A stretch of DNA of 64,000 nucleotides from Lentzea fradiae. Lineage in GTDB: Bacteria; Actinomycetota; Actinomycetes; Mycobacteriales; Pseudonocardiaceae. The DNA lies in NCBI RefSeq assembly GCF_900100955.1, contig NZ_FNCC01000011.1, positions 186,001 to 250,000 on the forward strand, written 5' to 3'. The notes beneath the pieces were generated by a model. The model saw nothing but the letters and a program-made list of their open reading frames with translations, did no database searches and had not been told where the DNA came from. The translations under genes were made by a program, and so were the position numbers. Positions 1 through 64,000 of the stretch are shown here, piece by piece; position 1 is the first letter of the stretch; the number at the start of each line of letters is the position of its first letter.

Positions 1-840
1 CTCCGGCAGCGTCGAGTCCACCCGCGAACGGACGAGCTCGTACTCCTCGGTCGGCCAGATCTCCCGCTGCAGGTCCATCGGGAGGGCGAACCAGCGGCTG
101 TTCGGGTCGATCTGGGTGGCGTGCGCCTTCAGGGCCTCGTCGCGGACCTCGAAGTAGTCGGCGCACTCGACCCTGGTGGTGACGCGGTCCATCACGTCGG
201 GGCGGTCGGTGCCCCAGTTCGCGAGCCACTCCGAGTACGGCGACTCGAGGCCGCGGGACTCCAGCGCCTCGTGGAAGGCGAGGATCTTGGCACGCGAGAA
301 GCCGTGGCCGTAGTAGACCTTCGGCGTCTCCCACACCTCGCCCAGCGACGGGTCGAACTCGGGGTCGGCGGCGGCGTCCAGCGCAGCCATCGACACCTCG
401 TGCGTGCGGATGTGGTCCGGGTGCGGGTAGCCGCCGTTCTCGTCGTAGGTCACGACGACGTGCGGGCGGAACTCGCGGATGACCTGCACGAGCGGCGGTA
501 CCGACTCCTCCAGCGGCACGAGGGCGAAGCAGCCCTCGGGCAGCGGCGGGAGCGGGTCGCCCTCGGGCAGGCCGGAGTCCTTGAAGCCCAGCCAGCGGTG
601 CTGGATGCCGAGGATCTTGGCGGCGGTCGCCATCTCCTCCCGGCGGATCTCGATCATGTTCTCGAGCACGTCCGGCTTGTCCATCGCCGGGTTCAGGATG
701 CTGCCCGCACCACCGTCGGTGCAGGTCACGACCATCACGTCGTGCCCTTCCGCGATGTAGCGGGCCATCGTGGCCGCGCCCTTGCTCGACTCGTCGTCGG
801 GATGTGCGTGCACTGCCATCAGGCGCAGCTTGTCGGCCAT
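1..840 (-). CDS. mca: Mycothiol S-conjugate amidase Mca, C-terminus cut by window edge
   Basis: This zinc amidase cleaves mycothiol S-conjugates into a mercapturic acid and GlcN-Ins, the detoxification step of mycothiol-producing actinobacteria. The first 280 codons are visible; the family is roughly 290-300 residues, so only the extreme C-terminus is missing. The N-terminal block carries the LmbE/PIG-L zinc motif [10 protein letters not shown] and, further on, GGYPHPDH with the second histidine pair. The start is the ATG reading away from base 840. The divergent neighbour is the DUF4307 membrane protein and then greA, the same order as M. tuberculosis mca-Rv1081c-greA, which supports Mca over its paralogue MshB. 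Confidence 0.93.
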
Positions 841-934
841 GACCCCCGTGGTCCTCCTGTGTGAGCGGTCCTGCGACACTCAACAACTGAACGTCGGTCA
901 CCATTGTTCCCCAGACGCCGAGGAGGGCGCGGAC

Positions 935-1357
935 ATGGCACAGCGCACCCTTCCCGAGGGGCGGTACGGCACCAAAGCCACCGGCCAGCCCACCAGATGG
1001 GCGCGGTGGGCGTTACTCGCCGTAGCCGTCGCGTTCGGTGTCCTGATCGCTTTCGTCGCCTACCGGAATTGGGGCACAAAGCCGATCGAAGCGGAGCAGA
1101 CGGCGTTCACCCTCCTCGACGACGAGCGGGTGGAGGTCACTTTCCAGGTTTCCCGCGATCAACCGGAGCGACCCGCCGTCTGCATCATTCGGGCCCGATC
1201 CAAGGACGGGGACGAAGCGGGCCGGCGTGAGGTTCTCGTTCCCCCGGGAAATTCGGTCGTCGTCGAGACAACTGTTGTCCGCGCCTCGAAGCCGCCGGTC
1301 ACCGGCGAAGTGTTCGGGTGCTCCTACCAGGTTCCCGCCTACTTGTCCACGACCTAG
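935..1357 (+). CDS. DUF4307 single-pass membrane protein
   Basis: This is a 140-residue protein of unknown function. It has a short basic/polar N-terminus, one transmembrane helix at about residues 24-43, and a roughly 95-residue extracytoplasmic beta-rich domain with two cysteines (near CIIRAR and FGCSYQ). Length, topology and position between mca and greA match the DUF4307 family (Rv1081c-like). The ATG at 935 was preferred to longer in-frame starts because AGGAGG lies about 8 bases upstream and the longer frame runs into mca. Residue 27 is encoded by the rare codon TTA (1013-1015), unusual in so GC-rich a genome. Confidence 0.82.
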
Positions 1358-1433
1358 CGGCCAAGCGGGTGATCTGCGGTTTAAACGGCGAGATTCGGGA
1401 ACAAATCGCCGTCGATGAACGTTGTCCGCGTGT

Positions 1434-1439
1434 TACTAT
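1434..1439 (+). promoter_or_regulatory. Candidate -10 element upstream of greA
   Basis: TACTAT fits the actinobacterial TANNNT -10 consensus and lies about 115 bases before the greA start. Transcription would begin near 1446, just before the hairpin at 1451-1472. No convincing -35 element is visible. Confidence 0.4.
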
Positions 1440-1450
1440 TGCCGCTCAAG

Positions 1451-1477
1451 CACGGCCCCGGCGCGGGCCGTGTTTTT
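1451..1477 (+). terminator. Intrinsic terminator/attenuator in the greA leader
   Basis: Perfect 8-bp arms CACGGCCC and GGGCCGTG (1451-1458, 1465-1472) flank a 6-base loop and are followed by TTTTT. It may end the DUF4307 transcript or act as an attenuator in the greA leader. Confidence 0.65.
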
Positions 1478-1551
1478 CCGTTCCGGGCCCCCGGCTCGGG
1501 AACTATCTGGCGCACACGTGTGCGCCGGAGCAAGACGAGGAGTTGGTGACC

Positions 1552-2040
1552 GTGAGCGACACCCAGGTGACCTGGCTGACCCAGGAGGCCTACGACCGGC
1601 TCAAGGCTGAGCTGGACGAACTCATCGCGTACCGCCCGGTCATGGCTGCCGAGATCAACGCTCGCCGCGAGGAGGGCGACCTCCGCGAGAACGGTGGCTA
1701 CCACGCGGCCCGTGAGGAGCAGGGCAAGCAGGAGGCGCGGATTCGCCAGCTGCACGAGCTGCTCCAGGCCGCGAAGGTCGGCGAGGCCCCCACCACGAAG
1801 GGTGTCGCCGCGCCGGGCACGGTGCTCACGATCCGTTACGAAGGTGACGACGAGACGGAGACCTTCCTGCTCGCCACGCGCGAAGAGGGCGCGCACGGCG
1901 AGATGGAGGTCTACTCCCCGGTCTCTCCGCTCGGCAAGGCGCTCAACGGCGCGAAGGACGGCGAGACCGTCGAGTACGAGCTGCCCAACGGCAAGCTCCA
2001 GAAGGTCACCCTGATCTCCGCCGTGCCGTACGGCGGCTGA
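1552..2040 (+). CDS. greA: Transcription elongation factor GreA
   Basis: GreA binds the RNA polymerase secondary channel and stimulates cleavage of backtracked transcripts. The 162-residue product has the family's usual length. Its N-terminal coiled coil contains the hallmark [17 protein letters not shown]-type tip region with acidic residues, followed by a C-terminal FKBP-like domain ending in SPLGKAL and an [12 protein letters not shown]-like strand. GTG at 1552 was chosen over GTG at 1546 because GAGGAG (1537-1542) is 9 bases from the former and only 3 from the latter. It is followed by a strong bidirectional terminator and faces the Lrp-type regulator. Synteny with M. tuberculosis greA supports the call. 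Confidence 0.95.
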
Positions 2041-2058
2041 TCGAAGACGACGTTGTCG

Positions 2059-2088
2059 AAGGGGCGGTCACCGCGGTGACCGCCCCTT
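2059..2088. terminator. Bidirectional terminator between greA and the Lrp-type regulator
   Basis: Perfect 14-bp arms: AAGGGGCGGTCACC (2059-2072) and GGTGACCGCCCCTT (2075-2088), with a 2-base centre. The repeat overlaps the last codons of the convergent regulator gene, so it can serve both strands. Confidence 0.8.
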
Positions 2089-2577
2089 CACGCGTTCCAG
2101 GAGCGGGCGCACCCGCGGCGGCACCGGCGTGGACAGCGCGATCGACGTCGACAGCCTGCGCACGTGCGGGACGTCCACGATGTGGTCGACGACGCGCTGA
2201 AGGTCCGCGTTCGACCGGGCGACCATCCGCACGAAGAGGTCTCCCTGGCCCGTCGTCGCGTGCACCTCGCACACCTCGCTGATCGCGGCCAGGCCCTCGC
2301 ACACCTCGGCCCGCCGCCCCTGCGCGATCTCGACGACCGCGAACGCCGTCAGCCCGTAGCCCATCGCGCCGAGGTCGAGCGCCGGCGGGAACCCGGTGAG
2401 CACCCCTCTCTCCGTGAGCCGGTCCAGCCGGGCCTGCACGGTGCCCCGCGCGACGCCCAGCCGCCGCGAGCATTCGAGGACGCCCAGGCGGGGCTCGTCC
2501 GTCAAGAGCAGGAGCAGCTTCGCGTCGAGTTCGTCCACGGTCTGGTCAGAGTGCTCACTCTGCTGATCGTTGGTCAT
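2068..2577 (-). CDS. Lrp/AsnC family transcriptional regulator, probably controlling hpd
   Basis: The 169-residue protein has an N-terminal AsnC-type winged helix-turn-helix (about residues 14-60: LDAKLLLLL ... SRRLGVARGTVQARLDRL) and a C-terminal RAM ligand-binding domain (about 75-155), including the GQGDLFVRMVA segment. It is divergent from hpd with 75 bases between starts. That gap holds a 21-base palindrome typical of an AsnC-family box. HpdR-type regulators of 4-hydroxyphenylpyruvate dioxygenase occupy this position in related actinomycetes, so a role in tyrosine-responsive control of hpd and its own gene is likely, though inferred from context. Confidence 0.85.
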   Translation of the reverse strand: MTNDQQSEHSDQTVDELDAKLLLLLTDEPRLGVLECSRRLGVARGTVQARLDRLTERGVLTGFPPALDLGAMGYGLTAFAVVEIAQGRRAEVCEGLAAISEVCEVHATTGQGDLFVRMVARSNADLQRVVDHIVDVPHVRRLSTSIALSTPVPPRVRPLLERVKGRSPR

Positions 2578-2581
2578 AGAT

Positions 2582-2602
2582 CACTGTACAAATTGTCCAG
2601 TG
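2582..2602. promoter_or_regulatory. Palindromic operator between Lrp-type regulator and hpd
   Basis: CACTGTACAA-A-TTGTCCAGTG: the two 10-base halves match as inverted repeats at 9 of 10 positions. It begins 5 bases upstream of the regulator's start codon and lies about 50 bases upstream of hpd, so one bound dimer could repress the regulator and control hpd. Confidence 0.6.
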
Positions 2603-2649
2603 AAATCGTCGACTATTGCTCACCCTGCTTAGGCGGATTCATGCTGTGA

Positions 2650-3834
<1,185 letters not shown>

Positions 3835-3889
3835 TGGCGTTCCCCCGGTAAGGTGGTTTCACGGGGGACACACATCGTGGGGAGGTGGC

Positions 3890-4141
3890 ATGGCGCTCGC
3901 TCAGCGCGTGGCCGCGGTCGTCCCGCTGCTCGCAGCCGTGACCACGGCGGTGGCACTGACCGGCGCGGCGTTCTTCACCGTGGCCCACGCGGGCTGCGAC
4001 GAGGCCGGCCGCTTCGTCCGCACCGGCGGGTCGATCGAGTTCGTCGGCGGCTGCGTGAACGGCGCCGACCTTCCGGCGGCACCGGTGACAGAGGCCGGGG
4101 TCGAGGACGTCGACAGGTTCAGCGGCTCCCAGAAGCCGTAG
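3890..4141 (+). CDS. Small exported or membrane-anchored protein of unknown function
   Basis: The 83-residue product starts at an ATG preceded by GGAGG at about 5 bases. Residues 7-29 form a hydrophobic helix ending in AHAGC, which could be a signal peptide or membrane anchor. The remaining roughly 50 residues are short and polar with two cysteines (GCDEAG, GGCVNG) that could form a disulfide outside the cell. No family is recognised. It stands alone between hpd and a strong terminator facing metB. Confidence 0.65.
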   Translation: MALAQRVAAVVPLLAAVTTAVALTGAAFFTVAHAGCDEAGRFVRTGGSIEFVGGCVNGADLPAAPVTEAGVEDVDRFSGSQKP

Positions 4142-4147
4142 TCAGAC

Positions 4148-4200
4148 CGCACGCGGGGCCCTTTCGTACTATCACACAGTACGTAGGGGCCCCGCGTGCG
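4148..4200. terminator. Long convergent terminator before metB end
   Basis: 14-bp arms CGCACGCGGGGCCC (4148-4161) and its complement (4187-4200), with an inner CGTACT/AGTACG pairing in the loop. It sits between convergent genes. Confidence 0.75.
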
Positions 4201-4202
4201 TC

Positions 4203-5348
4203 TCAGCCGAGGGCCGCGAGCAGGTCGGCGACCAGGTCGTCGCCGGACTCGATGCCCACCGAGACGCGGATCAGGTCCGCCGGGACCTCCAGCATCGACC
4301 CGGCCGTCGACGCGTGCGTCATCCTGCCGGGGTGCTCGATCAGCGACTCGACGCCGCCGAGCGACTCGGCCAGCGTGAACAGCTTGGTGCGGGCGCAGAC
4401 CTCCAGCGCCGCCTCCTCGCCGCCGTCGACGACGAACGACACCATGCCGCCGAACCGGCGCATCTGCTTGGCCGCGACGGCGTGGCCGGGGTGCGACTCC
4501 AGGCCGGGGTAGATGACCTTCTTGACCCGCGGGTGGCGGGTGAGGGCCTCCGCGACCAGCTCGGCGTTGTCGGAGTGCTTCTCCATGCGCAGCTCGAGGG
4601 TCTTGATGCCGCGCAGGGTGAGGTAGGCGTCGAACGGGCCGGGCACCGCGCCCGCGCCGTTCTGCAGGAACCCGAACGCCGCGTCGACCTCCTCGTCGGA
4701 GGTGATCAGGGCACCGCCGACGACGTCGGAGTGGCCGCCGACGTACTTGGTGGTGGAGTGCAGGACGACGTCCGCGCCCAGCTCCAGCGGGGTCTGCAGG
4801 GCCGGGGAGGCGAACGTGTTGTCCACGACCAGCTTCGCGCCGGACTCGTGGGCGACGGACGCGATGGCCGCGATGTCGCCGATGTTCAGCAGCGGGTTGG
4901 TCGGCGTCTCGATCCAGATCAGCTTGGTCTCGGGGCGCACGGCCGCGCGGATCGCGTCGACGTCGGTGACCGGCGCGGGCGAGTGGGTGACGCCCCACTG
5001 CGAGAAGACCTTGTCGATCAGCCGGAACGTGCCGCCGTAGGCGTCGTTCGGGATGACGACGTGGTCGCCGGGCTTGAGGAACGTGCGCAGTGCCGCGTCG
5101 GTCGCACCCATGCCGGAGGAGAACGCCCTGCCGTACCGGCCCCGTTCGAGCGACGCCAGGCAGGTCTCCAGCGCGCGGCGGGTCGGGTTGCCGGTGCGGG
5201 AGTACTCGAAGCCCTCACGCAGCCCGCCCACGCCGTCCTGGGCGTAGGTCGAGGTCGCGTAGATGGGCACGTTCACCGCACCCGTGGTCGGGTCCGGGTC
5301 CTGACCGGCGTGGATCGCCCTGGTGGCGAAGCCGTATGGGGTGCTCAT
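4203..5348 (-). CDS. metB: Cystathionine gamma-synthase/lyase-type PLP enzyme MetB
   Basis: This Cys/Met-metabolism PLP enzyme probably forms cystathionine from an O-acyl-homoserine and cysteine. The 381-residue chain has the standard features: the EYSRTGNPTR substrate and PLP segment (about 48-57), SSGMGATDA, DNTFASP and the PLP lysine K201 in STTKYVGGHSD. The start at 5348 was chosen because its ATG overlaps the upstream stop as ATGA, implying translational coupling to the small membrane protein gene. A gamma-lyase activity cannot be excluded from sequence alone. cbs lies in the same direction about 1.6 kb upstream, so the two may work together in transsulfuration. Confidence 0.92.
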   Translation of the reverse strand: MSTPYGFATRAIHAGQDPDPTTGAVNVPIYATSTYAQDGVGGLREGFEYSRTGNPTRRALETCLASLERGRYGRAFSSGMGATDAALRTFLKPGDHVVIPNDAYGGTFRLIDKVFSQWGVTHSPAPVTDVDAIRAAVRPETKLIWIETPTNPLLNIGDIAAIASVAHESGAKLVVDNTFASPALQTPLELGADVVLHSTTKYVGGHSDVVGGALITSDEEVDAAFGFLQNGAGAVPGPFDAYLTLRGIKTLELRMEKHSDNAELVAEALTRHPRVKKVIYPGLESHPGHAVAAKQMRRFGGMVSFVVDGGEEAALEVCARTKLFTLAESLGGVESLIEHPGRMTHASTAGSMLEVPADLIRVSVGIESGDDLVADLLAALG

Positions 5349-5842
5349 GTTCGAAGGGTACTCACCCATCTGGCCGTCGCGGGGAGTAGTCCAAGCAGTG
5401 AGCTGGCCAGGGCGAGCACGAGCGCGAGCATCACCAGGTCCTGCACTCCGGCGGCGTGGAAGAACACGTGGGGCGTGACGAACCCGGTGATCCCGATGAA
5501 CGTGAGAGCGAGCAGGACCAGCAGCAACATCGTCCCGGCCACGGTCATGATCCGCGCCGCGCCCACCCGCAGGCACAGCAGCACGCCACCGGAGAGCAGC
5601 AGCACGACGGCGAGGCCCTGCAGGCCCACCCCGAGCCACAGCCAGAACGCGTAGAAGGCGAGCACGAAGAACCGGCTCAGCTCGATGACCTGCAGGATCA
5701 TCCCGACCAGCAGGACCAGACCGCACGCCAGCGCCAGCAGACCGCCGAGCACACCCGTCGCACCGCTGGGCCGCGCGGGAGACGGGCCAGCCCCCGGCCA
5801 CTGGGCAGTGACCGGGGGCTGGAACGGCTGCTGAGGGTTCAC
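5345..5842 (-). CDS. Four-helix membrane protein between pra-like gene and metB
   Basis: This 165-residue protein is of no recognised family. After a proline-rich 30-residue N-terminus it has about four hydrophobic segments (roughly 33-55, 62-90, 95-115 and 130-155), indicating an integral membrane protein. The GTG start overlaps the upstream RDD gene stop as GTGA, and its own stop overlaps the metB start as ATGA. The three genes are therefore likely co-translated. The N-terminal proline-rich stretch resembles that of the neighbouring RDD protein, so they may associate, but this is inference. Confidence 0.75.
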   Translation of the reverse strand: MNPQQPFQPPVTAQWPGAGPSPARPSGATGVLGGLLALACGLVLLVGMILQVIELSRFFVLAFYAFWLWLGVGLQGLAVVLLLSGGVLLCLRVGAARIMTVAGTMLLLVLLALTFIGITGFVTPHVFFHAAGVQDLVMLALVLALASSLLGLLPATARWVSTLRT

Positions 5843-6915
5843 CAGCCCTGCTGCTGGCCGCCGTAACCCTGCTGCGGGGGCTGGCCGTAGCCGCCCGGCT
5901 GCTGCTGCGGGTAACCGCCGGTGCCCGGCTGCTGCGGGTAGCCACCGCCGTAGGGCGAGGCCGTCTCCGGGGCGTTGACCACGATCGACTTCATGATCTT
6001 GTCGGCCCAGGTCTGCTTCTTCGGCTCCCACAGCGGGGCGAAGTAGCCCGCGTAGCAGGGCAGGCCGTCGACGATGTGGCACAGCTGGCGCACGAACGTC
6101 GTGCCACCGCCGAGCGGCTGGCCGGTCTCCTCGGAGATCAGCTTGATCTTCGCGATCTTCTTGCCGATCGACTGGCCGGTCTGGCCCTGCTTGATGATCG
6201 AGTTCCAGATGACGAACCCGATGTAGGCGAGGTAGACCAGGAAGCCGAGGAACGAGATCCCGGGGGCGTCGGCGCCGATCGCGATGGCGGTGATGATCCA
6301 GACCAGGATCCCCGTGACGGCCGCCGGTGCCGCGAAGTCGATCAGGAAGCCGACGAAGCGCGAGCCCCACTCGGCGTACCCGGTCGGAGGCGGCGGCGCC
6401 ATGCCGGGCGCGCCGTAGCCGGGAGCGCCGCCGTACCCGGGCTGGCCGTACGGCGAGGCCGCCGGCTGACCGTAGGGGTTCGACTGCGGCGCGCCGTACG
6501 GCTGCTGCTGTTGCTGCTGCGGCTGGCCGTAGGGCGAGGCCGCCGGCTGGCCGTACGGGTTCGACTGCGGCGCGCCGTACGGAGGCGGCTGCTGGCCGTA
6601 GGACTGCTGCGGCCCGGCGTACGGGGGCGGCTGCTGGGCGGGGAACCCGCCGGAGCCGGGTCCCTGCGCCGGGAAGCCGCCGGAGCCGGGCGCCGAGGAC
6701 GGCGTCTGGCCGGGGCTGACGACCTGGGTGGCGTCCGCGTTCTGCTGCGGTGCGGCAGGAGCCTGACCAGGCGAGACGACCTGCGTCGCGTCCGGGTTCG
6801 GGGTCGCCGCGGTGGGCTGCCCACCTCCCGGCACGACCTGCGTGGCGTCCGAGCTGGGCTGCTCCTGGTGCGGCTGACCGCCGAACTGGTTTCCTGGCGG
6901 CTGCGGAGCGTTCAT
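5839..6915 (-). CDS. Proline-rich RDD-domain membrane protein (Pra-like) with three DATQVV repeats
   Basis: The 358-residue protein resembles the mycobacterial proline-rich antigen (Rv1078). Residues 1-178 are Pro/Gln/Gly/Tyr-rich, with a duplicated APQSNPYGQPAASPYGQP unit (about 115-132 and 142-159). Residues 180-300 form an RDD domain with three hydrophobic segments starting at YAEWGSRFVGFLIDF. A Gly/Gln-rich tail follows. DATQVV occurs three times (about 23-28, 42-47, 61-66); such acidic-Thr-Gln-hydrophobic sites are typical Ser/Thr kinase phosphosites read by FHA domains in actinobacteria. The gene sits between cbs and metB as in M. tuberculosis. Its molecular role is unknown. Confidence 0.88.
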   Translation of the reverse strand: MNAPQPPGNQFGGQPHQEQPSSDATQVVPGGGQPTAATPNPDATQVVSPGQAPAAPQQNADATQVVSPGQTPSSAPGSGGFPAQGPGSGGFPAQQPPPYAGPQQSYGQQPPPYGAPQSNPYGQPAASPYGQPQQQQQQPYGAPQSNPYGQPAASPYGQPGYGGAPGYGAPGMAPPPPTGYAEWGSRFVGFLIDFAAPAAVTGILVWIITAIAIGADAPGISFLGFLVYLAYIGFVIWNSIIKQGQTGQSIGKKIAKIKLISEETGQPLGGGTTFVRQLCHIVDGLPCYAGYFAPLWEPKKQTWADKIMKSIVVNAPETASPYGGGYPQQPGTGGYPQQQPGGYGQPPQQGYGGQQQGW

Positions 6916-7003
6916 CCGGTTTCCAACCCCCTTGGCTGGGCCGTGTACGAGTGAGTCTTCATGATTCGGGGCGTCACGCTATCCGACGCGGGTACCTCTA
7001 CGC

Positions 7004-8374
7004 TCAGCGACCAGCCAAGAAGCCCAAAATGTCCTGACGGGTGACGACGCCGGCGGGCTTCCCGTCCTCCAGGACCAGCGCCGCGTCGGCGTGTGACAGG
7101 GCGTTCATGGCGATGCCGACCGGCTCACCGGCGCCGAGCGTCGGCAGCTGCGGCGACATGTGCTTGTCCAGCCGGTCCGAGAGCTGCGCCTTGCCGGTGA
7201 ACAGCGCGTCGAGCAGGTCGCGCTCGTTGACCGCGCCCGCGACCTCGGCCGCCATGACGGGCGGCTCCGCGTTGACGACGGGCATCTGCGAGACGCCGAA
7301 CTCGCGCAGGATCGCGACGGCGTCACCGACGGTCTCGTTCGGGTGAGCGTGCACCAGGTCGGGCAGCACGCCGCCCTTGCGGCGCAGCACGTCGCCGACG
7401 GTCGCGCCGGTCGAGTCGGGCGGCAGGAAGCCGTAGGAGGCCATCCAGCGGTCGTTGAAGACCTTGGACAGGTAGCCGCGGCCACCGTCGGGCAGCAGCA
7501 CGACGACGACGGCGTCCTCCGGCAGGTCCTTCGCGACGCGCAGCGCGGCGGCCGCGGCCATGCCGCACGAACCGCCGACGAGCAGGCCCTCCTCGCGGGC
7601 GAGGCGGCGGGTGACGTCGAACGACTCGGCGTCGGAGACCTCGACGATCCGGTCGGCGATGGTCTTGTCGTACGCCTCCGGCCAGAAGTCCTCGCCGACA
7701 CCCTCGACCAGGTACGGGCGGCCGGTGCCGCCGGAGTAGACCGAGCCCTCCGGGTCCGCGCCGATGACCTGCACGGCGCCGTCCGAGATCTCCTTGAGGT
7801 ACCGGCCGGTGCCGGAGATCGTGCCGCCGGTGCCGACGCCCGCGACGAAGTGCGTGATCCTGCCCTCGGTCTGGCGCCAGATCTCGGGGCCGGTCTGGTG
7901 GTAGTGGCTCGCCGGGTTCTCCGGGTTGGAGTACTGGTCGGGCTTCCACGCGCCGGGGATCTCGCGGACGAGCCGGTCGGAGACGTTGTAGTAGGAGTCC
8001 GGGTGCTCGGGCGCGACGGCGGTCGGGCACACCACGACCTCGGCGCCGTACGCCTTGAGGACGTTGCGCTTGTCCTCGCTGACCTTGTCCGGGCAGACGA
8101 AGACGCACTTGTAGCCCTTGCGCTGGGCGACCAAGGCGAGGCCGACGCCGGTGTTGCCGGACGTGGGCTCGACGATCGTGCCGCCGGGCGCCAGCTCACC
8201 GGACTTCTCGGCCGCCTCGACCATGCGCAGCGCGATGCGGTCCTTCACGCTGCCGCCGGGGTTGAGGTACTCCACCTTCGCCAGCACCGTGGCCTTGATC
8301 CCCGTGGTCAGGGAGTTGAGCTTGACCAGCGGCGTGTTGCCGACCAGATCGACGACGTGTTCGACGTACTCCAC
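7004..8374 (-). CDS. cbs: Cystathionine beta-synthase
   Basis: This enzyme condenses serine (or an activated serine) and homocysteine to cystathionine. The 456-residue chain has a PLP fold II domain (1 to about 320) with PLP lysine K44 in GGSVKDRIA, the PTSGNTGVGLA phosphate and substrate loop, and GTGGTISGTGRYLKE. A pair of C-terminal CBS domains follows (about 335-456), as in Rv1077. The start is ATG at 8374. Presence of both CBS and a MetB-type enzyme nearby suggests reverse transsulfuration, supplying cysteine for mycothiol from methionine. Confidence 0.94.
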   Translation of the reverse strand: MEYVEHVVDLVGNTPLVKLNSLTTGIKATVLAKVEYLNPGGSVKDRIALRMVEAAEKSGELAPGGTIVEPTSGNTGVGLALVAQRKGYKCVFVCPDKVSEDKRNVLKAYGAEVVVCPTAVAPEHPDSYYNVSDRLVREIPGAWKPDQYSNPENPASHYHQTGPEIWRQTEGRITHFVAGVGTGGTISGTGRYLKEISDGAVQVIGADPEGSVYSGGTGRPYLVEGVGEDFWPEAYDKTIADRIVEVSDAESFDVTRRLAREEGLLVGGSCGMAAAAALRVAKDLPEDAVVVVLLPDGGRGYLSKVFNDRWMASYGFLPPDSTGATVGDVLRRKGGVLPDLVHAHPNETVGDAVAILREFGVSQMPVVNAEPPVMAAEVAGAVNERDLLDALFTGKAQLSDRLDKHMSPQLPTLGAGEPVGIAMNALSHADAALVLEDGKPAGVVTRQDILGFLAGR

Positions 8375-8493
8375 CGGTATCTACTCCCCTGCTCCCACAC
8401 TCCGAGAATGGCGGGAGGAAGCGTAGCTCTAGTGGCTGCGGAGGTTGATTCGAACAGCGCATCCGACGATTCCGGGTGAAGGGGGTGGCGTGG

Positions 8494-9366
8494 ATGACCG
8501 GACTGCGGACGCTGCGGGCGGTGGCGATGACCGCCGCGACACTCGGAGGTCTCTCCGGCGCGCTCGCCGGCCTGCTGAACGAGCAGGGCAGACGGGCCCG
8601 CGTGGCCATCGGCGTGCTGGAACACCTGTGGCCCGCGCCCGACGGCGTGTACGCCGACGACGGCCGCGACCCGCTGCGGCTGGCGGTGCTGGGCGACTCG
8701 ATGGCGGTGGGCGTCGGTGTGACGCATCCCTCGCAGATGCCGGGCGTGTTGCTCGCCCAGGCGCTCGCCGAGGAGGCTGGACGGCCGGTGCGGCTCTCGA
8801 CGTACGCCGTCAGCGGGTCGACGACGCGCGACCTGGTGCCGCAGGTCGACGCCGCTGTGCGGGACGAGCCGCAAGCCGCGCTGGTCATCATCGGGGCGAA
8901 CGACGTGACGTCGCGGATCGGCGTCCGCGAGTCGGCCCTGCTGCTCGCCGAGCAGGTCGGCAGGCTGCGCGAGGCCGGGTGCGGTGTCGTCGTCGGCACG
9001 TGCCCGGACCTGGGGATCGTGCGGCCGATCCCGCAACCGCTGCGGGCGATCGGGCGCCGGTACAGCTTGCGGCTCGCGGCGGCGCAGACCGCGGAGGTCC
9101 GGCGGGCGGGCGGCGTGCCGGTGTCGCTCGCGAACCTGCTGGCGCCGGAGTTCCTGGCCCGGCACTCCGACATGTTCAGCTCGGACCGGTTCCACCCGAG
9201 CTCGATCGGCTACGAGGCGGCGGCGGGCGTGCTGCTGGCGCCGTTGTGCCAGGTCGCGGGGCTGTGGCCGGGCTGGGCCGCGGCACCGCTGCCCGTGCGG
9301 TCGGCGGCGGCGCTGGCGGTGCGGCCGTCCCGGCTGCCGGGGTGGCTGCAGAAGCGGCACGCGTGA
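8494..9366 (+). CDS. SGNH/GDSL-family hydrolase, exported or membrane-anchored
   Basis: The 290-residue protein has a short N-terminal hydrophobic segment (about 8-28) and an SGNH esterase fold: GDSM with nucleophile Ser69, the block III asparagine in GANDVTS, and the Asp-His pair in SDRFHPSSIGY. This corresponds to the Rv1075c position in the mycobacterial gene order. The ATG at 8494 follows GAAGGGGG by about 7 bases; GTG at 8476 is a possible longer start. The natural substrate, lipid or cell-wall ester, is not evident. Confidence 0.85.
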   Translation: MTGLRTLRAVAMTAATLGGLSGALAGLLNEQGRRARVAIGVLEHLWPAPDGVYADDGRDPLRLAVLGDSMAVGVGVTHPSQMPGVLLAQALAEEAGRPVRLSTYAVSGSTTRDLVPQVDAAVRDEPQAALVIIGANDVTSRIGVRESALLLAEQVGRLREAGCGVVVGTCPDLGIVRPIPQPLRAIGRRYSLRLAAAQTAEVRRAGGVPVSLANLLAPEFLARHSDMFSSDRFHPSSIGYEAAAGVLLAPLCQVAGLWPGWAAAPLPVRSAAALAVRPSRLPGWLQKRHA

Positions 9367-9458
9367 GTTTCGGAAATCAACGTCACTCGCGGTGGCCGAG
9401 GTGAGCGGCCGTTAACTAGGCTCGGCGGCAACCTTGACTCTCAACGAGGAGTTTTGTG

Positions 9459-10679
9459 ATGCCTGAGGCCGTGATCGTCTCCGCCGCCCGCTCCCCCATC
9501 GGCCGCGCGGGCAAGGGCTCGCTGAAGGACGTGCGGCCCGACGACCTCGCCGCGCGGATGGTGAAGGCCGCCCTGGACAAGGTGCCGCAGCTCGACCCCG
9601 CGCAGATCGACGACCTCATGCTCGGCTGCGGCCTGCCCGGCGGTGAGCAGGGCTTCAACATGGCGCGCGTCGTCGCCGTACTGCTCGGCCACGACACCCT
9701 GCCGGGCACGACCGTCACCCGGTACTGCGCGTCGTCGCTGCAGACCACGCGCATGGCCCTGCACGCCATCAAGGCGGGCGAGGGCGACGTGTTCATCTCC
9801 GCCGGCGTCGAGACCGTGTCGCGGTTCGCCAAGGGCAGCTCCGACTCGTGGCCGGACACGCACAACCCGGTCTTCGCCGACGCCGAGGCGCGCACCGCCT
9901 CCGTCGCCCAGTCGGGCGCCTCCGAGTGGGTCGACCCGCGCACGCTGGACGTCGTGCCGGACATCTACGTCCCGATGGGCCAGACCGCCGAGAACCTGGC
10001 GCTGCTCAAGGGCGTCTCGCGCAAGGAGATGGACGAGTTCGGCGTCCGCTCGCAGAACCTCGCCGAGAAGGCCATCGCCGACGGCTTCTGGGCCCGCGAG
10101 ATCACGCCCGTGACGCTGCCGGACGGCACCGTCGTCTCGGCCGACGACGGTCCCCGCGCCGGCGTGACGTACGAGGCCGTGTCGCAGCTCAAGCCGGTCT
10201 TCCGCCCGGACGGCCGGATCAACGCGGGCAACTGCTGCGCCCTGAACGACGGCGCCGCGGCTCTGGTGATCATGTCCGACACCAAGGCCCGCGAGCTCGG
10301 CATCACGCCGCTCGCGCGGATCGTCTCGACCGGCGTCTCCGGCCTGTCGCCGGAGATCATGGGCCTGGGCCCGGTGGAGGCGTCGAAGCGGGCGCTCGCG
10401 CTGGCCGGGCTGTCGGTCTCCGACATCGACCTGGTGGAGATCAACGAGGCGTTCGCCGCGCAGGTCATCCCGTCCTACCAGGACCTCGGGATCGACATCG
10501 ACCGCCTGAACGTCAACGGTGGCGCGATCGCCGTCGGCCACCCGTTCGGCATGACGGGCGCGCGGATCACCACCACCCTGATCAACTCGCTGCAGTTCCA
10601 CGACAAGCAGTTCGGTCTCGAGACCATGTGCGTCGGCGGCGGCCAGGGAATGGCGATGGTCATCGAGCGGCTGAGCTGA
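9459..10679 (+). CDS. Acetyl-CoA acetyltransferase (thiolase)
   Basis: The 406-residue thiolase catalyses condensation or cleavage of acyl-CoA. The nucleophile Cys90 lies in TVTRYCASSLQT. The C-terminal His is in GGAIAVGHPFGMTGAR, and the second Cys in the CVGGGQGMAM loop. EINEAFAAQ (about residue 330) is also intact. The ATG at 9459 was preferred to GTG 9456 because CGAGGAG (9445-9451) is then 7 bases away. The position after the SGNH hydrolase matches fadA3 (Rv1074c). Whether it acts in beta-oxidation or acetoacetyl-CoA formation cannot be told here. Confidence 0.92.
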   Translation: MPEAVIVSAARSPIGRAGKGSLKDVRPDDLAARMVKAALDKVPQLDPAQIDDLMLGCGLPGGEQGFNMARVVAVLLGHDTLPGTTVTRYCASSLQTTRMALHAIKAGEGDVFISAGVETVSRFAKGSSDSWPDTHNPVFADAEARTASVAQSGASEWVDPRTLDVVPDIYVPMGQTAENLALLKGVSRKEMDEFGVRSQNLAEKAIADGFWAREITPVTLPDGTVVSADDGPRAGVTYEAVSQLKPVFRPDGRINAGNCCALNDGAAALVIMSDTKARELGITPLARIVSTGVSGLSPEIMGLGPVEASKRALALAGLSVSDIDLVEINEAFAAQVIPSYQDLGIDIDRLNVNGGAIAVGHPFGMTGARITTTLINSLQFHDKQFGLETMCVGGGQGMAMVIERLS

Positions 10680-10707
10680 GCCACCATCACAAAATCTGCA
10701 AATTGAA

Positions 10708-10752
10708 GCCTGCAAGTAGCTTTGCTTCACCCGAACGGAGCTACTCGCAGGC
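10708..10752 (+). terminator. Hairpin downstream of thiolase gene
   Basis: 14-bp arms GCCTGCAAGTAGCT (10708-10721) and AGCTACTCGCAGGC (10739-10752) with one mismatch and a 17-base loop, 28 bases after the stop codon. Confidence 0.7.
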
Positions 10753-10841
10753 ACCCTTTCCGCCGATGACACAAACGTCATCCAATGGCGTCATCAGGCG
10801 AGGGGAAGTCCGTCCCTACCGATGAACAGGAGGGGCCGGAC

Positions 10842-11051
10842 ATGCCGTACGTGTGGTGGCAAAGCGAGTACGACCTGCAGTGCCATGCTTTTTCCCTGGA
10901 CCAGACCGAGGGTGCGCGCAGCTTCTACGAGGCCGTCTGCGCGCACTCGGTGCCCGACGAACGGGTTTCCCGTTCGCAGGCGGGCGCTCTCTGCACACCC
11001 TGCCTGATCAAGGTGGGCACCGAACTGCCCGACGCGCGCTGGCGCGTTTAG
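10842..11051 (+). CDS. Small Cys/His-containing protein, possible zinc ribbon
   Basis: The 69-residue protein begins MPYVWWQSEYDLQCH. The ATG at 10842 has AGGAGG about 8 bases upstream. It carries Cys and His in LQCH, a Cys-x-His (VCAH) and a CTPC pair near the C-terminus, spacing that could bind one zinc ion. No enzyme signature is present and the protein is not recognised. It is monocistronic, with the thiolase terminator before it and a convergent terminator after it. Confidence 0.6.
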   Translation: MPYVWWQSEYDLQCHAFSLDQTEGARSFYEAVCAHSVPDERVSRSQAGALCTPCLIKVGTELPDARWRV

Positions 11052-11107
11052 CCGCGAATTCGCCACGAAGCGGAATTCACCTTCGCGCGTTCGTCTCCGG
11101 AAACGCC

Positions 11108-11141
11108 GGAGGGGCGCCCCGCCGCAGCGGAACGCCCCTCC
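11108..11141. terminator. Convergent terminator between small Cys/His protein and Bax-inhibitor-like gene
   Basis: Arms GGAGGGGCG (11108-11116) and CGCCCCTCC (11133-11141) are perfect inverted repeats with a 16-base loop. Confidence 0.65.
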
Positions 11142-11157
11142 GTCGAACACCCGGACG

Positions 11158-11964
11158 TCAGTCCGAGTTGAAGTACGACAGCAGGCGCAGGATCTCGGTG
11201 TACAGCCACACCAGGGTGACCGTGAGACCGAACGCGATCTGCCACGCGAACTTCGCCGGGACGCCGGCGCGGATCGCCTGGTCGGCGGCGTCGAAGTCGA
11301 TCAGGAAGCTGAACGCCGCGAGGCCGATGCAGACGAGGCTGAAGATGATCGCGAGCGGGCCACCGTCGCGCAGGCCGAGGCCGCCGTCGGTGAAGAAGCT
11401 CATGATCAGGTTGAAGAGCATGAGGACGCCGACGCCGATGATCGCGCCGACGATCCACTTGGTGAACTTCGGCGTGACGCGGATCGCGCCCGTCTTGTAG
11501 ACCACCAGCATGCCGGCGAAGACGCCGATCGTGCCGATGATGGCCTGGCCGATCACCACGACACCCTGGCCGGGGTTGCCCGTCCACCTGTCGACCATCG
11601 AGCCGATGATGCCGCTGAACGCGCCGAGGAAGATGCCCTCGACCGCCGCGTAGGCGAGCACGAGCGGCGGGCTCGGCATGCGCTTGAAGGTGATGACGAG
11701 CGCGAGCACCAGACCGATGATCGCGGCCGGGAACAGCAGGGCCCACGCCTGCATGAGGTAGGTGACGACCGCGGTGGCCGCGACCACGGCGAGCGTGATG
11801 CCCGTCTTGGTGACGACGTCGTCGATCGTCATCGGCCGCTCGCTGGTCAGCGGCGGCGGAGCCTGCTGGTAGCCGGCCTGTTCAGGCTGGCCGAAGCCTG
11901 CGTAGCCTCCGTACCCGCCGCCTGTCGGCAGGTTACGGAAAGCCGGGTTGCTGCTGGAGCGCAC
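11158..11964 (-). CDS. Bax inhibitor-1/YccA family membrane protein
   Basis: The 268-residue integral membrane protein has a cytoplasmic Gly/Tyr/Pro-rich N-terminus (about 1-45) and seven hydrophobic segments between about 50 and 262. Late segments such as FSFLIDFDAAD and the terminal YTEILRLLSYF match the Bax1-I (TMBIM) family, whose conserved late-helix aspartates form a pH-sensing ion path in characterised bacterial members. The start is GTG at 11964. Its role in actinobacteria is not established; a calcium or proton leak is known only for other family members. Confidence 0.85.
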   Translation of the reverse strand: MRSSSNPAFRNLPTGGGYGGYAGFGQPEQAGYQQAPPPLTSERPMTIDDVVTKTGITLAVVAATAVVTYLMQAWALLFPAAIIGLVLALVITFKRMPSPPLVLAYAAVEGIFLGAFSGIIGSMVDRWTGNPGQGVVVIGQAIIGTIGVFAGMLVVYKTGAIRVTPKFTKWIVGAIIGVGVLMLFNLIMSFFTDGGLGLRDGGPLAIIFSLVCIGLAAFSFLIDFDAADQAIRAGVPAKFAWQIAFGLTVTLVWLYTEILRLLSYFNSD

Positions 11965-12283
11965 CTGGTCCTCCTGGGGCGTTGCTTTACGCCGTCACGG
12001 GGTACAACGAGCACGCTCTGTGCCAGGTTCCCCGTCGGGTAAAGGCGACTTTACCCCTGCCGACGATCACACGTGGGCGAACGCCCCTCCAACTCCGGAG
12101 CGTTATCAACCTGCGGCGTGTCGTCGCGTGTCCCGGCCAATTCCTGTAACCGGCGTCACATCCTGATCACGGTCACACGTTAGGTGACATGAGACTTCAG
12201 CCTCGTGGCGGCTTGTTTCGGATGGGGCGGAACGACAAGCTCGCACGGGATGGTCGGGCAGGTCAGAGGGGACCGAATTCGAA
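11965..12283. other. Gene-free divergent upstream region (319 bases)
   Basis: This is the space between the divergent Bax-inhibitor-like and surface-protein genes. No supported gene is seen. GTCAC-N7-GTGAC (12172-12188) is a short inverted repeat about 100 bases before the surface-protein start and could be an operator. GAGGGG (about 12267) is a weak ribosome site for the gene at 12284. Confidence 0.4.
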
Positions 12284-13672
12284 ATGGGCTGGAAACGTCT
12301 GGCCGCCGTGGCGATGGTCTCGGGGCTCGCGCTCCTGACCGCCCCCGCGACGGCGACCGCAGTCGGCGTCAAGGGCATCGGCCACAACGCGTCCGGGCTC
12401 CAGCCCAACGCCACACCGGGCAGCGAGTGGCACGGGTCGTACGTCTGGCAGGACAAGCACGTCTGGTGCGTGCAGTACGCCCTGCCCGCACCGGACAGCA
12501 ACGTCGGCTACAAGGAAGGCGACGCGCTGCGCACCAAGGCGGGCAAGGACCTCGCTCCCGAGATCGCGGCGAACATCTCCTACCTGCTGCTGCGCTACTC
12601 CACGACGAAGTCGCCGGACGAGGCCGCCGCGCTCGCGCACCTGCTGCACAGCTGGACGTCCGCGCCGGACGGCGAGGTCCGCCTCGACACGACCGACCCG
12701 AAGTACCTCGCCTACGACGCCGCCTTCTACGCCGCGCGCCTGCCGCAGTCCGTCATGGACACCGTCGCGCGCATCAAGGCCGACGCGGAGGCCAACCGCG
12801 GGCCGTGGACGCTCAGCGCCGCCGCGCCGAAGGAACCGCTGGTGATCGGGACCGAGTCCACCTGGACGCTGTCCCTGGTCAAGGCCAACGAGAAGGGCGT
12901 CACGAACGCGCCCATCGCCTTCACGCTGACCGACGCGCAGCTCGCCGACGGCAGCACGAGCGGCACCGCCACCACCGGCGCCGAGGGCGAGCCGGCCGTC
13001 GTGAAGATCATCCCGACCGGCGAGAAGCCGTCGATCGCGGCCGTCGCGGACTCCCCCGCCGACCGTCCCGTCGTGCACTTCCCCATCCAGACCGAGAACA
13101 TGCAGCGCATGGTCACGACGGGCGGCGAGAAGAAGCTCAGCGCGAACGCCGAGGGCCAGGCCAAGACCGCGCCCGGCGCCGTGAAGATCACGAAGATCGA
13201 CTCCGAGACCAAGAAGTCGATCGCGGGCGTCGCGCTGCGCGTCACGGCCGCGGACAAGACGTCGGCCGCGAAGAAGCAGGACGACTCGGACCTGGTCGGC
13301 ACCGACGGCAAGCCGCTGGTGCTGCAGACCGGCCAGGACGGCACGGCCGAGATCCCCGACCTGCGCACCCCGCAGGAGATCTGCCTCGTCGAGGTCGCCG
13401 CGCCGCAGGGGTACGAGGAGTTCTTCGACGTGCAGGCACCGCCGTCCGCGTGCGGCACGCTCGCGGCCGGGCAGACGCTCGCGCTGGAGATGGTGAACAA
13501 GCCGAACAAGCCGGTCGTGCCGAGCACGATCCCGGCGGGCACCGAGGGGCAGACGCCGGTCGCGACCGCGTCGTTCGACACCCAGCTGCGTCCCGGGCTG
13601 ATGCTCGGGGTGGCCGGACTGGTGCTGGCCGGTGCCGCGCTGGCAGGCTTCCTGGTGTGGCGCAGGCAGTGA
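12284..13672 (+). CDS. Cell-surface protein with Ig-like/SpaA-like domains and C-terminal anchor
   Basis: The 462-residue protein has a signal peptide (about 1-27), an N-terminal alpha-rich region (30-170) resembling actinobacterial thioester-type adhesin heads (HVWCVQYALP, then ISYLLLRYS ... HLLHSW), an Ig-like strand-rich domain (about 185-275), a SpaA/Cna-B-like domain (about 300-410; VKITKIDSETKKSIAGVALRV) and a C-terminal transmembrane helix ending FLVWRRQ. The Gln expected for an internal thioester is not apparent. No LPXTG or LAXTG motif precedes the final helix, yet a class F sortase overlaps its stop by 4 bases (GTGA). It is probably that sortase's partner or simply membrane-anchored. 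Confidence 0.8.
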   Translation: MGWKRLAAVAMVSGLALLTAPATATAVGVKGIGHNASGLQPNATPGSEWHGSYVWQDKHVWCVQYALPAPDSNVGYKEGDALRTKAGKDLAPEIAANISYLLLRYSTTKSPDEAAALAHLLHSWTSAPDGEVRLDTTDPKYLAYDAAFYAARLPQSVMDTVARIKADAEANRGPWTLSAAAPKEPLVIGTESTWTLSLVKANEKGVTNAPIAFTLTDAQLADGSTSGTATTGAEGEPAVVKIIPTGEKPSIAAVADSPADRPVVHFPIQTENMQRMVTTGGEKKLSANAEGQAKTAPGAVKITKIDSETKKSIAGVALRVTAADKTSAAKKQDDSDLVGTDGKPLVLQTGQDGTAEIPDLRTPQEICLVEVAAPQGYEEFFDVQAPPSACGTLAAGQTLALEMVNKPNKPVVPSTIPAGTEGQTPVATASFDTQLRPGLMLGVAGLVLAGAALAGFLVWRRQ

Positions 13673-14373
13673 GTCCCAAGGCGTTCCTGACCGGCGCGCT
13701 GGTGGCGGGGATCGCCGCCGCCGGCGCGCTGGTGGGCACGTCCGAGGTGGAGGTCGTTCCCGGGCGCTCCGTCGCGGCCGAGATCCCCGTCGTCGGCCCC
13801 GGTCCCGTGGCGGACAGCCTCAGCACCGGCCGCGGCGCCGATCTCACCGGTCTGGTGGGCGGCGCGAACACCGAGAAGGCGAAACCCGCCGACCCGCCCG
13901 CGCCGCAGGAACAGCAGCAGTCCGCGCCGCCCAAGGCCAGTCCCGGTTCCGTGCGGCTGCCCGCCGGTGGCTCTGCCACGCTGGTGCGCAAGGAGGTGCG
14001 CGACGGCGTGCTGCCCGTGCCCGACGGCATCGGCGAGGCCACCTGGTGGGGCACCGGCCTGGCCGCCGAGGAGGGCGCGACGGTCCTCGCCGGGCACGTC
14101 GACTGGAAGGGCGCGCGGGGCCCGTTCGCGGAGCTGTGGCAGGCGCAGAACGGCCGTGAGGTCGTGATCGCCGACGACGCCGGCACGGAGTTCCGGTTCC
14201 GCATCAAGCAGATCGAGACCGTGCGCAAGGAGGAGCTGCCCGCGCGCGCCGTCGAGTTCTTCGGCCCCCGCGGCCCGCACCGGCTCGTGCTCGTCACGTG
14301 CGGAGGCACCTGGGTGGGTGGCCAGCAGGGTTACGAAGCCAACCGCGTGGTGATCGCCGAACCCGTTCGGTGA
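13669..14373 (+). CDS. Class F sortase
   Basis: This membrane transpeptidase is 234 residues long, with an N-terminal anchor (about 4-24), a long Pro/Ala/Gln linker (30-105) and the sortase barrel (about 110-234). The catalytic triad is readable: His143 (LAGHVDWKG), Cys211 (LVLVTCGGTW) and Arg226 (YEANRVV). The HVDW context and small size fit actinobacterial class F. The GTG start overlaps the surface-protein stop (GTGA), so the two are co-translated. Substrates of class F enzymes are largely unknown; the neighbouring protein is the obvious candidate. Confidence 0.88.
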   Translation: MSPKAFLTGALVAGIAAAGALVGTSEVEVVPGRSVAAEIPVVGPGPVADSLSTGRGADLTGLVGGANTEKAKPADPPAPQEQQQSAPPKASPGSVRLPAGGSATLVRKEVRDGVLPVPDGIGEATWWGTGLAAEEGATVLAGHVDWKGARGPFAELWQAQNGREVVIADDAGTEFRFRIKQIETVRKEELPARAVEFFGPRGPHRLVLVTCGGTWVGGQQGYEANRVVIAEPVR

Positions 14374-14412
14374 CGAAGCAACCCGTTCGGGTGACTAGTC
14401 GTCTCCCTAAGT

Positions 14413-15579
14413 GTGAAGCGCTGGGGATGGCTGACCACGGGTGTGGCATTGGCTTTGGTTCTGGTCCTCGTGATGACCATCGGGCACGACGAGGACGCGG
14501 AGAACCAGGCACAGGCCGGCCCGCTGCCGACGGCACCCCGGTTGCCCGCGCCCAAGGACACCGGCCCCACGCCCACCGTCCCCGCTCCCACGCCGGAGCA
14601 GCTGGCCAGGCAACCCTGGATGCACAAGCTCGCTCCCGGTGAGAAGCCCCCGCAGTTCGTGCTCTTCTCGTTCGACGGCGCGGTGTCCGAGAAGCACTGG
14701 AACAAGGTCCTGCCGATCGCCAAGGCCAAGAACGCGCGCGTGACCGGACTGCTGTCCGGCGTCTACATGGTGTCGGACCAGGACAAGTCGCAGTACCAGC
14801 CGCCGGCAGGGCTCAAGCGCGGTCTCTCCGACATCGCGTTCGGCGGCAGCAGGCAGGACATCGCGCACCGCATCGGCTACCTCAACCGGGTCATCGAGGA
14901 CGGCCACGAGATCGGCACGCACTACAACGGCCACTTCTGCTCCGGCGGCAGCCAGCCGTCGGTCGACAAGTGGGACACCAAGGCGTGGAACGACGAGCTC
15001 GACCAGTTCGCCCAGATCGTCGACAAGTCGCGCGCCTCCGGGCTGAAGCTGCCGGAAGGCGCTGTCCGGGGTGGACGGACGCCGTGTCTGGAAGGCAACT
15101 GGGACCAGGCTTTCCCCGCGATGGCCGCGCACGGGCTCGTCTACGACACCAGCCAGGTGGCGCTCGGCGTGCAGTGGCCGTTCGTCCAGAACGGGGTGTG
15201 GGAGTTCCCGATGCCCGAGGTGCGGGTTCCCGCGCTGGGCAGGCAGGTCGTCATGATGGACTTCAACCTCTGGTACGCGCTCAACGGCGCGAAGGAGGAG
15301 CCGGAACGGGCGGACGAGTTCGCCCAGATCGTGTTCAACACCTACAAGTCGGTGCATCGGGCCGCGCTGGACGGCAACCGCGCGCCGATGGTGGTCGGCA
15401 ACCACTTCAACGAGTGGAACGGGTCGGCGTTCTCGAACGCGATGGAGCAGTTCCTCGAGTACGTGTGCGACAAGCCGGAGACGGTGTGCGCCACGTACAC
15501 CGAGGTGATCCAGTGGATGCAGCTGCAGGACCCCGCGGTGCTCGCCCAGCTCCGCGGGATGCCCGCAGCACGCAACTGA
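14413..15579 (+). CDS. Exported polysaccharide deacetylase-like protein
   Basis: The 388-residue protein has an N-terminal membrane anchor/signal (about 6-23), a Pro/Thr linker (38-70) and a NodB-like catalytic domain (about 80-385). Metal-site residues fit a CE4-type fold: Asp88 in FSFDGAV (the usual FDDG is altered) and HxxxH His170/His174 in EIGTHYNGH. A C-terminal block with HFNEW supplies another candidate ligand. The atypical first motif means that activity on chitin or peptidoglycan sugars is an inference. It lies 39 bases after the sortase gene, completing a likely surface-modification operon. Confidence 0.8.
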   Translation: MKRWGWLTTGVALALVLVLVMTIGHDEDAENQAQAGPLPTAPRLPAPKDTGPTPTVPAPTPEQLARQPWMHKLAPGEKPPQFVLFSFDGAVSEKHWNKVLPIAKAKNARVTGLLSGVYMVSDQDKSQYQPPAGLKRGLSDIAFGGSRQDIAHRIGYLNRVIEDGHEIGTHYNGHFCSGGSQPSVDKWDTKAWNDELDQFAQIVDKSRASGLKLPEGAVRGGRTPCLEGNWDQAFPAMAAHGLVYDTSQVALGVQWPFVQNGVWEFPMPEVRVPALGRQVVMMDFNLWYALNGAKEEPERADEFAQIVFNTYKSVHRAALDGNRAPMVVGNHFNEWNGSAFSNAMEQFLEYVCDKPETVCATYTEVIQWMQLQDPAVLAQLRGMPAARN

Positions 15580-15598
15580 TCCGTCAGTCCTCGAACCG

Positions 15599-16636
15599 TC
15601 AGCCGTCGGTCGAGACGATCCGGTCGTCCGTCGGGCCGGGGAAGCCGTTGGTGTCCTGGTTCGACGTGCCGAACCACAGGGTGCCGTCCGGCGCCGAGGC
15701 GATCGCGCGCACCCGGCCGTAGCGGGTGAACAGGGCCTGCGGCGTGCCGAGGTCCGTGCCGTCGACCGGGATCTTCCACACCCGCCTGCCGGTCACCGCG
15801 CCGACGTACAGCGCGTCGCCGTGGACGTCGATGCCCGTCGGGCCCGCCAGGTAGTTGGGCCACGTGATGACCGGGTTGGTCATGCCGGGTTCGGAGCAGG
15901 TGCCCTCGCAGGTCGGCCAGCCGTAGTTCTTGCCGGCCTCGATGCGGTTGACCTCGTCGGTCCGGTTGTTGCCGAACTCCGTGGCGTAGACGGCGCCGCC
16001 GACGAACGTGATGCCCTGGGCGTTGCGGTGGCCGATCGAGTAGACGACGCTGCCCTCCCGCGGGTTGCCGGGGGCGGGCTGGCCGGTGGCGTCGAAGCGG
16101 AGCACCTTGCCGCCCAGCGAGTCCCAGTCCTGCGCGAGGGCGGTGTCCTGGGCGTCGCCCGTGGTGGCCCACAGGTAGCCGTCCGCACCCCACTCCAGAC
16201 CGCCGCCGTTGTGGAACTTGGCACGCGGGATGCCGGTCACGATCGGCTCCGGCGTCCCGCCGAGCTGGAGCTTCGCGACCCGGTTGTCGGTGTCGGTCGT
16301 GTAGTAGATGAAGACGGAGTTGTCCTCCTCGAACGTCTTCGACACGGCCAGGCCGAGCAGGCCGCCCTCACCGCCGGTCGTCCTGGCCTCCTCGACGACG
16401 TCGAGCTCGGTCACGGTCGTGCCGCTGATCTTCTTGATCTTGAACGTGTCCCGTTCGGTGAAGATGCCGCTGCCGTCCGGCAGGAACTCGATGTCCCACG
16501 GGATGTCGAGGTTCGTGGTGAGGGTCCGCTCGGCCAGTGGAGAGGGGTCGTCCGGGGCCGAGGAGGCCGGGGTGACGCAGAGGCCGGCTGCCACGGCGGT
16601 GCAGGCTGCCACGGCCGCGATGCGACGAGCACGCAT
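15599..16636 (-). CDS. Secreted PQQ-dependent sugar dehydrogenase (GSDH/sorbosone family)
   Basis: The 345-residue protein has a signal peptide (about 1-27) and a six-bladed propeller of the soluble glucose/sorbosone dehydrogenase family. Diagnostic segments are GEGGLLGLAVS, FHNGGGLEWGADGYLW (propeller His near the PQQ site), SIGHRNAQGI (second His) and GKNYGWPTCEG. It oxidises aldose sugars outside the cell with PQQ as cofactor. It is divergent from pqqA, so enzyme and cofactor synthesis form one functional module. The exact sugar cannot be assigned. Confidence 0.9.
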   Translation of the reverse strand: MRARRIAAVAACTAVAAGLCVTPASSAPDDPSPLAERTLTTNLDIPWDIEFLPDGSGIFTERDTFKIKKISGTTVTELDVVEEARTTGGEGGLLGLAVSKTFEEDNSVFIYYTTDTDNRVAKLQLGGTPEPIVTGIPRAKFHNGGGLEWGADGYLWATTGDAQDTALAQDWDSLGGKVLRFDATGQPAPGNPREGSVVYSIGHRNAQGITFVGGAVYATEFGNNRTDEVNRIEAGKNYGWPTCEGTCSEPGMTNPVITWPNYLAGPTGIDVHGDALYVGAVTGRRVWKIPVDGTDLGTPQALFTRYGRVRAIASAPDGTLWFGTSNQDTNGFPGPTDDRIVSTDG

Positions 16637-16935
16637 GTGCTCTCCTTCTGTCCGCTCGTAGAAATTGGGCTTCGGCGGCGGAGTTGCAGGGCGTGGTTAC
16701 CCAATCACACTTCGCAGTAACCACAAAAGGTCATCCGACGTGTCGTGTCGAAAATCGACTTCTCTTCGTCGAATCACGAGGTGGGCGGCTCTGTCACCCG
16801 ATGATTTCAGGGAACTCCCTGTACGGTCTGGACCTCCGCCGTGCGGAGCACCTACCGTGGGACCACCGCCGCGCCTCACGGAAAGCGCTTGCACGCCCGC
16901 TCGGGCACGCAGGCAGGACACCCGAGGAGATGCGC
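16637..16935. promoter_or_regulatory. Divergent control region between sugar dehydrogenase and pqqA
   Basis: This gene-free interval (299 bases) must hold both promoters. GTGGTTAC (16693-16700) and GTAACCAC (16717-16724) form a perfect inverted repeat with 16 bases between, a possible dimer or tetramer operator. A second imperfect repeat, TCGTG ... CACGA, spans about 16743-16779. TACGGT near 16820 is a candidate -10 for pqqA. Confidence 0.5.
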
Positions 16936-17058
16936 ATGAACGCTGCCGTCACCCCCACCGAGCCGAAGCTCCCCGAGGTCAGGCGCGAGTGGGTGAAGCC
17001 GGACTTCCGCGACTTCGAGACGCCGATGGAGGTCACCGCCTACGCGGCCCGCGGCTGA
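16936..17058 (+). CDS. pqqA: PQQ precursor peptide PqqA
   Basis: The 40-residue peptide is the ribosomal substrate for PQQ. The core motif EVTAY near its end provides Glu32 and Tyr36, the residues cross-linked by PqqE and built into PQQ. The WVKPDFRDFE block before it matches the W-KP-F-D pattern of other PqqA peptides. ATG 16936 was preferred to ATG 16930 because GAGGAG (16924-16929) abuts the latter. The leader is about 15 residues longer than the classic 23-24 residue PqqA. It is followed by pqqC after 75 bases. Confidence 0.92.
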   Translation: MNAAVTPTEPKLPEVRREWVKPDFRDFETPMEVTAYAARG

Positions 17059-17133
17059 CGTCAGGCTCCGCGCCGGGGTCTCCCGCCGGGAGGCCCCGGT
17101 TCCCCCTCCCCTCGAAGCAGGAGATCCGAGCTG

Positions 17134-17823
17134 ATGACGGCCGTCGCCCCCGAGGAGTTCGTCGGCGAGCTGCGCGCACTCGCACCCCGTTACTGGGACA
17201 GCCACCCGTTCCACCTGCGCATGCACGCCGGTGAGCTGTGCAAGGACGAGCTGCGGCTGTGGGCCGCGAACCGCTGGTACTACCAGCGGTGCATCGCGCA
17301 GAAGGACGCCGCGATCCTCTCCAACTGCCCGCTGCCGGACGTCCGCAGGCAGTGGCGCGACCGGATCGTCTGGCACGACGGCACCCGGCCCGGCGAGGGC
17401 GGCGCCGAGAACTGGATCCGCCTCGCCGAGGCCGTCGGGCTGTCCCGCGAGGAGGTGCTGGACGAACGCCACGTGCTGCCGGGAGTCCGGTTCGCGGTCG
17501 ACGCCTACGTGAACTTCGCGCGCACCCGGCCGTGGGTCGTCGCGGTCGCGTCCGGGCTGACCGAGATGTTCTCGGGTGCGTTGATGCGCAAGCGTCTGGC
17601 GGCGTTGCGGGAGCAGTACCCGTGGATCGCCGAAGAGGGCTTCGCGTACTTCACCCACCGCATCCAGGCCGTCTCCGGCGAAGGACAGGCCACTGTGGAC
17701 ATCGTGGTCGAGCATTCCGTGACGCGGGAACAACAGCTGGAGGCCATCGCCGCGCTGTCGTTCAAGTGCGACGTGCTGCGCGCCTTGCTCGACACCGTCG
17801 ACTACTACGCGGGCAAGTCATGA
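17134..17823 (+). CDS. pqqC: Pyrroloquinoline-quinone synthase PqqC
   Basis: PqqC catalyses the last step, ring closure and eight-electron oxidation of AHQQ to PQQ, without a metal. The 229-residue helical protein contains the family blocks YWDSHPFHLRMHAGEL, NRWYYQR, and the C-terminal LDTVDYYAG that ends most PqqC proteins. AGGAG lies about 9 bases before the ATG. Its stop overlaps pqqD by ATGA. Confidence 0.95.
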   Translation: MTAVAPEEFVGELRALAPRYWDSHPFHLRMHAGELCKDELRLWAANRWYYQRCIAQKDAAILSNCPLPDVRRQWRDRIVWHDGTRPGEGGAENWIRLAEAVGLSREEVLDERHVLPGVRFAVDAYVNFARTRPWVVAVASGLTEMFSGALMRKRLAALREQYPWIAEEGFAYFTHRIQAVSGEGQATVDIVVEHSVTREQQLEAIAALSFKCDVLRALLDTVDYYAGKS

Positions 17824-18083
17824 CCGGTGCCGTTCCACGTCTGCGGCGCGGCGTGAAATGCACCTACGACCAGGTCCGTTCCGCACACGTCGTGCTGTTC
17901 CCCGAGGGCGTGCTGGTGCTGAACGAGACCGCGGCCTCCGTCGTGTCGTTGTGCGACGGGGTCCGATCGGTCGGCGACATCGCCGCGGCTCTGTCCGCCG
18001 AGTACGACGGCGTCGAACCGGACGACGTGGCGGCGCTCGTCGCCCGCCTGGCCGAGCGGAGGGTGGTGGACGTCGATGGCTGA
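17820..18083 (+). CDS. pqqD: PQQ peptide chaperone PqqD
   Basis: PqqD is the 87-residue winged-helix-like chaperone that binds PqqA and presents it to PqqE. The pattern of early conserved Arg/Gly residues, VVLNETAASVVSLCDG and a C-terminal three-helix segment (DVAALVARLAERRVVDV) is typical of RRE domains. It overlaps pqqC by 4 bases and pqqE by 8 bases, indicating coupled translation in the order C-D-E. Confidence 0.93.
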   Translation: MTGAVPRLRRGVKCTYDQVRSAHVVLFPEGVLVLNETAASVVSLCDGVRSVGDIAAALSAEYDGVEPDDVAALVARLAERRVVDVDG

Positions 18084-19143
18084 GGCCCCGTTCGGCCTGC
18101 TCGCCGAGCTGACGCACCGGTGCCCGTTGCAGTGCGGCTACTGCTCGAACCCCGTCGAGCTGGTGCGCCGCGAGGCCGAGCTGCCGACCGAGGACTGGCT
18201 GCGCGTGTTCGACGAGGCACGGGCGCTGGGCGTGTTGCAGATCCACCTCTCCGGCGGCGAACCGTTGCTGCGCAACGACCTCCCCGCACTCGTGACGCAC
18301 GCGTCGAGCCTCGGCTGCTACGTCAACCTGGTCACGTCCGGCGTCGGGCTGTCACGCGACCGCCTGCAAGACCTGGCCTCACGCGGCGTGGACCACGTGC
18401 AGCTCTCGTTGCAGGACGCCACCCGTGCCGGCAACGACCGGATCGCGGGGATCAAGGCGTTCGACCGCAAGGTGGAAGCCGCCGGGTTCATCCGCGACCT
18501 GGGCCTGCCGCTGACCGTGAACACCGTGCTGCACCGCCAGAACCTCGACAACGTCGCCGGGATCATCGCGGCGGCCGAGGAGATGGGCGCCGACCGCCTG
18601 GAGCTCGCCAACACCCAGTACTACGGCTGGGCCCTGCGCAACCGGGCGGCACTGCTCCCGACCAGCACCCAGCTCGCCGCCGCCGCCCCGGTCGTCACCG
18701 CCGCCCAGGAACGCCTGCGAGGCCGCATGGAGATCGTCTACGTCATCGCCGACTACCACGAGGCCCACCCGAAGCCGTGCATGTACGGGTGGGGCGCCCG
18801 CCAGCTCACCGTCGCGCCCAACGGCGACGTCCTCCCCTGCCCCGCCGCCACCGTGATCTCGACGCTGGAGATCGAGAACGTGCGTGACTCGTCGTTGCAC
18901 GACATCTGGCACTCCTCCCCGTCGTTCGGCGCGTTCCGGGGCTTCGAGTGGATGAAGGACCCGTGCCGCTCGTGCTCGCGCAAGGAGGTCGACTTCGGCG
19001 GCTGCCGCTGCCAGGCGTTCCAGCTCACCGGCGACGCCGCCGCCACCGACCCCGTCTGCTCCCTGTCGCCCGACCGCTCCACAGTGGACCTGATCCTGTC
19101 CGCGCCCGCGGCCACCACGATCACGATGCGGAAGATGTCGTGA
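18076..19143 (+). CDS. pqqE: Radical SAM PqqA Glu-Tyr cross-linking enzyme PqqE
   Basis: PqqE joins the Glu and Tyr side chains of PqqA by radical chemistry. The 355-residue enzyme has the radical SAM triad Cys16-Cys20-Cys23 (CPLQCGYCSNP), the SAM-binding LSGGEP segment, and a C-terminal SPASM domain whose cysteines (PKPCMYG, LPCPAA, CRSCSRKEVDFGGCRCQ) bind auxiliary clusters. The start ATG lies within the end of pqqD; its stop overlaps the pqqB GTG by GTGA. Confidence 0.95.
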   Translation: MAEAPFGLLAELTHRCPLQCGYCSNPVELVRREAELPTEDWLRVFDEARALGVLQIHLSGGEPLLRNDLPALVTHASSLGCYVNLVTSGVGLSRDRLQDLASRGVDHVQLSLQDATRAGNDRIAGIKAFDRKVEAAGFIRDLGLPLTVNTVLHRQNLDNVAGIIAAAEEMGADRLELANTQYYGWALRNRAALLPTSTQLAAAAPVVTAAQERLRGRMEIVYVIADYHEAHPKPCMYGWGARQLTVAPNGDVLPCPAATVISTLEIENVRDSSLHDIWHSSPSFGAFRGFEWMKDPCRSCSRKEVDFGGCRCQAFQLTGDAAATDPVCSLSPDRSTVDLILSAPAATTITMRKMS

Positions 19144-20012
19144 AGGCCGTCCTGCTCGGCACCGCGGCCGGTGGCGGCTTCCCGCAGTGGAACTGCGCCT
19201 GCGCCCTGTGCGCGCGGGCCCGTTCCGGCGAGCTGCCCTCCCGGTCGCAGGACTGCCTGGCGATCACCGGCAACGGCACCGACTGGTGGCTGGTCAACGC
19301 CTCCCCCGACCTCCGCACCCAGATCGCGGCGTGCCCCCTCCTCGCGCCCGGCCCCGGCCCCCGCGACACCCCGATCCGCGGCGTGCTGTTCACCGACGCC
19401 GAGCTCGACCACACCCTCGGCCTCCTGACGTTGCGCGGCGGCACCGGCCTCACCGTGCGGGCCCCCGCCGCCGTGCTGCACGCGCTGCGAGACCAGTTCG
19501 ACCTGCGCACGGTGATCGACGGCTACGCCCCGCTGACGTGGCGCGACGACCCGTCCTTCTCCTTGGACGGCCTCCACGTCACCGCGATCCCGATCAGCGA
19601 CAAGCGCCCGAAGTACGCCCGTGCCTCCACAGTGGACGGCCCGTGGGTGGTCGCCTACCGCTTCACCGACGAGACCACCGGCGGCGTGCTCGTCTACGCC
19701 CCCTGCCTGGCCTCGTGGCCGGACGGCTTCGACGAGGTCGTGGCCGGCGCCGACTGCCTCCTCCTGGACGGCACCTTCCACGCGGCGTCCGAGATGGGCT
19801 CGGCCACCGGCAGCCCGTCCGGCCAGGCCGCGATGGGCCACCTCCCGATCACCGGCAGCCTGCCCCTGCTCCGCCGCTTCCCGTCCGTCCGCCGCCTCTA
19901 CACACACCTCAACAACACCAACCCGGTGCTGGACCCGTCATCACCCGAAGCAGTGACACTCCGCACGGCGGGTGTCGAAGTGCCGTTGGACGGCACGATC
20001 GTCGAGCTGTAG
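19140..20012 (+). CDS. pqqB: PQQ biosynthesis hydroxylase PqqB
   Basis: The 290-residue metallo-beta-lactamase-fold protein is proposed to hydroxylate the cross-linked Glu-Tyr intermediate. It starts VKAVLLGTAAGGGFPQWNC, the standard PqqB N-terminus, followed by a CALC cysteine pair and the TDAELDHTLGL metal-site block that replaces the classical HXHXDH. The GTG start overlaps pqqE. Here pqqB is last (A-C-D-E-B) instead of second; no pqqF protease is present, as is common. Confidence 0.94.
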   Translation: MKAVLLGTAAGGGFPQWNCACALCARARSGELPSRSQDCLAITGNGTDWWLVNASPDLRTQIAACPLLAPGPGPRDTPIRGVLFTDAELDHTLGLLTLRGGTGLTVRAPAAVLHALRDQFDLRTVIDGYAPLTWRDDPSFSLDGLHVTAIPISDKRPKYARASTVDGPWVVAYRFTDETTGGVLVYAPCLASWPDGFDEVVAGADCLLLDGTFHAASEMGSATGSPSGQAAMGHLPITGSLPLLRRFPSVRRLYTHLNNTNPVLDPSSPEAVTLRTAGVEVPLDGTIVEL

Positions 20013-20024
20013 CACGATGTCCTG

Positions 20025-20765
20025 GTGACTCCCGAAGATCTGCTGGTGCTGGCCGAACAGTCCTGCGTGGACGCTGCGAAACTGCTGCGCGAGGTCAGCG
20101 TCGACGTCGAGCTGAAGGGCACGTTCGACCAGGTCAGCAGCGCGGACCTGGAACTGGAGCGGTTCCTGCGAGCCGCCCTGACCACAGGCGCCCCCGGCTC
20201 CGCCGTCGTGGGCGAGGAACTGGGCAGCTCCTCCGCCCACATCACCTGGTACGTCGACCCGATCGACGGAACCCGCAACTTCGTCCGCGGTCTCCCCCTC
20301 TCGTGCATCTCGGTAGCCGCCGCCATCGACGACACCCTGGTCGCGGGCTGCGTCCTCGACCCGTTCCGCGACGAGCTCTTCACCGCGGCCTCCGGCGTGC
20401 CCTTCCAGGTCCGCTCGACCGGCCTGACCATCCCACCCGGCGCGAGCCCGCGCCCGTTGGTGCTGACCGACATCCCCCTGCCCGGCAGCCCGTACACCGG
20501 CGAGATGGACCTGCTGACCGACCTGCTCGTCATCGCGGACGTCCGCCGCGTCTACTCGACCGCCCTGGCCCTGGCCTGGGTGGCAGCGGGCAGAGCGGAC
20601 GCCGTGACGAACCTGGGCGTGCACCCGTGGGACGTGGCCGCAGGCGCCGTGCTGGTCCGCGAGTCCGGCGGCACGTACACCGAGATCGGCTCCAACGGGT
20701 TCGTCGCGGGCCGAGGCGAGATCGTCGACTGGCTCGTGGACCGACTGGAAGGCATCGTCTCGTGA
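20025..20765 (+). CDS. Inositol monophosphatase family protein
   Basis: The 246-residue Mg-dependent phosphatase has motif WYVDPIDGTRNF (catalytic DPIDGT) preceded by VVGEELG (metal Glu), and the second motif GVHPWDVAAGAVLVRESGG. It starts at GTG 20025, 12 bases after pqqB, without a clear ribosome site. Family members hydrolyse inositol-1-phosphate, histidinol phosphate, 3'-phosphoadenosine phosphates or fructose bisphosphate; sequence does not decide which. Being adjacent to pqqB and coupled to an SDR (GTGA overlap), it may be part of the PQQ operon, perhaps for sugar or inositol phosphate turnover. Confidence 0.85.
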   Translation: MTPEDLLVLAEQSCVDAAKLLREVSVDVELKGTFDQVSSADLELERFLRAALTTGAPGSAVVGEELGSSSAHITWYVDPIDGTRNFVRGLPLSCISVAAAIDDTLVAGCVLDPFRDELFTAASGVPFQVRSTGLTIPPGASPRPLVLTDIPLPGSPYTGEMDLLTDLLVIADVRRVYSTALALAWVAAGRADAVTNLGVHPWDVAAGAVLVRESGGTYTEIGSNGFVAGRGEIVDWLVDRLEGIVS

Positions 20766-21445
20766 TCGATCTCAACGGCCGGGTGGTCCTGGTCACCGGC
20801 GCTGGCGGCACCATCGGGGCGGGCATCGCCACCCGTTTCGAAGCCGCGGGCGCGTTTGTCGTCCGCCACCGCGGGCGCGTGGACGGTGACCTGCGCACCG
20901 ACGCTTCTCGGGTTGTTTCGGAAGCGGTTTCGGTTCACGGCCGCCTGGACGCTGTCGTGAACAACGCTGGGGTTCAGCCGGTGGAACCGTTGCCGTCCTT
21001 GGGTCTTGAGCAGTGGCGGTCCGTTGTGGACACCAACCTGACGGGGCCGTTCGCTGTCACGCAGGCTGCCGTCTCTCATTTGCCCGCGGGTGGCTCGATC
21101 ATCCACATCGCGTCGATCGAGGGGACCCATCCCGCGCCGGGTCATGCCCATTACGCGGCTTCCAAAGCGGCGCTGATCATGCATGCACGTGCGGCTGCTT
21201 TGGAGTACGGCTCGCGTGGCATCCGCGTCAACACGGTGTCGCCCGGCTTGATCGCGCGTCCCGGCATCGAGGCCGGGTGGCCGGAGGGGGTGGCTCGGTG
21301 GCAGGCCGCGGCGCCGTTGGGGCGGCTGGGCACCGCTGAGGACGTTGGGGACGCTTGCGTGTTCTTGGCCAGCGATCTGGCCCGGTGGATCACCGGGCAC
21401 GACCTGGTGGTGGACGGCGGGGTGACCGCCCGCCCGACCTGGTGA
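20762..21445 (+). CDS. Short-chain dehydrogenase/reductase
   Basis: The 227-residue Rossmann enzyme has the NAD(P) motif TGAGGTIGAGIA (about 13-24), NNAG (about 66-69), catalytic Ser in IHIASIEG and YxxxK as HYAASK (Tyr/Lys near 130-134). The GTG start overlaps the phosphatase stop. From about base 20870 on, third codon positions are visibly less GC-rich (many GCT, GTT, TTG codons) than in the pqq genes just upstream, hinting at a different origin. Its substrate is unknown. Its stop directly abuts the stop of the convergent DUF3883 gene, with no intergenic base. Confidence 0.85.
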   Translation: MIDLNGRVVLVTGAGGTIGAGIATRFEAAGAFVVRHRGRVDGDLRTDASRVVSEAVSVHGRLDAVVNNAGVQPVEPLPSLGLEQWRSVVDTNLTGPFAVTQAAVSHLPAGGSIIHIASIEGTHPAPGHAHYAASKAALIMHARAAALEYGSRGIRVNTVSPGLIARPGIEAGWPEGVARWQAAAPLGRLGTAEDVGDACVFLASDLARWITGHDLVVDGGVTARPTW

Positions 21446-22543
21446 TCACTCCCCGACGAGGTACCGGTACGAGATCGGCGTCAGGGCGGGCACGTTGACC
21501 TGCCACGGACGGATCACCCGCAGCTCGCCGCCCGAAGCCGTCGGCGGTGAGACCGTGCGGTCGAGCACGATGCCGCTGACGATCATCAACGCGTTGGCCG
21601 GGTACTTCTCCAGGTGGAGGTCGACCTCGTTCTTCGTCAGCACGATCTCGGACTCTTCTGTCCAGGTCGTCGTGGTGCCCTTGACCTCGACGTACAGGTG
21701 TTCCTCCGCCCGTTTCGCGTCGAGGTCGTAGGACTTCGTCGCCCCGACGTCCTTGACCCGGTAGCCCTCGCTCTTGAGATGCTCCGTCGCCACGTCGACG
21801 GCACGCCGCTCGATCGCCCGCCGTTCGTCCGCGCTGAACCGGAGCCCTCGTCGCTCTCTGCCGGCCGTGCGTTCGGCCTCGACTTCCGCGTCGACGACTT
21901 CGGGCGCCGTTTCACCCGGCACGTCGAGGGCGTGGTCCACGATCTCGTACAGCTCGCCGAGGACACCGACGAGGAAGGTGAGATCGTCGGCAAGCACTTC
22001 GTCGGAGGGCAGATCCTCCAACACGTACTCGAAGGCCACGACGTTGCCGTTCTCGTACGCGGGCCCCAACTTCCGGCCGCGCGCCTGAAGATCGATCTTC
22101 GTGACCAGATCCGGCCGCTCCGCCAACCGCGCAGCCAACCGTTCCCTCGCCCACTCCGCCCTTCGATGAAGCTCCTGCACCGGCCGAGCGGGGTACGCGG
22201 TGTTCTCCCACCGCGTCGCTCCCTGCATCAACGACAGGTAGACGCGATCACCCCGCGCAGCGAACAGGTAGACGACGTACCACCCTTTGGTGGCAGAGTC
22301 CGAGCGGCTGACCGAGTACACCCGAGCCCAGGGGATCTCGGCCTTCCCGCCGGTGGCGTCCTTCGCCTGCACGTCCCAGTCGCCGATCCCGACCGGCGCC
22401 TCCCGCGTGACGGCGGGCAACCGTTCCCGCAGCCAGTCCGCCACGTCGCGGCGCATCAGATGGCCGCGCCGCTCCATCTCGGGGGTGTTCCGAGAGCTCC
22501 ACTGGCGCTGGAGCAGAAGGACTTCACGCAGAAGCTCACGCAC
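21446..22543 (-). CDS. McrB-N-like plus DUF3883 nuclease-like protein, probable defence gene
   Basis: The 365-residue protein has two parts. Residues 1 to about 175 resemble the MrcB/DUF3578 N-terminal DNA-reading domain of McrB-type restriction systems (GDWDVQAKDATGGKAEIPWARV, then the YVVYLFAARGDRVYLSL strands). Residues about 245-365 form a DUF3883 domain: SYDLDAKR followed by YVEVKG gives the D ... ExK pattern of PD-(D/E)XK nucleases. No GTPase or helicase partner is nearby, so it may act alone. It lies beside a tRNA gene and a RiPP-like cassette, in an accessory patch. The function is inferred. Confidence 0.72.
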   Translation of the reverse strand: MRELLREVLLLQRQWSSRNTPEMERRGHLMRRDVADWLRERLPAVTREAPVGIGDWDVQAKDATGGKAEIPWARVYSVSRSDSATKGWYVVYLFAARGDRVYLSLMQGATRWENTAYPARPVQELHRRAEWARERLAARLAERPDLVTKIDLQARGRKLGPAYENGNVVAFEYVLEDLPSDEVLADDLTFLVGVLGELYEIVDHALDVPGETAPEVVDAEVEAERTAGRERRGLRFSADERRAIERRAVDVATEHLKSEGYRVKDVGATKSYDLDAKRAEEHLYVEVKGTTTTWTEESEIVLTKNEVDLHLEKYPANALMIVSGIVLDRTVSPPTASGGELRVIRPWQVNVPALTPISYRYLVGE

Positions 22544-22864
22544 GGGGCAACCACCTCACGACAAATGCGATCAGTGATCACAACATCGCACGGCAGCCCT
22601 CTTGTGTGTCACCCAACCGAGGACCGTTGCACAAATCTCGAAGTCGCCCCGGAACGCATGCGGTCCGTGATGCACAACACACCCAGCCATGATCACCCGC
22701 CCCGGCGTGCACCCGAACGATGAGCATGATCAACTTCCGGTCACTCTCCGACTCCTGCGGCGACGCCTCCAGAAGGCTGGAGACACGACCGAGAACATGC
22801 CCGAAGGCCATGACCGGACACCCGAAACACCAGGTCAGACCCACTATCCTGGTGCGGATGCAGT
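22544..22864. other. Gene-free interval between DUF3883 gene and tRNA (321 bases)
   Basis: Short open frames on both strands here lack ribosome sites and recognisable protein features. No repeat, integrase remnant or attachment-site duplication of the tRNA 3' end could be seen. Confidence 0.4.
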
Positions 22865-22941
22865 TGGTACCCCCGACGGGATTCGAACCCGTACTGTGAT
22901 CCTTTTAAGGGACCTGCCTCTACCGATTGGGCTACGGGGGC
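22865..22941 (-). tRNA. Type I tRNA with UAA anticodon (reads UUA), CCA encoded
   Basis: On the minus strand a full cloverleaf folds: acceptor GCCCCCG/CGGGGGT, D arm GCC/GGC, anticodon stem GGTCC/GGATC with loop CTTAAAA, 5-base variable loop ACAGT, T arm ACGGG-TTCGAAT-CCCGT, then ACCA. The anticodon at 22905-22907 is UAA, the leucine UUA reader. Normal bacterial tRNA-Leu has a long variable arm; this one has the short type I loop. The amino acid identity is therefore uncertain. Confidence 0.8.
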
Positions 22942-23059
22942 GCGGTGAGCCTAGGGCTTGATCGTCGGCTTGTGTGAGCGGATGGTCGTTTCTCGCCCAA
23001 GCGGCCCAGCGAATTGGACTAGAGCGAGCAAGCGCCTAAGCGTCGAACGGACCCGAACA

Positions 23060-24163
23060 TCAGCGGGACCTCCCCGCGCCGAGCAGTTCGTGGAAGCGCT
23101 GGGCGACCCAGTCGTGCACGGCGGTGGAGACGGCGTCGTCGTCCGCGCGGTGTTCGAACCAGCGCCAGTCGCAGTTCACGTTGATCTCCAGGAACACGTG
23201 TTCCGTGCCGGTCACGAGGAGGTCGAAGGCTGCCACCTGCACGCGCCAGTGGCGGGCCAGGGCCAGGAGGCGGTCGGAGAGGGACGCCGGGACCTCGGTT
23301 CGGGTGACGCGGACGGCGTCGGGGTCCACCCAGAGCTGGGCCGGGTCCAGTTTGTCGACCTGGTAGGCGATGCACTGCTCGCCGACGACGAAGACGCGCA
23401 GTTCCGTGTCGGACGGGACGTACTCCTGCACGATCACCGGCGCGGGTTCCGGGGCGTCGGAGGCCCTGGAGGTTTCCAGGGGGCGGGGGAAGAGGCCGTG
23501 CTGCACGCCGGGGCGGGGTTCGAGGAGGTGCCTGCCGGCCGTTTTGACGATGCAGCGGCCTCCGCCGGGGCGGGTGCGGCCCGGGCGGGTCGTCACGGCT
23601 GTGCGGGGGATGCTGAGGCCGAACGCGGCCGCGTCGGAGAGCTGGGTGAGGCGGTCCAGGTGGGTCGAGAAGCGCGACGGGTTCACGTGGGCCCAGTCGG
23701 AGCGGGACGACAGCCAGTTGGCCACTGAGGCCCACTGGTCGACGGCGTAGGCGCCGGCGAGGGTGCCCGGCTCCACGGGGACCGCCGAGAGCTCGAAGTG
23801 GCGGCGCCACACCAGGAGGGGGCGCAGGAGCCAGCGGTCCAGCTCGATCAGGGGCTGGTCGGTGTAGACGGACAGCGGGAGGTCGATGCAGCGGTCCGCG
23901 TCGATGCGGGCCATGCGGATGCCGCGTTCGGCCAGGGCTATGGAGAGCTCGTTCATCTCCATGTCGGCGGCGCGGGCCAGCACGAGGACGCAGGGCTGGG
24001 GGTTGCCGTCTCCCTCGTCGACCATGCCCAGGCGGTGGACCTGCTCCTGGAAGTCCAGGCACTTGGGCGGCGAGCGGAAGAGGTAGTCCTGGCCCTGCAG
24101 GAGGAGCGGTCTGGCAGCCTCGGACGGGGCGCTGGGCACCCGTCCGTCAGCTGACCTGCTCAA
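23060..24163 (-). CDS. MvdD-like ATP-grasp peptide ligase (graspetide-type RiPP maturase candidate)
   Basis: The 367-residue protein has a pre-ATP-grasp domain (about 55-150: VLVLARAADMEMNELSIAL ... LLVWRR) and an ATP-grasp core (about 170-360). Lys207 (CIVKTAG) fits the ATP lysine, VQEYVP (246-250) the hinge, and Asp314, Glu326 and Asn328 (FLEIN) the magnesium ligands. Known relatives join side-chain carboxylates of a precursor peptide to hydroxyl or amino side chains by ATP activation, forming macrolactones or lactams. The TTG start overlaps the stop of the 40-residue peptide gene (TTGA) after AAGGA, arguing for coupled translation; GTG at 24139 is an alternative. No protease or transporter is adjacent. 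Confidence 0.82.
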   Translation of the reverse strand: MSRSADGRVPSAPSEAARPLLLQGQDYLFRSPPKCLDFQEQVHRLGMVDEGDGNPQPCVLVLARAADMEMNELSIALAERGIRMARIDADRCIDLPLSVYTDQPLIELDRWLLRPLLVWRRHFELSAVPVEPGTLAGAYAVDQWASVANWLSSRSDWAHVNPSRFSTHLDRLTQLSDAAAFGLSIPRTAVTTRPGRTRPGGGRCIVKTAGRHLLEPRPGVQHGLFPRPLETSRASDAPEPAPVIVQEYVPSDTELRVFVVGEQCIAYQVDKLDPAQLWVDPDAVRVTRTEVPASLSDRLLALARHWRVQVAAFDLLVTGTEHVFLEINVNCDWRWFEHRADDDAVSTAVHDWVAQRFHELLGAGRSR

Positions 24164-24282
24164 TCGTCCTTCTTGCTGCGGAAACTCTGCCCCGCCTGCG
24201 CGTACTCCGCGGCGTACTGCGCCAACGCGGGGTCCTCGATCTCACCACGACGAAGCTGTGCGGCCAGCTCCTCGAGAGACAT
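24160..24282 (-). CDS. 40-residue putative RiPP precursor peptide
   Basis: The peptide starts MSLEELAAQLRRG and ends with FRSKKDD. The ATG at 24282 is preceded by GAGAGGTGA about 6 bases upstream, a good ribosome site. Residues 1-30 are predicted amphipathic helix rich in Glu/Ala/Gln and could be the leader. The tail QSFRSKKDD offers Ser33, Ser36, Lys37 and Lys38 as donors and Asp39/Asp40 as acceptors for ATP-grasp cross-linking. Its stop codon overlaps the ligase start. It is much shorter than described graspetide precursors and shows no TxxxxEE-type repeat, so modification at the C-terminus itself is an alternative. Confidence 0.68.
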   Translation of the reverse strand: MSLEELAAQLRRGEIEDPALAQYAAEYAQAGQSFRSKKDD

Positions 24283-24424
24283 CGGGATCACCTCTCTCCC
24301 CACATGGCGAATCACGCATTCAGGTGATGCACCAGCCGTAGTCTCGGCAACACGTAACGCAATGTCAAGGCAGCCTCAGCAGCTTACTCCGATCGGGGGC
24401 TCAAGTTCGGCCTTAGGGCAAAAA

Positions 24425-24457
24425 AGTGCCCCGAATGAGGGTGTCATCCGGGGCACT
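24425..24457 (-). terminator. Intrinsic terminator of the NDH-2 gene
   Basis: Read on the minus strand, AGTGCCCCG and CGGGGCACT (9 bp, perfect) flank a 15-base loop and are followed by a run of six T. It starts 23 bases after the stop codon. Confidence 0.9.
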
Positions 24458-24479
24458 CAGTGACGCACAGAGAGTGAGA

Positions 24480-25805
24480 TCAGCTCTGCACCGCGCGGTC
24501 GAAGTCCGACTTCGGGTCGTTGATCTGGCCCAGCGCGACGATCTCGCGGCCGTAGAACAGGGCCTGCGTCCAGTCCATCAGGACGCGGAGCTTGCGGTTC
24601 ACGGTCGGCATGAACATCACGTGGTAGCTGCGGTGCATGAACCACGCCGGAACGCCCTTGAAGCGCAGGCCGAACACGTCCGCGACGCCCTTGTAGAGGC
24701 CGAGGCCCGCCACCGAGCCGAGGTACTTGTGGAAGTAGTCCTTCGGCTTCTGGCCGCGCAGCGACGCGACGATGTTCTTCGCGAGCAGCTTCGACTGGCG
24801 GATGGCGTGCTGCGCGTTCGGCACGCACGTCGCCGTCGGGTCCTCCTCGATGCGCGAGAGGTCCGGCACCGCGGAGCAGTCACCGGCGGCCCACACGCCG
24901 TCGAGGCCCTGGACCTGCATGGCGGCGGTGCACCGGACGCGGCCGCGCTCGTCGAGCGGGAGGTCCGTGTTGCGCAGCACCGGGTTCGCCTTCATGCCGG
25001 CGGTCCAGATGATCGTGTCGGAGTCGAACTCGGTGCCGTCGTCGAGGACGACGTGGCCGTTCTCCAGCGACTTCACGCGGGTGTCGAGGTACATCTTGAT
25101 GCCGCGCTTCTCGAGCGCCTCGACCGTCCACGCGCCGAGCTTGGCGGAGACCTCGGGCATGATCCGGCCGGCGGCCTCGACCAGGACCCAGTTCATCTCC
25201 TCGGGCTTGATGCCCTCGTAGTACTTGAGCGCATACCGCGTCATGTCCTCGAGCTCGGCGAGAGTCTCGATGCCCGCGAAGCCGCCGCCGATCACGACGA
25301 AGCTCAGCAGGCGCTTGCGCAGTTCCGCGTCGTTCGTGCTCGCGGCCTGGTCCAGGCGCGACAGCACGTGGTTGCGGACGTAGATCGCCTCGCCGATCGT
25401 CTTCATGCCGATGCCGACCTCGGCCAGGCCGGGGATCGGGAGCGTGCGGGAGATCGCACCCAGCGCGGAGACGAGCACGTCGTACTCGATCTCCTCGACG
25501 TGACCGTCCGACAGCTCGGCGGTCACGATCTTGCGCGAGTGCTCGATCTTGTTCACGCGGCCGGTGACGACGTGGCAGCGCTTGAGCACCTTGCGCAGCG
25601 GAGCGACGACGTGGCGCGGCTCGATCGAGCCGGCCGCCGCCTCTGGCAGGAAGGGCTGGTAGGTCATGTGCGGCTGCGGGTCGATTACCGTCACGGACGC
25701 TTCGCCGGAGCGCAGTTTCTTCTGCAGTCCGAGCGCCGTGTACATGCCGACGTACCCACCGCCGACAATGACAATCCGAGTGGGGTGCGACTTCACAGCA
25801 GCCAT
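24480..25805 (-). CDS. ndh: Type II NADH dehydrogenase (NDH-2)
   Basis: This single-subunit, non-proton-pumping enzyme transfers electrons from NADH to quinone at the membrane. The 441-residue flavoprotein has an N-terminal FAD motif (IVIVGGGYVGMYTA), a second GGGFAGIET dinucleotide motif for NADH, and the WAAGDCSAVP FAD pyrophosphate block. The C-terminal amphipathic segment (HRSYHVMFMPTVNRKLRVL) fits membrane association. ATG 25805 was chosen because the family starts just before this FAD motif; a start at 25832 would add nine residues. A strong terminator follows. Confidence 0.9.
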   Translation of the reverse strand: MAAVKSHPTRIVIVGGGYVGMYTALGLQKKLRSGEASVTVIDPQPHMTYQPFLPEAAAGSIEPRHVVAPLRKVLKRCHVVTGRVNKIEHSRKIVTAELSDGHVEEIEYDVLVSALGAISRTLPIPGLAEVGIGMKTIGEAIYVRNHVLSRLDQAASTNDAELRKRLLSFVVIGGGFAGIETLAELEDMTRYALKYYEGIKPEEMNWVLVEAAGRIMPEVSAKLGAWTVEALEKRGIKMYLDTRVKSLENGHVVLDDGTEFDSDTIIWTAGMKANPVLRNTDLPLDERGRVRCTAAMQVQGLDGVWAAGDCSAVPDLSRIEEDPTATCVPNAQHAIRQSKLLAKNIVASLRGQKPKDYFHKYLGSVAGLGLYKGVADVFGLRFKGVPAWFMHRSYHVMFMPTVNRKLRVLMDWTQALFYGREIVALGQINDPKSDFDRAVQS

Positions 25806-25947
25806 ACACACATGGTCGCACCACGACCCCATTTTTCGCGCGTCCGGAGGGGCCGTTGTGACTACCGTCGCCAGGTGATGCGGGACACGATCCGCGCTGA
25901 CCTGGCACTTGAGCCGCAGTTGAGGTGTTCCCGCTGAGAGGACCGAT

Positions 25948-26403
25948 TCAGATCCTCAGCGCGACGACGCCGATCACGACCGTGAGAGCGCCCAGTCCGA
26001 GCACCTCGACCACCCCGATCGAGGTACCTCCCGGGACGACCGCCGCGAACGCCGCGACACCGAATGAGATCAGTTGGACAATGGCGAACCGGCGGGCCGG
26101 TGCTTTCACCGCCGCGGGTTCGATCTTCGTTTTCAACGGAACGACCGCGGCGAGCGCGGACGTCACGTGAATGAGGTGTAACGCGGGGATCAACAACAGC
26201 ACTCCGAGCCTCACCGGAGGCCCGTCGGCGAACGCCGTCGTGACCGCCGCGTACCCGATCAGCAACGCCGCTCCCGCGCTTCCCGGCATCAGCGCCGTCA
26301 GCGCGGTGAGCGCCGCGACGACTACCAGCGGCACGACCGAGCGGGCCTCCAGGTACAGGACCGCCGCCACGGGCAGGGCGGCGAGGACGATCGCGAGCCG
26401 CAT
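25948..26403 (-). CDS. Small four-helix membrane protein at the end of the MoxR operon
   Basis: The 151-residue protein, of no recognised family, consists almost wholly of about four or five hydrophobic helices (1-45, 48-70, 72-90, 105-150). The ATG overlaps the stop of the DUF58 gene (TGATG), so it is the fifth cistron of the MoxR operon. It may be the membrane partner of the DUF58/MoxR assembly, but no direct evidence is in the sequence. Confidence 0.72.
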   Translation of the reverse strand: MRLAIVLAALPVAAVLYLEARSVVPLVVVAALTALTALMPGSAGAALLIGYAAVTTAFADGPPVRLGVLLLIPALHLIHVTSALAAVVPLKTKIEPAAVKAPARRFAIVQLISFGVAAFAAVVPGGTSIGVVEVLGLGALTVVIGVVALRI

Positions 26404-27628
26404 CAGCATCCGGCCGTCACCCGCACCCCGTGCTCGGCCATGCGCCGCAGCCGCAGCCGGTGCTCCGCGGCGATCAGCTCCGCCGCGACCTCGCCCCACG
26501 GCGTCTCCGGATCGGGACGCAGCGGCAGCGGGAGCGTGTCGACCGCCAGCACCACGTGACCGTGCTTGCGCGCCTGCACGGCCAGTTCGGCGATCTGGTC
26601 GTCGAGGAACGGCGACAGCAGCACGACCACGGCACCGTGCGGGAGCTTGCGCAGTGCCACGGTCGACGCCCACCCGGCGGCCTGCACGCACACGACGAGC
26701 TGCGTGCGGATGCGCATCAGTTGCCGCCTCCCCACGCCGGACCGGACGTTGAGCTGCGGCCGGCTCAGGTCCGTCAACGCGACCCGGTCGCCCTGCCGGA
26801 GGTACCCGGCGGCCATCGACGCGGCGTGCCGCACAGCGCGGTCCAGGCTGCCGTCCGGACGTGTCGTGGCGCCGCGGTGGGGTGACGACCACTCCGCGAC
26901 GTCCGCGCTCACGTCCACGCGCGTGTCGAGGGCCAGCACGACCTCCGCGTCCGACTCGGCGTGCCGTTCGCGGACGTGGACCGTGCCGGTGCGGGTCGTG
27001 ACGCGCCAGTCGATGCGGCGCAGCCGGTCCCCCGGCTGGAACGCCCTGATGTCGCGCAGCTCCGTCGAGTCGCCCGGCCGCGGCGACCGGTGGCTGCCGA
27101 CCAGGCCGCCGGGACGTGGCGGCAGCGGACCGGCCGGGTGGTGGTCGACCGGCGGCAGGATCGTGCGGGCGTGCTCGACGCCGACGACCGGCCCGTAGAC
27201 GTGCAGGCCGTCCGGTCCGGCGAAGAGGTGGTCGAGCCGCAGGTCGACGCCGGGTCCCCAGGCGTCCCGGCGGACCTCCACGGGCAGATCTGGTGAGTGC
27301 GCGGGCACGGCCTTCACGCCACCGGGCAGCTTGACCACCGCGATCTCGGCGTCGGCACCGTCGACGTGCGCGACGGTGTGCACGACACCGGCGCCCGCCC
27401 CGCGCGGCACCGGGCGGACGCTCACCGTCGGCGTGCCCTTCGGCTTGTGCGTGAGCAGCACGGACAGCACCAGCGGCACGCCGAACAGCACGAGCTCCGC
27501 TTGGTGCAGGAACAGCCCGGCGGCGACGAGACCGACGCCGAGCCAGACCGCGCGCGAGTACGCGTCGGTGGGGTGCCAGTGGGCGCCGTGCGACTGGGCC
27601 AGCGCCTCCCTGATCTTGTCGGCCCTGC

Positions 27629-27632
<4 letters not shown>
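26403..27632 (-). CDS. DUF58 (vWA-like) protein partner of MoxR
   Basis: The 409-residue protein has two N-terminal hydrophobic helices (about 25-65) and a C-terminal DUF58 domain with the hallmark DSTELRDIRAFQPGDRLRRIDW block (about 205-230) and VVLALDTR, a degenerate metal-ion-dependent adhesion strand as in von Willebrand A folds. Such proteins form complexes with MoxR AAA+ ATPases, probably as substrate adaptors in envelope or metal-enzyme maturation. The ATG overlaps the moxR stop (ATGA). Confidence 0.88.
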
Positions 27633-28566
<934 letters not shown>

Positions 28567-28570
<4 letters not shown>

Positions 28571-28917
28571 TCGACCCTCCTGAGCCGTTCCGCGAGGTCT
28601 TCCGGGTCCGGCAGCGCGTCCGCGTCGATCCCGAGCCGCGCGAACCGGGCGCGGAACCGTTCCTGGTAGCGCCGCTGGTCCTCGGCCGCCTCCGCCAGCC
28701 GGCCGGCGAGCGTGCTGGCCTGGGCGGTGCTGATGGTGCCCGGCGGCGTCGGTTCCGCGCTCCAGACGACGTCCGTCGCCCGCGGCGTCCTGCCGACCAG
28801 CAGCGCGAACGCCGTGAGCGGCACGGCCAGCGCCGCGGCCCACGGCGGCGACGCGCCGAGCCACCAGATGACCACCCCGGTGACCACGCCGATCACCAGT
28901 GCCAGCACCGTCTTCAC
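28567..28917 (-). CDS. Small two-helix membrane protein in MoxR operon
   Basis: The 116-residue protein has two hydrophobic helices (about 3-22 and 26-45) and a soluble, charged, helical C-terminus (about 65-116) that could be a coiled coil. The GTG start and the stop both overlap neighbours by four bases (GTGA), so it is co-translated with the DUF4129 and MoxR genes. It is not recognised beyond this context. Confidence 0.75.
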
Positions 28918-29510
28918 GCGAGCTCCCGGATGATGCGGCCCAGCTCCCGTCGCGCCTCGTCCGCCTGCTCGCGCGTGACGTCCTCGTGCCCGAACCGGGC
29001 GCGCTGGTAGAGGTCCTTGAGCGTGCTCGCGTCCACGCCGAGCTTCGCGGTGAACTCGGTGGGCGTCTGGTGCGGTGCGCGCGGCTCGGCGGCTTCGAGG
29101 GCGAGCCAGGCGGCGATCACGGCGTCCCGCGGCGGCCGTCGCGGATGCTCCGTGAACTCCCGCAACGCCTTCTCGACGCGCCGCACGACCGGGACCGGCG
29201 CCACCTCGTGGCCCTCGATCTCGACGCCCCGCACACCGCGGCGCCGCCACCGCGGCACCTCGACGGCCAGGAGGATGCCGGCCAGTCCGAACAGGACCAG
29301 CCCGACGAGCACCAGCAGGAACACCGTGAACGGCACGGCCACCACGTCCGGCAGGTCGTCGGGGAGCGCGAGGTCCGGCGCGGGTGCGTTGTTCTCCGGC
29401 GGCGGGCGGTCGTCCAGGCGGTTCACCAGGGTGACCGGGGACGTGCCCCTGGCCGCGACGACGACCAGCAGCAACGCCGCCACCGCCACCCCGGCCCGCC
29501 ACCACCTCAT
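28914..29510 (-). CDS. DUF4129 membrane protein, first gene of the MoxR operon
   Basis: The 198-residue protein has a signal-like helix (about 4-22), a Pro/Asp-rich extracytoplasmic segment, a second membrane helix (about 58-83), then a cytoplasmic domain with AVIAAWLALEAAEPRAPHQTPTEF, the conserved DUF4129 block. ATG 29510 has GCGAGG about 8-9 bases upstream; an ATG at 29552 would add 14 residues and nearly reach the divergent TIR gene. DUF4129 proteins usually sit beside transglutaminase-like or MoxR genes; a role in envelope maturation is inferred. Confidence 0.82.
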   Translation of the reverse strand: MRWWRAGVAVAALLLVVVAARGTSPVTLVNRLDDRPPPENNAPAPDLALPDDLPDVVAVPFTVFLLVLVGLVLFGLAGILLAVEVPRWRRRGVRGVEIEGHEVAPVPVVRRVEKALREFTEHPRRPPRDAVIAAWLALEAAEPRAPHQTPTEFTAKLGVDASTLKDLYQRARFGHEDVTREQADEARRELGRIIRELA

Positions 29511-29557
29511 GCCGGTCAGCCTCGCACGGTTCCGCCCCACCGGAACGATCATTTGGC

Positions 29558-29563
29558 TAACTT
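29558..29563 (+). promoter_or_regulatory. -10 element of a likely leaderless TIR gene
   Basis: TAACTT (TANNNT) ends 6 bases before the GTG at 29570, the spacing expected when transcription begins at the start codon. No separate Shine-Dalgarno spacing is available. Confidence 0.5.
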
Positions 29564-29569
29564 GCGGGG

Positions 29570-30631
29570 GTGGCCTCGACGGACGTCTTCATCAACTACC
29601 GCGGGGTCGACGCCGACCACGTGCCCCAGCTGCTGTTCGAACGCCTGTCCCGCACGTTCGGGCGGCGCCGGGTGTTCCTCGACAACATGACGATCGGGGC
29701 GGGCGAGGACTACGTGGTCAGCCTGCTGGAGGGGGTGCGGTCGGCGAAGGTGCTGCTGGCGGTGATCGGACCGAACTGGTTCGCCACCGACTCCGCCGGC
29801 CGCCGGTTGGTCGACGACCCGGACGACTGGATCCGGCGCGAGCTGGTCACGGCCTTCGCCCACGGCGTGCGGGTGGTCCCGGTGTTCACCGACGGCGCCA
29901 CGCCGCCGCGCCCGGAACAGCTTCCGGCGGACATCAGGCAGCTGGGCAGGCAGAACGGTCTGCCGCTGCGCCGGATCCGCTCCGGCGAGGACCTCGACGC
30001 GATCGTGCGGGCGGTGTCCACGCACGTCCCGTCCCGCCGTCGCCGCCTGCTCACCGTGCTGGCCGCCGTGCTGGTGGTCGCGGTCGCGGCAACGCTGGTC
30101 CCGCTGCTGCTGCGGCCGGACGGCACCACCTCTGCTCCCGGACCCGGCACGCCCGTAAGCACCACGTCCGTGACCACCACGACGTCCACGACCGCTGAAG
30201 CCACGACCGTCGAGGCGACGACCACGAAGGCCACCACCACGACCACTTCCGAGCCGCCCGCCGCCGGAACGTGGTGGGAGGGCACGCTGACCCTGGACGC
30301 GGACACGTTCACCACGGGCTGGTCGCTGGACTCCTCACCGCCGCAGCGCTGGCCGTTGGGCGACCTGGGGCTGTGCTCCGGCGACTGCGGCGGTACTGCC
30401 GTCGCGGGTGTGGCCTTCGCGCCGTGGATCGGTGCCGCGCCGCCGGAACGGGCGCAGTGCGTGGACCGGCTGAACGCCAATCCCGGTGTGCGGCGGCTGC
30501 CCGTCCGCGCCGGTACGCGGGGGTGTCTGGTGACCGAGGGGCGGCGCATCGGACGGTTGGAGGTCGTCGGGATCGACGGGCCGGGCAAGATGCGGATCGC
30601 GGTCACGGTCTGGGAGACCCCGTCTGGCTAG
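29570..30631 (+). CDS. Membrane-anchored TIR-domain protein
   Basis: The 353-residue protein has an N-terminal cytoplasmic TIR domain (about 1-150; DVFINYRG, VFLDN, VLLAVIGPNWF), a basic stretch and one transmembrane helix (about 159-181), a Thr-rich outer linker (190-230) and a roughly 120-residue external domain with four cysteines (LCSGDCG, QCVD, RGCLV). Glu46 in GAGED aligns by eye with the catalytic glutamate of NAD-hydrolysing TIR domains such as SARM1. The layout suggests that an external signal is passed to a TIR enzyme or scaffold inside. It is not in an obvious defence operon; function is inferred. Confidence 0.82.
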   Translation: MASTDVFINYRGVDADHVPQLLFERLSRTFGRRRVFLDNMTIGAGEDYVVSLLEGVRSAKVLLAVIGPNWFATDSAGRRLVDDPDDWIRRELVTAFAHGVRVVPVFTDGATPPRPEQLPADIRQLGRQNGLPLRRIRSGEDLDAIVRAVSTHVPSRRRRLLTVLAAVLVVAVAATLVPLLLRPDGTTSAPGPGTPVSTTSVTTTTSTTAEATTVEATTTKATTTTTSEPPAAGTWWEGTLTLDADTFTTGWSLDSSPPQRWPLGDLGLCSGDCGGTAVAGVAFAPWIGAAPPERAQCVDRLNANPGVRRLPVRAGTRGCLVTEGRRIGRLEVVGIDGPGKMRIAVTVWETPSG

Positions 30632-30686
30632 ACCGTCGAAGTCGCTCAGACAGCGAGCAAGACGGACTGAACGAGTTCCGCTCGGC

Positions 30687-30743
30687 GTGTTCCGCAAATC
30701 CAAGTGTTCCGCGTGTCGCGGAACACTTGGATTTGCGGAACAC
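30687..30743. repeat. 57-base perfect hairpin repeat with internal GTGTTCCGC units
   Basis: Arms 30687-30713 and 30717-30743 are perfect 27-bp inverted repeats around TGT. Each arm holds GTGTTCCGC twice in direct order, separated by AAATCCAA, giving four copies in 57 bases. It lies between convergent genes but has no T run, so it looks like a dispersed palindromic element and not an ordinary terminator. Confidence 0.85.
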
Positions 30744-30795
30744 CGCTTCGGCGGACGCCTCGTCGTCACGTTCGGGTGACGTGTGACGCCGGGTT

Positions 30796-31451
30796 TCAGA
30801 CGACCGCGACGGCCCGCCGGAGCACGTCCTGCAACATCTCCTGCGTCAGCCGTCCGGTGTAGGTGTTGTGCGGCGACACGTGGTAGCACCCGAACACCCG
30901 CAGCCCGCCCATCGACACCTCCACTCCGTGCCCGAACTTCGGCCGCTCCTCCCCCAGCAACGGCAGGAACGCCTTCCACCCGAACCCGCCGAGCACCACC
31001 GCGGAACGCAGGTGGGGCATCAGCGAGATCTCTTCGCGCAGCCAGTGCGAGCACCGGTCCCGTTCCTCGGCTGTCGGCTTGTTCTCCGGGGGCACGCAGC
31101 GCACGGGCGAGGCCATGCGCACGCCGTACAGCTCCATCCCGTCATCGCGGGACGTGGCCTCCGGCTGGGAGGCGAGGCCCAGCTCGTACAGGGCGCGGTA
31201 GAGGAAGTCGCCGGACGGGTCGCCGGTGAACATCCGGCCCGTGCGGTTGCCGCCGTGGGCGGCGGGGGCCAGGCCCACGATCAGCAGCGTGGCGTCCATC
31301 GGGCCGAAGCCCGGTACCGGCTTGCCCCAGTAGTCCCAGTCCTGGAAAGCCGCCCGTTTGGTCGCGGCGACCGACTCGCGCCACGCGACCAGGCGTGGGC
31401 ACGCTCGGCAGGCCGTGATCCGTTCGTCGAGTTCCGTAGTGTTGCTCCCAT
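30796..31451 (-). CDS. Type 5 uracil-DNA glycosylase (UdgB-like), probable frameshift near 31434
   Basis: This Fe-S glycosylase removes uracil and other deaminated bases from DNA. Visible are the cluster cysteines of ACRACPRLVAWRE, catalytic GLAPAAHGGNRTGRMF, GGFGWKAF and CYHVSPHNTYTGRLT. The main frame has no ATG, GTG or TTG close to its start; the nearest is GTG 31515, inside the divergent peptidase. ATG 31451 is in the adjacent frame. Adding one base near 31434 would give MGATLRELDERITACRACPRL, the expected family N-terminus. So either one base is missing (error or mutation) or an unusual start is used. The coordinates assume ATG 31451. Confidence 0.75.
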
Positions 31452-32907
31452 GTCCGAGGAGAAGACCGAAGAGAAGCCCTCGTCTCCGTCCGATGACCTT
31501 GTCACCACCCAGCACAGCATCACCGTCAAGGGCCGCGAGCTGAACTACACCGCGACCACCGGGCGTGTCGTGCTGCGGGAGGAAGTGCTCAAGGACGGCG
31601 TGTTCGAGGGCCACAAACCCAAGGCCGAGGTGTTCATCACCGCGTACACGCTGGACGGCGCGGACCCGCTGAAGCGGCCCGTCACGTTCGCGTTCAACGG
31701 CGGCCCCGGCTCGGCCAGCGTGTGGCTGCACATGGGGCTCCTCGGGCCGCGCCGGGTGCTCAGCGGCGACGTCGGCAACCTCACGCCCCCGCCGTACGGG
31801 ATCGCGGACAACGAGGAGAGCCTGCTCGCCGAGAGCGACCTCGTGTTCATCGACCCGGTGTCCACCGGGTACTCGCGGGCCGTCGAGGGCGAGAAGCCGG
31901 GCAGCTTCCACGGCTACCAGCCCGACATCGACTCGATCGCCGAGCTCATCCGCCTGTGGACCTCGCGCAACGGCCGGTGGATGTCGCCGAAGTTCCTGTG
32001 CGGCGAGTCCTACGGCACGCTGCGCGCGGCCGGTCTCGCCGAGCACCTGCAGAAGAAGTACGGCATGTACCTCAACGGGCTCATGCTGATCTCCTCGGTG
32101 CTCGACTTCGCGACGCTGGAGTTCAACGAGGGCCACGACCTGGCCTACACGCTGTTCCTGCCCACGTACGCGGCCATCGCGCACTACCACGGCCTGCACG
32201 GCGACCGTCCGCTCAAGGAGGTGCTCGCCGAGGCCGAGGACTTCGCGGTCCGCGACTACCCGTACGCCCTCGCGCGCGGCAACCGCCTGTCCGATGTGGA
32301 GCGTGCCGCCACGATCGAGAAGCTGGCCAGGCTCACCGGTCTCACCGAGGAGTACGTGGACGCGGTCGACCTGCGCATCGAGCACATCCGGTTCTTCACC
32401 GAGCTGCTGCGCCGCGACCGCAAGACCGTCGGCCGCATCGACGCCCGCTTCACCGGCTGGGACACCGACTACGGCCGCGAGGGCATCTCGGCCGACCCGT
32501 CGATCGACGCGATCGTCGGCCCGTACTCGGCCACGCTGAACCACTACCTGCACGCCGAGCTGGGCTACTCCAACGACCTGCCGTACGAGGTGCTGTCGCG
32601 GGTCATCGAGCAGTGGTCGTACAAGGAGTTCGAGGGCAGGCACGTGACGACGGCGGGCAAGCTGTCGGCGGCGATGAGGGCGAACCCGCACCTCAAGGTG
32701 CACGTGGCGTTCGGCTGGTACGACGGCGCGACGCCGTACTTCGCGGCCGAGCACCTGCTCGCGCACCTGCAGATCCCGAAGGAGCTGACGGCGAACATCG
32801 AGTCGGCCTACTACCCCGCCGGCCACATGATGTACGTGCACGAGGAGTCGCGGATCCAGCAGTCCGAGGACCTCACGAACTTCGTGCGGAACTCGTCCAA
32901 CACGTGA
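31450..32907 (+). CDS. S10-type serine carboxypeptidase-like protein
   Basis: The 485-residue alpha/beta-hydrolase peptidase has AFNGGPGSAS (oxyanion region, about 81-90), nucleophile Ser187 in CGESYGT, an Asp in FGWYDGATPY and the terminal His in YYPAGHMMY. It should remove C-terminal residues from peptides, probably in the cytoplasm since there is no signal peptide. Its ATG shares a CATG with the divergent UDG gene's likely ATG and lacks a ribosome site, so it may be leaderless. The following acetyltransferase overlaps its stop (GTGA). Confidence 0.85.
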   Translation: MSEEKTEEKPSSPSDDLVTTQHSITVKGRELNYTATTGRVVLREEVLKDGVFEGHKPKAEVFITAYTLDGADPLKRPVTFAFNGGPGSASVWLHMGLLGPRRVLSGDVGNLTPPPYGIADNEESLLAESDLVFIDPVSTGYSRAVEGEKPGSFHGYQPDIDSIAELIRLWTSRNGRWMSPKFLCGESYGTLRAAGLAEHLQKKYGMYLNGLMLISSVLDFATLEFNEGHDLAYTLFLPTYAAIAHYHGLHGDRPLKEVLAEAEDFAVRDYPYALARGNRLSDVERAATIEKLARLTGLTEEYVDAVDLRIEHIRFFTELLRRDRKTVGRIDARFTGWDTDYGREGISADPSIDAIVGPYSATLNHYLHAELGYSNDLPYEVLSRVIEQWSYKEFEGRHVTTAGKLSAAMRANPHLKVHVAFGWYDGATPYFAAEHLLAHLQIPKELTANIESAYYPAGHMMYVHEESRIQQSEDLTNFVRNSSNT

Positions 32908-33338
32908 TCCTGGACCTGACCGACGACACCGTCCTGCACGAGCTGTGGACGGTGCAACGGCTGGCGTACGCCGTCGAGGCCGAGCTGATCGGCTTCGACG
33001 GCATCCCGCCGCTGCGCGAGTCGCTGGAAGACCTCGGGGCGTGCGGTGAGACCTTCCTCGGGCTCTACGACGAGGAAGGTCTCGTGGGCGCGGTGTCCTA
33101 CCAGCTCGACGGGTCCACCGTGGACATCTGCCGCCTGGTCGTGCACCCGCGGGCGTTCCGGCGCGGGGTGGCGTCGAAGCTGCTCGACGCGCTGCCGGAC
33201 GGGCCGCAGACGGTCAGCACGGGCAGCAAGAACGAGCCGGCGCTCGCGCTGTACCGCAAGCGCGGGTTCGTGGAGATCGGTGAGCGGGTGGTGGGGCCCG
33301 GAGTGTCCATCACCGACCTGGCCAGGGAGCCGCTCTGA
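32904..33338 (+). CDS. GNAT family N-acetyltransferase
   Basis: The 144-residue protein has the GNAT acetyl-CoA-binding pattern: the VDICRLVVHPRAFRRGVASKLLDAL segment (motif A, RxxGxA as RRGVAS) and a C-terminal ALALYRKRGFVEIGER strand-helix. The GTG start overlaps the peptidase stop, so it is translated with it. Substrate unknown; a peptide or amino acid product of the peptidase is possible but speculative. Confidence 0.85.
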   Translation: MILDLTDDTVLHELWTVQRLAYAVEAELIGFDGIPPLRESLEDLGACGETFLGLYDEEGLVGAVSYQLDGSTVDICRLVVHPRAFRRGVASKLLDALPDGPQTVSTGSKNEPALALYRKRGFVEIGERVVGPGVSITDLAREPL

Positions 33339-33368
33339 TCGTGCCGTGTCACGGCGCGTTCCACTGAC

Positions 33369-33398
33369 GAGGGGCCGTGTCCGTGGACACGACCCCTC
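33369..33398. terminator. Convergent terminator between GNAT and oligopeptide transporter
   Basis: GAGGGGCCGTGTCC (33369-33382) pairs with GGACACGACCCCTC (33385-33398) with one mismatch and a 2-base loop. Confidence 0.75.
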
Positions 33399-33421
33399 TC
33401 ACCGAACGCAGAACGACCAGG

Positions 33422-34409
<988 letters not shown>

Positions 34410-34417
<8 letters not shown>

Positions 34418-35396
34418 GAGCGACAACCTCCTCCGCGATGTGGCACCGGCTGGTGCGGCCCATGCCGAGGTCGTGGACTGCCGGGACCTCGGTGGGGCAG
34501 CGGTCGAACGCCCGCGGGCAGCGCGGGTGGAACGGGCAGCCGGACGGGATGTTCGTGAGCGACGGCGGCAGGCCCTTGATCGTCTTGAGCTCCTGGCCCT
34601 TCAGGTCGAGCCGGGGCAGGGACTCCAGCAGCGACTCCGTGTACGGGTGCCCCGGCGCGCGGAACAGCTCGTAGACGTCGGCGTGCTCGACGATGCGGCC
34701 CGCGTACATGACCGAGATCCGGTCCGCGACGTCGGCGACGACGCCGAGGTCGTGGGTGATCAGGATCATGCCCATGTCGCGTTCCTTCTGGATCTCCGCC
34801 AGCAGGTCCATGATCTGGGCCTGCACGGTGACGTCCAGCGCGGTGGTGGGCTCGTCCGCGATCAGCAGCTCCGGGTCGAGCGCCAGCGACATCGCGATCA
34901 TCGCGCGCTGCCGCATGCCGCCGGAGAACTGGTGCGGGTAGTCCGAGACGCGGCCCTTGGCGTTCGGGATCTTGACCTGGTCGAGCAGCTCGATAGCGCG
35001 CTTGCGGGCGTCCGCCTTGGACATCCCGCGCCGCACGCGCAGCTGCTCCTCGATCTGGAACCCGACCGTGAACACGGGGTTCAGGGCGGACAGGGCGTCC
35101 TGGAAGATCATGGCGATGCCCGCGCCGCGGACCTCGCGGCGTTCGTCCGCCGACTTGGTCAGCAGGTCCTCACCGCGGAACTTGATGGTGCCCTTGGTGA
35201 TGAACGCGGGCGGCATGTCCAGGATGCCCATGATCGTCTGCGCGGTCACGGACTTGCCGGAGCCCGACTCGCCCAGCACGGCGAGGGTCTCGCCGGCCGA
35301 CACGTGGTACGAGACTCCGTTGAGCACCTTCGCGACGCCGTCGCGGGTGCGGAATTCCACGTGGAGATCCTCGACCTCCAGCAATGGCTGAGTCAC
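34410..35396 (-). CDS. Oligopeptide ABC transporter ATPase, OppD/DppD type
   Basis: The 328-residue ATPase has Walker [10 protein letters not shown], signature [14 protein letters not shown], Walker [14 protein letters not shown] and H-loop ILITHDLGV. The C-terminal oligo_HPY region has [15 protein letters not shown]. It starts 9 bases after the OppC-type permease stop and overlaps the OppF-type gene. It works as a heterodimer with that protein. Confidence 0.92.
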
Positions 35397-35405
35397 AGGA
35401 TTCCC

Positions 35406-36380
35406 CTATCGGGACTTGGGGTCGAGGGCGTCGCGCACGGCGTCGCCCAGCATGACGAAGGCCAGCACGGTGATCGTGACGAAGCCCGCGGGGAACAGCA
35501 GCATGTGCGGTGCCGACTGGAAGTAGTCGCGGGACTCCGAGATCATCACGCCCCACGACACGACCGGCGGACGCAGGCCGATGCCGAGGAACGCGAGCGT
35601 CGCCTCGGCGCCGATGAAGGCGCCCAGGGCGATCGTCGCGTAGACGAGGACGGGCGCGACCGTGTTGGGCAGCAGGTGCCGGAACACGATCCGCAGCGGC
35701 GAGGCACCCAGGCCGCGCGCCGCGCGCACGTAGTCCTGCTGCTTCGCCACGAGCGTCGCCGACCGCATGATGCGCATCGCCACCGGCCACGACAGCACGG
35801 CGATCGAGAGCACCACCTGCGTGATGATCCGGACCGCGCTGGGGTTCTCGTTCGGCGCGTTCAGCGTTGTCAGGATGACGATCGCACCGAGCACGAACGG
35901 CACGCCGGCGAAGATGTCGCCGAACCGCGAGAGCAGCGAGTCGATCCACGTCTTCGCGTAACCGGCGATGATGCCGATGATCGAGCCGATGAGCACGGTC
36001 AGCAGCGTCGCGAACAACCCGACGAGCAGCGACGCGCGGGCGCCGTGCATGGCGCGGGCGTAGACGTCGTAGCCCTGGAGGTCGTAGCCGAACCAGGCGT
36101 CACCGGACGGCGACTGCAACGACTTGTCGAGGTCGGCGTGACGCGGGTCGACCGACGTGAAGAGCGTCGGCCAGATCGCCATCAGCACGATGATCGCGAT
36201 GATGACCAGCGAGACGATGAACGTGGGCTTGCGGCGCAGCTCGCCCCACGCGTCGCTCCAGAGCGAACGGGGCTTGCGCTGCTTCTGCGAGGAGTCGTCG
36301 AGGTGGCTGGCGTGGTCGACACCGGCCGCCGCGGACGCCTCGAGTCCGGCTCCACCGGACACGGATCCTGGGTCACTCAT
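35406..36380 (-). CDS. Oligopeptide ABC transporter permease, OppC/DppC type
   Basis: The 324-residue permease has a cytoplasmic N-terminus, a first helix at about residues 50-70, an OppC_N segment (NPRH-like SVDPRHADL) and five more helices. The EAA-type coupling loop is ARGLGASPLRIVFRHLLPN. Its start overlaps the OppB-type gene by 8 bases. It forms the inner half of the channel with that protein. Confidence 0.92.
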   Translation of the reverse strand: MSDPGSVSGGAGLEASAAAGVDHASHLDDSSQKQRKPRSLWSDAWGELRRKPTFIVSLVIIAIIVLMAIWPTLFTSVDPRHADLDKSLQSPSGDAWFGYDLQGYDVYARAMHGARASLLVGLFATLLTVLIGSIIGIIAGYAKTWIDSLLSRFGDIFAGVPFVLGAIVILTTLNAPNENPSAVRIITQVVLSIAVLSWPVAMRIMRSATLVAKQQDYVRAARGLGASPLRIVFRHLLPNTVAPVLVYATIALGAFIGAEATLAFLGIGLRPPVVSWGVMISESRDYFQSAPHMLLFPAGFVTITVLAFVMLGDAVRDALDPKSR

Positions 36381-37302
36381 AGCGAATCCTCGGGTCGAGT
36401 ACGGCGTACAGGAGGTCGACGAGCAGGCTCATCAACAGGTACACCAGCACCAGCAGGGTCACGATGCCCGTGACCATGACGCCTTCCTTCTCCTGGATGC
36501 CGCGGAAGATCAGGCCGCCGATGCCGTTGATGTTGAAGACGCCCTCGGTGACGATCGCGCCGCCCAGGAGGCTGCCGAGGTCGGTGCCGAGGAACGTGAT
36601 CACCGGGATCAGCGAGTTGCGCAGCAGGTGGACGCCGACGACGCGGCTCTGCGGCTGGCCCTTCGCGTTGGCCGTGCGGACGTAGTCGGCGCGCCGGTTC
36701 TCGACGATGCTCGACCTGGTCAGGCGGGCCACGTAGGCCATCGAGAGGCTGCCGAGCACGAAGCCTGGCAGGATCAGCTCGCCGAACGTCGGGTCGGAGC
36801 TGACCGAGGTGTCCATCAGGTCGAAGCCCTGCGGACCCAGGTAGAGGCGCAGCACGAAACCGGTGACGAAGACCGGCAACGAGATCAGGAACAGGGTCGA
36901 GACCAGGACGAGGTTGTCCAGGAAGCCCGACTTGCGCAGGCCGGTGAGGACACCGGCGATGATGCCGATGACGGCCTCGATGATCAGCGCGATGATGCCC
37001 ATCTTGAGCGTGATCGGCCACGAGGTGGCGATCTGCTCGCCGACGGAGACGCCGTTGAAGGTGGTGCCGAAGTCACCGGTCACCAGGTTGCCGAGGTACT
37101 TGAAGTACTGGATCAGCAACGGGTCGTTCAGGTTGAGCTTGTCGCTCATCTCGGCCACGTAGGCCGGATCGCACGGCCGCTGGCCGCACTTGCCCGCGAA
37201 GGGGTCCTGCGGGATCGCCCAGACGAGGGCGTAGATCAGGAAGGTGGTCCCCAGGAAGACCGGTATCAGCTGCAGCAGACGGCGCAGCACATAGCGACCC
37301 AT
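36373..37302 (-). CDS. Oligopeptide ABC transporter permease, OppB/DppB type
   Basis: The 309-residue permease begins MGRYVLRRLLQLIPVFLG, the classic OppB/DppB N-terminus, with six helices in all and the coupling loop YVRTANAKGQPQSRVVGVHLL. The start is ATG 37302. An extracytoplasmic loop after helix 1 has a Cys pair (KCGQRPCDP). It is separated from the binding-protein gene by a hairpin at 37353-37392, which probably lowers permease expression relative to the binding protein. Confidence 0.92.
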   Translation of the reverse strand: MGRYVLRRLLQLIPVFLGTTFLIYALVWAIPQDPFAGKCGQRPCDPAYVAEMSDKLNLNDPLLIQYFKYLGNLVTGDFGTTFNGVSVGEQIATSWPITLKMGIIALIIEAVIGIIAGVLTGLRKSGFLDNLVLVSTLFLISLPVFVTGFVLRLYLGPQGFDLMDTSVSSDPTFGELILPGFVLGSLSMAYVARLTRSSIVENRRADYVRTANAKGQPQSRVVGVHLLRNSLIPVITFLGTDLGSLLGGAIVTEGVFNINGIGGLIFRGIQEKEGVMVTGIVTLLVLVYLLMSLLVDLLYAVLDPRIRYE

Positions 37303-37352
37303 GAGGTCGGCTCCTTGCGTGGTGGGGGGTGCCCGGGATCCTGGAACACCGT

Positions 37353-37392
37353 TCCGGCCCCGCGCCCGTAACGCTCGAGGGACGCGGGGCCG
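37353..37392 (-). terminator. Partial terminator between binding protein and permease genes
   Basis: CCGGCCCCGCG (37353-37363) and CGCGGGGCCGG (37382-37392) are perfect 11-bp arms with an 18-base loop, inside a transporter operon. It likely attenuates transcription or protects the 3' end of the binding-protein mRNA. Confidence 0.6.
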
Positions 37393-37423
37393 GACGGTTG
37401 TTCAGAACTCAGGTGGTCGGCAA

Positions 37424-39046
37424 TCAGCCCTTGACCCGGATCGACTCCAGGACGGCCTGACGCTTGAACGACATCTTGGCGTCGATCAGGTTCTTCGAAC
37501 GGCCGCCGATGCCCTTCTCGTTCCAGGTCGGCATGGAGGGCAGGTCCCTGGCGATGATGTCCTCGGCCTGCTGGTAGAGCTTGATCGCCTCGTCCTCGTT
37601 GGCCGTGCTGTCAGCCTGCTTGAGCAGCGCGTCGACCTCGGGGTTCGAGTAGTTCGAGTCGTTGGACGACCCACCCGTGCGGTACAGCGGGTTGAGGAAG
37701 TTCTCGATCGACGGGTAGTCGGCCGACCAGTCGGAGCGGCTCATGCCGGTCAGCTGCTTGCCGTCGACGATCTGGCGGAACGCACCGAAGTTGGTGGCGC
37801 CGACGAACTCGCACTCGATCTCGAGGGCCTGCTTGATGCTGTTGCACGCGGCCTCGAGCGGCTCCTTGCGGCCACCGTCCTGGTTGGACTGGATGGTGAG
37901 CTTGCCGGTGAAGCCGGACTCCTTCAGCAGCTCCTTGGCCTTCTCCGGGTTGTACTTGCAGTACTCACCACAGGTGTCGGCGCGGTAGCCCTTGATGCCG
38001 GGCGAGACGAAGCTGGTGGACGGCACGTACGAGCCGGCCAGCACGGTCTTCGTGATCTGCTCCCGGTTGATGGCCATCGAGACGGCCTGGCGCAGCTTCA
38101 CGTTCTTGAACGCGTCGATGTACTGCGGGAACGCGATCGCGCTCTGACCCAGCAGGTTCGCGGTCACGACCTGCTCGCCGAGGTCCGCCTTGTACTTCTC
38201 GCCGACCTTGGCCGACGGGGGCAGGGCCTCCATGAAGTCCAGCTTGCCGGACACGAGGTCCTGGTAGGCGGTCTCCTGCGAGGAGTAGATCTTGTAGTCC
38301 AGGGTCTTGAAGTGGACCTTGTCCTCGCCCTGGTACTCGTCGAAGCGCTCCATCTTGATCAGCGCGTTCGGCGTGCGGGAGACGAACTTCAGCGGGCCGT
38401 TGCCGATCGGCTTCGCCTCGGCCGCCTTCGGGTCCGCGAAGAACGAGTCGGCCATCGGCGAGAACGGCGTGTAGCCGATCATCGTCGTGAAGACCGAGGT
38501 CGGCCCGTTGAGGGTGACCTTGAACTCGTAGTCGCCGGTGACCTCGAGGCCGGACATCTTGTCCTTGGCCGGCTGGGCGTTCTCGTCGGACGGGTGGACG
38601 TCCTCGAAGCCCTGGATCACGGAGAAGAACGACGCCGCCTGCTGGGCGTTCGGCGCGTACGCGGCGTAGTTCCAGGCGTCGACGAAGTTCTTCGCCTTGA
38701 CCTCGGTGCCGTCGTGGAACTTCCAGCCCTGCTTGATCTTGATGTCGTAGACCTTGGCGTCACTCGACGTGATCGACTCGGCCATCAAGTTGTAGGGCGC
38801 GCCGTCTTCCGCCTTGTAGCCGACCAGACGCGAGAACAGGGCGTCGGTGACCTTGCCACCGCCCGCCTCGGTCGTGTTGGCCGGGAAGAGCGTGCTCTTC
38901 GGCTCGGTGCCGTAGATCGACACCGTGCCGTCCGGGTTCTCCTTGCCGTCGCCGTCGGAGGAGCTGCCTCCACCGCCGCCGCACGCGCTGAGCGTCATGG
39001 CCAGCGTGATGGGCAAAGCCACCCACGCAACCCGTGATCGCGACAT
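37424..39046 (-). CDS. Oligopeptide ABC transporter substrate-binding lipoprotein
   Basis: The 540-residue SBP_bac_5 family protein has a lipoprotein signal ending LSAC with lipidated Cys22, followed by a Gly/Ser linker. Family segments include GWKFHDGTEVKAKNFVDAW and LRQAVSMAINREQI. ATG 39046 was chosen because GGGAGAG is about 4 bases upstream and the signal peptide begins here; an upstream frame extension adds no signal features. It captures peptides outside the membrane and delivers them to the permeases encoded downstream. The ligand is not predictable; nickel or heme binding cannot be excluded. Confidence 0.92.
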   Translation of the reverse strand: MSRSRVAWVALPITLAMTLSACGGGGGSSSDGDGKENPDGTVSIYGTEPKSTLFPANTTEAGGGKVTDALFSRLVGYKAEDGAPYNLMAESITSSDAKVYDIKIKQGWKFHDGTEVKAKNFVDAWNYAAYAPNAQQAASFFSVIQGFEDVHPSDENAQPAKDKMSGLEVTGDYEFKVTLNGPTSVFTTMIGYTPFSPMADSFFADPKAAEAKPIGNGPLKFVSRTPNALIKMERFDEYQGEDKVHFKTLDYKIYSSQETAYQDLVSGKLDFMEALPPSAKVGEKYKADLGEQVVTANLLGQSAIAFPQYIDAFKNVKLRQAVSMAINREQITKTVLAGSYVPSTSFVSPGIKGYRADTCGEYCKYNPEKAKELLKESGFTGKLTIQSNQDGGRKEPLEAACNSIKQALEIECEFVGATNFGAFRQIVDGKQLTGMSRSDWSADYPSIENFLNPLYRTGGSSNDSNYSNPEVDALLKQADSTANEDEAIKLYQQAEDIIARDLPSMPTWNEKGIGGRSKNLIDAKMSFKRQAVLESIRVKG

Positions 39047-39224
39047 CAGTCTCTCCCGCCTTTCCCCGGCGCCGCTCGCAGGATATTGCGAGCGCACACC
39101 TCCCCGGGAGGTCTCGTCCACCTCCCAAAACGTGAGAGGACGTTAACCGGGGTGTCCAGGAGTACGCGCATCGAAAGCGGTCACAAAAGAGTCACGATCA
39201 GCTCAAGTGGACCTTAATTGGCAC

Positions 39225-40166
39225 TCAGACCAGCGAAAACGCGATGCCGTCGAGGATGTCGTGCTCACTGCACACGAGCGTGCGAATACCCGCGCGATTC
39301 TCGAGCTCCTCGGCAATCGCACGCAGTACCACCACTCCACCGCAGATCACGTCCACTCGGCCGGGGTGCATGGGCCCCAACGAGGCACGATCATCATGCG
39401 TCATGGAAAGGATACTGTCGGTGATGTGACGAACATTGTCAAGTGTGATGCGGCTGAGGTGAATATCGTCGCTGTTGTACACCTCCAGCCCCTGGACCAG
39501 GGCTGACAATGTCGTGACCGTTCCGGCGACCCCGATCCACGTCTTTGCCTTCTCCACCGGAACGGTGGTGAAAGCCTCTTTGACCGCTTGTCGCGCAAAC
39601 GCTTCCGCGTGTTCGATCTCATCCCTTTTCGGGGGGTCGGAGTGCAGGAACCGCTCCGTCAACCGGACGCAGCCGATGTCCACCGACCGTCCCGCCTCGA
39701 CCTCCGTGCCGGTGCCGAGGACGAACTCCGTCGAACCACCACCCAGATCGGTGACGAGGAAGGGTCCCTCGTCCGGGTCAAGATCGGAGACGGCGCCGAG
39801 GTAGGACAGCCGCGCCTCCTCGTCCCCCGAGATGACCTCCGCGGGCGCCCCGAGGATCTCCTCGGTCATGCCGAAGAAGTCGTCCCGGTTGCTCGCGTCC
39901 CGCGTGGCGCTGGTGGCCACCATCCGTGCCCGCTCGACGCCCTTGCGTTGCATCGTGCGCGCGTAGTCGAGGAGGGCCTGGCGCGTGCGCTCGATCGCGT
40001 CGGGATGCAGCCGACCCGTCGCGTCGACCCCCTGACCGAGCCGGACGATCTGCATCTCGCGGTGAACGTCCCGCAACCAGACGGTGCCGTCGTCACGCTG
40101 GGTGACGTCGGCGACCAGCAGCCGGATCGAGTTGGTCCCGCAGTCGATGGCCGCAACGCGCGACAT
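39225..40166 (-). CDS. Ppx/GppA family exopolyphosphatase
   Basis: The 313-residue protein has the actin-like nucleotide fold: AAIDCGTNSIRLLVAD at the N-terminus and VTDLGGGSTEFVLG at about residue 130. It removes terminal phosphate from polyphosphate or pppGpp; actinobacterial homologues (Rv1026 type) favour short polyphosphate. ATG 40166 has GAGGAG about 6 bases upstream. In M. tuberculosis this gene directly follows eno-Rv1024-Rv1025; here the same order is interrupted by several genes. Confidence 0.9.
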   Translation of the reverse strand: MSRVAAIDCGTNSIRLLVADVTQRDDGTVWLRDVHREMQIVRLGQGVDATGRLHPDAIERTRQALLDYARTMQRKGVERARMVATSATRDASNRDDFFGMTEEILGAPAEVISGDEEARLSYLGAVSDLDPDEGPFLVTDLGGGSTEFVLGTGTEVEAGRSVDIGCVRLTERFLHSDPPKRDEIEHAEAFARQAVKEAFTTVPVEKAKTWIGVAGTVTTLSALVQGLEVYNSDDIHLSRITLDNVRHITDSILSMTHDDRASLGPMHPGRVDVICGGVVVLRAIAEELENRAGIRTLVCSEHDILDGIAFSLV

Positions 40167-40250
40167 GAGGTGCTCCTCGGTGGTTCCGATGTTCTCCGGC
40201 AAGCATCGCGCACCCGGAGAACTCGGCGGACGCACCCCTGACCGCTCGGA

Positions 40251-41099
40251 TCAGGACGCCTGCCGCACCTCTTCGGGGATGACCGTGCCCCTGGCGCGAC
40301 GTTCCTCGAGGTCATCCGCGATGTGCACGGTCGCCGCGTCCGACGTCGAGCGAACGACCGCGAGTCCCTCCTGCCAGGCGCTTGTGTCCCCGGCGAGCCG
40401 CAACAGGTGCACCAGGGCACGTCGGCGGACAGATCGGCTCGGGTCCCGCAACGCCGCCAGGTACACCCCCACCACCGGGAGGTCCAGCTCCCCCATCAGC
40501 TGGACGGCTTGGAAGCGGACACCCGGACACGGATCGCGCAGCGCGGCCTGCTCGACCAGCTCCACGGTCCCAGCCGCGACGTCCGGAAGGGCACCCAGCT
40601 CGTGCACGGCACGAGCTCGTTCGGCACCGTCCGGCGACCCGAGCACGACGTCGACGAGGACGTGTTCCGGTCGTGGTGGAGTGACCCGCAGACTGACGCC
40701 TTCCGCCATCAACCAGTTCAGATACCACTCGGTGAAGTCCCGTTCCTGCCTGACCTCCGTCCGGACCTCCCCCACCAAGTCCACGAGCCGGCCCGTGAAC
40801 GAACCGGTCAGCAGCAGGACCGTCACGTCCGCGCCGCCGTGGTACGCGACCCGCAGCCCCGGGAACGTCCCCTCCGGCAGCTCGATGCTCATCACATTCC
40901 CCGGCAGTTCCACCGTCCGCCAGGTGCTGAGCTCGCACAACCCGTGGCCGGGTCCGAGACCCCCATCACCCACCAGGAGGAGGAAGTCCCTGTACCCGTC
41001 CGGCAGGCTGACCCCGTTGGCTCGTTCGAACACCTCGATCCGAGCCGCCGAGAGGGGCTTGCCCAGGCGACGACCACGCAACGTGCGGCTGTGCGCCAC
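40251..41099 (-). CDS. SMI1/KNR4-like protein with HEAT-type repeats
   Basis: The 282-residue protein has an N-terminal SMI1/KNR4-like domain (about 1-140: LSAARIEVFERANGVSLPDGYRDFLL, then the LLVGDGGLGPG turn) and a C-terminal alpha-helical part (150-260) with HEAT-like helices bearing DPCPGVRFQAVQLM and DPSRSVRRRALVHLL. SMI1 proteins are often immunity proteins against polymorphic toxins, but no toxin is seen next to it. The GTG 41099 start lacks a clear ribosome site. It is 56 bases downstream of the DUF397 gene. Confidence 0.72.
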   Translation of the reverse strand: MAHSRTLRGRRLGKPLSAARIEVFERANGVSLPDGYRDFLLLVGDGGLGPGHGLCELSTWRTVELPGNVMSIELPEGTFPGLRVAYHGGADVTVLLLTGSFTGRLVDLVGEVRTEVRQERDFTEWYLNWLMAEGVSLRVTPPRPEHVLVDVVLGSPDGAERARAVHELGALPDVAAGTVELVEQAALRDPCPGVRFQAVQLMGELDLPVVGVYLAALRDPSRSVRRRALVHLLRLAGDTSAWQEGLAVVRSTSDAATVHIADDLEERRARGTVIPEEVRQAS

Positions 41100-41155
41100 G
41101 ATGTGGAGGAGAGGCTCGGGGAAGCGTTCGGCCAGAGTCCTGCCGACTTCCTCGA

Positions 41156-41425
41156 TCAGCCGGGAAGCGATGACTTGACCTGCTGGAGAAGGGCGGACCA
41201 GGCCGCCTCCGACACCGGCAGGTGGGTGGCGGGAGCCTTGCTGTCACGGATGCCGACGCTGCGTCCGACTTCGACACACTCGCTGCCCGACGCGCTGTGA
41301 CTGCTCTTCTGCCAGCCCACCTCAACGCAGTCACTGGCGGAAGGGCTGTGGCTGCTCTTTCGCCAGCTCACCTCGACACAGTCACTCGCCTCAGGGCTGT
41401 AGCTGCTCTTGCGCCAGGTCGACAT
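41156..41425 (-). CDS. DUF397 protein with three tandem DUF397 motifs
   Basis: The 89-residue protein belongs to the DUF397 family that partners XRE/DUF5753 regulators. The motif W-(R/Q)-KSS-x-S-x8-CVEV occurs three times in a row (about residues 4-19, 21-36 and 38-53) instead of the usual one, followed by a normal tail with VGIRDSK and a C-terminal helix. ATG 41425 has GGGGGAG about 7 bases upstream. It lies 13 bases after the regulator gene. Partners of this kind counteract or tune the regulator in Streptomyces (WhiJ, Scr1/Scr2 systems). Confidence 0.85.
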   Translation of the reverse strand: MSTWRKSSYSPEASDCVEVSWRKSSHSPSASDCVEVGWQKSSHSASGSECVEVGRSVGIRDSKAPATHLPVSEAAWSALLQQVKSSLPG

Positions 41426-41438
41426 CCAGAACTCCCCC

Positions 41439-42269
41439 TCAGGCAAGCATGGCCGTGATCAGCCTCCTGGATTCTTCCGCACCCAACGCATCTCGATCCA
41501 ACCACTTCAGCACTTCGGCGTAACTGGCAAGAGAGTCTTTGTCCTCCAAGAAGAGACCGGCGGTCTGACTCTCGACGAACACGACCGGTTCGTACTGGTT
41601 GAAGGTGAGCCGCGTGAACGAGCCAGACATGCCCGCGTGCGCGCCGATGGCGGTCGGCACCACCCGGAGGGTGATGTAGTTGCGTGTCGACATCTGGTGG
41701 AGGTGGGTCAGCTGCGCCCGCATGACCTCCGGCCCGCCGACCGGCAGCCGCAGTGCCTGCTCGTGCACGAAGAACACGAACTCGCGGCCGGGCTGGAAGC
41801 TCGCCTGGCGGTCGAGCTTCGCGCGCACCAGCGCGTCGATGTCGGCGGGCTTGATCTTGGCGGACTTCTCGGCGGCGGCGCGGATGTAGCCCGCGATCTG
41901 GAGGTGGCCGGGGACGAGGTTCATCGACCACACCGTGATCTTGCTGGCGAGCCGTTCCTGGCTGATCAGGGAGTGCACCTGGTCGGGTACGCCGTCCTCG
42001 GGGAACAGCAGCCAGCCCTTCTCCCTCGACTCGCGGTACAGGGTCAGCAGGTGCTCGACGTCGGTGTGCGGGGCGCGGCAGTAGGACAGCAGGCGCACGA
42101 CGTCGAGCTCGCTGACGCCGCCCTTGCCCTGCACCACGTCCGAGACCTTGGCCTCCTGCCAGTCCAGCACTTGGGCGAGTCTGCGCTGGGTCATGCCGCT
42201 CTGCTCGATGGCGTCACGCACGCCATTGCCGAACTCCCGGCCCACCACGCTTGAGTTGCGCTTCGGCAT
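41439..42269 (-). CDS. XRE-family regulator with DUF5753 domain
   Basis: The 276-residue protein has an N-terminal helix-turn-helix (about 14-70: SGMTQRRLAQVLDWQEAKVSDVVQGKG) and a C-terminal DUF5753 domain (about 90-270: YRESREKGWLLF, HLHQMSTRNYITLRVVP, PVVFVESQTAGLFLED). It matches the actinomycete-specific Scr1/WhiJ type, expressed with DUF397 partners and linked in Streptomyces to developmental control. The targets of this copy are unknown. Confidence 0.9.
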   Translation of the reverse strand: MPKRNSSVVGREFGNGVRDAIEQSGMTQRRLAQVLDWQEAKVSDVVQGKGGVSELDVVRLLSYCRAPHTDVEHLLTLYRESREKGWLLFPEDGVPDQVHSLISQERLASKITVWSMNLVPGHLQIAGYIRAAAEKSAKIKPADIDALVRAKLDRQASFQPGREFVFFVHEQALRLPVGGPEVMRAQLTHLHQMSTRNYITLRVVPTAIGAHAGMSGSFTRLTFNQYEPVVFVESQTAGLFLEDKDSLASYAEVLKWLDRDALGAEESRRLITAMLA

Positions 42270-42372
42270 GGAAGCGAACGCTAGGAGACGAACTCCCCAT
42301 CACCCCAACGTTTTGGGCCGAATAGGCCCGAACGAAGTACGGGTTGGAGCCGCTCCAACGCGACACGCCGGG

Positions 42373-43734
42373 CTAGCTGGGCGTGGTCGTTACCAGGCTC
42401 TGGGAAGTCTGCGGGGCGCTGCTCTCCTCGCGGACGCTGCTCGCGGCGCTCGACGACTGGGCCGATGACTGGGCCGGAGCGGACGACTGGGCCGGGGCGG
42501 AGGACTGCGACGACGTCAGGGAGGTCGTCTCGGAGCGGGGCGTGGTCGAGGGCTCGGTCTGCGGCGGCACCGACGAAGTGGTCGTCGTGGTCGTGGACGA
42601 CGAAGGCGGCGTGGTGGTCGTCGGGCACTCGGACGACGGGGTGGTCGACGACGGCGGCGTCGAGGACGTGGAGGTCGTCGTCGACGTGGTGGTGGAAGTG
42701 GTGGTGGTCGTCGTCGGCGTCGGGCAGTTCGGCGTGGACGGCGTCGTCGTGGTGGTGGTCGTCGAGGACGGGTTCGACGTGGTCGACGGGGTGCCGGGGT
42801 CGGGGTTGCCGGGCTGGGTGCCGGGGTTGCCCGGGGTGGGGTTCTGCTGGTTGTTGCCGTTGTCCGGGAGCAGCGGGAGTAATGGCAGCGCGTTGACGTT
42901 GTCCGTGTACTGCCGGGCCCAGTTCAGGACCGTCTGGACGTACGACGTCGAACGGTTGTAGCGGAAGACGGCCGCGGCGCGGTCGTTCTGCTTGGTCAGG
43001 TCGCCGCCGCCCGCGCACAGGTAGCGGCCCGCGCCCAGGGCGGCGTCGTAGACGTTGTTCGGGTTGACGGCGCCGTCCTCGTTGCCGTCGGCGCCGAAGC
43101 TCGCCCAGGTGCCCGGGATGAACTGCATCGGGCCGACCGCGCGGTCCCAGGCGGTGTCGCCGTCGAGGCGGCCTCCGTCGGTGTCGCGGATGGCGGCCAT
43201 GCCGGGGGCGCCGTTGAGGACCGGGCCGAGGATCTTGGGGGTGGCGTCGCCGACGGCGTTCACGCGGCCGTTGTTCGCGTGGTTCGACTCGACCTTGCCG
43301 ATGCCCGCGAGCAGGGCCCAGTCGAGGTTGCAGCCGGGGACGAGCTCGGCCATCTTGTCCTCGGCGCGCAGGTACGCCTCCAGCACGACGCCGGGGATGC
43401 CGTAGTCGCCGGGGAAGTCGTCGATCACGCCGGGTTCGGTGTCGAGGTCGAGGTCGCCGTCCTCGAGGTCGGCGAGCAGGGCCGCGCTCAGCTCCTCCGA
43501 CAGCGGCAGGCGGCCGGCCGCACCGAGCTCCGCCGGGTCTCTGACCAGGGCGCCGAAGACGTCGGCGGGGCCGAGTGTGACAGCGATGTCGTTGTGCTTC
43601 GAGAGGTTGACCCAGTCGACCAGCTTCGTGCCGACGACCAGCGACGGCGCGAGCATCGCAGCCAGCGCGGCGACGGCGAACCCCTTTTTCTTCGGGGACA
43701 TCACCGCGGGGCCGCGCAGTTTGGCCATAGCCAC
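42373..43734 (-). CDS. Secreted lytic transglycosylase with low-complexity Thr/Ser tail
   Basis: The 453-residue protein has an N-terminal export helix (about 16-36), a linker, then a lysozyme-like transglycosylase domain (about 115-285). The catalytic Glu is in GIGKVESNHA. Other marks are RAVGPMQFIPGTWASFG and AAGRYLCAGGGDL, followed by FRYNRSTSYVQTVLNWA. From about 290 the chain is Asn/Pro/Gly and then almost pure Thr/Ser/Pro, a wall-spanning region. GTG 43734 fits AGAGGTGA at about 7 bases. It resembles LpqU (Rv1022), also an eno neighbour, but lacks a lipobox. Confidence 0.88.
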   Translation of the reverse strand: MAMAKLRGPAVMSPKKKGFAVAALAAMLAPSLVVGTKLVDWVNLSKHNDIAVTLGPADVFGALVRDPAELGAAGRLPLSEELSAALLADLEDGDLDLDTEPGVIDDFPGDYGIPGVVLEAYLRAEDKMAELVPGCNLDWALLAGIGKVESNHANNGRVNAVGDATPKILGPVLNGAPGMAAIRDTDGGRLDGDTAWDRAVGPMQFIPGTWASFGADGNEDGAVNPNNVYDAALGAGRYLCAGGGDLTKQNDRAAAVFRYNRSTSYVQTVLNWARQYTDNVNALPLLPLLPDNGNNQQNPTPGNPGTQPGNPDPGTPSTTSNPSSTTTTTTTPSTPNCPTPTTTTTTSTTTSTTTSTSSTPPSSTTPSSECPTTTTPPSSSTTTTTTSSVPPQTEPSTTPRSETTSLTSSQSSAPAQSSAPAQSSAQSSSAASSVREESSAPQTSQSLVTTTPS

Positions 43735-43880
43735 GAATTCTCACCTCTCGTGCGTCATCGCGGCGCGCCGTCTCGCGTTACGGCGGACACCCCACGTGCC
43801 GACCCGTTCCACCCTGCCCCACTACAGGGGACCAGGTGTACCCAAGACGGGGTGAAGCGTGCGTTCGGTTGCTTTGACCG

Positions 43881-44393
43881 TTAACCGGCCGCCGTCTCGG
43901 CGCAGTCGCCTGCGGGCCACAACTCCTGCGCCTTCAAGAGTGCCAGGGCTTCGTCTCCCATGGGGTTGACCCCGGGGCCCTTCGCGAGGGCATGGGCGAC
44001 GTGCACGTGGAGGCACTTGACCCTGCCCGGCATGCCGCCCGCGGTGACCTGAGTGCCGAGAGACTCGATGGCGTCGCGTTCGGCGAGGTAGGACTCGTGG
44101 GCGCGCAGGTAGGCGGCGGCCAGCTCCTCGTCAGTGGCCAGGCGCTCGGTCTGCTCCTTCATCAGCCCGCCGCTCTCCAGCGTGCTGACCAGCGAGTTCA
44201 GCTTCGGGCAGGTCAGGTAGTACAGCGTCGGGAACGGCGTCCCGTCGGGCAGCCGCGGGTCCGTCTGCACGACGTTCGGGTGCCCGCTGGGGCACCGCGA
44301 GGCGATCGCACGGGTCCCGCGCGGCGTGCGGCCGAGCTGCTGCGTGACCGTTTCCAGGTCCTCAGCACTTACTTGTGCGTCACCGATTCCCAC
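43881..44393 (-). CDS. DUF501 family protein
   Basis: The 170-residue protein matches DUF501 (Rv1025-like): QLGRTPRGTRAIASRCPSG, LPDGTPFPTLYYLTCP and a C-terminal VKCLHVHVAHALAKGPGVNPMGDEAL with conserved Cys/His residues that may bind metal. GTG 44393 has GAGGA just upstream and overlaps the ftsB-like gene by 25 bases. The function is unknown; the eno - ftsB-like - DUF501 order is conserved in actinobacteria. Confidence 0.88.
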   Translation of the reverse strand: MGIGDAQVSAEDLETVTQQLGRTPRGTRAIASRCPSGHPNVVQTDPRLPDGTPFPTLYYLTCPKLNSLVSTLESGGLMKEQTERLATDEELAAAYLRAHESYLAERDAIESLGTQVTAGGMPGRVKCLHVHVAHALAKGPGVNPMGDEALALLKAQELWPAGDCAETAAG

Positions 44394-44863
44394 AGTTCCT
44401 CGTACCACGATCCCTGGGCCGCGGGCTTGCCGGACGGCCTCTCCGATTCGGTGTTGCGAGCCTCGTCGCCCGGCAGCTGCACGATGTAGGGCGTCTCGCC
44501 GGGCCGCACCCAGTGCAGCCGCTTGCGCGCCTCGATCTCCACGTAGCCGGGGTCCTGCAGCTGCGCCTTGCGCTGTTCCAGCGCGGCGACGGTCTCGCGC
44601 AGCTTCTGCTGCTCGGCTCCCACGTCGCGCAGCTCGTCGCGTTGTGAGAGGTAGGTCCGCAGCGGGACCGCGATGCTCAGCGCCAGTGCGCACAGCACCA
44701 TCGCGAACATCGCGGCCCGCCGCGTCCCGGTCATGCCGAACGCGCCACCCGTGCCGTCGCCCTTGCGGGACGGCGCCTTGGGACGCGGTGGCTTGCGAGC
44801 GCGCGCGGGCCGCGCCTCCCGTTCGGTACGGGGGCGGCGAGGACGACGCGCGCGCTCGGCCAC
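44369..44863 (-). CDS. FtsB/DivIC-like septum formation initiator
   Basis: The 164-residue bitopic membrane protein has an Arg/Pro/Lys-rich cytoplasmic N-terminus (1-45), one helix (about 50-68) and an external coiled coil (about 72-105: LSQRDELRDVGAEQQKLRETVAALEQRKAQL). The DPGYVEIEARKRLHWVRPGE block that follows is diagnostic of the FtsB/DivIC family in the divisome. It starts 3 bases after eno. Confidence 0.9.
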   Translation of the reverse strand: MAERARRPRRPRTEREARPARARKPPRPKAPSRKGDGTGGAFGMTGTRRAAMFAMVLCALALSIAVPLRTYLSQRDELRDVGAEQQKLRETVAALEQRKAQLQDPGYVEIEARKRLHWVRPGETPYIVQLPGDEARNTESERPSGKPAAQGSWYEELWESVTHK

Positions 44864-44866
44864 GAC

Positions 44867-46195
<1,329 letters not shown>

Positions 46196-46268
46196 CTACT
46201 TGTCCCAGGTGACCGGGCGGGCTCGACACCTCCGGATCGGTTGCGGATCACGGTGGAGCACCGGTGCC

Positions 46269-46294
46269 GGTCGTCTGAATCGTGCCAGACGACC
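46269..46294 (-). terminator. Terminator downstream of the P450 gene
   Basis: GGTCGTCTG (46269-46277) and CAGACGACC (46286-46294) are perfect 9-bp arms with an 8-base loop, 33 bases beyond the P450 stop on the minus strand. Confidence 0.65.
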
Positions 46295-46327
46295 CGGCCG
46301 CTGCCCAGGCCCCTCCTCGACGCGGGC

Positions 46328-47548
46328 TCAGGCGAGGCGGACCGGCAGGTGCTTCACGCCGTTCTGGAAGTTCGACCGCAGGCGCACGACCTCGCCGTCC
46401 GGTTCCAGCACCCCCGGCAGGTCGAGCACGGCCTCGAAGACCGCCCTCAGCTGCGTGCGGGCCAGGTGCGCGCCGAGGCAGAAGTGCGGCCCGTGCCCGA
46501 AGCTCAGGTGGTCGGCCTCCCTGCGGCCGACGTCGAACCGGTGCGGGTCGGTGTAGACGCGCTCGTCGCGGTTGGCCGACGAGAACCACACGACGACCTT
46601 CTCCCCCGCCGCGATCGGGACGCCGGACAACGTCGTGTCCTGCACGGCCGTGCGGCGGAAGTGCATGACGGGCGTCCACCACCGCAGCATCTCCTCGACG
46701 GCGGTGGGCAGCAGCGACCGGTCCGCGCGCAGCCGCGCGTACTGGTCGGGGTGCTCCAGCAGCGCGATCATGCCGCCGGGGATGCCGTTGCGCAGCGTCT
46801 CGTTGCCCGCCACCGAGAACAGCCAGAACAGGTTCTCGAACTCCTCCAGCGAGATGTCCTCCCGCATGAGGTTGCTCAGCACGTCGTCCGACGGGTGCTC
46901 GCGCTTGTACGAGCCCAACGCGTGCGCGTAGGCGTAGAGGTCGGGCATTCCGTCCCGTGCGCGCGGGTCGCGGCCGTCGTCGGGACGCAGCTCCAGCGCT
47001 TCGAGGGCCATGTCGGTCATGCCGTCCGTCGAACTGGACGACAGCGCGTACTCCGCGTCCTCGAAGCCGATCACGCGGTTGCTCCAGTCGTAGAGCAGCG
47101 CACGGTCCTGCCTCGGCACGCCGAAGACGTCGGCCAGCGTGAGCAACGGCAGGTCGGCCACGTCGGCGGCGAAGTCGCCGGACAGGTTCGCGACGATCCG
47201 GCGGGCGTTGGCGGGGATGCCGTCCTCCAGCCTCGCCACGGCTCGCGGCGTGAACGCCTGCGTCAACATGCGGCGCAACCGGGTGTGCTCGGGCGGGTCC
47301 TGGTTGAGCATCATGCGCTGCACGTAGGCGAGGTCCACCGGCTGCGGGTCGCGGATCTGGGTGGCGCCCCGGTGGGACGAGAAGACGCCGGGTGAGCGCA
47401 GCACCGTCCGCACCTCGGCGTGCCGGAAGACCGCCCAGAAGTCACCGATGCGCACGACGTCGTTTTCGCGCAGCCGGGTGAGTGCGTCGTGCGGGACGTG
47501 CGATGTATACGTGTCCGGGTCGACGATCAGCTCGGCATCGGTCCTCAT
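46328..47548 (-). CDS. Cytochrome P450
   Basis: The 406-residue soluble bacterial P450 has the heme-Cys loop FGHGPHFCLGAHLAR, the K-helix ExxR in AVEEMLRW and the I-helix AGNETLRNG, where Glu replaces the usual Asp, as in actinobacterial sterol/lipid-oxidising P450s (CYP125/142-like AGNET pattern). ATG 47548 gives the normal family start. It is divergent from an alpha/beta hydrolase with only 15 bases between start codons. No ferredoxin gene is adjacent. Substrate unknown; the resemblance is only at motif level. Confidence 0.92.
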   Translation of the reverse strand: MRTDAELIVDPDTYTSHVPHDALTRLRENDVVRIGDFWAVFRHAEVRTVLRSPGVFSSHRGATQIRDPQPVDLAYVQRMMLNQDPPEHTRLRRMLTQAFTPRAVARLEDGIPANARRIVANLSGDFAADVADLPLLTLADVFGVPRQDRALLYDWSNRVIGFEDAEYALSSSSTDGMTDMALEALELRPDDGRDPRARDGMPDLYAYAHALGSYKREHPSDDVLSNLMREDISLEEFENLFWLFSVAGNETLRNGIPGGMIALLEHPDQYARLRADRSLLPTAVEEMLRWWTPVMHFRRTAVQDTTLSGVPIAAGEKVVVWFSSANRDERVYTDPHRFDVGRREADHLSFGHGPHFCLGAHLARTQLRAVFEAVLDLPGVLEPDGEVVRLRSNFQNGVKHLPVRLA

Positions 47549-47563
47549 GGAACGGATTCTGGC

Positions 47564-48265
47564 GTGCTTCATGTCGAACGGGGCGGGAACGGGCCGTTGC
47601 TGGTGCTGCTGCACGGGCTGGGCGCGACCGGCGAGGTGTGGGAGGACGTCGTCCGCGACTGGCACGGGAGCTGGCTCGTGCCGGATCTGCCCGGTCACGG
47701 GCGCAGCGGCCGGATCGACCGCTACTCGTTCGGCTCGCTCGCGGCGGCCGTGGCGGAGGTCGTCCCGCGTGAGCCGGTCACGGTCGTGGGGCACTCGCTC
47801 GGCGGGGTCGTCGCGCTGACGCTCGCCAGCGGGTGGTTCGGCGTGGACGTGACGCGGTGCGTCGGTGTCGGGATCAAGGTGCGGTGGACCGACGAGGAGC
47901 TGGCGAAGGCCGCCTCGCTCGCGGCCCGTCCCGCGAAGGTCCTCGCCACCGAGGAGGAGGCCGCCGAGCGGGCGTCCAGGATGGCGGGCGTGCCGGTGCG
48001 GCACGGCGTGTCCGAGGTGGACGGCGGCTGGGCGCCGTCGCTGGACGTGCGGGCGTTCGGCGTCGGGCGGCCCGACCTGCCGGGCCTGGTCATGGCGGCG
48101 AAGGCGGAGGTCGTGCTGGCCGCGGGCGAGAACGACCCGATGTGCCCGCGCGAGCACCTGGAGGAGCTGGTGCCCGAGCCGGTGGTGTTCCCCGGCGTCG
48201 GGCACAACGCGCACGTCGAGTCGCCGTCGTCGGTCGGCCTGCTGCTGGGTCAGCCCGCGAGGTAG
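47564..48265 (+). CDS. Alpha/beta hydrolase
   Basis: The 233-residue protein has the oxyanion HGLGATGEVW block, nucleophile VGHSLGG (Ser near residue 71), an Asp in AGENDPMCP and the His in GVGHNAHVESP. The GTG 47564 start follows only 15 bases after the divergent P450 start, so its promoter must overlap that gene. It may hydrolyse an ester or lactone linked to the P450 product. Its end overlaps the convergent SDR gene by 16 bases. Confidence 0.85.
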   Translation: MLHVERGGNGPLLVLLHGLGATGEVWEDVVRDWHGSWLVPDLPGHGRSGRIDRYSFGSLAAAVAEVVPREPVTVVGHSLGGVVALTLASGWFGVDVTRCVGVGIKVRWTDEELAKAASLAARPAKVLATEEEAAERASRMAGVPVRHGVSEVDGGWAPSLDVRAFGVGRPDLPGLVMAAKAEVVLAAGENDPMCPREHLEELVPEPVVFPGVGHNAHVESPSSVGLLLGQPAR

Positions 48266-48990
48266 CCGCCGTCGGCCGCGAGCACGACGCCGTTGACGTA
48301 GCTCGACCGGCCGGACGCCAGGAACAGCACGACGTCCGCGATCTCCTCCGGCTCGCCCACGCGGTTCAGCGGGACGGTCTCGCTGATCTTCTCGAACACC
48401 TCGCCCGCCTGCGTGACGGCGGTCTCGGTGCGGATCGGGCCGGGCGCGACGGAGTTGACGCGCACACCCCGTGCGCCGAACTCCACGGCCCACGACCGGG
48501 TCAGGGCGTCGAGCGCGGCCTTGGAGGCGCTGTAGACGCTGGTGGTCGGGTTGCCGACGTCCGCGCCGATCGACGAGACGTTGACGATCGCGCCTCTGCC
48601 CCTGGCGAGCATCCCCGGGACGAGCGCGGCCGTGAGGAAGTAGGCGCCCCGCACGTTGACGTCGAAGACCTGCCGGTAGGTCTCCTCGGACTGCTCGGGG
48701 GTCGGCGAGAACGGGAAGATGCCCGCGTTGTTGACGAGGACGTCGACCTCGCCGACCTCCTCGGCCAGCGCGCGGACGTCGCCTAGGTCGCCGATGTCCG
48801 CGACGGTGAAGTGGCCGGTGCCTCCCGCCTGTTCGATGAGCCGGACCGTCTCCTTGCCGAGGTCGGCGCGGCGGCCGGTGACGTGCACGGTGGCGCCCTC
48901 CTCGGCGAGCCTGACCGCGATGGCGCGGCCGATGCCCGAGGTGGCTCCTGTGACGAGTGCCTTCTGGTTCGCGAGAGTGCTGGTCGACAT
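48250..48990 (-). CDS. Short-chain dehydrogenase/reductase
   Basis: The 246-residue classical SDR has TGATSGIGRAIA (about 13-24), NNAG (about 86-89), Ser in VNVSSIGAD, YxxxK as YSASK and PG for cofactor positioning in SVAPGPIRTET. ATG 48990 gives the standard N-terminus; a GTG three codons upstream is possible. It lies near the P450 and hydrolase and could act in the same oxidation route, but there is no operon link. Confidence 0.88.
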   Translation of the reverse strand: MSTSTLANQKALVTGATSGIGRAIAVRLAEEGATVHVTGRRADLGKETVRLIEQAGGTGHFTVADIGDLGDVRALAEEVGEVDVLVNNAGIFPFSPTPEQSEETYRQVFDVNVRGAYFLTAALVPGMLARGRGAIVNVSSIGADVGNPTTSVYSASKAALDALTRSWAVEFGARGVRVNSVAPGPIRTETAVTQAGEVFEKISETVPLNRVGEPEEIADVVLFLASGRSSYVNGVVLAADGGYLAG

Positions 48991-49040
48991 GCCGTCCACG
49001 CTGCCGCCGCCGCGTGGTCGGCCCGTGAAATCCGGATGAA

Positions 49041-50576
49041 TCAGCTGGTGGGAGCCAGTGTGCGCAGCCCGTAGAACAGCTGCACGTACCGCGGGATCCG
49101 GTACCGGCCCAGCTCCAGCGGCTCGATCAGGTGGACGTCCGCGAGCGACTCCAGCAGCACCTCGACCGTCCCGATCTCGCCACCGGACAGCTCCACGGCC
49201 TCGCACAGGTCGATCACGTCGGCGCCCTTGCGGGCGAAGCACGCGAGCAGGTGCCGTTCGTCCTCGGTGAGCCGGGCGTCGGCCTTGATCATCGGCGCCA
49301 GCACCGCCTTGCAGTCGGACGGGATCGCCTCGCCCAGGACGCTCTCCCGGTGCATCTGCCGCAGCAGCATCGAGGCGGTCCACCGCGGCCGGGCGGCGAG
49401 CTTGCCGCCGAGGACGCGGACCGGCACGGGCAGGTGCGAGACCCGCGCGAGGACGTGCGCCACCGCCTCCTCGTCGTCAGGACCGACCGGGACGATCCCG
49501 CGGAACAGCGCGCCGGCCTCGGCGGGAGCGAGCCCCGCGATCGTCGACCAGGTCACGCCGGGCAGCTCGTTCCACCTGCGCACGCTCGTGATGATCATGG
49601 CGGGGCCCGGCACGTGCAGGTCCCTGATCGAAGCCGGGTCGCGCAGGTCGTCGACGATGACCAGGATGCGCTTGCCGCGCGCCTTCTGCCGCCACAGCGC
49701 GGCCTTGTCCCCCACCGGGTTCTCGACGCCGACCGCCCGCAGCAGCTCGTGCGCGACGTCGTTCCCGCGCACGAAGACCTGCCCGTCCGGGAACCGGTCC
49801 TTCACGAGGTGCCCGATCCGGACGGCCAGGGCGGTCTTGCCGCTGCCGTGCATCCCGGCGATGCCGACCGTGCCCGGCAGCACCGCGAGCGCCCGCGCGA
49901 TCTCCTGCGCACGCCCGGTGAAGTCGGCGACGTCCGGCGGGAGCTGCTCCGGCCTGCGCGGCAGGTCGAGGTCACCCCGGAGGATCCGCGCGTGCACCTC
50001 GCGCAGCTCGGGCCCTGGTTCGAGCCCCAGCTCCTCGTTCAGCAGGGCACGTGCCCGGTGGAAGTGGTCCAGCGCCTCCGCCTGCCTGCCGTCCCGGTAC
50101 AGAGCCGACATCAGCAACGCCCGCGGCCGTTCCCGCAACGGATGCGCCGCGACGTGCTTCTGCAGCTCCAGGACGTCCAGCTCCCGTTCGAGCCACTCCT
50201 CCCGCACCCGCAGCCGCTGCTCGGCGAGCCGGACCCGGTGCGCCTCGAAGTAGGCCCCTTGGAGCCCCTCCAAGGGCTCGCCGCAGCAGTCGTCGACCAG
50301 CTCGGCTCCGCGCACCGTGTAACCGCCGTCCCTGGACCGGAGATCCAGCTCCGGCAGCACCTTGCGGATCTTGTACATGTACGTCCGCAACGCCGTCACC
50401 GCCCCCGGCGCCGGGACGTCCCACACCATGCCGGCCAGCTGCTCGTTGCTCAGCCGGACACCGTTGTTCAGCAGCAACGCCGCCAGCACGGCCCGCTGCC
50501 GGCGCGGCCCCAGGTCGATCTCGTCGTCGTCGCGCCAGGCTCGTACCGGACCCATCAGCGAGAAGCGCAGGCTCAT
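49041..50576 (-). CDS. SARP-like transcriptional regulator with BTAD and NTPase domains
   Basis: The 511-residue protein has an OmpR-type winged helix (about 1-90: FSLMGPVRAWRDDDEIDLGPRRQRAVLAALL), a bacterial transcriptional activation domain of TPR-like helices (about 95-200: LMSALYRDGRQAEAL ... LNEELGLEPGPELREVH) and an NB-ARC/STAND-like domain (about 220-480) with P-loop GMHGSGKTALA and Walker B ILVIVDD. It is a shortened AfsR-type regulator without C-terminal sensor TPRs. Such proteins activate secondary metabolism genes; the nearby P450/SDR genes are possible targets. Confidence 0.9.
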   Translation of the reverse strand: MSLRFSLMGPVRAWRDDDEIDLGPRRQRAVLAALLLNNGVRLSNEQLAGMVWDVPAPGAVTALRTYMYKIRKVLPELDLRSRDGGYTVRGAELVDDCCGEPLEGLQGAYFEAHRVRLAEQRLRVREEWLERELDVLELQKHVAAHPLRERPRALLMSALYRDGRQAEALDHFHRARALLNEELGLEPGPELREVHARILRGDLDLPRRPEQLPPDVADFTGRAQEIARALAVLPGTVGIAGMHGSGKTALAVRIGHLVKDRFPDGQVFVRGNDVAHELLRAVGVENPVGDKAALWRQKARGKRILVIVDDLRDPASIRDLHVPGPAMIITSVRRWNELPGVTWSTIAGLAPAEAGALFRGIVPVGPDDEEAVAHVLARVSHLPVPVRVLGGKLAARPRWTASMLLRQMHRESVLGEAIPSDCKAVLAPMIKADARLTEDERHLLACFARKGADVIDLCEAVELSGGEIGTVEVLLESLADVHLIEPLELGRYRIPRYVQLFYGLRTLAPTS

Positions 50577-50635
50577 GCATCAGGACAACGCCCGCGCCGA
50601 TGCCCGGCTTCCCGGGCACTCCACCTCGAAACGAG

Positions 50636-50663
50636 TATTATGAACGTAGGCTCAGAGCCTACG
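50636..50663 (+). promoter_or_regulatory. Promoter with palindromic operator of the AbiE operon
   Basis: TATTAT (50636-50641) is a strong -10. CGTAGGCTC-A-GAGCCTACG (50645-50663) is a perfect 19-base palindrome at the predicted transcription start, right before the ribosome site GGAGG (50663-50667). AbiEi antitoxins are known to repress their own operon by binding inverted repeats. Confidence 0.7.
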
Positions 50664-50671
50664 GAGGTCAT

Positions 50672-51307
50672 ATGAGTGACCGGGTCACGATCCCCACCGA
50701 GCTCGCCAGGAGACAGAACAAGGTGCTCCGCCCCAGGGACGCGGCGGACGTGTACGCCCATCCCCGCGCAGAGTTCGGGCGACTTCTCGACCAAGCGGTG
50801 CTCAGCCGCCTCCGCCCCGGCTACTACGCGCTCGCCCCGCTGGAACGACTCGGCGACTCGCGATGGCGACCCGATCTCGCGGCGGCCGCCCTCGGCATCG
50901 CCCAGGCCGACTACGGCCGGGACGCGGTGGCTCTCATGAGCGTCAGCGCCGCACGCAGACTCGGCGCCCTCCCCCGCGCCATCGGCACCGCGGTCGTGGC
51001 GGTGCCGAGACAACGGCCGGTCCTGGACACCGCTGTCGGCCAGGTCGTTTTCGTGAAGCGCGACGTGCGGCGCCTGGATCTCGAAAGCGTCGAAACGGAG
51101 CTCACGACGGGGTGGATGACCACTGCGGAACAGACGGCTCTCGACGTGGCGGCACGGCCCGAACTCGGCGGCATCGGACCGTCCGATGCCGAATCCGTCC
51201 TCAGAGCCCTGGCACGCAAGATCCAGTGGACGGTCGTCGAGGAACTCGCCCGCGACCAGCACAGGCCAGGTGCACTGGCACGACTGAAGAAGGCCGCGGA
51301 TGCTTGA
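50672..51307 (+). CDS. AbiEi family antitoxin/transcriptional repressor
   Basis: The 211-residue protein has an N-terminal winged-helix domain (about 15-70: KVLRPRDAADVYAHPRAEFGRLLDQAVLSRLRPGYYAL, the AbiEi wHTH) and a C-terminal AbiEi antitoxin domain with WMTTAEQTALDVAARPELGG. In the type IV AbiE system this protein represses the operon and offsets the nucleotidyltransferase toxin. ATG 50672 follows GGAGG. It overlaps the toxin gene by 8 bases. Confidence 0.85.
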   Translation: MSDRVTIPTELARRQNKVLRPRDAADVYAHPRAEFGRLLDQAVLSRLRPGYYALAPLERLGDSRWRPDLAAAALGIAQADYGRDAVALMSVSAARRLGALPRAIGTAVVAVPRQRPVLDTAVGQVVFVKRDVRRLDLESVETELTTGWMTTAEQTALDVAARPELGGIGPSDAESVLRALARKIQWTVVEELARDQHRPGALARLKKAADA

Positions 51308-52061
51308 CCAAGACGAACTCATGGCGGTCGCCGACTCGTTCGGCGTCGCGGAAGACCAGGTCCGGCGAGACCACCTGATCAGCCACGTCCTGGCGCACCT
51401 CGCCGAGACCACGCCGGACGTGCTCTTCGTCGGCGGGACCGCGCTGGCGAGAACACACCTCGCGGACCCGGCGGACGGAGGTCGCTTGTCGGAGGACATC
51501 GACCTGTGGACAGCCGGCCGTCTCGCGGTCGCCACCACGCTCGACGCGAGGCTTCCACGACTGCTCCGACGCGAGTTCCCGGGAACCTCTTGGGACCCTT
51601 CCCTGCTGGTCACGCGGTCCGTGGTCGAACCCGGCGTGCTCGTCACCGGGACAGGTCTCATGGTCCGGATGCAACTGCTGGACCACGAAGACTGGGCCCG
51701 GTGGCCGTACGAGGTCGCGAAAATCGAGATGAGGTACTCGGACCTGCCGTCAGAGGTCGAGCTCAGGGTCCCGACGCTGTGCGCGTTCGCCGCCATGAAG
51801 ACCCTCGCGTGGTCCGACAGACATGCCGCCAGGGATCTCTACGACCTCGCACGGCTGGCTCGGCTCGGCGCGCTGACCGAAGACGCCGCGGACCTGGTCC
51901 ACGACGCGACAGGCGTGTCGGTCCAGCGGTACGAGTTCACCTCGTTGCCCACGAGCTTGAACTGGCAGTCGCAGCTGTCACACCAGACCCGCGATCTTCC
52001 CGACCCGCAGTGGTGCCTGGACGTGGTGCGGGACTCGTACGCCGCGGTTCTCGGCTGGTGA
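51300..52061 (+). CDS. AbiEii nucleotidyltransferase toxin
   Basis: The 253-residue toxin has the DNA polymerase beta-type nucleotidyltransferase motif: GGTALA (Gly45-Gly46-Thr47) and SEDIDL (Asp66, Asp68), plus a later K-x-E strand (VAKIEMRYSDL) and FAAMKTLAWSDRHAARDLYDLARL, the conserved AbiEii block. Related enzymes add nucleotides to tRNA ends or otherwise block growth, giving phage-induced abortive infection. The overlap with the antitoxin gene keeps antitoxin made first. All visible catalytic residues are intact. Confidence 0.88.
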   Translation: MLDQDELMAVADSFGVAEDQVRRDHLISHVLAHLAETTPDVLFVGGTALARTHLADPADGGRLSEDIDLWTAGRLAVATTLDARLPRLLRREFPGTSWDPSLLVTRSVVEPGVLVTGTGLMVRMQLLDHEDWARWPYEVAKIEMRYSDLPSEVELRVPTLCAFAAMKTLAWSDRHAARDLYDLARLARLGALTEDAADLVHDATGVSVQRYEFTSLPTSLNWQSQLSHQTRDLPDPQWCLDVVRDSYAAVLGW

Positions 52062-52166
52062 TCCGCCGTACGGCCCGCGTCCGAACAGGACTCCGGTTCG
52101 CCGCTTTCGTCCACTCCTTCGAGTTCTGTCGCCCGGACGGCAGTCGAAGAACCCCGGACCGGTGGG

Positions 52167-52172
52167 TACCGT
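52167..52172 (+). promoter_or_regulatory. -10 element of a likely leaderless TPR gene
   Basis: TACCGT (TANNNT) ends 7 bases before ATG 52180, and no Shine-Dalgarno sequence is present, so the transcript probably starts at the initiation codon. Confidence 0.5.
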
Positions 52173-52179
52173 TGATCCA

Positions 52180-52560
52180 ATGACGGACGGCACCTTCGAG
52201 GCGTTCAGGAAGGCGGAGGCGTTGCTCGCCCAGCGCCGCCCCCTCGACGCCCTGCGCGAGCTGAGGCCGGTGCTGGACGAGGCGGGGGACGCACCCTCCG
52301 TGCAGCTGCTCGCCGGCCGGGCGTACCTCGGGTCCGCGCAGCTGAACCGGGCTGAGCAGGCGTTCCGGAAGGTGCTCGACCTCGACCCGAGCGACCACTA
52401 CGCGCGGTTCGCGCTCGGCAGGACGCTGCAGCGGCTCGCCCGGCTGCCGGAGGCGCTGGCCCAGCTGCGGATGGCCGTCGCGATGAACCCGTCGCCGGAG
52501 TACCAGGAGGCCCTCGGCGAGGTCCGCGCCCGCATGGCCGTCGAGCGGGACCGCCACTGA
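52180..52560 (+). CDS. Small tetratricopeptide-repeat protein
   Basis: The 126-residue all-helical protein has about three TPR units: residues 7-40 (FRKAEALLAQRRPLDALRELRPVL), 43-75 (LLAGRAYLGSAQLNRAEQAFRKVLDLDP) and 77-110 (YARFALGRTLQRLARLPEALAQLRMAVAMNP). It has no catalytic domain and is probably a protein-protein adaptor. It appears monocistronic and leaderless. Confidence 0.82.
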   Translation: MTDGTFEAFRKAEALLAQRRPLDALRELRPVLDEAGDAPSVQLLAGRAYLGSAQLNRAEQAFRKVLDLDPSDHYARFALGRTLQRLARLPEALAQLRMAVAMNPSPEYQEALGEVRARMAVERDRH

Positions 52561-52764
52561 GGTCCACTGTGGACTGTCCGCACGTTGACCCGAATGGACG
52601 CCTGTTCAACGGTGCGTGAGCGACTAAGTTCTCTGTGAGGCCACCGGGGGGACGCGACGAGCGTTCTGACGGGCGCCGGATCTGGGGGGATCCAACCGTG
52701 AAGCGCGGCGTGAGCTGCCCTCGTTTCGGTGTGCCTTCACCGCCGCGACAGAGGGGTTCCCGCA

Positions 52765-53991
52765 GTGAAGAAGATCAGGCTTTCGGTCCTGGCGGCCATC
52801 ACCGCCACGACGGCGTCGCTGGTGATGGCCTCGCCGGCGCTCGCACAGGCCGACTCCGGTCCGTCCGCCCTCACGCCTGAGGTCAAGGCGCTGATGGCGA
52901 CCCAGGACAAGCTCCACAAGATCGCCCAACGGGTGGAGAGAGACAACGGCTTCAGCGGTTTCTACGTGGACGCGGGCAGCAAGACGCTCAACGTCTACTG
53001 GAAGGGCAAGGCTCCGGCCAAGCTCAACGCCGCCGCGGCCGTCGCCAAGGCGCAGGGCCTCACCGTGAAGGTCCACTCCGCCAAGTACTCCGAGGCCGAG
53101 CTGAAGGCCGAGGCCGCGCGCCTGGTCAAGTCCGGTTCGGTGCACAGCGTCGCCGCCAAGTACGACGGCAGCGGCCTCGCCGTCAAGCAGTCCGGCACGG
53201 AGGTCGCGGCGAGGGCCGCGGTGCAGAGCTCCGTCGCCGTCGAGGTGCAGGCGGGCGGCTTCGAGCTCGCCGCGACCCGCCTCTTCGACGCCGCCCCGTA
53301 CAAGGGCGGCGGGTACATCGAGAACTACGCCAACGGCATCGTGCAGGGCGCCTGCACCTCCGGTTTCGCCGTGACCGACAACGCCACGGGCGCCGACAAG
53401 CTCCTCACCGCGGCGCACTGCGGCAACGTCGGCAGCTACTTCACGACCGGCTCCGGCAGCATCATCGGCGCGGTCCAGAGCCGCTCGATCTCCTCGGACA
53501 GCGAGGTCCTCCCCGCCAGCGGCCAGCCGCGCCTGTGGATCGGCGAGTCGATCCAGAGCGAGATCACCCAGCCGTCGGCCTTCCAGTACGGCCTCGACGT
53601 GATCGGCTCGTCCGCGACCTACGCCGGTGACTGGCTGTGCGACTCGGGTTCGTACTCCGGCACGATCTGCGAGATCCGCGCCGTGCAGACCGGCCTGTCC
53701 GTCTGCCTGTCCGGGTTCGGCTGCGTGGAGAACTCCGTCGAGGCCGTGCACCAGGGCGGCTACAGCGCGGGCGGCAACGGCGACAGCGGCGGCCCGGTCT
53801 TCTCCGCCCACCCCGGCGACAAGCTGGTGGCCCGCGGCACCCTGACCGCCATCTCGACCCACCCCGAAGACCTGCGCCAGTGCAGCGGCGTGCCGGCGCA
53901 GAACGGCCGCCAGTGCTCACGACGCATCGTGTTCCCGGACATCATGCGCCAGCTGGCCGACCACAACGTCCACGTCAAGATCGTTTCCTGA
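52765..53991 (+). CDS. Secreted S1-family serine protease (first of tandem pair)
   Basis: The 408-residue preproprotease has a signal peptide (about 1-27), a pro-region (about 35-150) of alpha-lytic/streptogrisin type (GFSGFYVDAGSKTLNVYW), then a chymotrypsin-like catalytic domain. His is in LLTAAHCG, a likely Asp in SSDSEVL and the nucleophile in GGNGDSGGPVF. Several cysteine pairs surround the active site (GACTSG-AAHCG, WLCDSG-TICEI). GTG 52765 has GAGGGG about 10 bases upstream. The propeptide probably folds the enzyme and is removed outside the cell. Confidence 0.92.
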   Translation: MKKIRLSVLAAITATTASLVMASPALAQADSGPSALTPEVKALMATQDKLHKIAQRVERDNGFSGFYVDAGSKTLNVYWKGKAPAKLNAAAAVAKAQGLTVKVHSAKYSEAELKAEAARLVKSGSVHSVAAKYDGSGLAVKQSGTEVAARAAVQSSVAVEVQAGGFELAATRLFDAAPYKGGGYIENYANGIVQGACTSGFAVTDNATGADKLLTAAHCGNVGSYFTTGSGSIIGAVQSRSISSDSEVLPASGQPRLWIGESIQSEITQPSAFQYGLDVIGSSATYAGDWLCDSGSYSGTICEIRAVQTGLSVCLSGFGCVENSVEAVHQGGYSAGGNGDSGGPVFSAHPGDKLVARGTLTAISTHPEDLRQCSGVPAQNGRQCSRRIVFPDIMRQLADHNVHVKIVS

Positions 53992-54005
53992 CACCACGAC
54001 GACGG

Positions 54006-54038
54006 GCGGGCCCGAGTCCACAGAGGACCCGGGCCCGC
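54006..54038 (+). terminator. Terminator between the tandem proteases
   Basis: GCGGGCCCG (54006-54014) and CGGGCCCGC (54030-54038) are perfect 9-bp arms with a 15-base loop, 15 bases after the first protease stop. Confidence 0.65.
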
Positions 54039-54073
54039 GAGACCCCGCACACCAACGGACTCCTGGGGGAACC

Positions 54074-55285
54074 GTGAAGAAGAGACTCACCGCGCTGGCC
54101 ACCGTCACGGCGGCACTGTTAGTGCCCGCGACACCAGCGCTCGCACAGCAGAACAACCCGATCCCGGCCGGCGTCATCGCCCTGATGGAAACGCAGAACG
54201 ACCTCCACCGAATCGCCGACAAGATCGAGAAGTCCGGCGGCTTCAGCGGCTTCCACGTCGACGCTGGCACCAAGACCCTCAACGTCCACTGGAAGGGCAA
54301 GGCCCCCGCCACCGTGGACGCGGCCGCCACCGCCGCCAAGGCACAGGGCCTGACCGTCAAGGTCCACCAGGCGAAGTACTCGAAAGCAGAGCTGGACGCC
54401 GAGGCCACCCGCCTGGTCAAGACCGGCGCGTTCCAAGCAGTAGCCGCGAAGCACGACGGCAGCGGCCTCACCGTCACCGGCAAGAGCGGGGCAGCGAGGA
54501 CCACCGCACAAAGCACCGTCGCCGTGCAGACGCAGTCCGGCGGCTGGGAACTGGCCGCGTCCCGCCTGTCCGACACCGCCCCGTTCAAGGGCGGCGCCTA
54601 CGTCGAGAACTACGTGACCGGCCAGCCCCAGGGCGCCTGCACGACCGGCTTCGCCATGATCAGCAACGCCACCAACGCCCCCAAGCTCCTGACCGCGGCC
54701 CACTGCGGCGACCTCGGCAGCGGCTACAGCACCGGCAGCGAAGACCCCGTCGGCTACGTCGAAAGCCGTTCGGTCCCGTCTGACAGCGCCATCATCCACG
54801 TCACCGGCGCCCAGCCGAAGGTGTGGATCGGCGACTCCGTCCAGACCGAGCTGACCCAGCCCACGGCCAACCAGTACGGCCTGGACGTCATCGGCGCCAC
54901 CACCACCCTCCCCGGCGACTGGCTGTGCACCTCCGGCGCCTTCTCCGGCACGATCTGCGAGATCCAGGCCGTCACCACGGGCATGACCGTCTGCTTCACC
55001 CCCACCGAGTGCGTCTACAACCTGGTGGAGGCACTCCACCGAGGCGGCTACAGCGCGGGCGGCAACGGCGACAGCGGCGGCCCGGTCTTCTCAGCGCACC
55101 CCGGCGACCAACTGATGGCCCGCGGCACCCTGACCGCCATCTCGACGAACCCGGCCGACGTCCGCCAGTGCAGCGGCGTCCCGGCGGGCAACGGCCGCCA
55201 GTGCTCCCAGCGCATCGTCTTCCCGGACATCACCACCCAGACCGCCCAGCACGGCGTCCGCGTCATGACGACGCAGGCCCAGTAA
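54074..55285 (+). CDS. Secreted S1-family serine protease (second of tandem pair), with a TTA codon
   Basis: The 403-residue paralogue of the preceding gene has the same layout: signal peptide (about 1-25), pro-region (GFSGFHVDAGTKTLNVHW) and catalytic domain with LLTAAHCG, SDSAII and GGNGDSGGPVF. A stretch of more than 40 bases around the GDSGG codons is identical in both genes, indicating recent duplication or gene conversion. Codon 16, in the signal peptide, is the rare TTA (54119-54121), a hallmark of bldA-type translational control in actinomycetes. The start is GTG 54074 after a weak GGGGG. Confidence 0.92.
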   Translation: MKKRLTALATVTAALLVPATPALAQQNNPIPAGVIALMETQNDLHRIADKIEKSGGFSGFHVDAGTKTLNVHWKGKAPATVDAAATAAKAQGLTVKVHQAKYSKAELDAEATRLVKTGAFQAVAAKHDGSGLTVTGKSGAARTTAQSTVAVQTQSGGWELAASRLSDTAPFKGGAYVENYVTGQPQGACTTGFAMISNATNAPKLLTAAHCGDLGSGYSTGSEDPVGYVESRSVPSDSAIIHVTGAQPKVWIGDSVQTELTQPTANQYGLDVIGATTTLPGDWLCTSGAFSGTICEIQAVTTGMTVCFTPTECVYNLVEALHRGGYSAGGNGDSGGPVFSAHPGDQLMARGTLTAISTNPADVRQCSGVPAGNGRQCSQRIVFPDITTQTAQHGVRVMTTQAQ

Positions 55286-55346
55286 CGCCAAACCGCCCCT
55301 GACCGGCACTTTCACCCGAACCACCCGTCCACTTGGAGCAAGCACG

Positions 55347-55352
55347 TAGCCT
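55347..55352 (+). promoter_or_regulatory. -10 element of a likely leaderless transglycosylase gene
   Basis: TAGCCT (TANNNT) ends 7 bases before GTG 55360, with no ribosome site between, as expected for a leaderless start. Confidence 0.45.
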
Positions 55353-55359
55353 GGGTCCC

Positions 55360-56178
55360 GTGGTACCGCCGCCCTCGACCAGACCCACAGCGCCCCGCGC
55401 CCGCCTCGGCAACGTCTTCGGCCGCATCGTCCTGGTGCTGCTGCTGATCGTCGTGGTGGCCGCGGGAGCCTGGGGCCTGGGCGCCCTGAACCGCAGGGAA
55501 GCGGCTCCCCTGGGCCCACCCCCGTTCCTGGTGCCGCTGCAGGACGTCACCCCGGGCGAAGCGGCCCCGGGCAACGCCTCCTCGCCAGGCGCGGGCCAGG
55601 ACCAGAACCCCCTGGCGGAGTGGGCGACCAGGGTCGCCGAAAAGACCGACATCCCGGCCAGGGCCCTCCGCGCCTACGCGAACGCGGACCTGGTGATGCA
55701 ACAAGAAGCCCCGGCGTGCCGAATCTCCTGGGCGACCCTGGCGGGCATCGGCCGCATCGAGTCGCACCACGGCAACATCAACGGCGCGAAACTCCAGGAA
55801 AACGGCCTCCCCTCGCGTCCGATCATCGGCATCCCCCTCGACGGCGGCCCTGGCGTGAGGGCGATCCCGGACACCGACGGCGGTCGCCTGGACGGCGACA
55901 CGACCTGGGACCGGGCCGTGGGCCCCATGCAGTTCATCCCGGTCACCTGGGCCCGCTGGGCGAAACGGGCGTCAGGCGACGGCCAGCCGGCGGACCCGCA
56001 GAACATCGACGACGCGGCCCTGACCGCCGCCAACTACCTCTGCGGAGCCGGAACCCGGGACCTGGGCACAGGCCAAGGCTGGTGGGCAGCGGTGCTCGAC
56101 TACAACAACTCGGTCGAGTACGGCCAGAACGTCTTCAGCGGCGCCGACGCCTACGCGAGAGCCAGCGCCGCCCAGTAA
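55360..56178 (+). CDS. Membrane-anchored lytic transglycosylase
   Basis: The 272-residue protein has an N-terminal anchor (about 20-43), a Pro/Gly linker and a lysozyme-like domain (about 95-265). The catalytic Glu is in GIGRIESHHG, with DTDGGRLDGDTTWDRAVGPMQFIP and ANYLCGAGTRDL following. It is clearly homologous to the transglycosylase at 42.4-43.7 kb but lacks the Thr/Ser tail. GTG 55360 is favoured because a TANNNT box ends 7 bases earlier; TTG 55333 would add nine residues. It should cleave peptidoglycan strands during wall growth. Confidence 0.86.
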   Translation: MVPPPSTRPTAPRARLGNVFGRIVLVLLLIVVVAAGAWGLGALNRREAAPLGPPPFLVPLQDVTPGEAAPGNASSPGAGQDQNPLAEWATRVAEKTDIPARALRAYANADLVMQQEAPACRISWATLAGIGRIESHHGNINGAKLQENGLPSRPIIGIPLDGGPGVRAIPDTDGGRLDGDTTWDRAVGPMQFIPVTWARWAKRASGDGQPADPQNIDDAALTAANYLCGAGTRDLGTGQGWWAAVLDYNNSVEYGQNVFSGADAYARASAAQ

Positions 56179-56227
56179 CGACCACGTGCGGCCATCCACC
56201 CGCCCGCGGCGCCGGCCCGGTCCTTGA

Positions 56228-59200
56228 TCAGCCCCCCAACGGCGGCAGCTCAGGCCACCGAGCGGCCGGCGTGACCTCCAACGCCTCCAAAGCCATCCCA
56301 ACAGCCTTCTCCAACTGAGGATCCCGCCCGGCGACCCGATCCGCAGGAGTCACGACAACCTCGACATCCGGATCAACGCCGTAGTTCTCGACATCCCACC
56401 CGTGCCCGGCAAACCAGGACGCATATCGCGGCTGAGTGACCATGGTCCCGTCCACCAACGAATAAAGCATGTCGATCCCGATAACCCCGCCCCAGGTCCG
56501 AACCCCGACCACAGGCCCGATTCCCAGTTCCTTGATGGCGACATTCACAATGTCCCCGTCAGACCCCGCGTACTCATCCGCAACAGCGACAACAGGACCA
56601 CGAGGCGCATCCTGCGGATAAGACTCAGGAGCGGTGTACCCCCTGGCAACGGACCACCCGATCACCTTCCGGGCCAGCTTCTCGATGACCAGCTGAGAAG
56701 TGTGCCCCCCACCGTTCTCCCGAACGTCCAGAACCAAAGCCTCACGAGCAAGCTCCACCCGAAGATCCCGGTGCAGCTGAGCCCACCCGGCGCCCATCAT
56801 GTCCGGCACGTGCAAATACCCGACCCGTCCACCGGACAGGGAATGTGTAAAGGCACGTCGTGAAGCAACCCAGTCGTGGTAGCGCAACGGCTCCTCATCG
56901 GCCAACGGCACAACGACGACCCGCCGAAGCTCGCCACCCCCACCAGGCCGCACGGTCAGCTCGACGGGCTTCCCGGCCGTCCCCACCAACAACGGCCCAG
57001 GACCGGCAGGACCAACAGCCCGCCCATCCACGGCGACAAGAGCGTCCCCAGCCCGAACGGCCACGCCGGGCGCACACAGCGGCGACCGAGCGTGCGGGTC
57101 AGACGTCTCACCGGGGATCACCCGCTCCACGACCCAGTCCGAACCGGAGCGGACCAGATCCGCCCCCAGCAACCCCTGCCGGCGAGAAGCGGGAACGCCA
57201 GGCGCAGACCCCCACACGTAGGCGTGCGACGTCCCCAGCTCGCCCTGCACCTCCCACAGCAGGTCGACGAGGTCGTCGTGGCTGCCCACCTCGGCCACCA
57301 GCGGCCGGTAGCGGTCGAGCTCGCCCTGCCAGTCGACGCCGCCCATGTCGGTGCGCCAGAAGTGGTCGCGCATGAGCCGCCCGTTCTCGGCGTACATCTG
57401 CGCCCACTCCGCGGCCGGGTCGACGACGACCCGCACCCGTGCCAGGTCGATCTCCACGTAGTCGGCGGAGTCCTCGTCGGCCTTGCTGTCGGTCGGCACC
57501 ACGCGCAGGTCGCCGCGGTCCTCCACGACCATCCGCTTGCCGTCGCCGGACACCGCGAACGCGTCCGCGCTGTCGGCCAGGCACTCGGTCTTCTGCTTGG
57601 TGAAGTCGAACCGTTCCAGCGCCGTGCGCGGCGGGCGGGCGTCCGGTGACGCGAGGTTGTCGCCCAGCACGCCGAGCAGCGGCCTGCGCAGCCACAGCAG
57701 CCCGCCCTTGGCGGCCTTGAGCGCCACGTAGTCGGCGGCGGCGACGGGCACCGGCACGACGCGGTCGGCGAGGCCCTCCAGGTCGACCTTGGTGACGGGC
57801 GTCTTCTCGTCGTCGTCCTCGGAGTCCTTGTCCTCGTCGCCGACGGGACGTCCGCCGTGCATCGGCGCGAACGGCGACGGGGTCGTCGCGGCCAGCGGCA
57901 CGAGGTACGGGCGGCAGCCGGTCGGGAACGACAGGTCGAACACGTGCGCGTCGTAGACCGGGTCGAACGTCCTGACCGACAGGAACGCCAGGTACTTGCC
58001 GTCCTCGGTGAACGTCGGCGCGAAGTCGGAGAACCGCAGCGGCGTGACGTCGACGGTGGACAGGTCCGTCGCGTTCACCATCCTGATGTGCCGCAACGGC
58101 AACGGGCCGGGGTGCGACCACGCGAGCCACGCCGAGTCGGGCGAGAACGCGAGGTTCGTGATGTGCGCGTTCGCCCCGCGGACGACCTCGCGCACCTCGC
58201 CGGAGGACACGTCCACGAGCAGCAGCCTGCCGTCGTGGGTGGCGACGCCGACGCGCGAGCCGTCCGGCGCCGCCGCCAGCGACATGACCCTGCCGAGCTG
58301 CCCGGACGCGACGCGGCGGGCCGTGTTGCCCGGTTCCACGCCGCCCACCGGCGCGATCTCCAGGGCTTCCTCGCCCTCGACGTCGGTCACCCACACCGCG
58401 GTGCCGGTCTCGCCGAGCACCTTCGGCAGCCGGGCGCGGACGTCGGACCGGTCGGCCAGCGCGCGGACGGGGCCGTCGCGGTGGGTCACCCAGTGCACGG
58501 TGCCGCGGACCTCGACGGCGGAGGCACGACCGGTGTGGTCGACGCTGAACGACTCGACGTTGCCGGACGCCTTGACGTGGTGCGGCTGGCGGCCGGTGCG
58601 CGGCCCGCCGAGCTTGATGTCGAGCTTGCGCGGGTTCTCCAGGCCGTCGAGCAGCCACAGCTCACCGGCCTGGTGGAAGACGACCCGCGAGCCGTCGCTG
58701 GAGGCGTTGCGGGCGTAGAACTGCCCGGACGTGTGGCGGCGCAGGTCGGTGCCGTCGGGCAGCACCGAGTACACGCTGCCGACGCCCTCGTGGTCGGACA
58801 GGAACGCGATGCGCCCGTCGACCCACATCGGGTTCGACAGCGTCGACTTGAGGTCCGCGAGGATGCGGGTGAAGTCGCCGCTGCCGTCGAGGTCGACCCA
58901 CAGCTTCCCGGCCGTGCCGCCGCGGTAGCGCTTCCAGGCCGCCGGTTCCTGCATGTAGCTGGACGACGTGACGACCTGGCCGTCCGGGCCGAAGGAGACG
59001 TCGTGAACCCAGCCGAACGGCAGCACCTCGGACGGGCCGCCGTCGAGCGGGACCGCGTGCGCCTGCTTGCGGTTCCTCGACATCTGGCCGGTCGAGGACA
59101 CCGCGAGCACCCGCCCGTCCGGCGTCCAGCCCGACACCGACGTCCTGATGACGCCCCAGTGCGTCAACCGGCGTGCGGGGCCGCCTTCCACCGGCGCCAC

Positions 59201-59401
59201 CCTCACCTCCGGCGCGCCGTCGATCGTGCTGGCCCAGGCCAGATGCGTACCGTCGGGGGAGAACCGCGGCGAGCGGACCGGTACCTGGTCGGCGGACGCG
59301 CGCCAGGCCCTTCCCCCGTCGACCGGCGCGAGCCACACGTCGTCCTCGGCCACGAACGTCACCAAGTCACCGCGAAGATGCGGATACCGCAGGTAAGTCA
59401 C
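56228..59401 (-). CDS. Tricorn protease homologue
   Basis: The 1057-residue protein matches tricorn's domain order: a beta-propeller region with repeated strand units (about 1-600; HPHLRGD-like YPHLRGDLVTFVAEDDVW start), then a PDZ domain (about 745-830) and a C-terminal serine protease domain (about 850-1040). VLDVRENGGGHTSQLV and VADEYAGSDGDIVN hold the oxyanion and probable nucleophile Ser, and GVIGIDML follows. It trims peptides of 6-12 residues made by the proteasome or other proteases. An Asp/Glu-rich insert (DEDKDSEDDDEK) lies near residue 530. It is full-length and apparently intact. Confidence 0.92.
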   Translation of the reverse strand: MTYLRYPHLRGDLVTFVAEDDVWLAPVDGGRAWRASADQVPVRSPRFSPDGTHLAWASTIDGAPEVRVAPVEGGPARRLTHWGVIRTSVSGWTPDGRVLAVSSTGQMSRNRKQAHAVPLDGGPSEVLPFGWVHDVSFGPDGQVVTSSSYMQEPAAWKRYRGGTAGKLWVDLDGSGDFTRILADLKSTLSNPMWVDGRIAFLSDHEGVGSVYSVLPDGTDLRRHTSGQFYARNASSDGSRVVFHQAGELWLLDGLENPRKLDIKLGGPRTGRQPHHVKASGNVESFSVDHTGRASAVEVRGTVHWVTHRDGPVRALADRSDVRARLPKVLGETGTAVWVTDVEGEEALEIAPVGGVEPGNTARRVASGQLGRVMSLAAAPDGSRVGVATHDGRLLLVDVSSGEVREVVRGANAHITNLAFSPDSAWLAWSHPGPLPLRHIRMVNATDLSTVDVTPLRFSDFAPTFTEDGKYLAFLSVRTFDPVYDAHVFDLSFPTGCRPYLVPLAATTPSPFAPMHGGRPVGDEDKDSEDDDEKTPVTKVDLEGLADRVVPVPVAAADYVALKAAKGGLLWLRRPLLGVLGDNLASPDARPPRTALERFDFTKQKTECLADSADAFAVSGDGKRMVVEDRGDLRVVPTDSKADEDSADYVEIDLARVRVVVDPAAEWAQMYAENGRLMRDHFWRTDMGGVDWQGELDRYRPLVAEVGSHDDLVDLLWEVQGELGTSHAYVWGSAPGVPASRRQGLLGADLVRSGSDWVVERVIPGETSDPHARSPLCAPGVAVRAGDALVAVDGRAVGPAGPGPLLVGTAGKPVELTVRPGGGGELRRVVVVPLADEEPLRYHDWVASRRAFTHSLSGGRVGYLHVPDMMGAGWAQLHRDLRVELAREALVLDVRENGGGHTSQLVIEKLARKVIGWSVARGYTAPESYPQDAPRGPVVAVADEYAGSDGDIVNVAIKELGIGPVVGVRTWGGVIGIDMLYSLVDGTMVTQPRYASWFAGHGWDVENYGVDPDVEVVVTPADRVAGRDPQLEKAVGMALEALEVTPAARWPELPPLGG

Positions 59402-59429
59402 GTGACGACGTTAGTGCACGGTCAGCCGT

Positions 59430-60350
59430 TCAGGAGGGCCAAAAACGACGCCAGTCCTCAGCCGAAAGAGAATCCACACCTTCGGCCCTCGCCTTGGCCT
59501 CCGCCTCGCGGACGTGCGCGGCGAACCGGCGGCAGACCTGGCGCAGCTCGGTCTCCGGGTCCTCACCGGCGAGCTTCGCGAGCGCGGTCACGGCGAACAG
59601 CGCGGTGCCCGTGTCGTCGCCGTCCGGCAGCAGGTCGACGGGGAACCCGGCGCGTCTGGTGCGCTGCACCAGCTTCGCCGCCAGCGCCACCGCGGGCTGG
59701 CCGAGCGCGACACCGTCCACACTGGACTCGCGGCGCTTCTCGACCTGCTTGAGCTCCTCCCACCGGTGCTCCTGCGACGTCGCGTCGAACACCGCCGGGT
59801 CGTTGCCCGCGAACACGTGCGGGTGCCGGCTGACGAGCTTCGCGACCAGTTCGGCCGCCACGGCGTCGATGTCGAACGGGTCGTCGGCGTCCTCGGCGGC
59901 TACGCGCGAGTGGAACAGCACCTGGAGGAGCACGTCGCCCAGCTCCTCGCGCATGGCCGCGCGGTCGCCGTCCTCGATCGCCTCCAGCAGCTCGAAGGTC
60001 TCCTCGACCAGGTACTGGCGCAGCGAATCGTGGTCCTGCTCGGCGTCCCAGGGGCAGCCGCCCGGCGACCGCAGCCGGTGCATCACGGCGGCGGCGTCGA
60101 GCAGGGCGGCGCCCATGGGCTCCGGGGTCGTGACGACGACGGCGTCCGGGTACGGCTCGGCGGACGTCGCGACCACCACCGCCCCGTCCTCCACGACCGC
60201 GGGCGCGGGCCCGTCGATGCCGAAGGACGCCCAGGACTCCGGCGGTACGCCCTCGCCCGCGTAGACGGCCTTGGCCGTGCGCAACGCGGGCAGGGCGGCA
60301 GCGGGCAGCACGTCACCGAGCCGCTCGCTGAGGACGACGACGGTGATCAA
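59430..60350 (-). CDS. mazG: MazG-type nucleoside triphosphate pyrophosphohydrolase
   Basis: The 306-residue protein has a poorly conserved N-terminal part (1-100) and a MazG domain (about 105-210): CPWDAEQDHDSLRQYLVEET, EExxE as EETFELLEA and the EELGDVLLQVLFH block whose acidic residues bind Mg. It hydrolyses (d)NTPs, cleaning damaged nucleotides. The TTG start overlaps the stop of the upstream lipoprotein gene (TTGA). The order mfd - lipoprotein - mazG matches the mycobacterial mfd-mazG-eno region. Confidence 0.9.
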   Translation of the reverse strand: MITVVVLSERLGDVLPAAALPALRTAKAVYAGEGVPPESWASFGIDGPAPAVVEDGAVVVATSAEPYPDAVVVTTPEPMGAALLDAAAVMHRLRSPGGCPWDAEQDHDSLRQYLVEETFELLEAIEDGDRAAMREELGDVLLQVLFHSRVAAEDADDPFDIDAVAAELVAKLVSRHPHVFAGNDPAVFDATSQEHRWEELKQVEKRRESSVDGVALGQPAVALAAKLVQRTRRAGFPVDLLPDGDDTGTALFAVTALAKLAGEDPETELRQVCRRFAAHVREAEAKARAEGVDSLSAEDWRRFWPS

Positions 60351-61294
60351 GACTTCTTCCTGGCAGCGGGCACCCCGACGAACCCGGCGCGCTCACCGGC
60401 GGAACCGACGACCGTGGCGTCGGTCGGGTCCCACACGCCGTAGCGGGGGTTGACCTCGATGTCGAGGTCGGCCGCCAGGTACTGGGCGATGCGCAGGCCG
60501 AACGCCGCGAGCAGGCGCGGGTCGATGCGCTCGCCGAGGTCCTCCTCGCCGGGAGAGGCGGAGACCTTGTTGCGCTCCTTGACCAGCGCGACCATCCAGC
60601 TGGCCTGCTGCTCGTCGGCGGGGAAGGCGACGACGGTGCCGGGCTCCACGCCCCACAGCATCGTGTGCACCAGCGACGGGTTCTCGGTGACGCGCACCCG
60701 CTGGCCGGTGGCCGACGCCTGCTGGCCGGACGCGGTGCGCGGGGCCTCCTGGATGAACCGCGCCATCTTCGACGGGTCCGCGGTGACCTCCGCGGCCTTC
60801 TCCTTGGCCTCCTTGGGGTCCCTCACCTGGAAGAAGTCGATCACGACCTCCAAGGTGGTGAGGTTGCGGCGGGCCAGCTCGCCCATCACCAGCACGTCGC
60901 GCTGGCGGCGGTGGATCGTGGTGGCGTCCTGCTCGCTCTGCTTGGACGCCTCCTCCGGCCCGCCCTTCTCCTGCACGGCGTCGTACACCTCGGTCTCGTC
61001 GACCGTGATGCCCTCGCGCTGTGCCGCGTGGTCGGCGATCCGGTGGGTGATCTCGTCCGCCAGCACCAGCCGCGAGACCTGGTCGAGCTTGCCCTGGTCC
61101 TGCATCTGCTGGGCGGCGGGTTCCTTCTTGAGCACCGTCACGGTGCGGTCCTGGACGGTCTCCAGGTCGATCGTCTGGCCGCCGACGATCGCGGCCGAAC
61201 CGGCCTTCGCGGGCTCGGAGCCGCATCCGACAACCGTCACTGCGAGCAGCGCGGCGACACCGACCAGCGACAAACGCTTCAGAACAGTGCTCAC
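60347..61294 (-). CDS. SurA-N-like periplasmic lipoprotein (foldase-type)
   Basis: The 315-residue lipoprotein has a signal ending VVGC with the lipidated Cys at residue 24, then an all-helical SurA N-terminal-like domain (about 35-180; VGGQTIDLETVQDRT, VLADEITHRIADHAAQREGITV). The following part (190-290) lacks a recognisable PPIase signature, so it may be a chaperone only. GTG 61294 is the start. It sits between mfd and mazG, 14 bases after the mfd stop, and its stop overlaps the mazG start. Confidence 0.82.
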   Translation of the reverse strand: MSTVLKRLSLVGVAALLAVTVVGCGSEPAKAGSAAIVGGQTIDLETVQDRTVTVLKKEPAAQQMQDQGKLDQVSRLVLADEITHRIADHAAQREGITVDETEVYDAVQEKGGPEEASKQSEQDATTIHRRQRDVLVMGELARRNLTTLEVVIDFFQVRDPKEAKEKAAEVTADPSKMARFIQEAPRTASGQQASATGQRVRVTENPSLVHTMLWGVEPGTVVAFPADEQQASWMVALVKERNKVSASPGEEDLGERIDPRLLAAFGLRIAQYLAADLDIEVNPRYGVWDPTDATVVGSAGERAGFVGVPAARKKS

Positions 61295-61308
61295 GAGGAC
61301 CTACCTTC

Positions 61309-64000
61309 TCACGCCGTGGTGACCGGGGTCACGGGAGTCCCCGCGAGTGAGTCGAGAAACGCACCACACCAGTCCAGCAGTTCCTGGTCTCGCAGCTGCG
61401 GTGCGCCCATCCGGCCGCCCGCCGCTCCCTCCGTCGGCCTAGGGACGGTGACGGTCCCCATCGCATGCTTGTAGACGGCCTTCGGGAACAGGCGCCGCAA
61501 CCGCACCAGCTGCGAGTCGCGCAGCTCCAGCTTCGCGAACCGCAGGTTCTGGCCCATCGCGATGACCTCGGTGACGCCGTGGCGGCGGCAGGCGTGCCGC
61601 AGGCGGGCCACGCCGAGCAGTCGCTCGACGGGCTCCGGCGGCGTGCCGTAGCGGTCCTTGAGCTCGTCCCAGACGGCCTGCAACGACGCCTCGTCCGCGG
61701 CCGCCGCGATCTTGCGGTACGCCTCCAGCCGCAGCCGCTCCCCCGGCACGTACTCGTGCGGGATGTGCGCGTCGACCGGGAGGTCCACCCGCACCTCGGC
61801 GAGCTCCTCCTCGACCTCGCCGCCGTCGGCGCCCGCGTGCCGGCGGAACGCCTCGACGGCCTCGCCGACCAGCCGCACGTAGAGGTCGAAGCCGACGCCC
61901 GCGATGTGACCGGACTGCTCGGCGCCCAGGATGTTGCCGGCGCCGCGGATCTCCAGGTCCTTCATCGCGACGGCCATGCCCGCGCCCAGCTCGGTGTTCT
62001 GCGCGATCGTCGCGAGCCGGTCGTGCGCGGTCTCCGTCAGCGGCGTCTCGGACGGGTACAGGAAGTACGCGTACCCGCGCTCGCGGCCACGGCCGACGCG
62101 GCCGCGCAGCTGGTGCAGCTGCGCGAGGCCGAGCAGGTCGCCGCGTTCGACGATCAGCGTGTTCGCGTTGGAGATGTCGAGACCCGTCTCGACGATCGTG
62201 GTGCAGACGAGGACGTCGAACTCGCGCTCCCAGAAGCCCTGGATGATCTTCTCCAGGCGGTCCTCGTTCATCTGGCCGTGCGCGGTGACGACGCGCGCCT
62301 CCGGCACCAGCTCGCGGATGCGGCGCGCGGCCTTCTCGATCGACGAGACCCTGTTGTGCACGAAGAAGACCTGGCCGTCGCGCAGCAGCTCGCGGCGGAT
62401 GGCCGCGGCCACCTGCTTGTCGTCGTACGCGCCGACGTAGGTGAGGATCGGGTGCCGTTCCTCCGGCGGGGTCAGGATCGTGGACATCTCGCGGATGCCC
62501 GCGAGCGACATCTCCAGCGTGCGCGGGATCGGTGTCGCGGACATGGTCAGCACGTCGACGTGCGTGCGCAGCGCCTTGATGTGCTCCTTGTGCTCCACGC
62601 CGAACCGCTGTTCCTCGTCGACGATCACGAGGCCGAGATCCTTGTACCGCACCGTCTTCTGCAACAGCCGGTGCGTGCCGATGACGATGTCGACCTCGCC
62701 GTCGGCGAGTCCAGCGATGGTCTGCTCGGACTCGGCGGCGTCGGTGAACCTGCTGAGCCCCTTGATGTTCACCGGGAACTGGCGCATGCGTTCGGCGAAC
62801 GTGTTGAGGTGCTGCTGGGCCAGCAGCGTCGTCGGCACCAGCACGGCGACCTGCTTGCCGTCCTGCACGGCCTTGAACGCCGCGCGCACCGCGATCTCCG
62901 TCTTGCCGTAGCCGACGTCGCCACAGATGACGCGGTCCATCGGGACGCCGCGCTCCATGTCGGCCTTGACCTCGTCGATCGCGGCCATCTGGTCCTGCGT
63001 CTCGGTGAAGACGAAGGCGTCCTCCAGCTCGCGCTGCCACGGCGTGTCCGGCCCGAACGCGTGGCCGGGGGCGCTCTGCCGGGCCGCGTAGAGCTGCACC
63101 AGCTCGGCGGCGATCTGCTTGACCGCCTTGCGCGCCTTGGACTTCGTGTTCTTCCAGTCGCTGCCGCCGAGCTTGTTGAGCGTGGGCAGCTCACCGCCGA
63201 CGTACCGGCTCACCTCGTCGAGCTGGTCGGTCGGCACGAACAGCCGGTCGCCGGGCTGGCCGCGCTTGGACGACGCGTACTCCAGCACGAGGTACTCGCG
63301 GGTGGCCGAAGCGCCCGCGGTGTCTTTGGTCGTGCGCTGCACCATCTCCACGTACTTGCCGATGCCGTGCTGCTCGTGCACCACGAAGTCGCCCGCCTTG
63401 AGCGCCAACGGGTCCACGGCGTTGCGCCGCTTCGACGGCATCTTGCGCATGTCCTTGGTGGACGTGCCGCCACGGCCGCCGGTCAGGTCGGTCTCCGTCA
63501 GCACCACCAGCGCGAGGTCCGGCAGCACGAAGCCGTCCTCCAGGCAGCCGCGCACCACCGTCACCGAGCCCGCCTGCGGCGCCTCGTCGAGCGAGTCGAG
63601 GCAGACGGCGGAGACCTCGGCCTCCCGCAGCCGTTCACAGGCGCGCTGCGCGGTACCGGCGCCCGGCACGACCAGCACGGCCGCGCCGCCGGTCGCGGTG
63701 TGCGCCTTGAGGTCCGCGAACGCCCGCTCGACGTCGCCCTGGTACGCCTCGACGGGCTTGACGTCGAGGTGCACGACGTCCGGCGTGTCAGTGGTCAGCT
63801 GGCTGAGCGTCCACCACGGACGGTCGTTCGCCCTGGCCTGGTCGGCGACCTCGCCGATCCCCTGGTACGCGCTGCGCCCGAGGTCGATCGGCGCCTTGCC
63901 GCCCGCCGCGGCGGCCATCCACGACGCCTCCAGGAACTCCTGGCCGGTGCGCACCAGGTCGGCGGCGCGGGCGCGGATCTTCTCCGGGTCGTGCAGCAGG
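61309..64000 (-). CDS. mfd: Transcription-repair coupling factor Mfd (N-terminus outside window)
   Basis: Mfd is a translocase that removes stalled RNA polymerase and recruits UvrA. About 897 C-terminal residues are present; full-length Mfd is near 1190, so the first roughly 300 lie beyond base 64000, and the frame is open to the edge. Visible are the end of the UvrB-like region, the RNA polymerase interaction domain ([17 protein letters not shown]), helicase motifs [28 protein letters not shown] and [12 protein letters not shown], the translocation motif [11 protein letters not shown] and the C-terminal TRCF domain. It leads an operon with the lipoprotein gene and mazG. Confidence 0.97.

Follow-up and report, generated by a model that had tools for sequence, protein, structure and literature searches.

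A conserved pair of a 40-residue peptide and an ATP-grasp ligase in Lentzea fradiae and its relatives, probably a divergent branch of graspetide-like peptide modification

Introduction

ATP-grasp ligases convert a carboxylate to an acyl phosphate, which is then attacked by an amine or a hydroxyl. One of their small protein partners, LysW, has an EDWGE tail and a zinc-finger body. Passages of two reports describe PEARL scaffold peptides as modified at the C-terminus (PMC11117183, PMC12715798). Among graspetides, the core sequences are diverse, according to passages of PMC8939145. The passages of that paper (Makarova et al., 2022) on ATP-grasp 'branch 6' name clusters 367 and 1115 as its only predicted precursors; these clusters are without the usual leader motifs and most of their loci encode a SagB-like nitroreductase. 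Genes for type III polyketide synthases and adenylate cyclases occur at other branch 6 loci. Groups made up of just a ligase and a precursor are listed by Carter et al. (2026; PMC13097080).

The window analysed here, a stretch of 64,000 nucleotides of Lentzea fradiae DNA, contains a cassette of a short peptide gene and an ATP-grasp ligase gene. The cassette is real and conserved, and its minimal make-up and near-frozen peptide tail are unusual. It probably belongs to a divergent branch of graspetide-like peptide modification that acts inside the cell.

Results

The peptide gene (24160..24282, minus strand) starts with ATG and encodes 40 residues, MSLEELAAQLRRGEIEDPALAQYAAEYAQAGQSFRSKKDD, a putative substrate or carrier peptide. 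Its stop shares the letters TTGA with the TTG start of the ligase gene (23060..24163, minus strand), whose 367-residue product belongs to the graspetide-synthetase superfamily. A ribosome-binding site was read by eye in the GAGAGGTGA region (24288..24298, minus strand). The original prediction had described a 123-base gene with a good ribosome site, a 40-residue product and a stop overlapping the ligase start, all of which were confirmed in place. The TTG overlap is retained in 22 of 22 Lentzea-type loci, and elsewhere the spacing between the peptide stop and the matched ligase segment is variable, reaching 256 bases. Further 5' of the peptide gene is a promoter-like block, TTGACATTGCGTTACGTGTTGCCGAGACTAC (24338..24368, minus strand), which is conserved across relatives and is a putative promoter. 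Its CTTGAC block is present in 69 of the 70 intergenic regions between ndh and the peptide gene in relatives, and in 68 of these 69 it begins 83-89 bases ahead of the peptide start. When the L. fradiae genome was searched with up to three mismatches, the cassette copy was the only match, and a regulon sharing the block was therefore rejected.

The ligase falls within the MvdC/MvdD/MdnC-type ATP-grasp superfamily, with scores below the NCBIfam cut-offs for TIGR04187 (82.4 bits, cut-off 350), TIGR04185 (55 bits, cut-off 425) and TIGR04184 (51.8 bits, cut-off 475). Profile matches in the PDB were to AMdnB, MdnB, CdnC, PruB and MdnC, and the predicted fold is nearest to those of MdnC, AMdnB, PsnB and PruB. 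The MvdD-like assignment made at the outset is supported at the level of the superfamily. Judged by sequence and predicted fold, the ligase is a divergent relative of the graspetide synthetases (MdnC/MdnB, AMdnB, CdnC, PsnB, PruB; TIGR04184/04185/04187), with which it has in common a pre-ATP-grasp and ATP-grasp fold, catalytic residues and a short adjacent precursor gene. It is nearer to these enzymes than to RimK and LysX, which it matches more weakly in both sequence and fold. Among the ATP-grasp residues originally listed, Lys207, Asp314, Glu326 and Asn328 do not vary across the alignment (31 of 31 ligases). At position 247, 15 of the ligases have Glu and 16 have Gln, and thus Glu247 is not a fixed residue. 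In a model of the peptide tethered to the ligase, the peptide part and tail have low confidence, and nothing about docking is therefore taken from it.

A genome scan gave 72 loci, of which one (L102) matches the last 64 residues only and 71 have a near full-length ligase. These 71 loci are from Lentzea and from Umezawaea, Saccharothrix, Actinosynnema, Solihabitans, Allokutzneria, Kutzneria, Crossiella, Streptoalloteichus, Saccharopolyspora, Actinoalloteichus and Longimycelium, which we take to be genera of the Pseudonocardiaceae, plus one more member of that family; a single locus is labelled Nocardia, and its ligase is 94% identical to that of the window. In broader samples, ligase matches were found in 110 of 297 genomes and 20 of 46 genera of the family (E ≤ 1e-20), in 12 of 298 genomes of the order (E ≤ 1e-15), 11 of these 12 being in the window's family, and in 8 of 396 genomes of the phylum, including the L. 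fradiae genome (E ≤ 1e-10). The check for the peptide covered the 71 loci; the wider set of 110 family genomes includes a few whose ligase match is distant or fragmentary.

In all 71 loci the peptide was found upstream of the ligase. A peptide not conserved beside ligase homologues had been named at the outset as one result that would refute the proposal, and this check did not refute it. The tail Lys-Lys-Asp-Asp (codons at 24163..24174, minus strand) is a near-invariant C-terminus and the proposed modification site: KKDD ends the peptide in the window and in 70 of 71 loci, with RKDD in the remaining locus (L071). Among 71 parsed peptides (the window and the 70 loci other than L071), the four tail positions use 2, 2, 1 and 2 codons, respectively, with no amino-acid changes, and the six positions preceding the tail each hold 3 to 8 different residues. 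Conservation of the peptide and the synonymous-only variation of its tail codons rule out a chance open reading frame. The suggestion that the C-terminal tail is the likely core is in keeping with these data, the tail being the conserved candidate site. A relative's peptide, modelled with low confidence, has predicted helices at residues 3-11 and 18-28.

Upstream, the cassette is bounded by an ndh-type NADH dehydrogenase gene (24480..25832, minus strand; Pfam Pyr_redox_2), for which a start at 25805 is also possible, and downstream by tRNA-Leu(UAA) (22865..22941, minus strand). In every one of the 71 loci the ndh-type gene precedes the cassette on the same strand, with 151-407 bases between it and the peptide gene in the 70 loci measured. 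The tRNA gene is the downstream boundary in 70 of 71 loci, L044 stopping at a contig end. Where no gene for a SagB-type flavoenzyme is present, the tRNA begins 74-186 bases past the ligase in 49 of 50 loci (the fiftieth is L044); where one is present, it begins 1,136-1,299 bases past the ligase with the SagB gene between them (21 of 21 loci). Across the 71 loci, these spacings leave no space between ndh and tRNA-Leu for an exporter, a protease or an amine-making gene. Similarly, the unit contains no PEARL gene, as the spacings accommodate only the peptide and the ATP-grasp ligase, plus SagB in 21 of 71 loci. The earlier statement that no transporter or protease lies nearby therefore holds within the unit between ndh and tRNA-Leu, but a serine carboxypeptidase-like gene (Pfam Peptidase_S10) is found about 7-8 kb from the cassette on the other strand.

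Cassette-less genomes were sampled as 20 genomes, one from each of 20 Pseudonocardiaceae genera. In 17 of the 20, tRNA-Leu(UAA) lies within 1.5 kb after the best ndh match, in one of these 17 cases on the other strand. Such a layout, with ndh directly followed by tRNA-Leu(UAA), looks like the empty site, and the unit can thus be defined as the peptide, the ligase and an optional SagB. Pairwise distances of ligase and ndh sequences are correlated (Spearman 0.91; 2,485 non-independent pairs), which suggests that inheritance of the cassette is mostly vertical. A distant blastn search of 1,341 bases against a plasmid collection gave no match, and a plasmid-borne gene was rejected. A cassette that is inherited vertically at a single chromosomal site and has no exporter gene suggests a cell-internal role, and the pair has the look of an intracellular peptide modification, not of a secreted antibiotic; despite the lack of an exporter in the unit, export by genes outside it may occur.

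The optional third gene encodes a SagB-type flavoenzyme and adjoins the ligase downstream in 21 of 71 loci, being absent from 50. It is adjacent in 3 of 3 Umezawaea, 12 of 12 Saccharothrix and 2 of 2 Streptoalloteichus loci, and in single loci of Actinosynnema, Solihabitans, Actinoalloteichus and Longimycelium. The three SagB-type proteins tested (from L098, L117 and L080) score above the curated TIGR03605 cut-off, and reach 161-174 bits against TIGR04511, for which the cut-off is 240. The L. fradiae genome has one weak SagB match (31%, E 3e-7), and none was found at E ≤ 1e-10 in five of five other Lentzea genomes. On a FastTree phylogeny of 73 ligase sequences (the 71 loci and two outgroups, rooted with L204), the SagB pattern requires five changes, or five losses if losses alone are allowed. 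By parsimony, with one tree and unweighted node support, the unit would originally have had three genes, with SagB missing in the Lentzea lineage and four others. Because SagB was lost repeatedly, the peptide and ligase are the part retained; and because the tail is unchanged after these losses, the SagB step is not what preserves it. Some SagB-less relatives have SagB matches elsewhere in their genomes (for instance G057, at 48% over part of the protein), and thus loss beside the ligase is no proof of lost function.

Seven further cassettes of peptide, ligase and SagB were found at greater distance, with the tails CKSCHGG (L103), KKDN (L117 and L219), KKDS (L118, whose SagB gene is cut by a contig end), CKGCHGG (L204), CAKTHC (L217) and CNKTHC (L218). 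L116 (L163) is an eighth candidate; its peptide is weaker and ends in KSETE, and the locus is without SagB. Among the 39 distant locus records, several of which overlap the same ligase, the seven with a SagB match in the stretch covered are the seven with a clear peptide; the other 32 have neither a SagB match nor a clear peptide, L116 being the sole weak peptide candidate among them. In the ligase phylogeny, loci with CK and C[AN]K tails fall in one clade (support 0.99), L219 groups with the Pseudonocardiaceae (0.98), and the ligases without SagB and peptide form a separate group (0.94); support for the placement of L116, L117 and L118 is about 0.3. When a peptide profile built from Pseudonocardiaceae alone was run against 4,250 open reading frame segments, only L219 was clearly recovered (E 8.5e-5; 1 of 7 distant peptides), and L103 and L118 appeared at E 0.8-1.4 beside background matches; stronger scores for the distant peptides came from a profile containing those very peptides. 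Homology of the peptide across the wider family is therefore supported chiefly by the position of the gene and by a short motif.

Several features of the distant loci were recorded alongside. The tails of L103 and L204 contain CXXCH, the pattern of haem c attachment. Related ligases outside the window's family (L156-L162, L205-L208) have neither SagB nor such a peptide, and several of them adjoin genes that, named by eye, are GAF-like, S8-protease-like and adenylate-cyclase-like. In L163 (12669-17001), genes for a type III polyketide synthase and an aminotransferase are found no more than about 8 kb from a distant ligase homologue, a neighbourhood that resembles the pheganomycin-like loci in passages of PMC8939145. 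An amidinotransferase suspected by eye beside this homologue gave nothing in Pfam and is not claimed.

Each of the nine tails compared (the window and the eight distant ones) has a free C-terminus and carries a Lys 3-6 residues before it. These tails bear on whether the peptide is the substrate at all, as it could instead serve the ligase as a partner protein, or be a small regulatory protein, with the real substrate elsewhere. Partner-dependent graspetide synthetases are known from parts of PMC13097080, and a fixed tail could serve binding. However, what is conserved is a free C-terminus with a Lys in every tail compared, and the unit has no space for a further gene except SagB, so that a partner role is the least probable of the readings considered and quite unlikely.

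In four of the eight distant peptides there is no Asp or Glu near the end: CKSCHGG has none in the last 14 residues, CKGCHGG none in the last 11, and for CAKTHC and CNKTHC the last 24 are free of both. A side-chain Asp cross-link thus cannot be the rule in the wider family. In the window, the tail KKDD has Lys as well as Asp residues, and its two terminal Asp had originally been put forward as the acceptors. The four acid-free tails also weigh on the view that the cassette encodes an ordinary graspetide, with a Lys-Asp side-chain cross-link in the precursor of a secreted bioactive peptide. The ligase superfamily and the residues of KKDD fit this view, and ligase and precursor-only groups (27, 28 and 35) are reported in parts of PMC13097080. 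It sits poorly, however, with a unit without exporter or protease, a short tail that is near-invariant across genera, four relatives without terminal acids, and mostly vertical inheritance at a single site, and it is accordingly improbable.

Elsewhere in the window, a PQQ biosynthesis cluster lies beside a glucose/sorbosone dehydrogenase gene (15599-20012). By Pfam, it has PqqC-family, radical SAM/SPASM and metallo-beta-lactamase-fold genes in the PqqC, PqqE and PqqB positions, and a PqqA-like peptide was seen by eye at about 16936-17058. A PqqB-like gene is present within flanks of up to 6 kb of the cassette in 22 of 71 loci; this neighbourhood alone was not taken as a functional link. Additionally, the window encodes a protein with MrcB_N and NO VEIN C-terminal domains just past tRNA-Leu (21446-22543), and a TIR-domain protein (Pfam TIR_2; 29570-30631).

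Discussion

The reading preferred here, tentatively and with somewhat less than even confidence, is that the cassette is a self-contained peptide modification in which an amide is made in the tail, most likely onto a Lys of the same tail, and that the product is probably intracellular. We infer that the peptide is the substrate of the ligase, which would recognise the helical front part of the 40-residue chain and, at the expense of ATP, activate a carboxylate of its C-terminal tail, either that of a tail Asp or the C-terminal carboxylate itself. An amide would then be made in the tail, most likely with a Lys of KKDD as acceptor, giving a small ring, and the modified product would probably remain in the cell. 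A SagB-type flavoenzyme would once have acted alongside and, by parsimony, was lost later in the Lentzea lineage and four others, the peptide and its tail being kept. Lys is favoured as the acceptor because it is common, with the free C-terminus, to all nine tails. Since four of the relatives have tails without Asp or Glu, the carboxylate may come from the C-terminus or from an outside acid, and a Lys-Asp side-chain link may be wrong.

Ranked second, close behind an amide onto the tail Lys, is ligation to an outside partner, in which the C-terminal or an Asp side-chain carboxylate would be activated and an external amine or amino acid attached. By analogy with RimK and ribosomal protein S6, LysX/ArgX and LysW, and the PEARLs and their scaffold peptides, the tiny protein would be a carrier or would be extended; this is possible, but on balance doubtful. 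The action proposed for the ligase, at the C-terminus of a small protein, would be like that of RimK and LysX/ArgX, which have a similar fold. Unlike LysW, the peptide has neither an EDWGE tail nor a zinc-finger body, its tail being KKDD and the window peptide having no Cys. Similarly, the PEARL scaffold peptides (as for ammosamide) are small and are modified C-terminally after ATP-dependent activation of a carboxylate, as proposed here, but PEARLs use aminoacyl-tRNA and the unit has no PEARL gene. In a related and similarly speculative form, the peptide would be a ribosomal carrier or cofactor, the ligase linking its C-terminal carboxylate either to a small molecule or to a Lys of the peptide itself, with an intracellular, perhaps redox-linked, role beside ndh in the Pseudonocardiaceae.

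The cassette differs from graspetide systems in its near-invariant four-residue tail, in a unit without exporter or protease, in a ligase far below the TIGR04187 cut-off, and in four relatives whose tails have no Asp or Glu near the end. The passages of PMC8939145 on branch 6 provide the nearest description: a small precursor, an ATP-grasp ligase and a SagB-like enzyme are common to both, as are polyketide synthase and cyclase-like genes beside homologues of the present ligase. Branch 6 probably covers the present cassette family, a match made by description rather than by cluster sequences, and thus the pairing of precursor, ligase and SagB is not wholly new. Those passages make no mention of the near-frozen tail, the SagB losses or the site between ndh and tRNA-Leu, and a term search of the main text of PMC13097080 found no mention of SagB or nitroreductase. 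Among titles and abstract openings on graspetides or ATP-grasp enzymes with SagB or nitroreductase, a set mostly outside the subscription literature, no experiment on such a cassette is reported.

Overall, the cassette offers a very small test system, with two genes, a 40-residue putative substrate and a nearly fixed four-residue tail, for which natural versions exist with and without a third enzyme, as do tail variants without a nearby acidic residue. If the peptide is a carrier or cofactor, an enzyme of the graspetide-synthetase superfamily would be carrying out ATP-grasp chemistry at a free C-terminus. A cell-internal role, if true, would be unusual for this group of enzymes.
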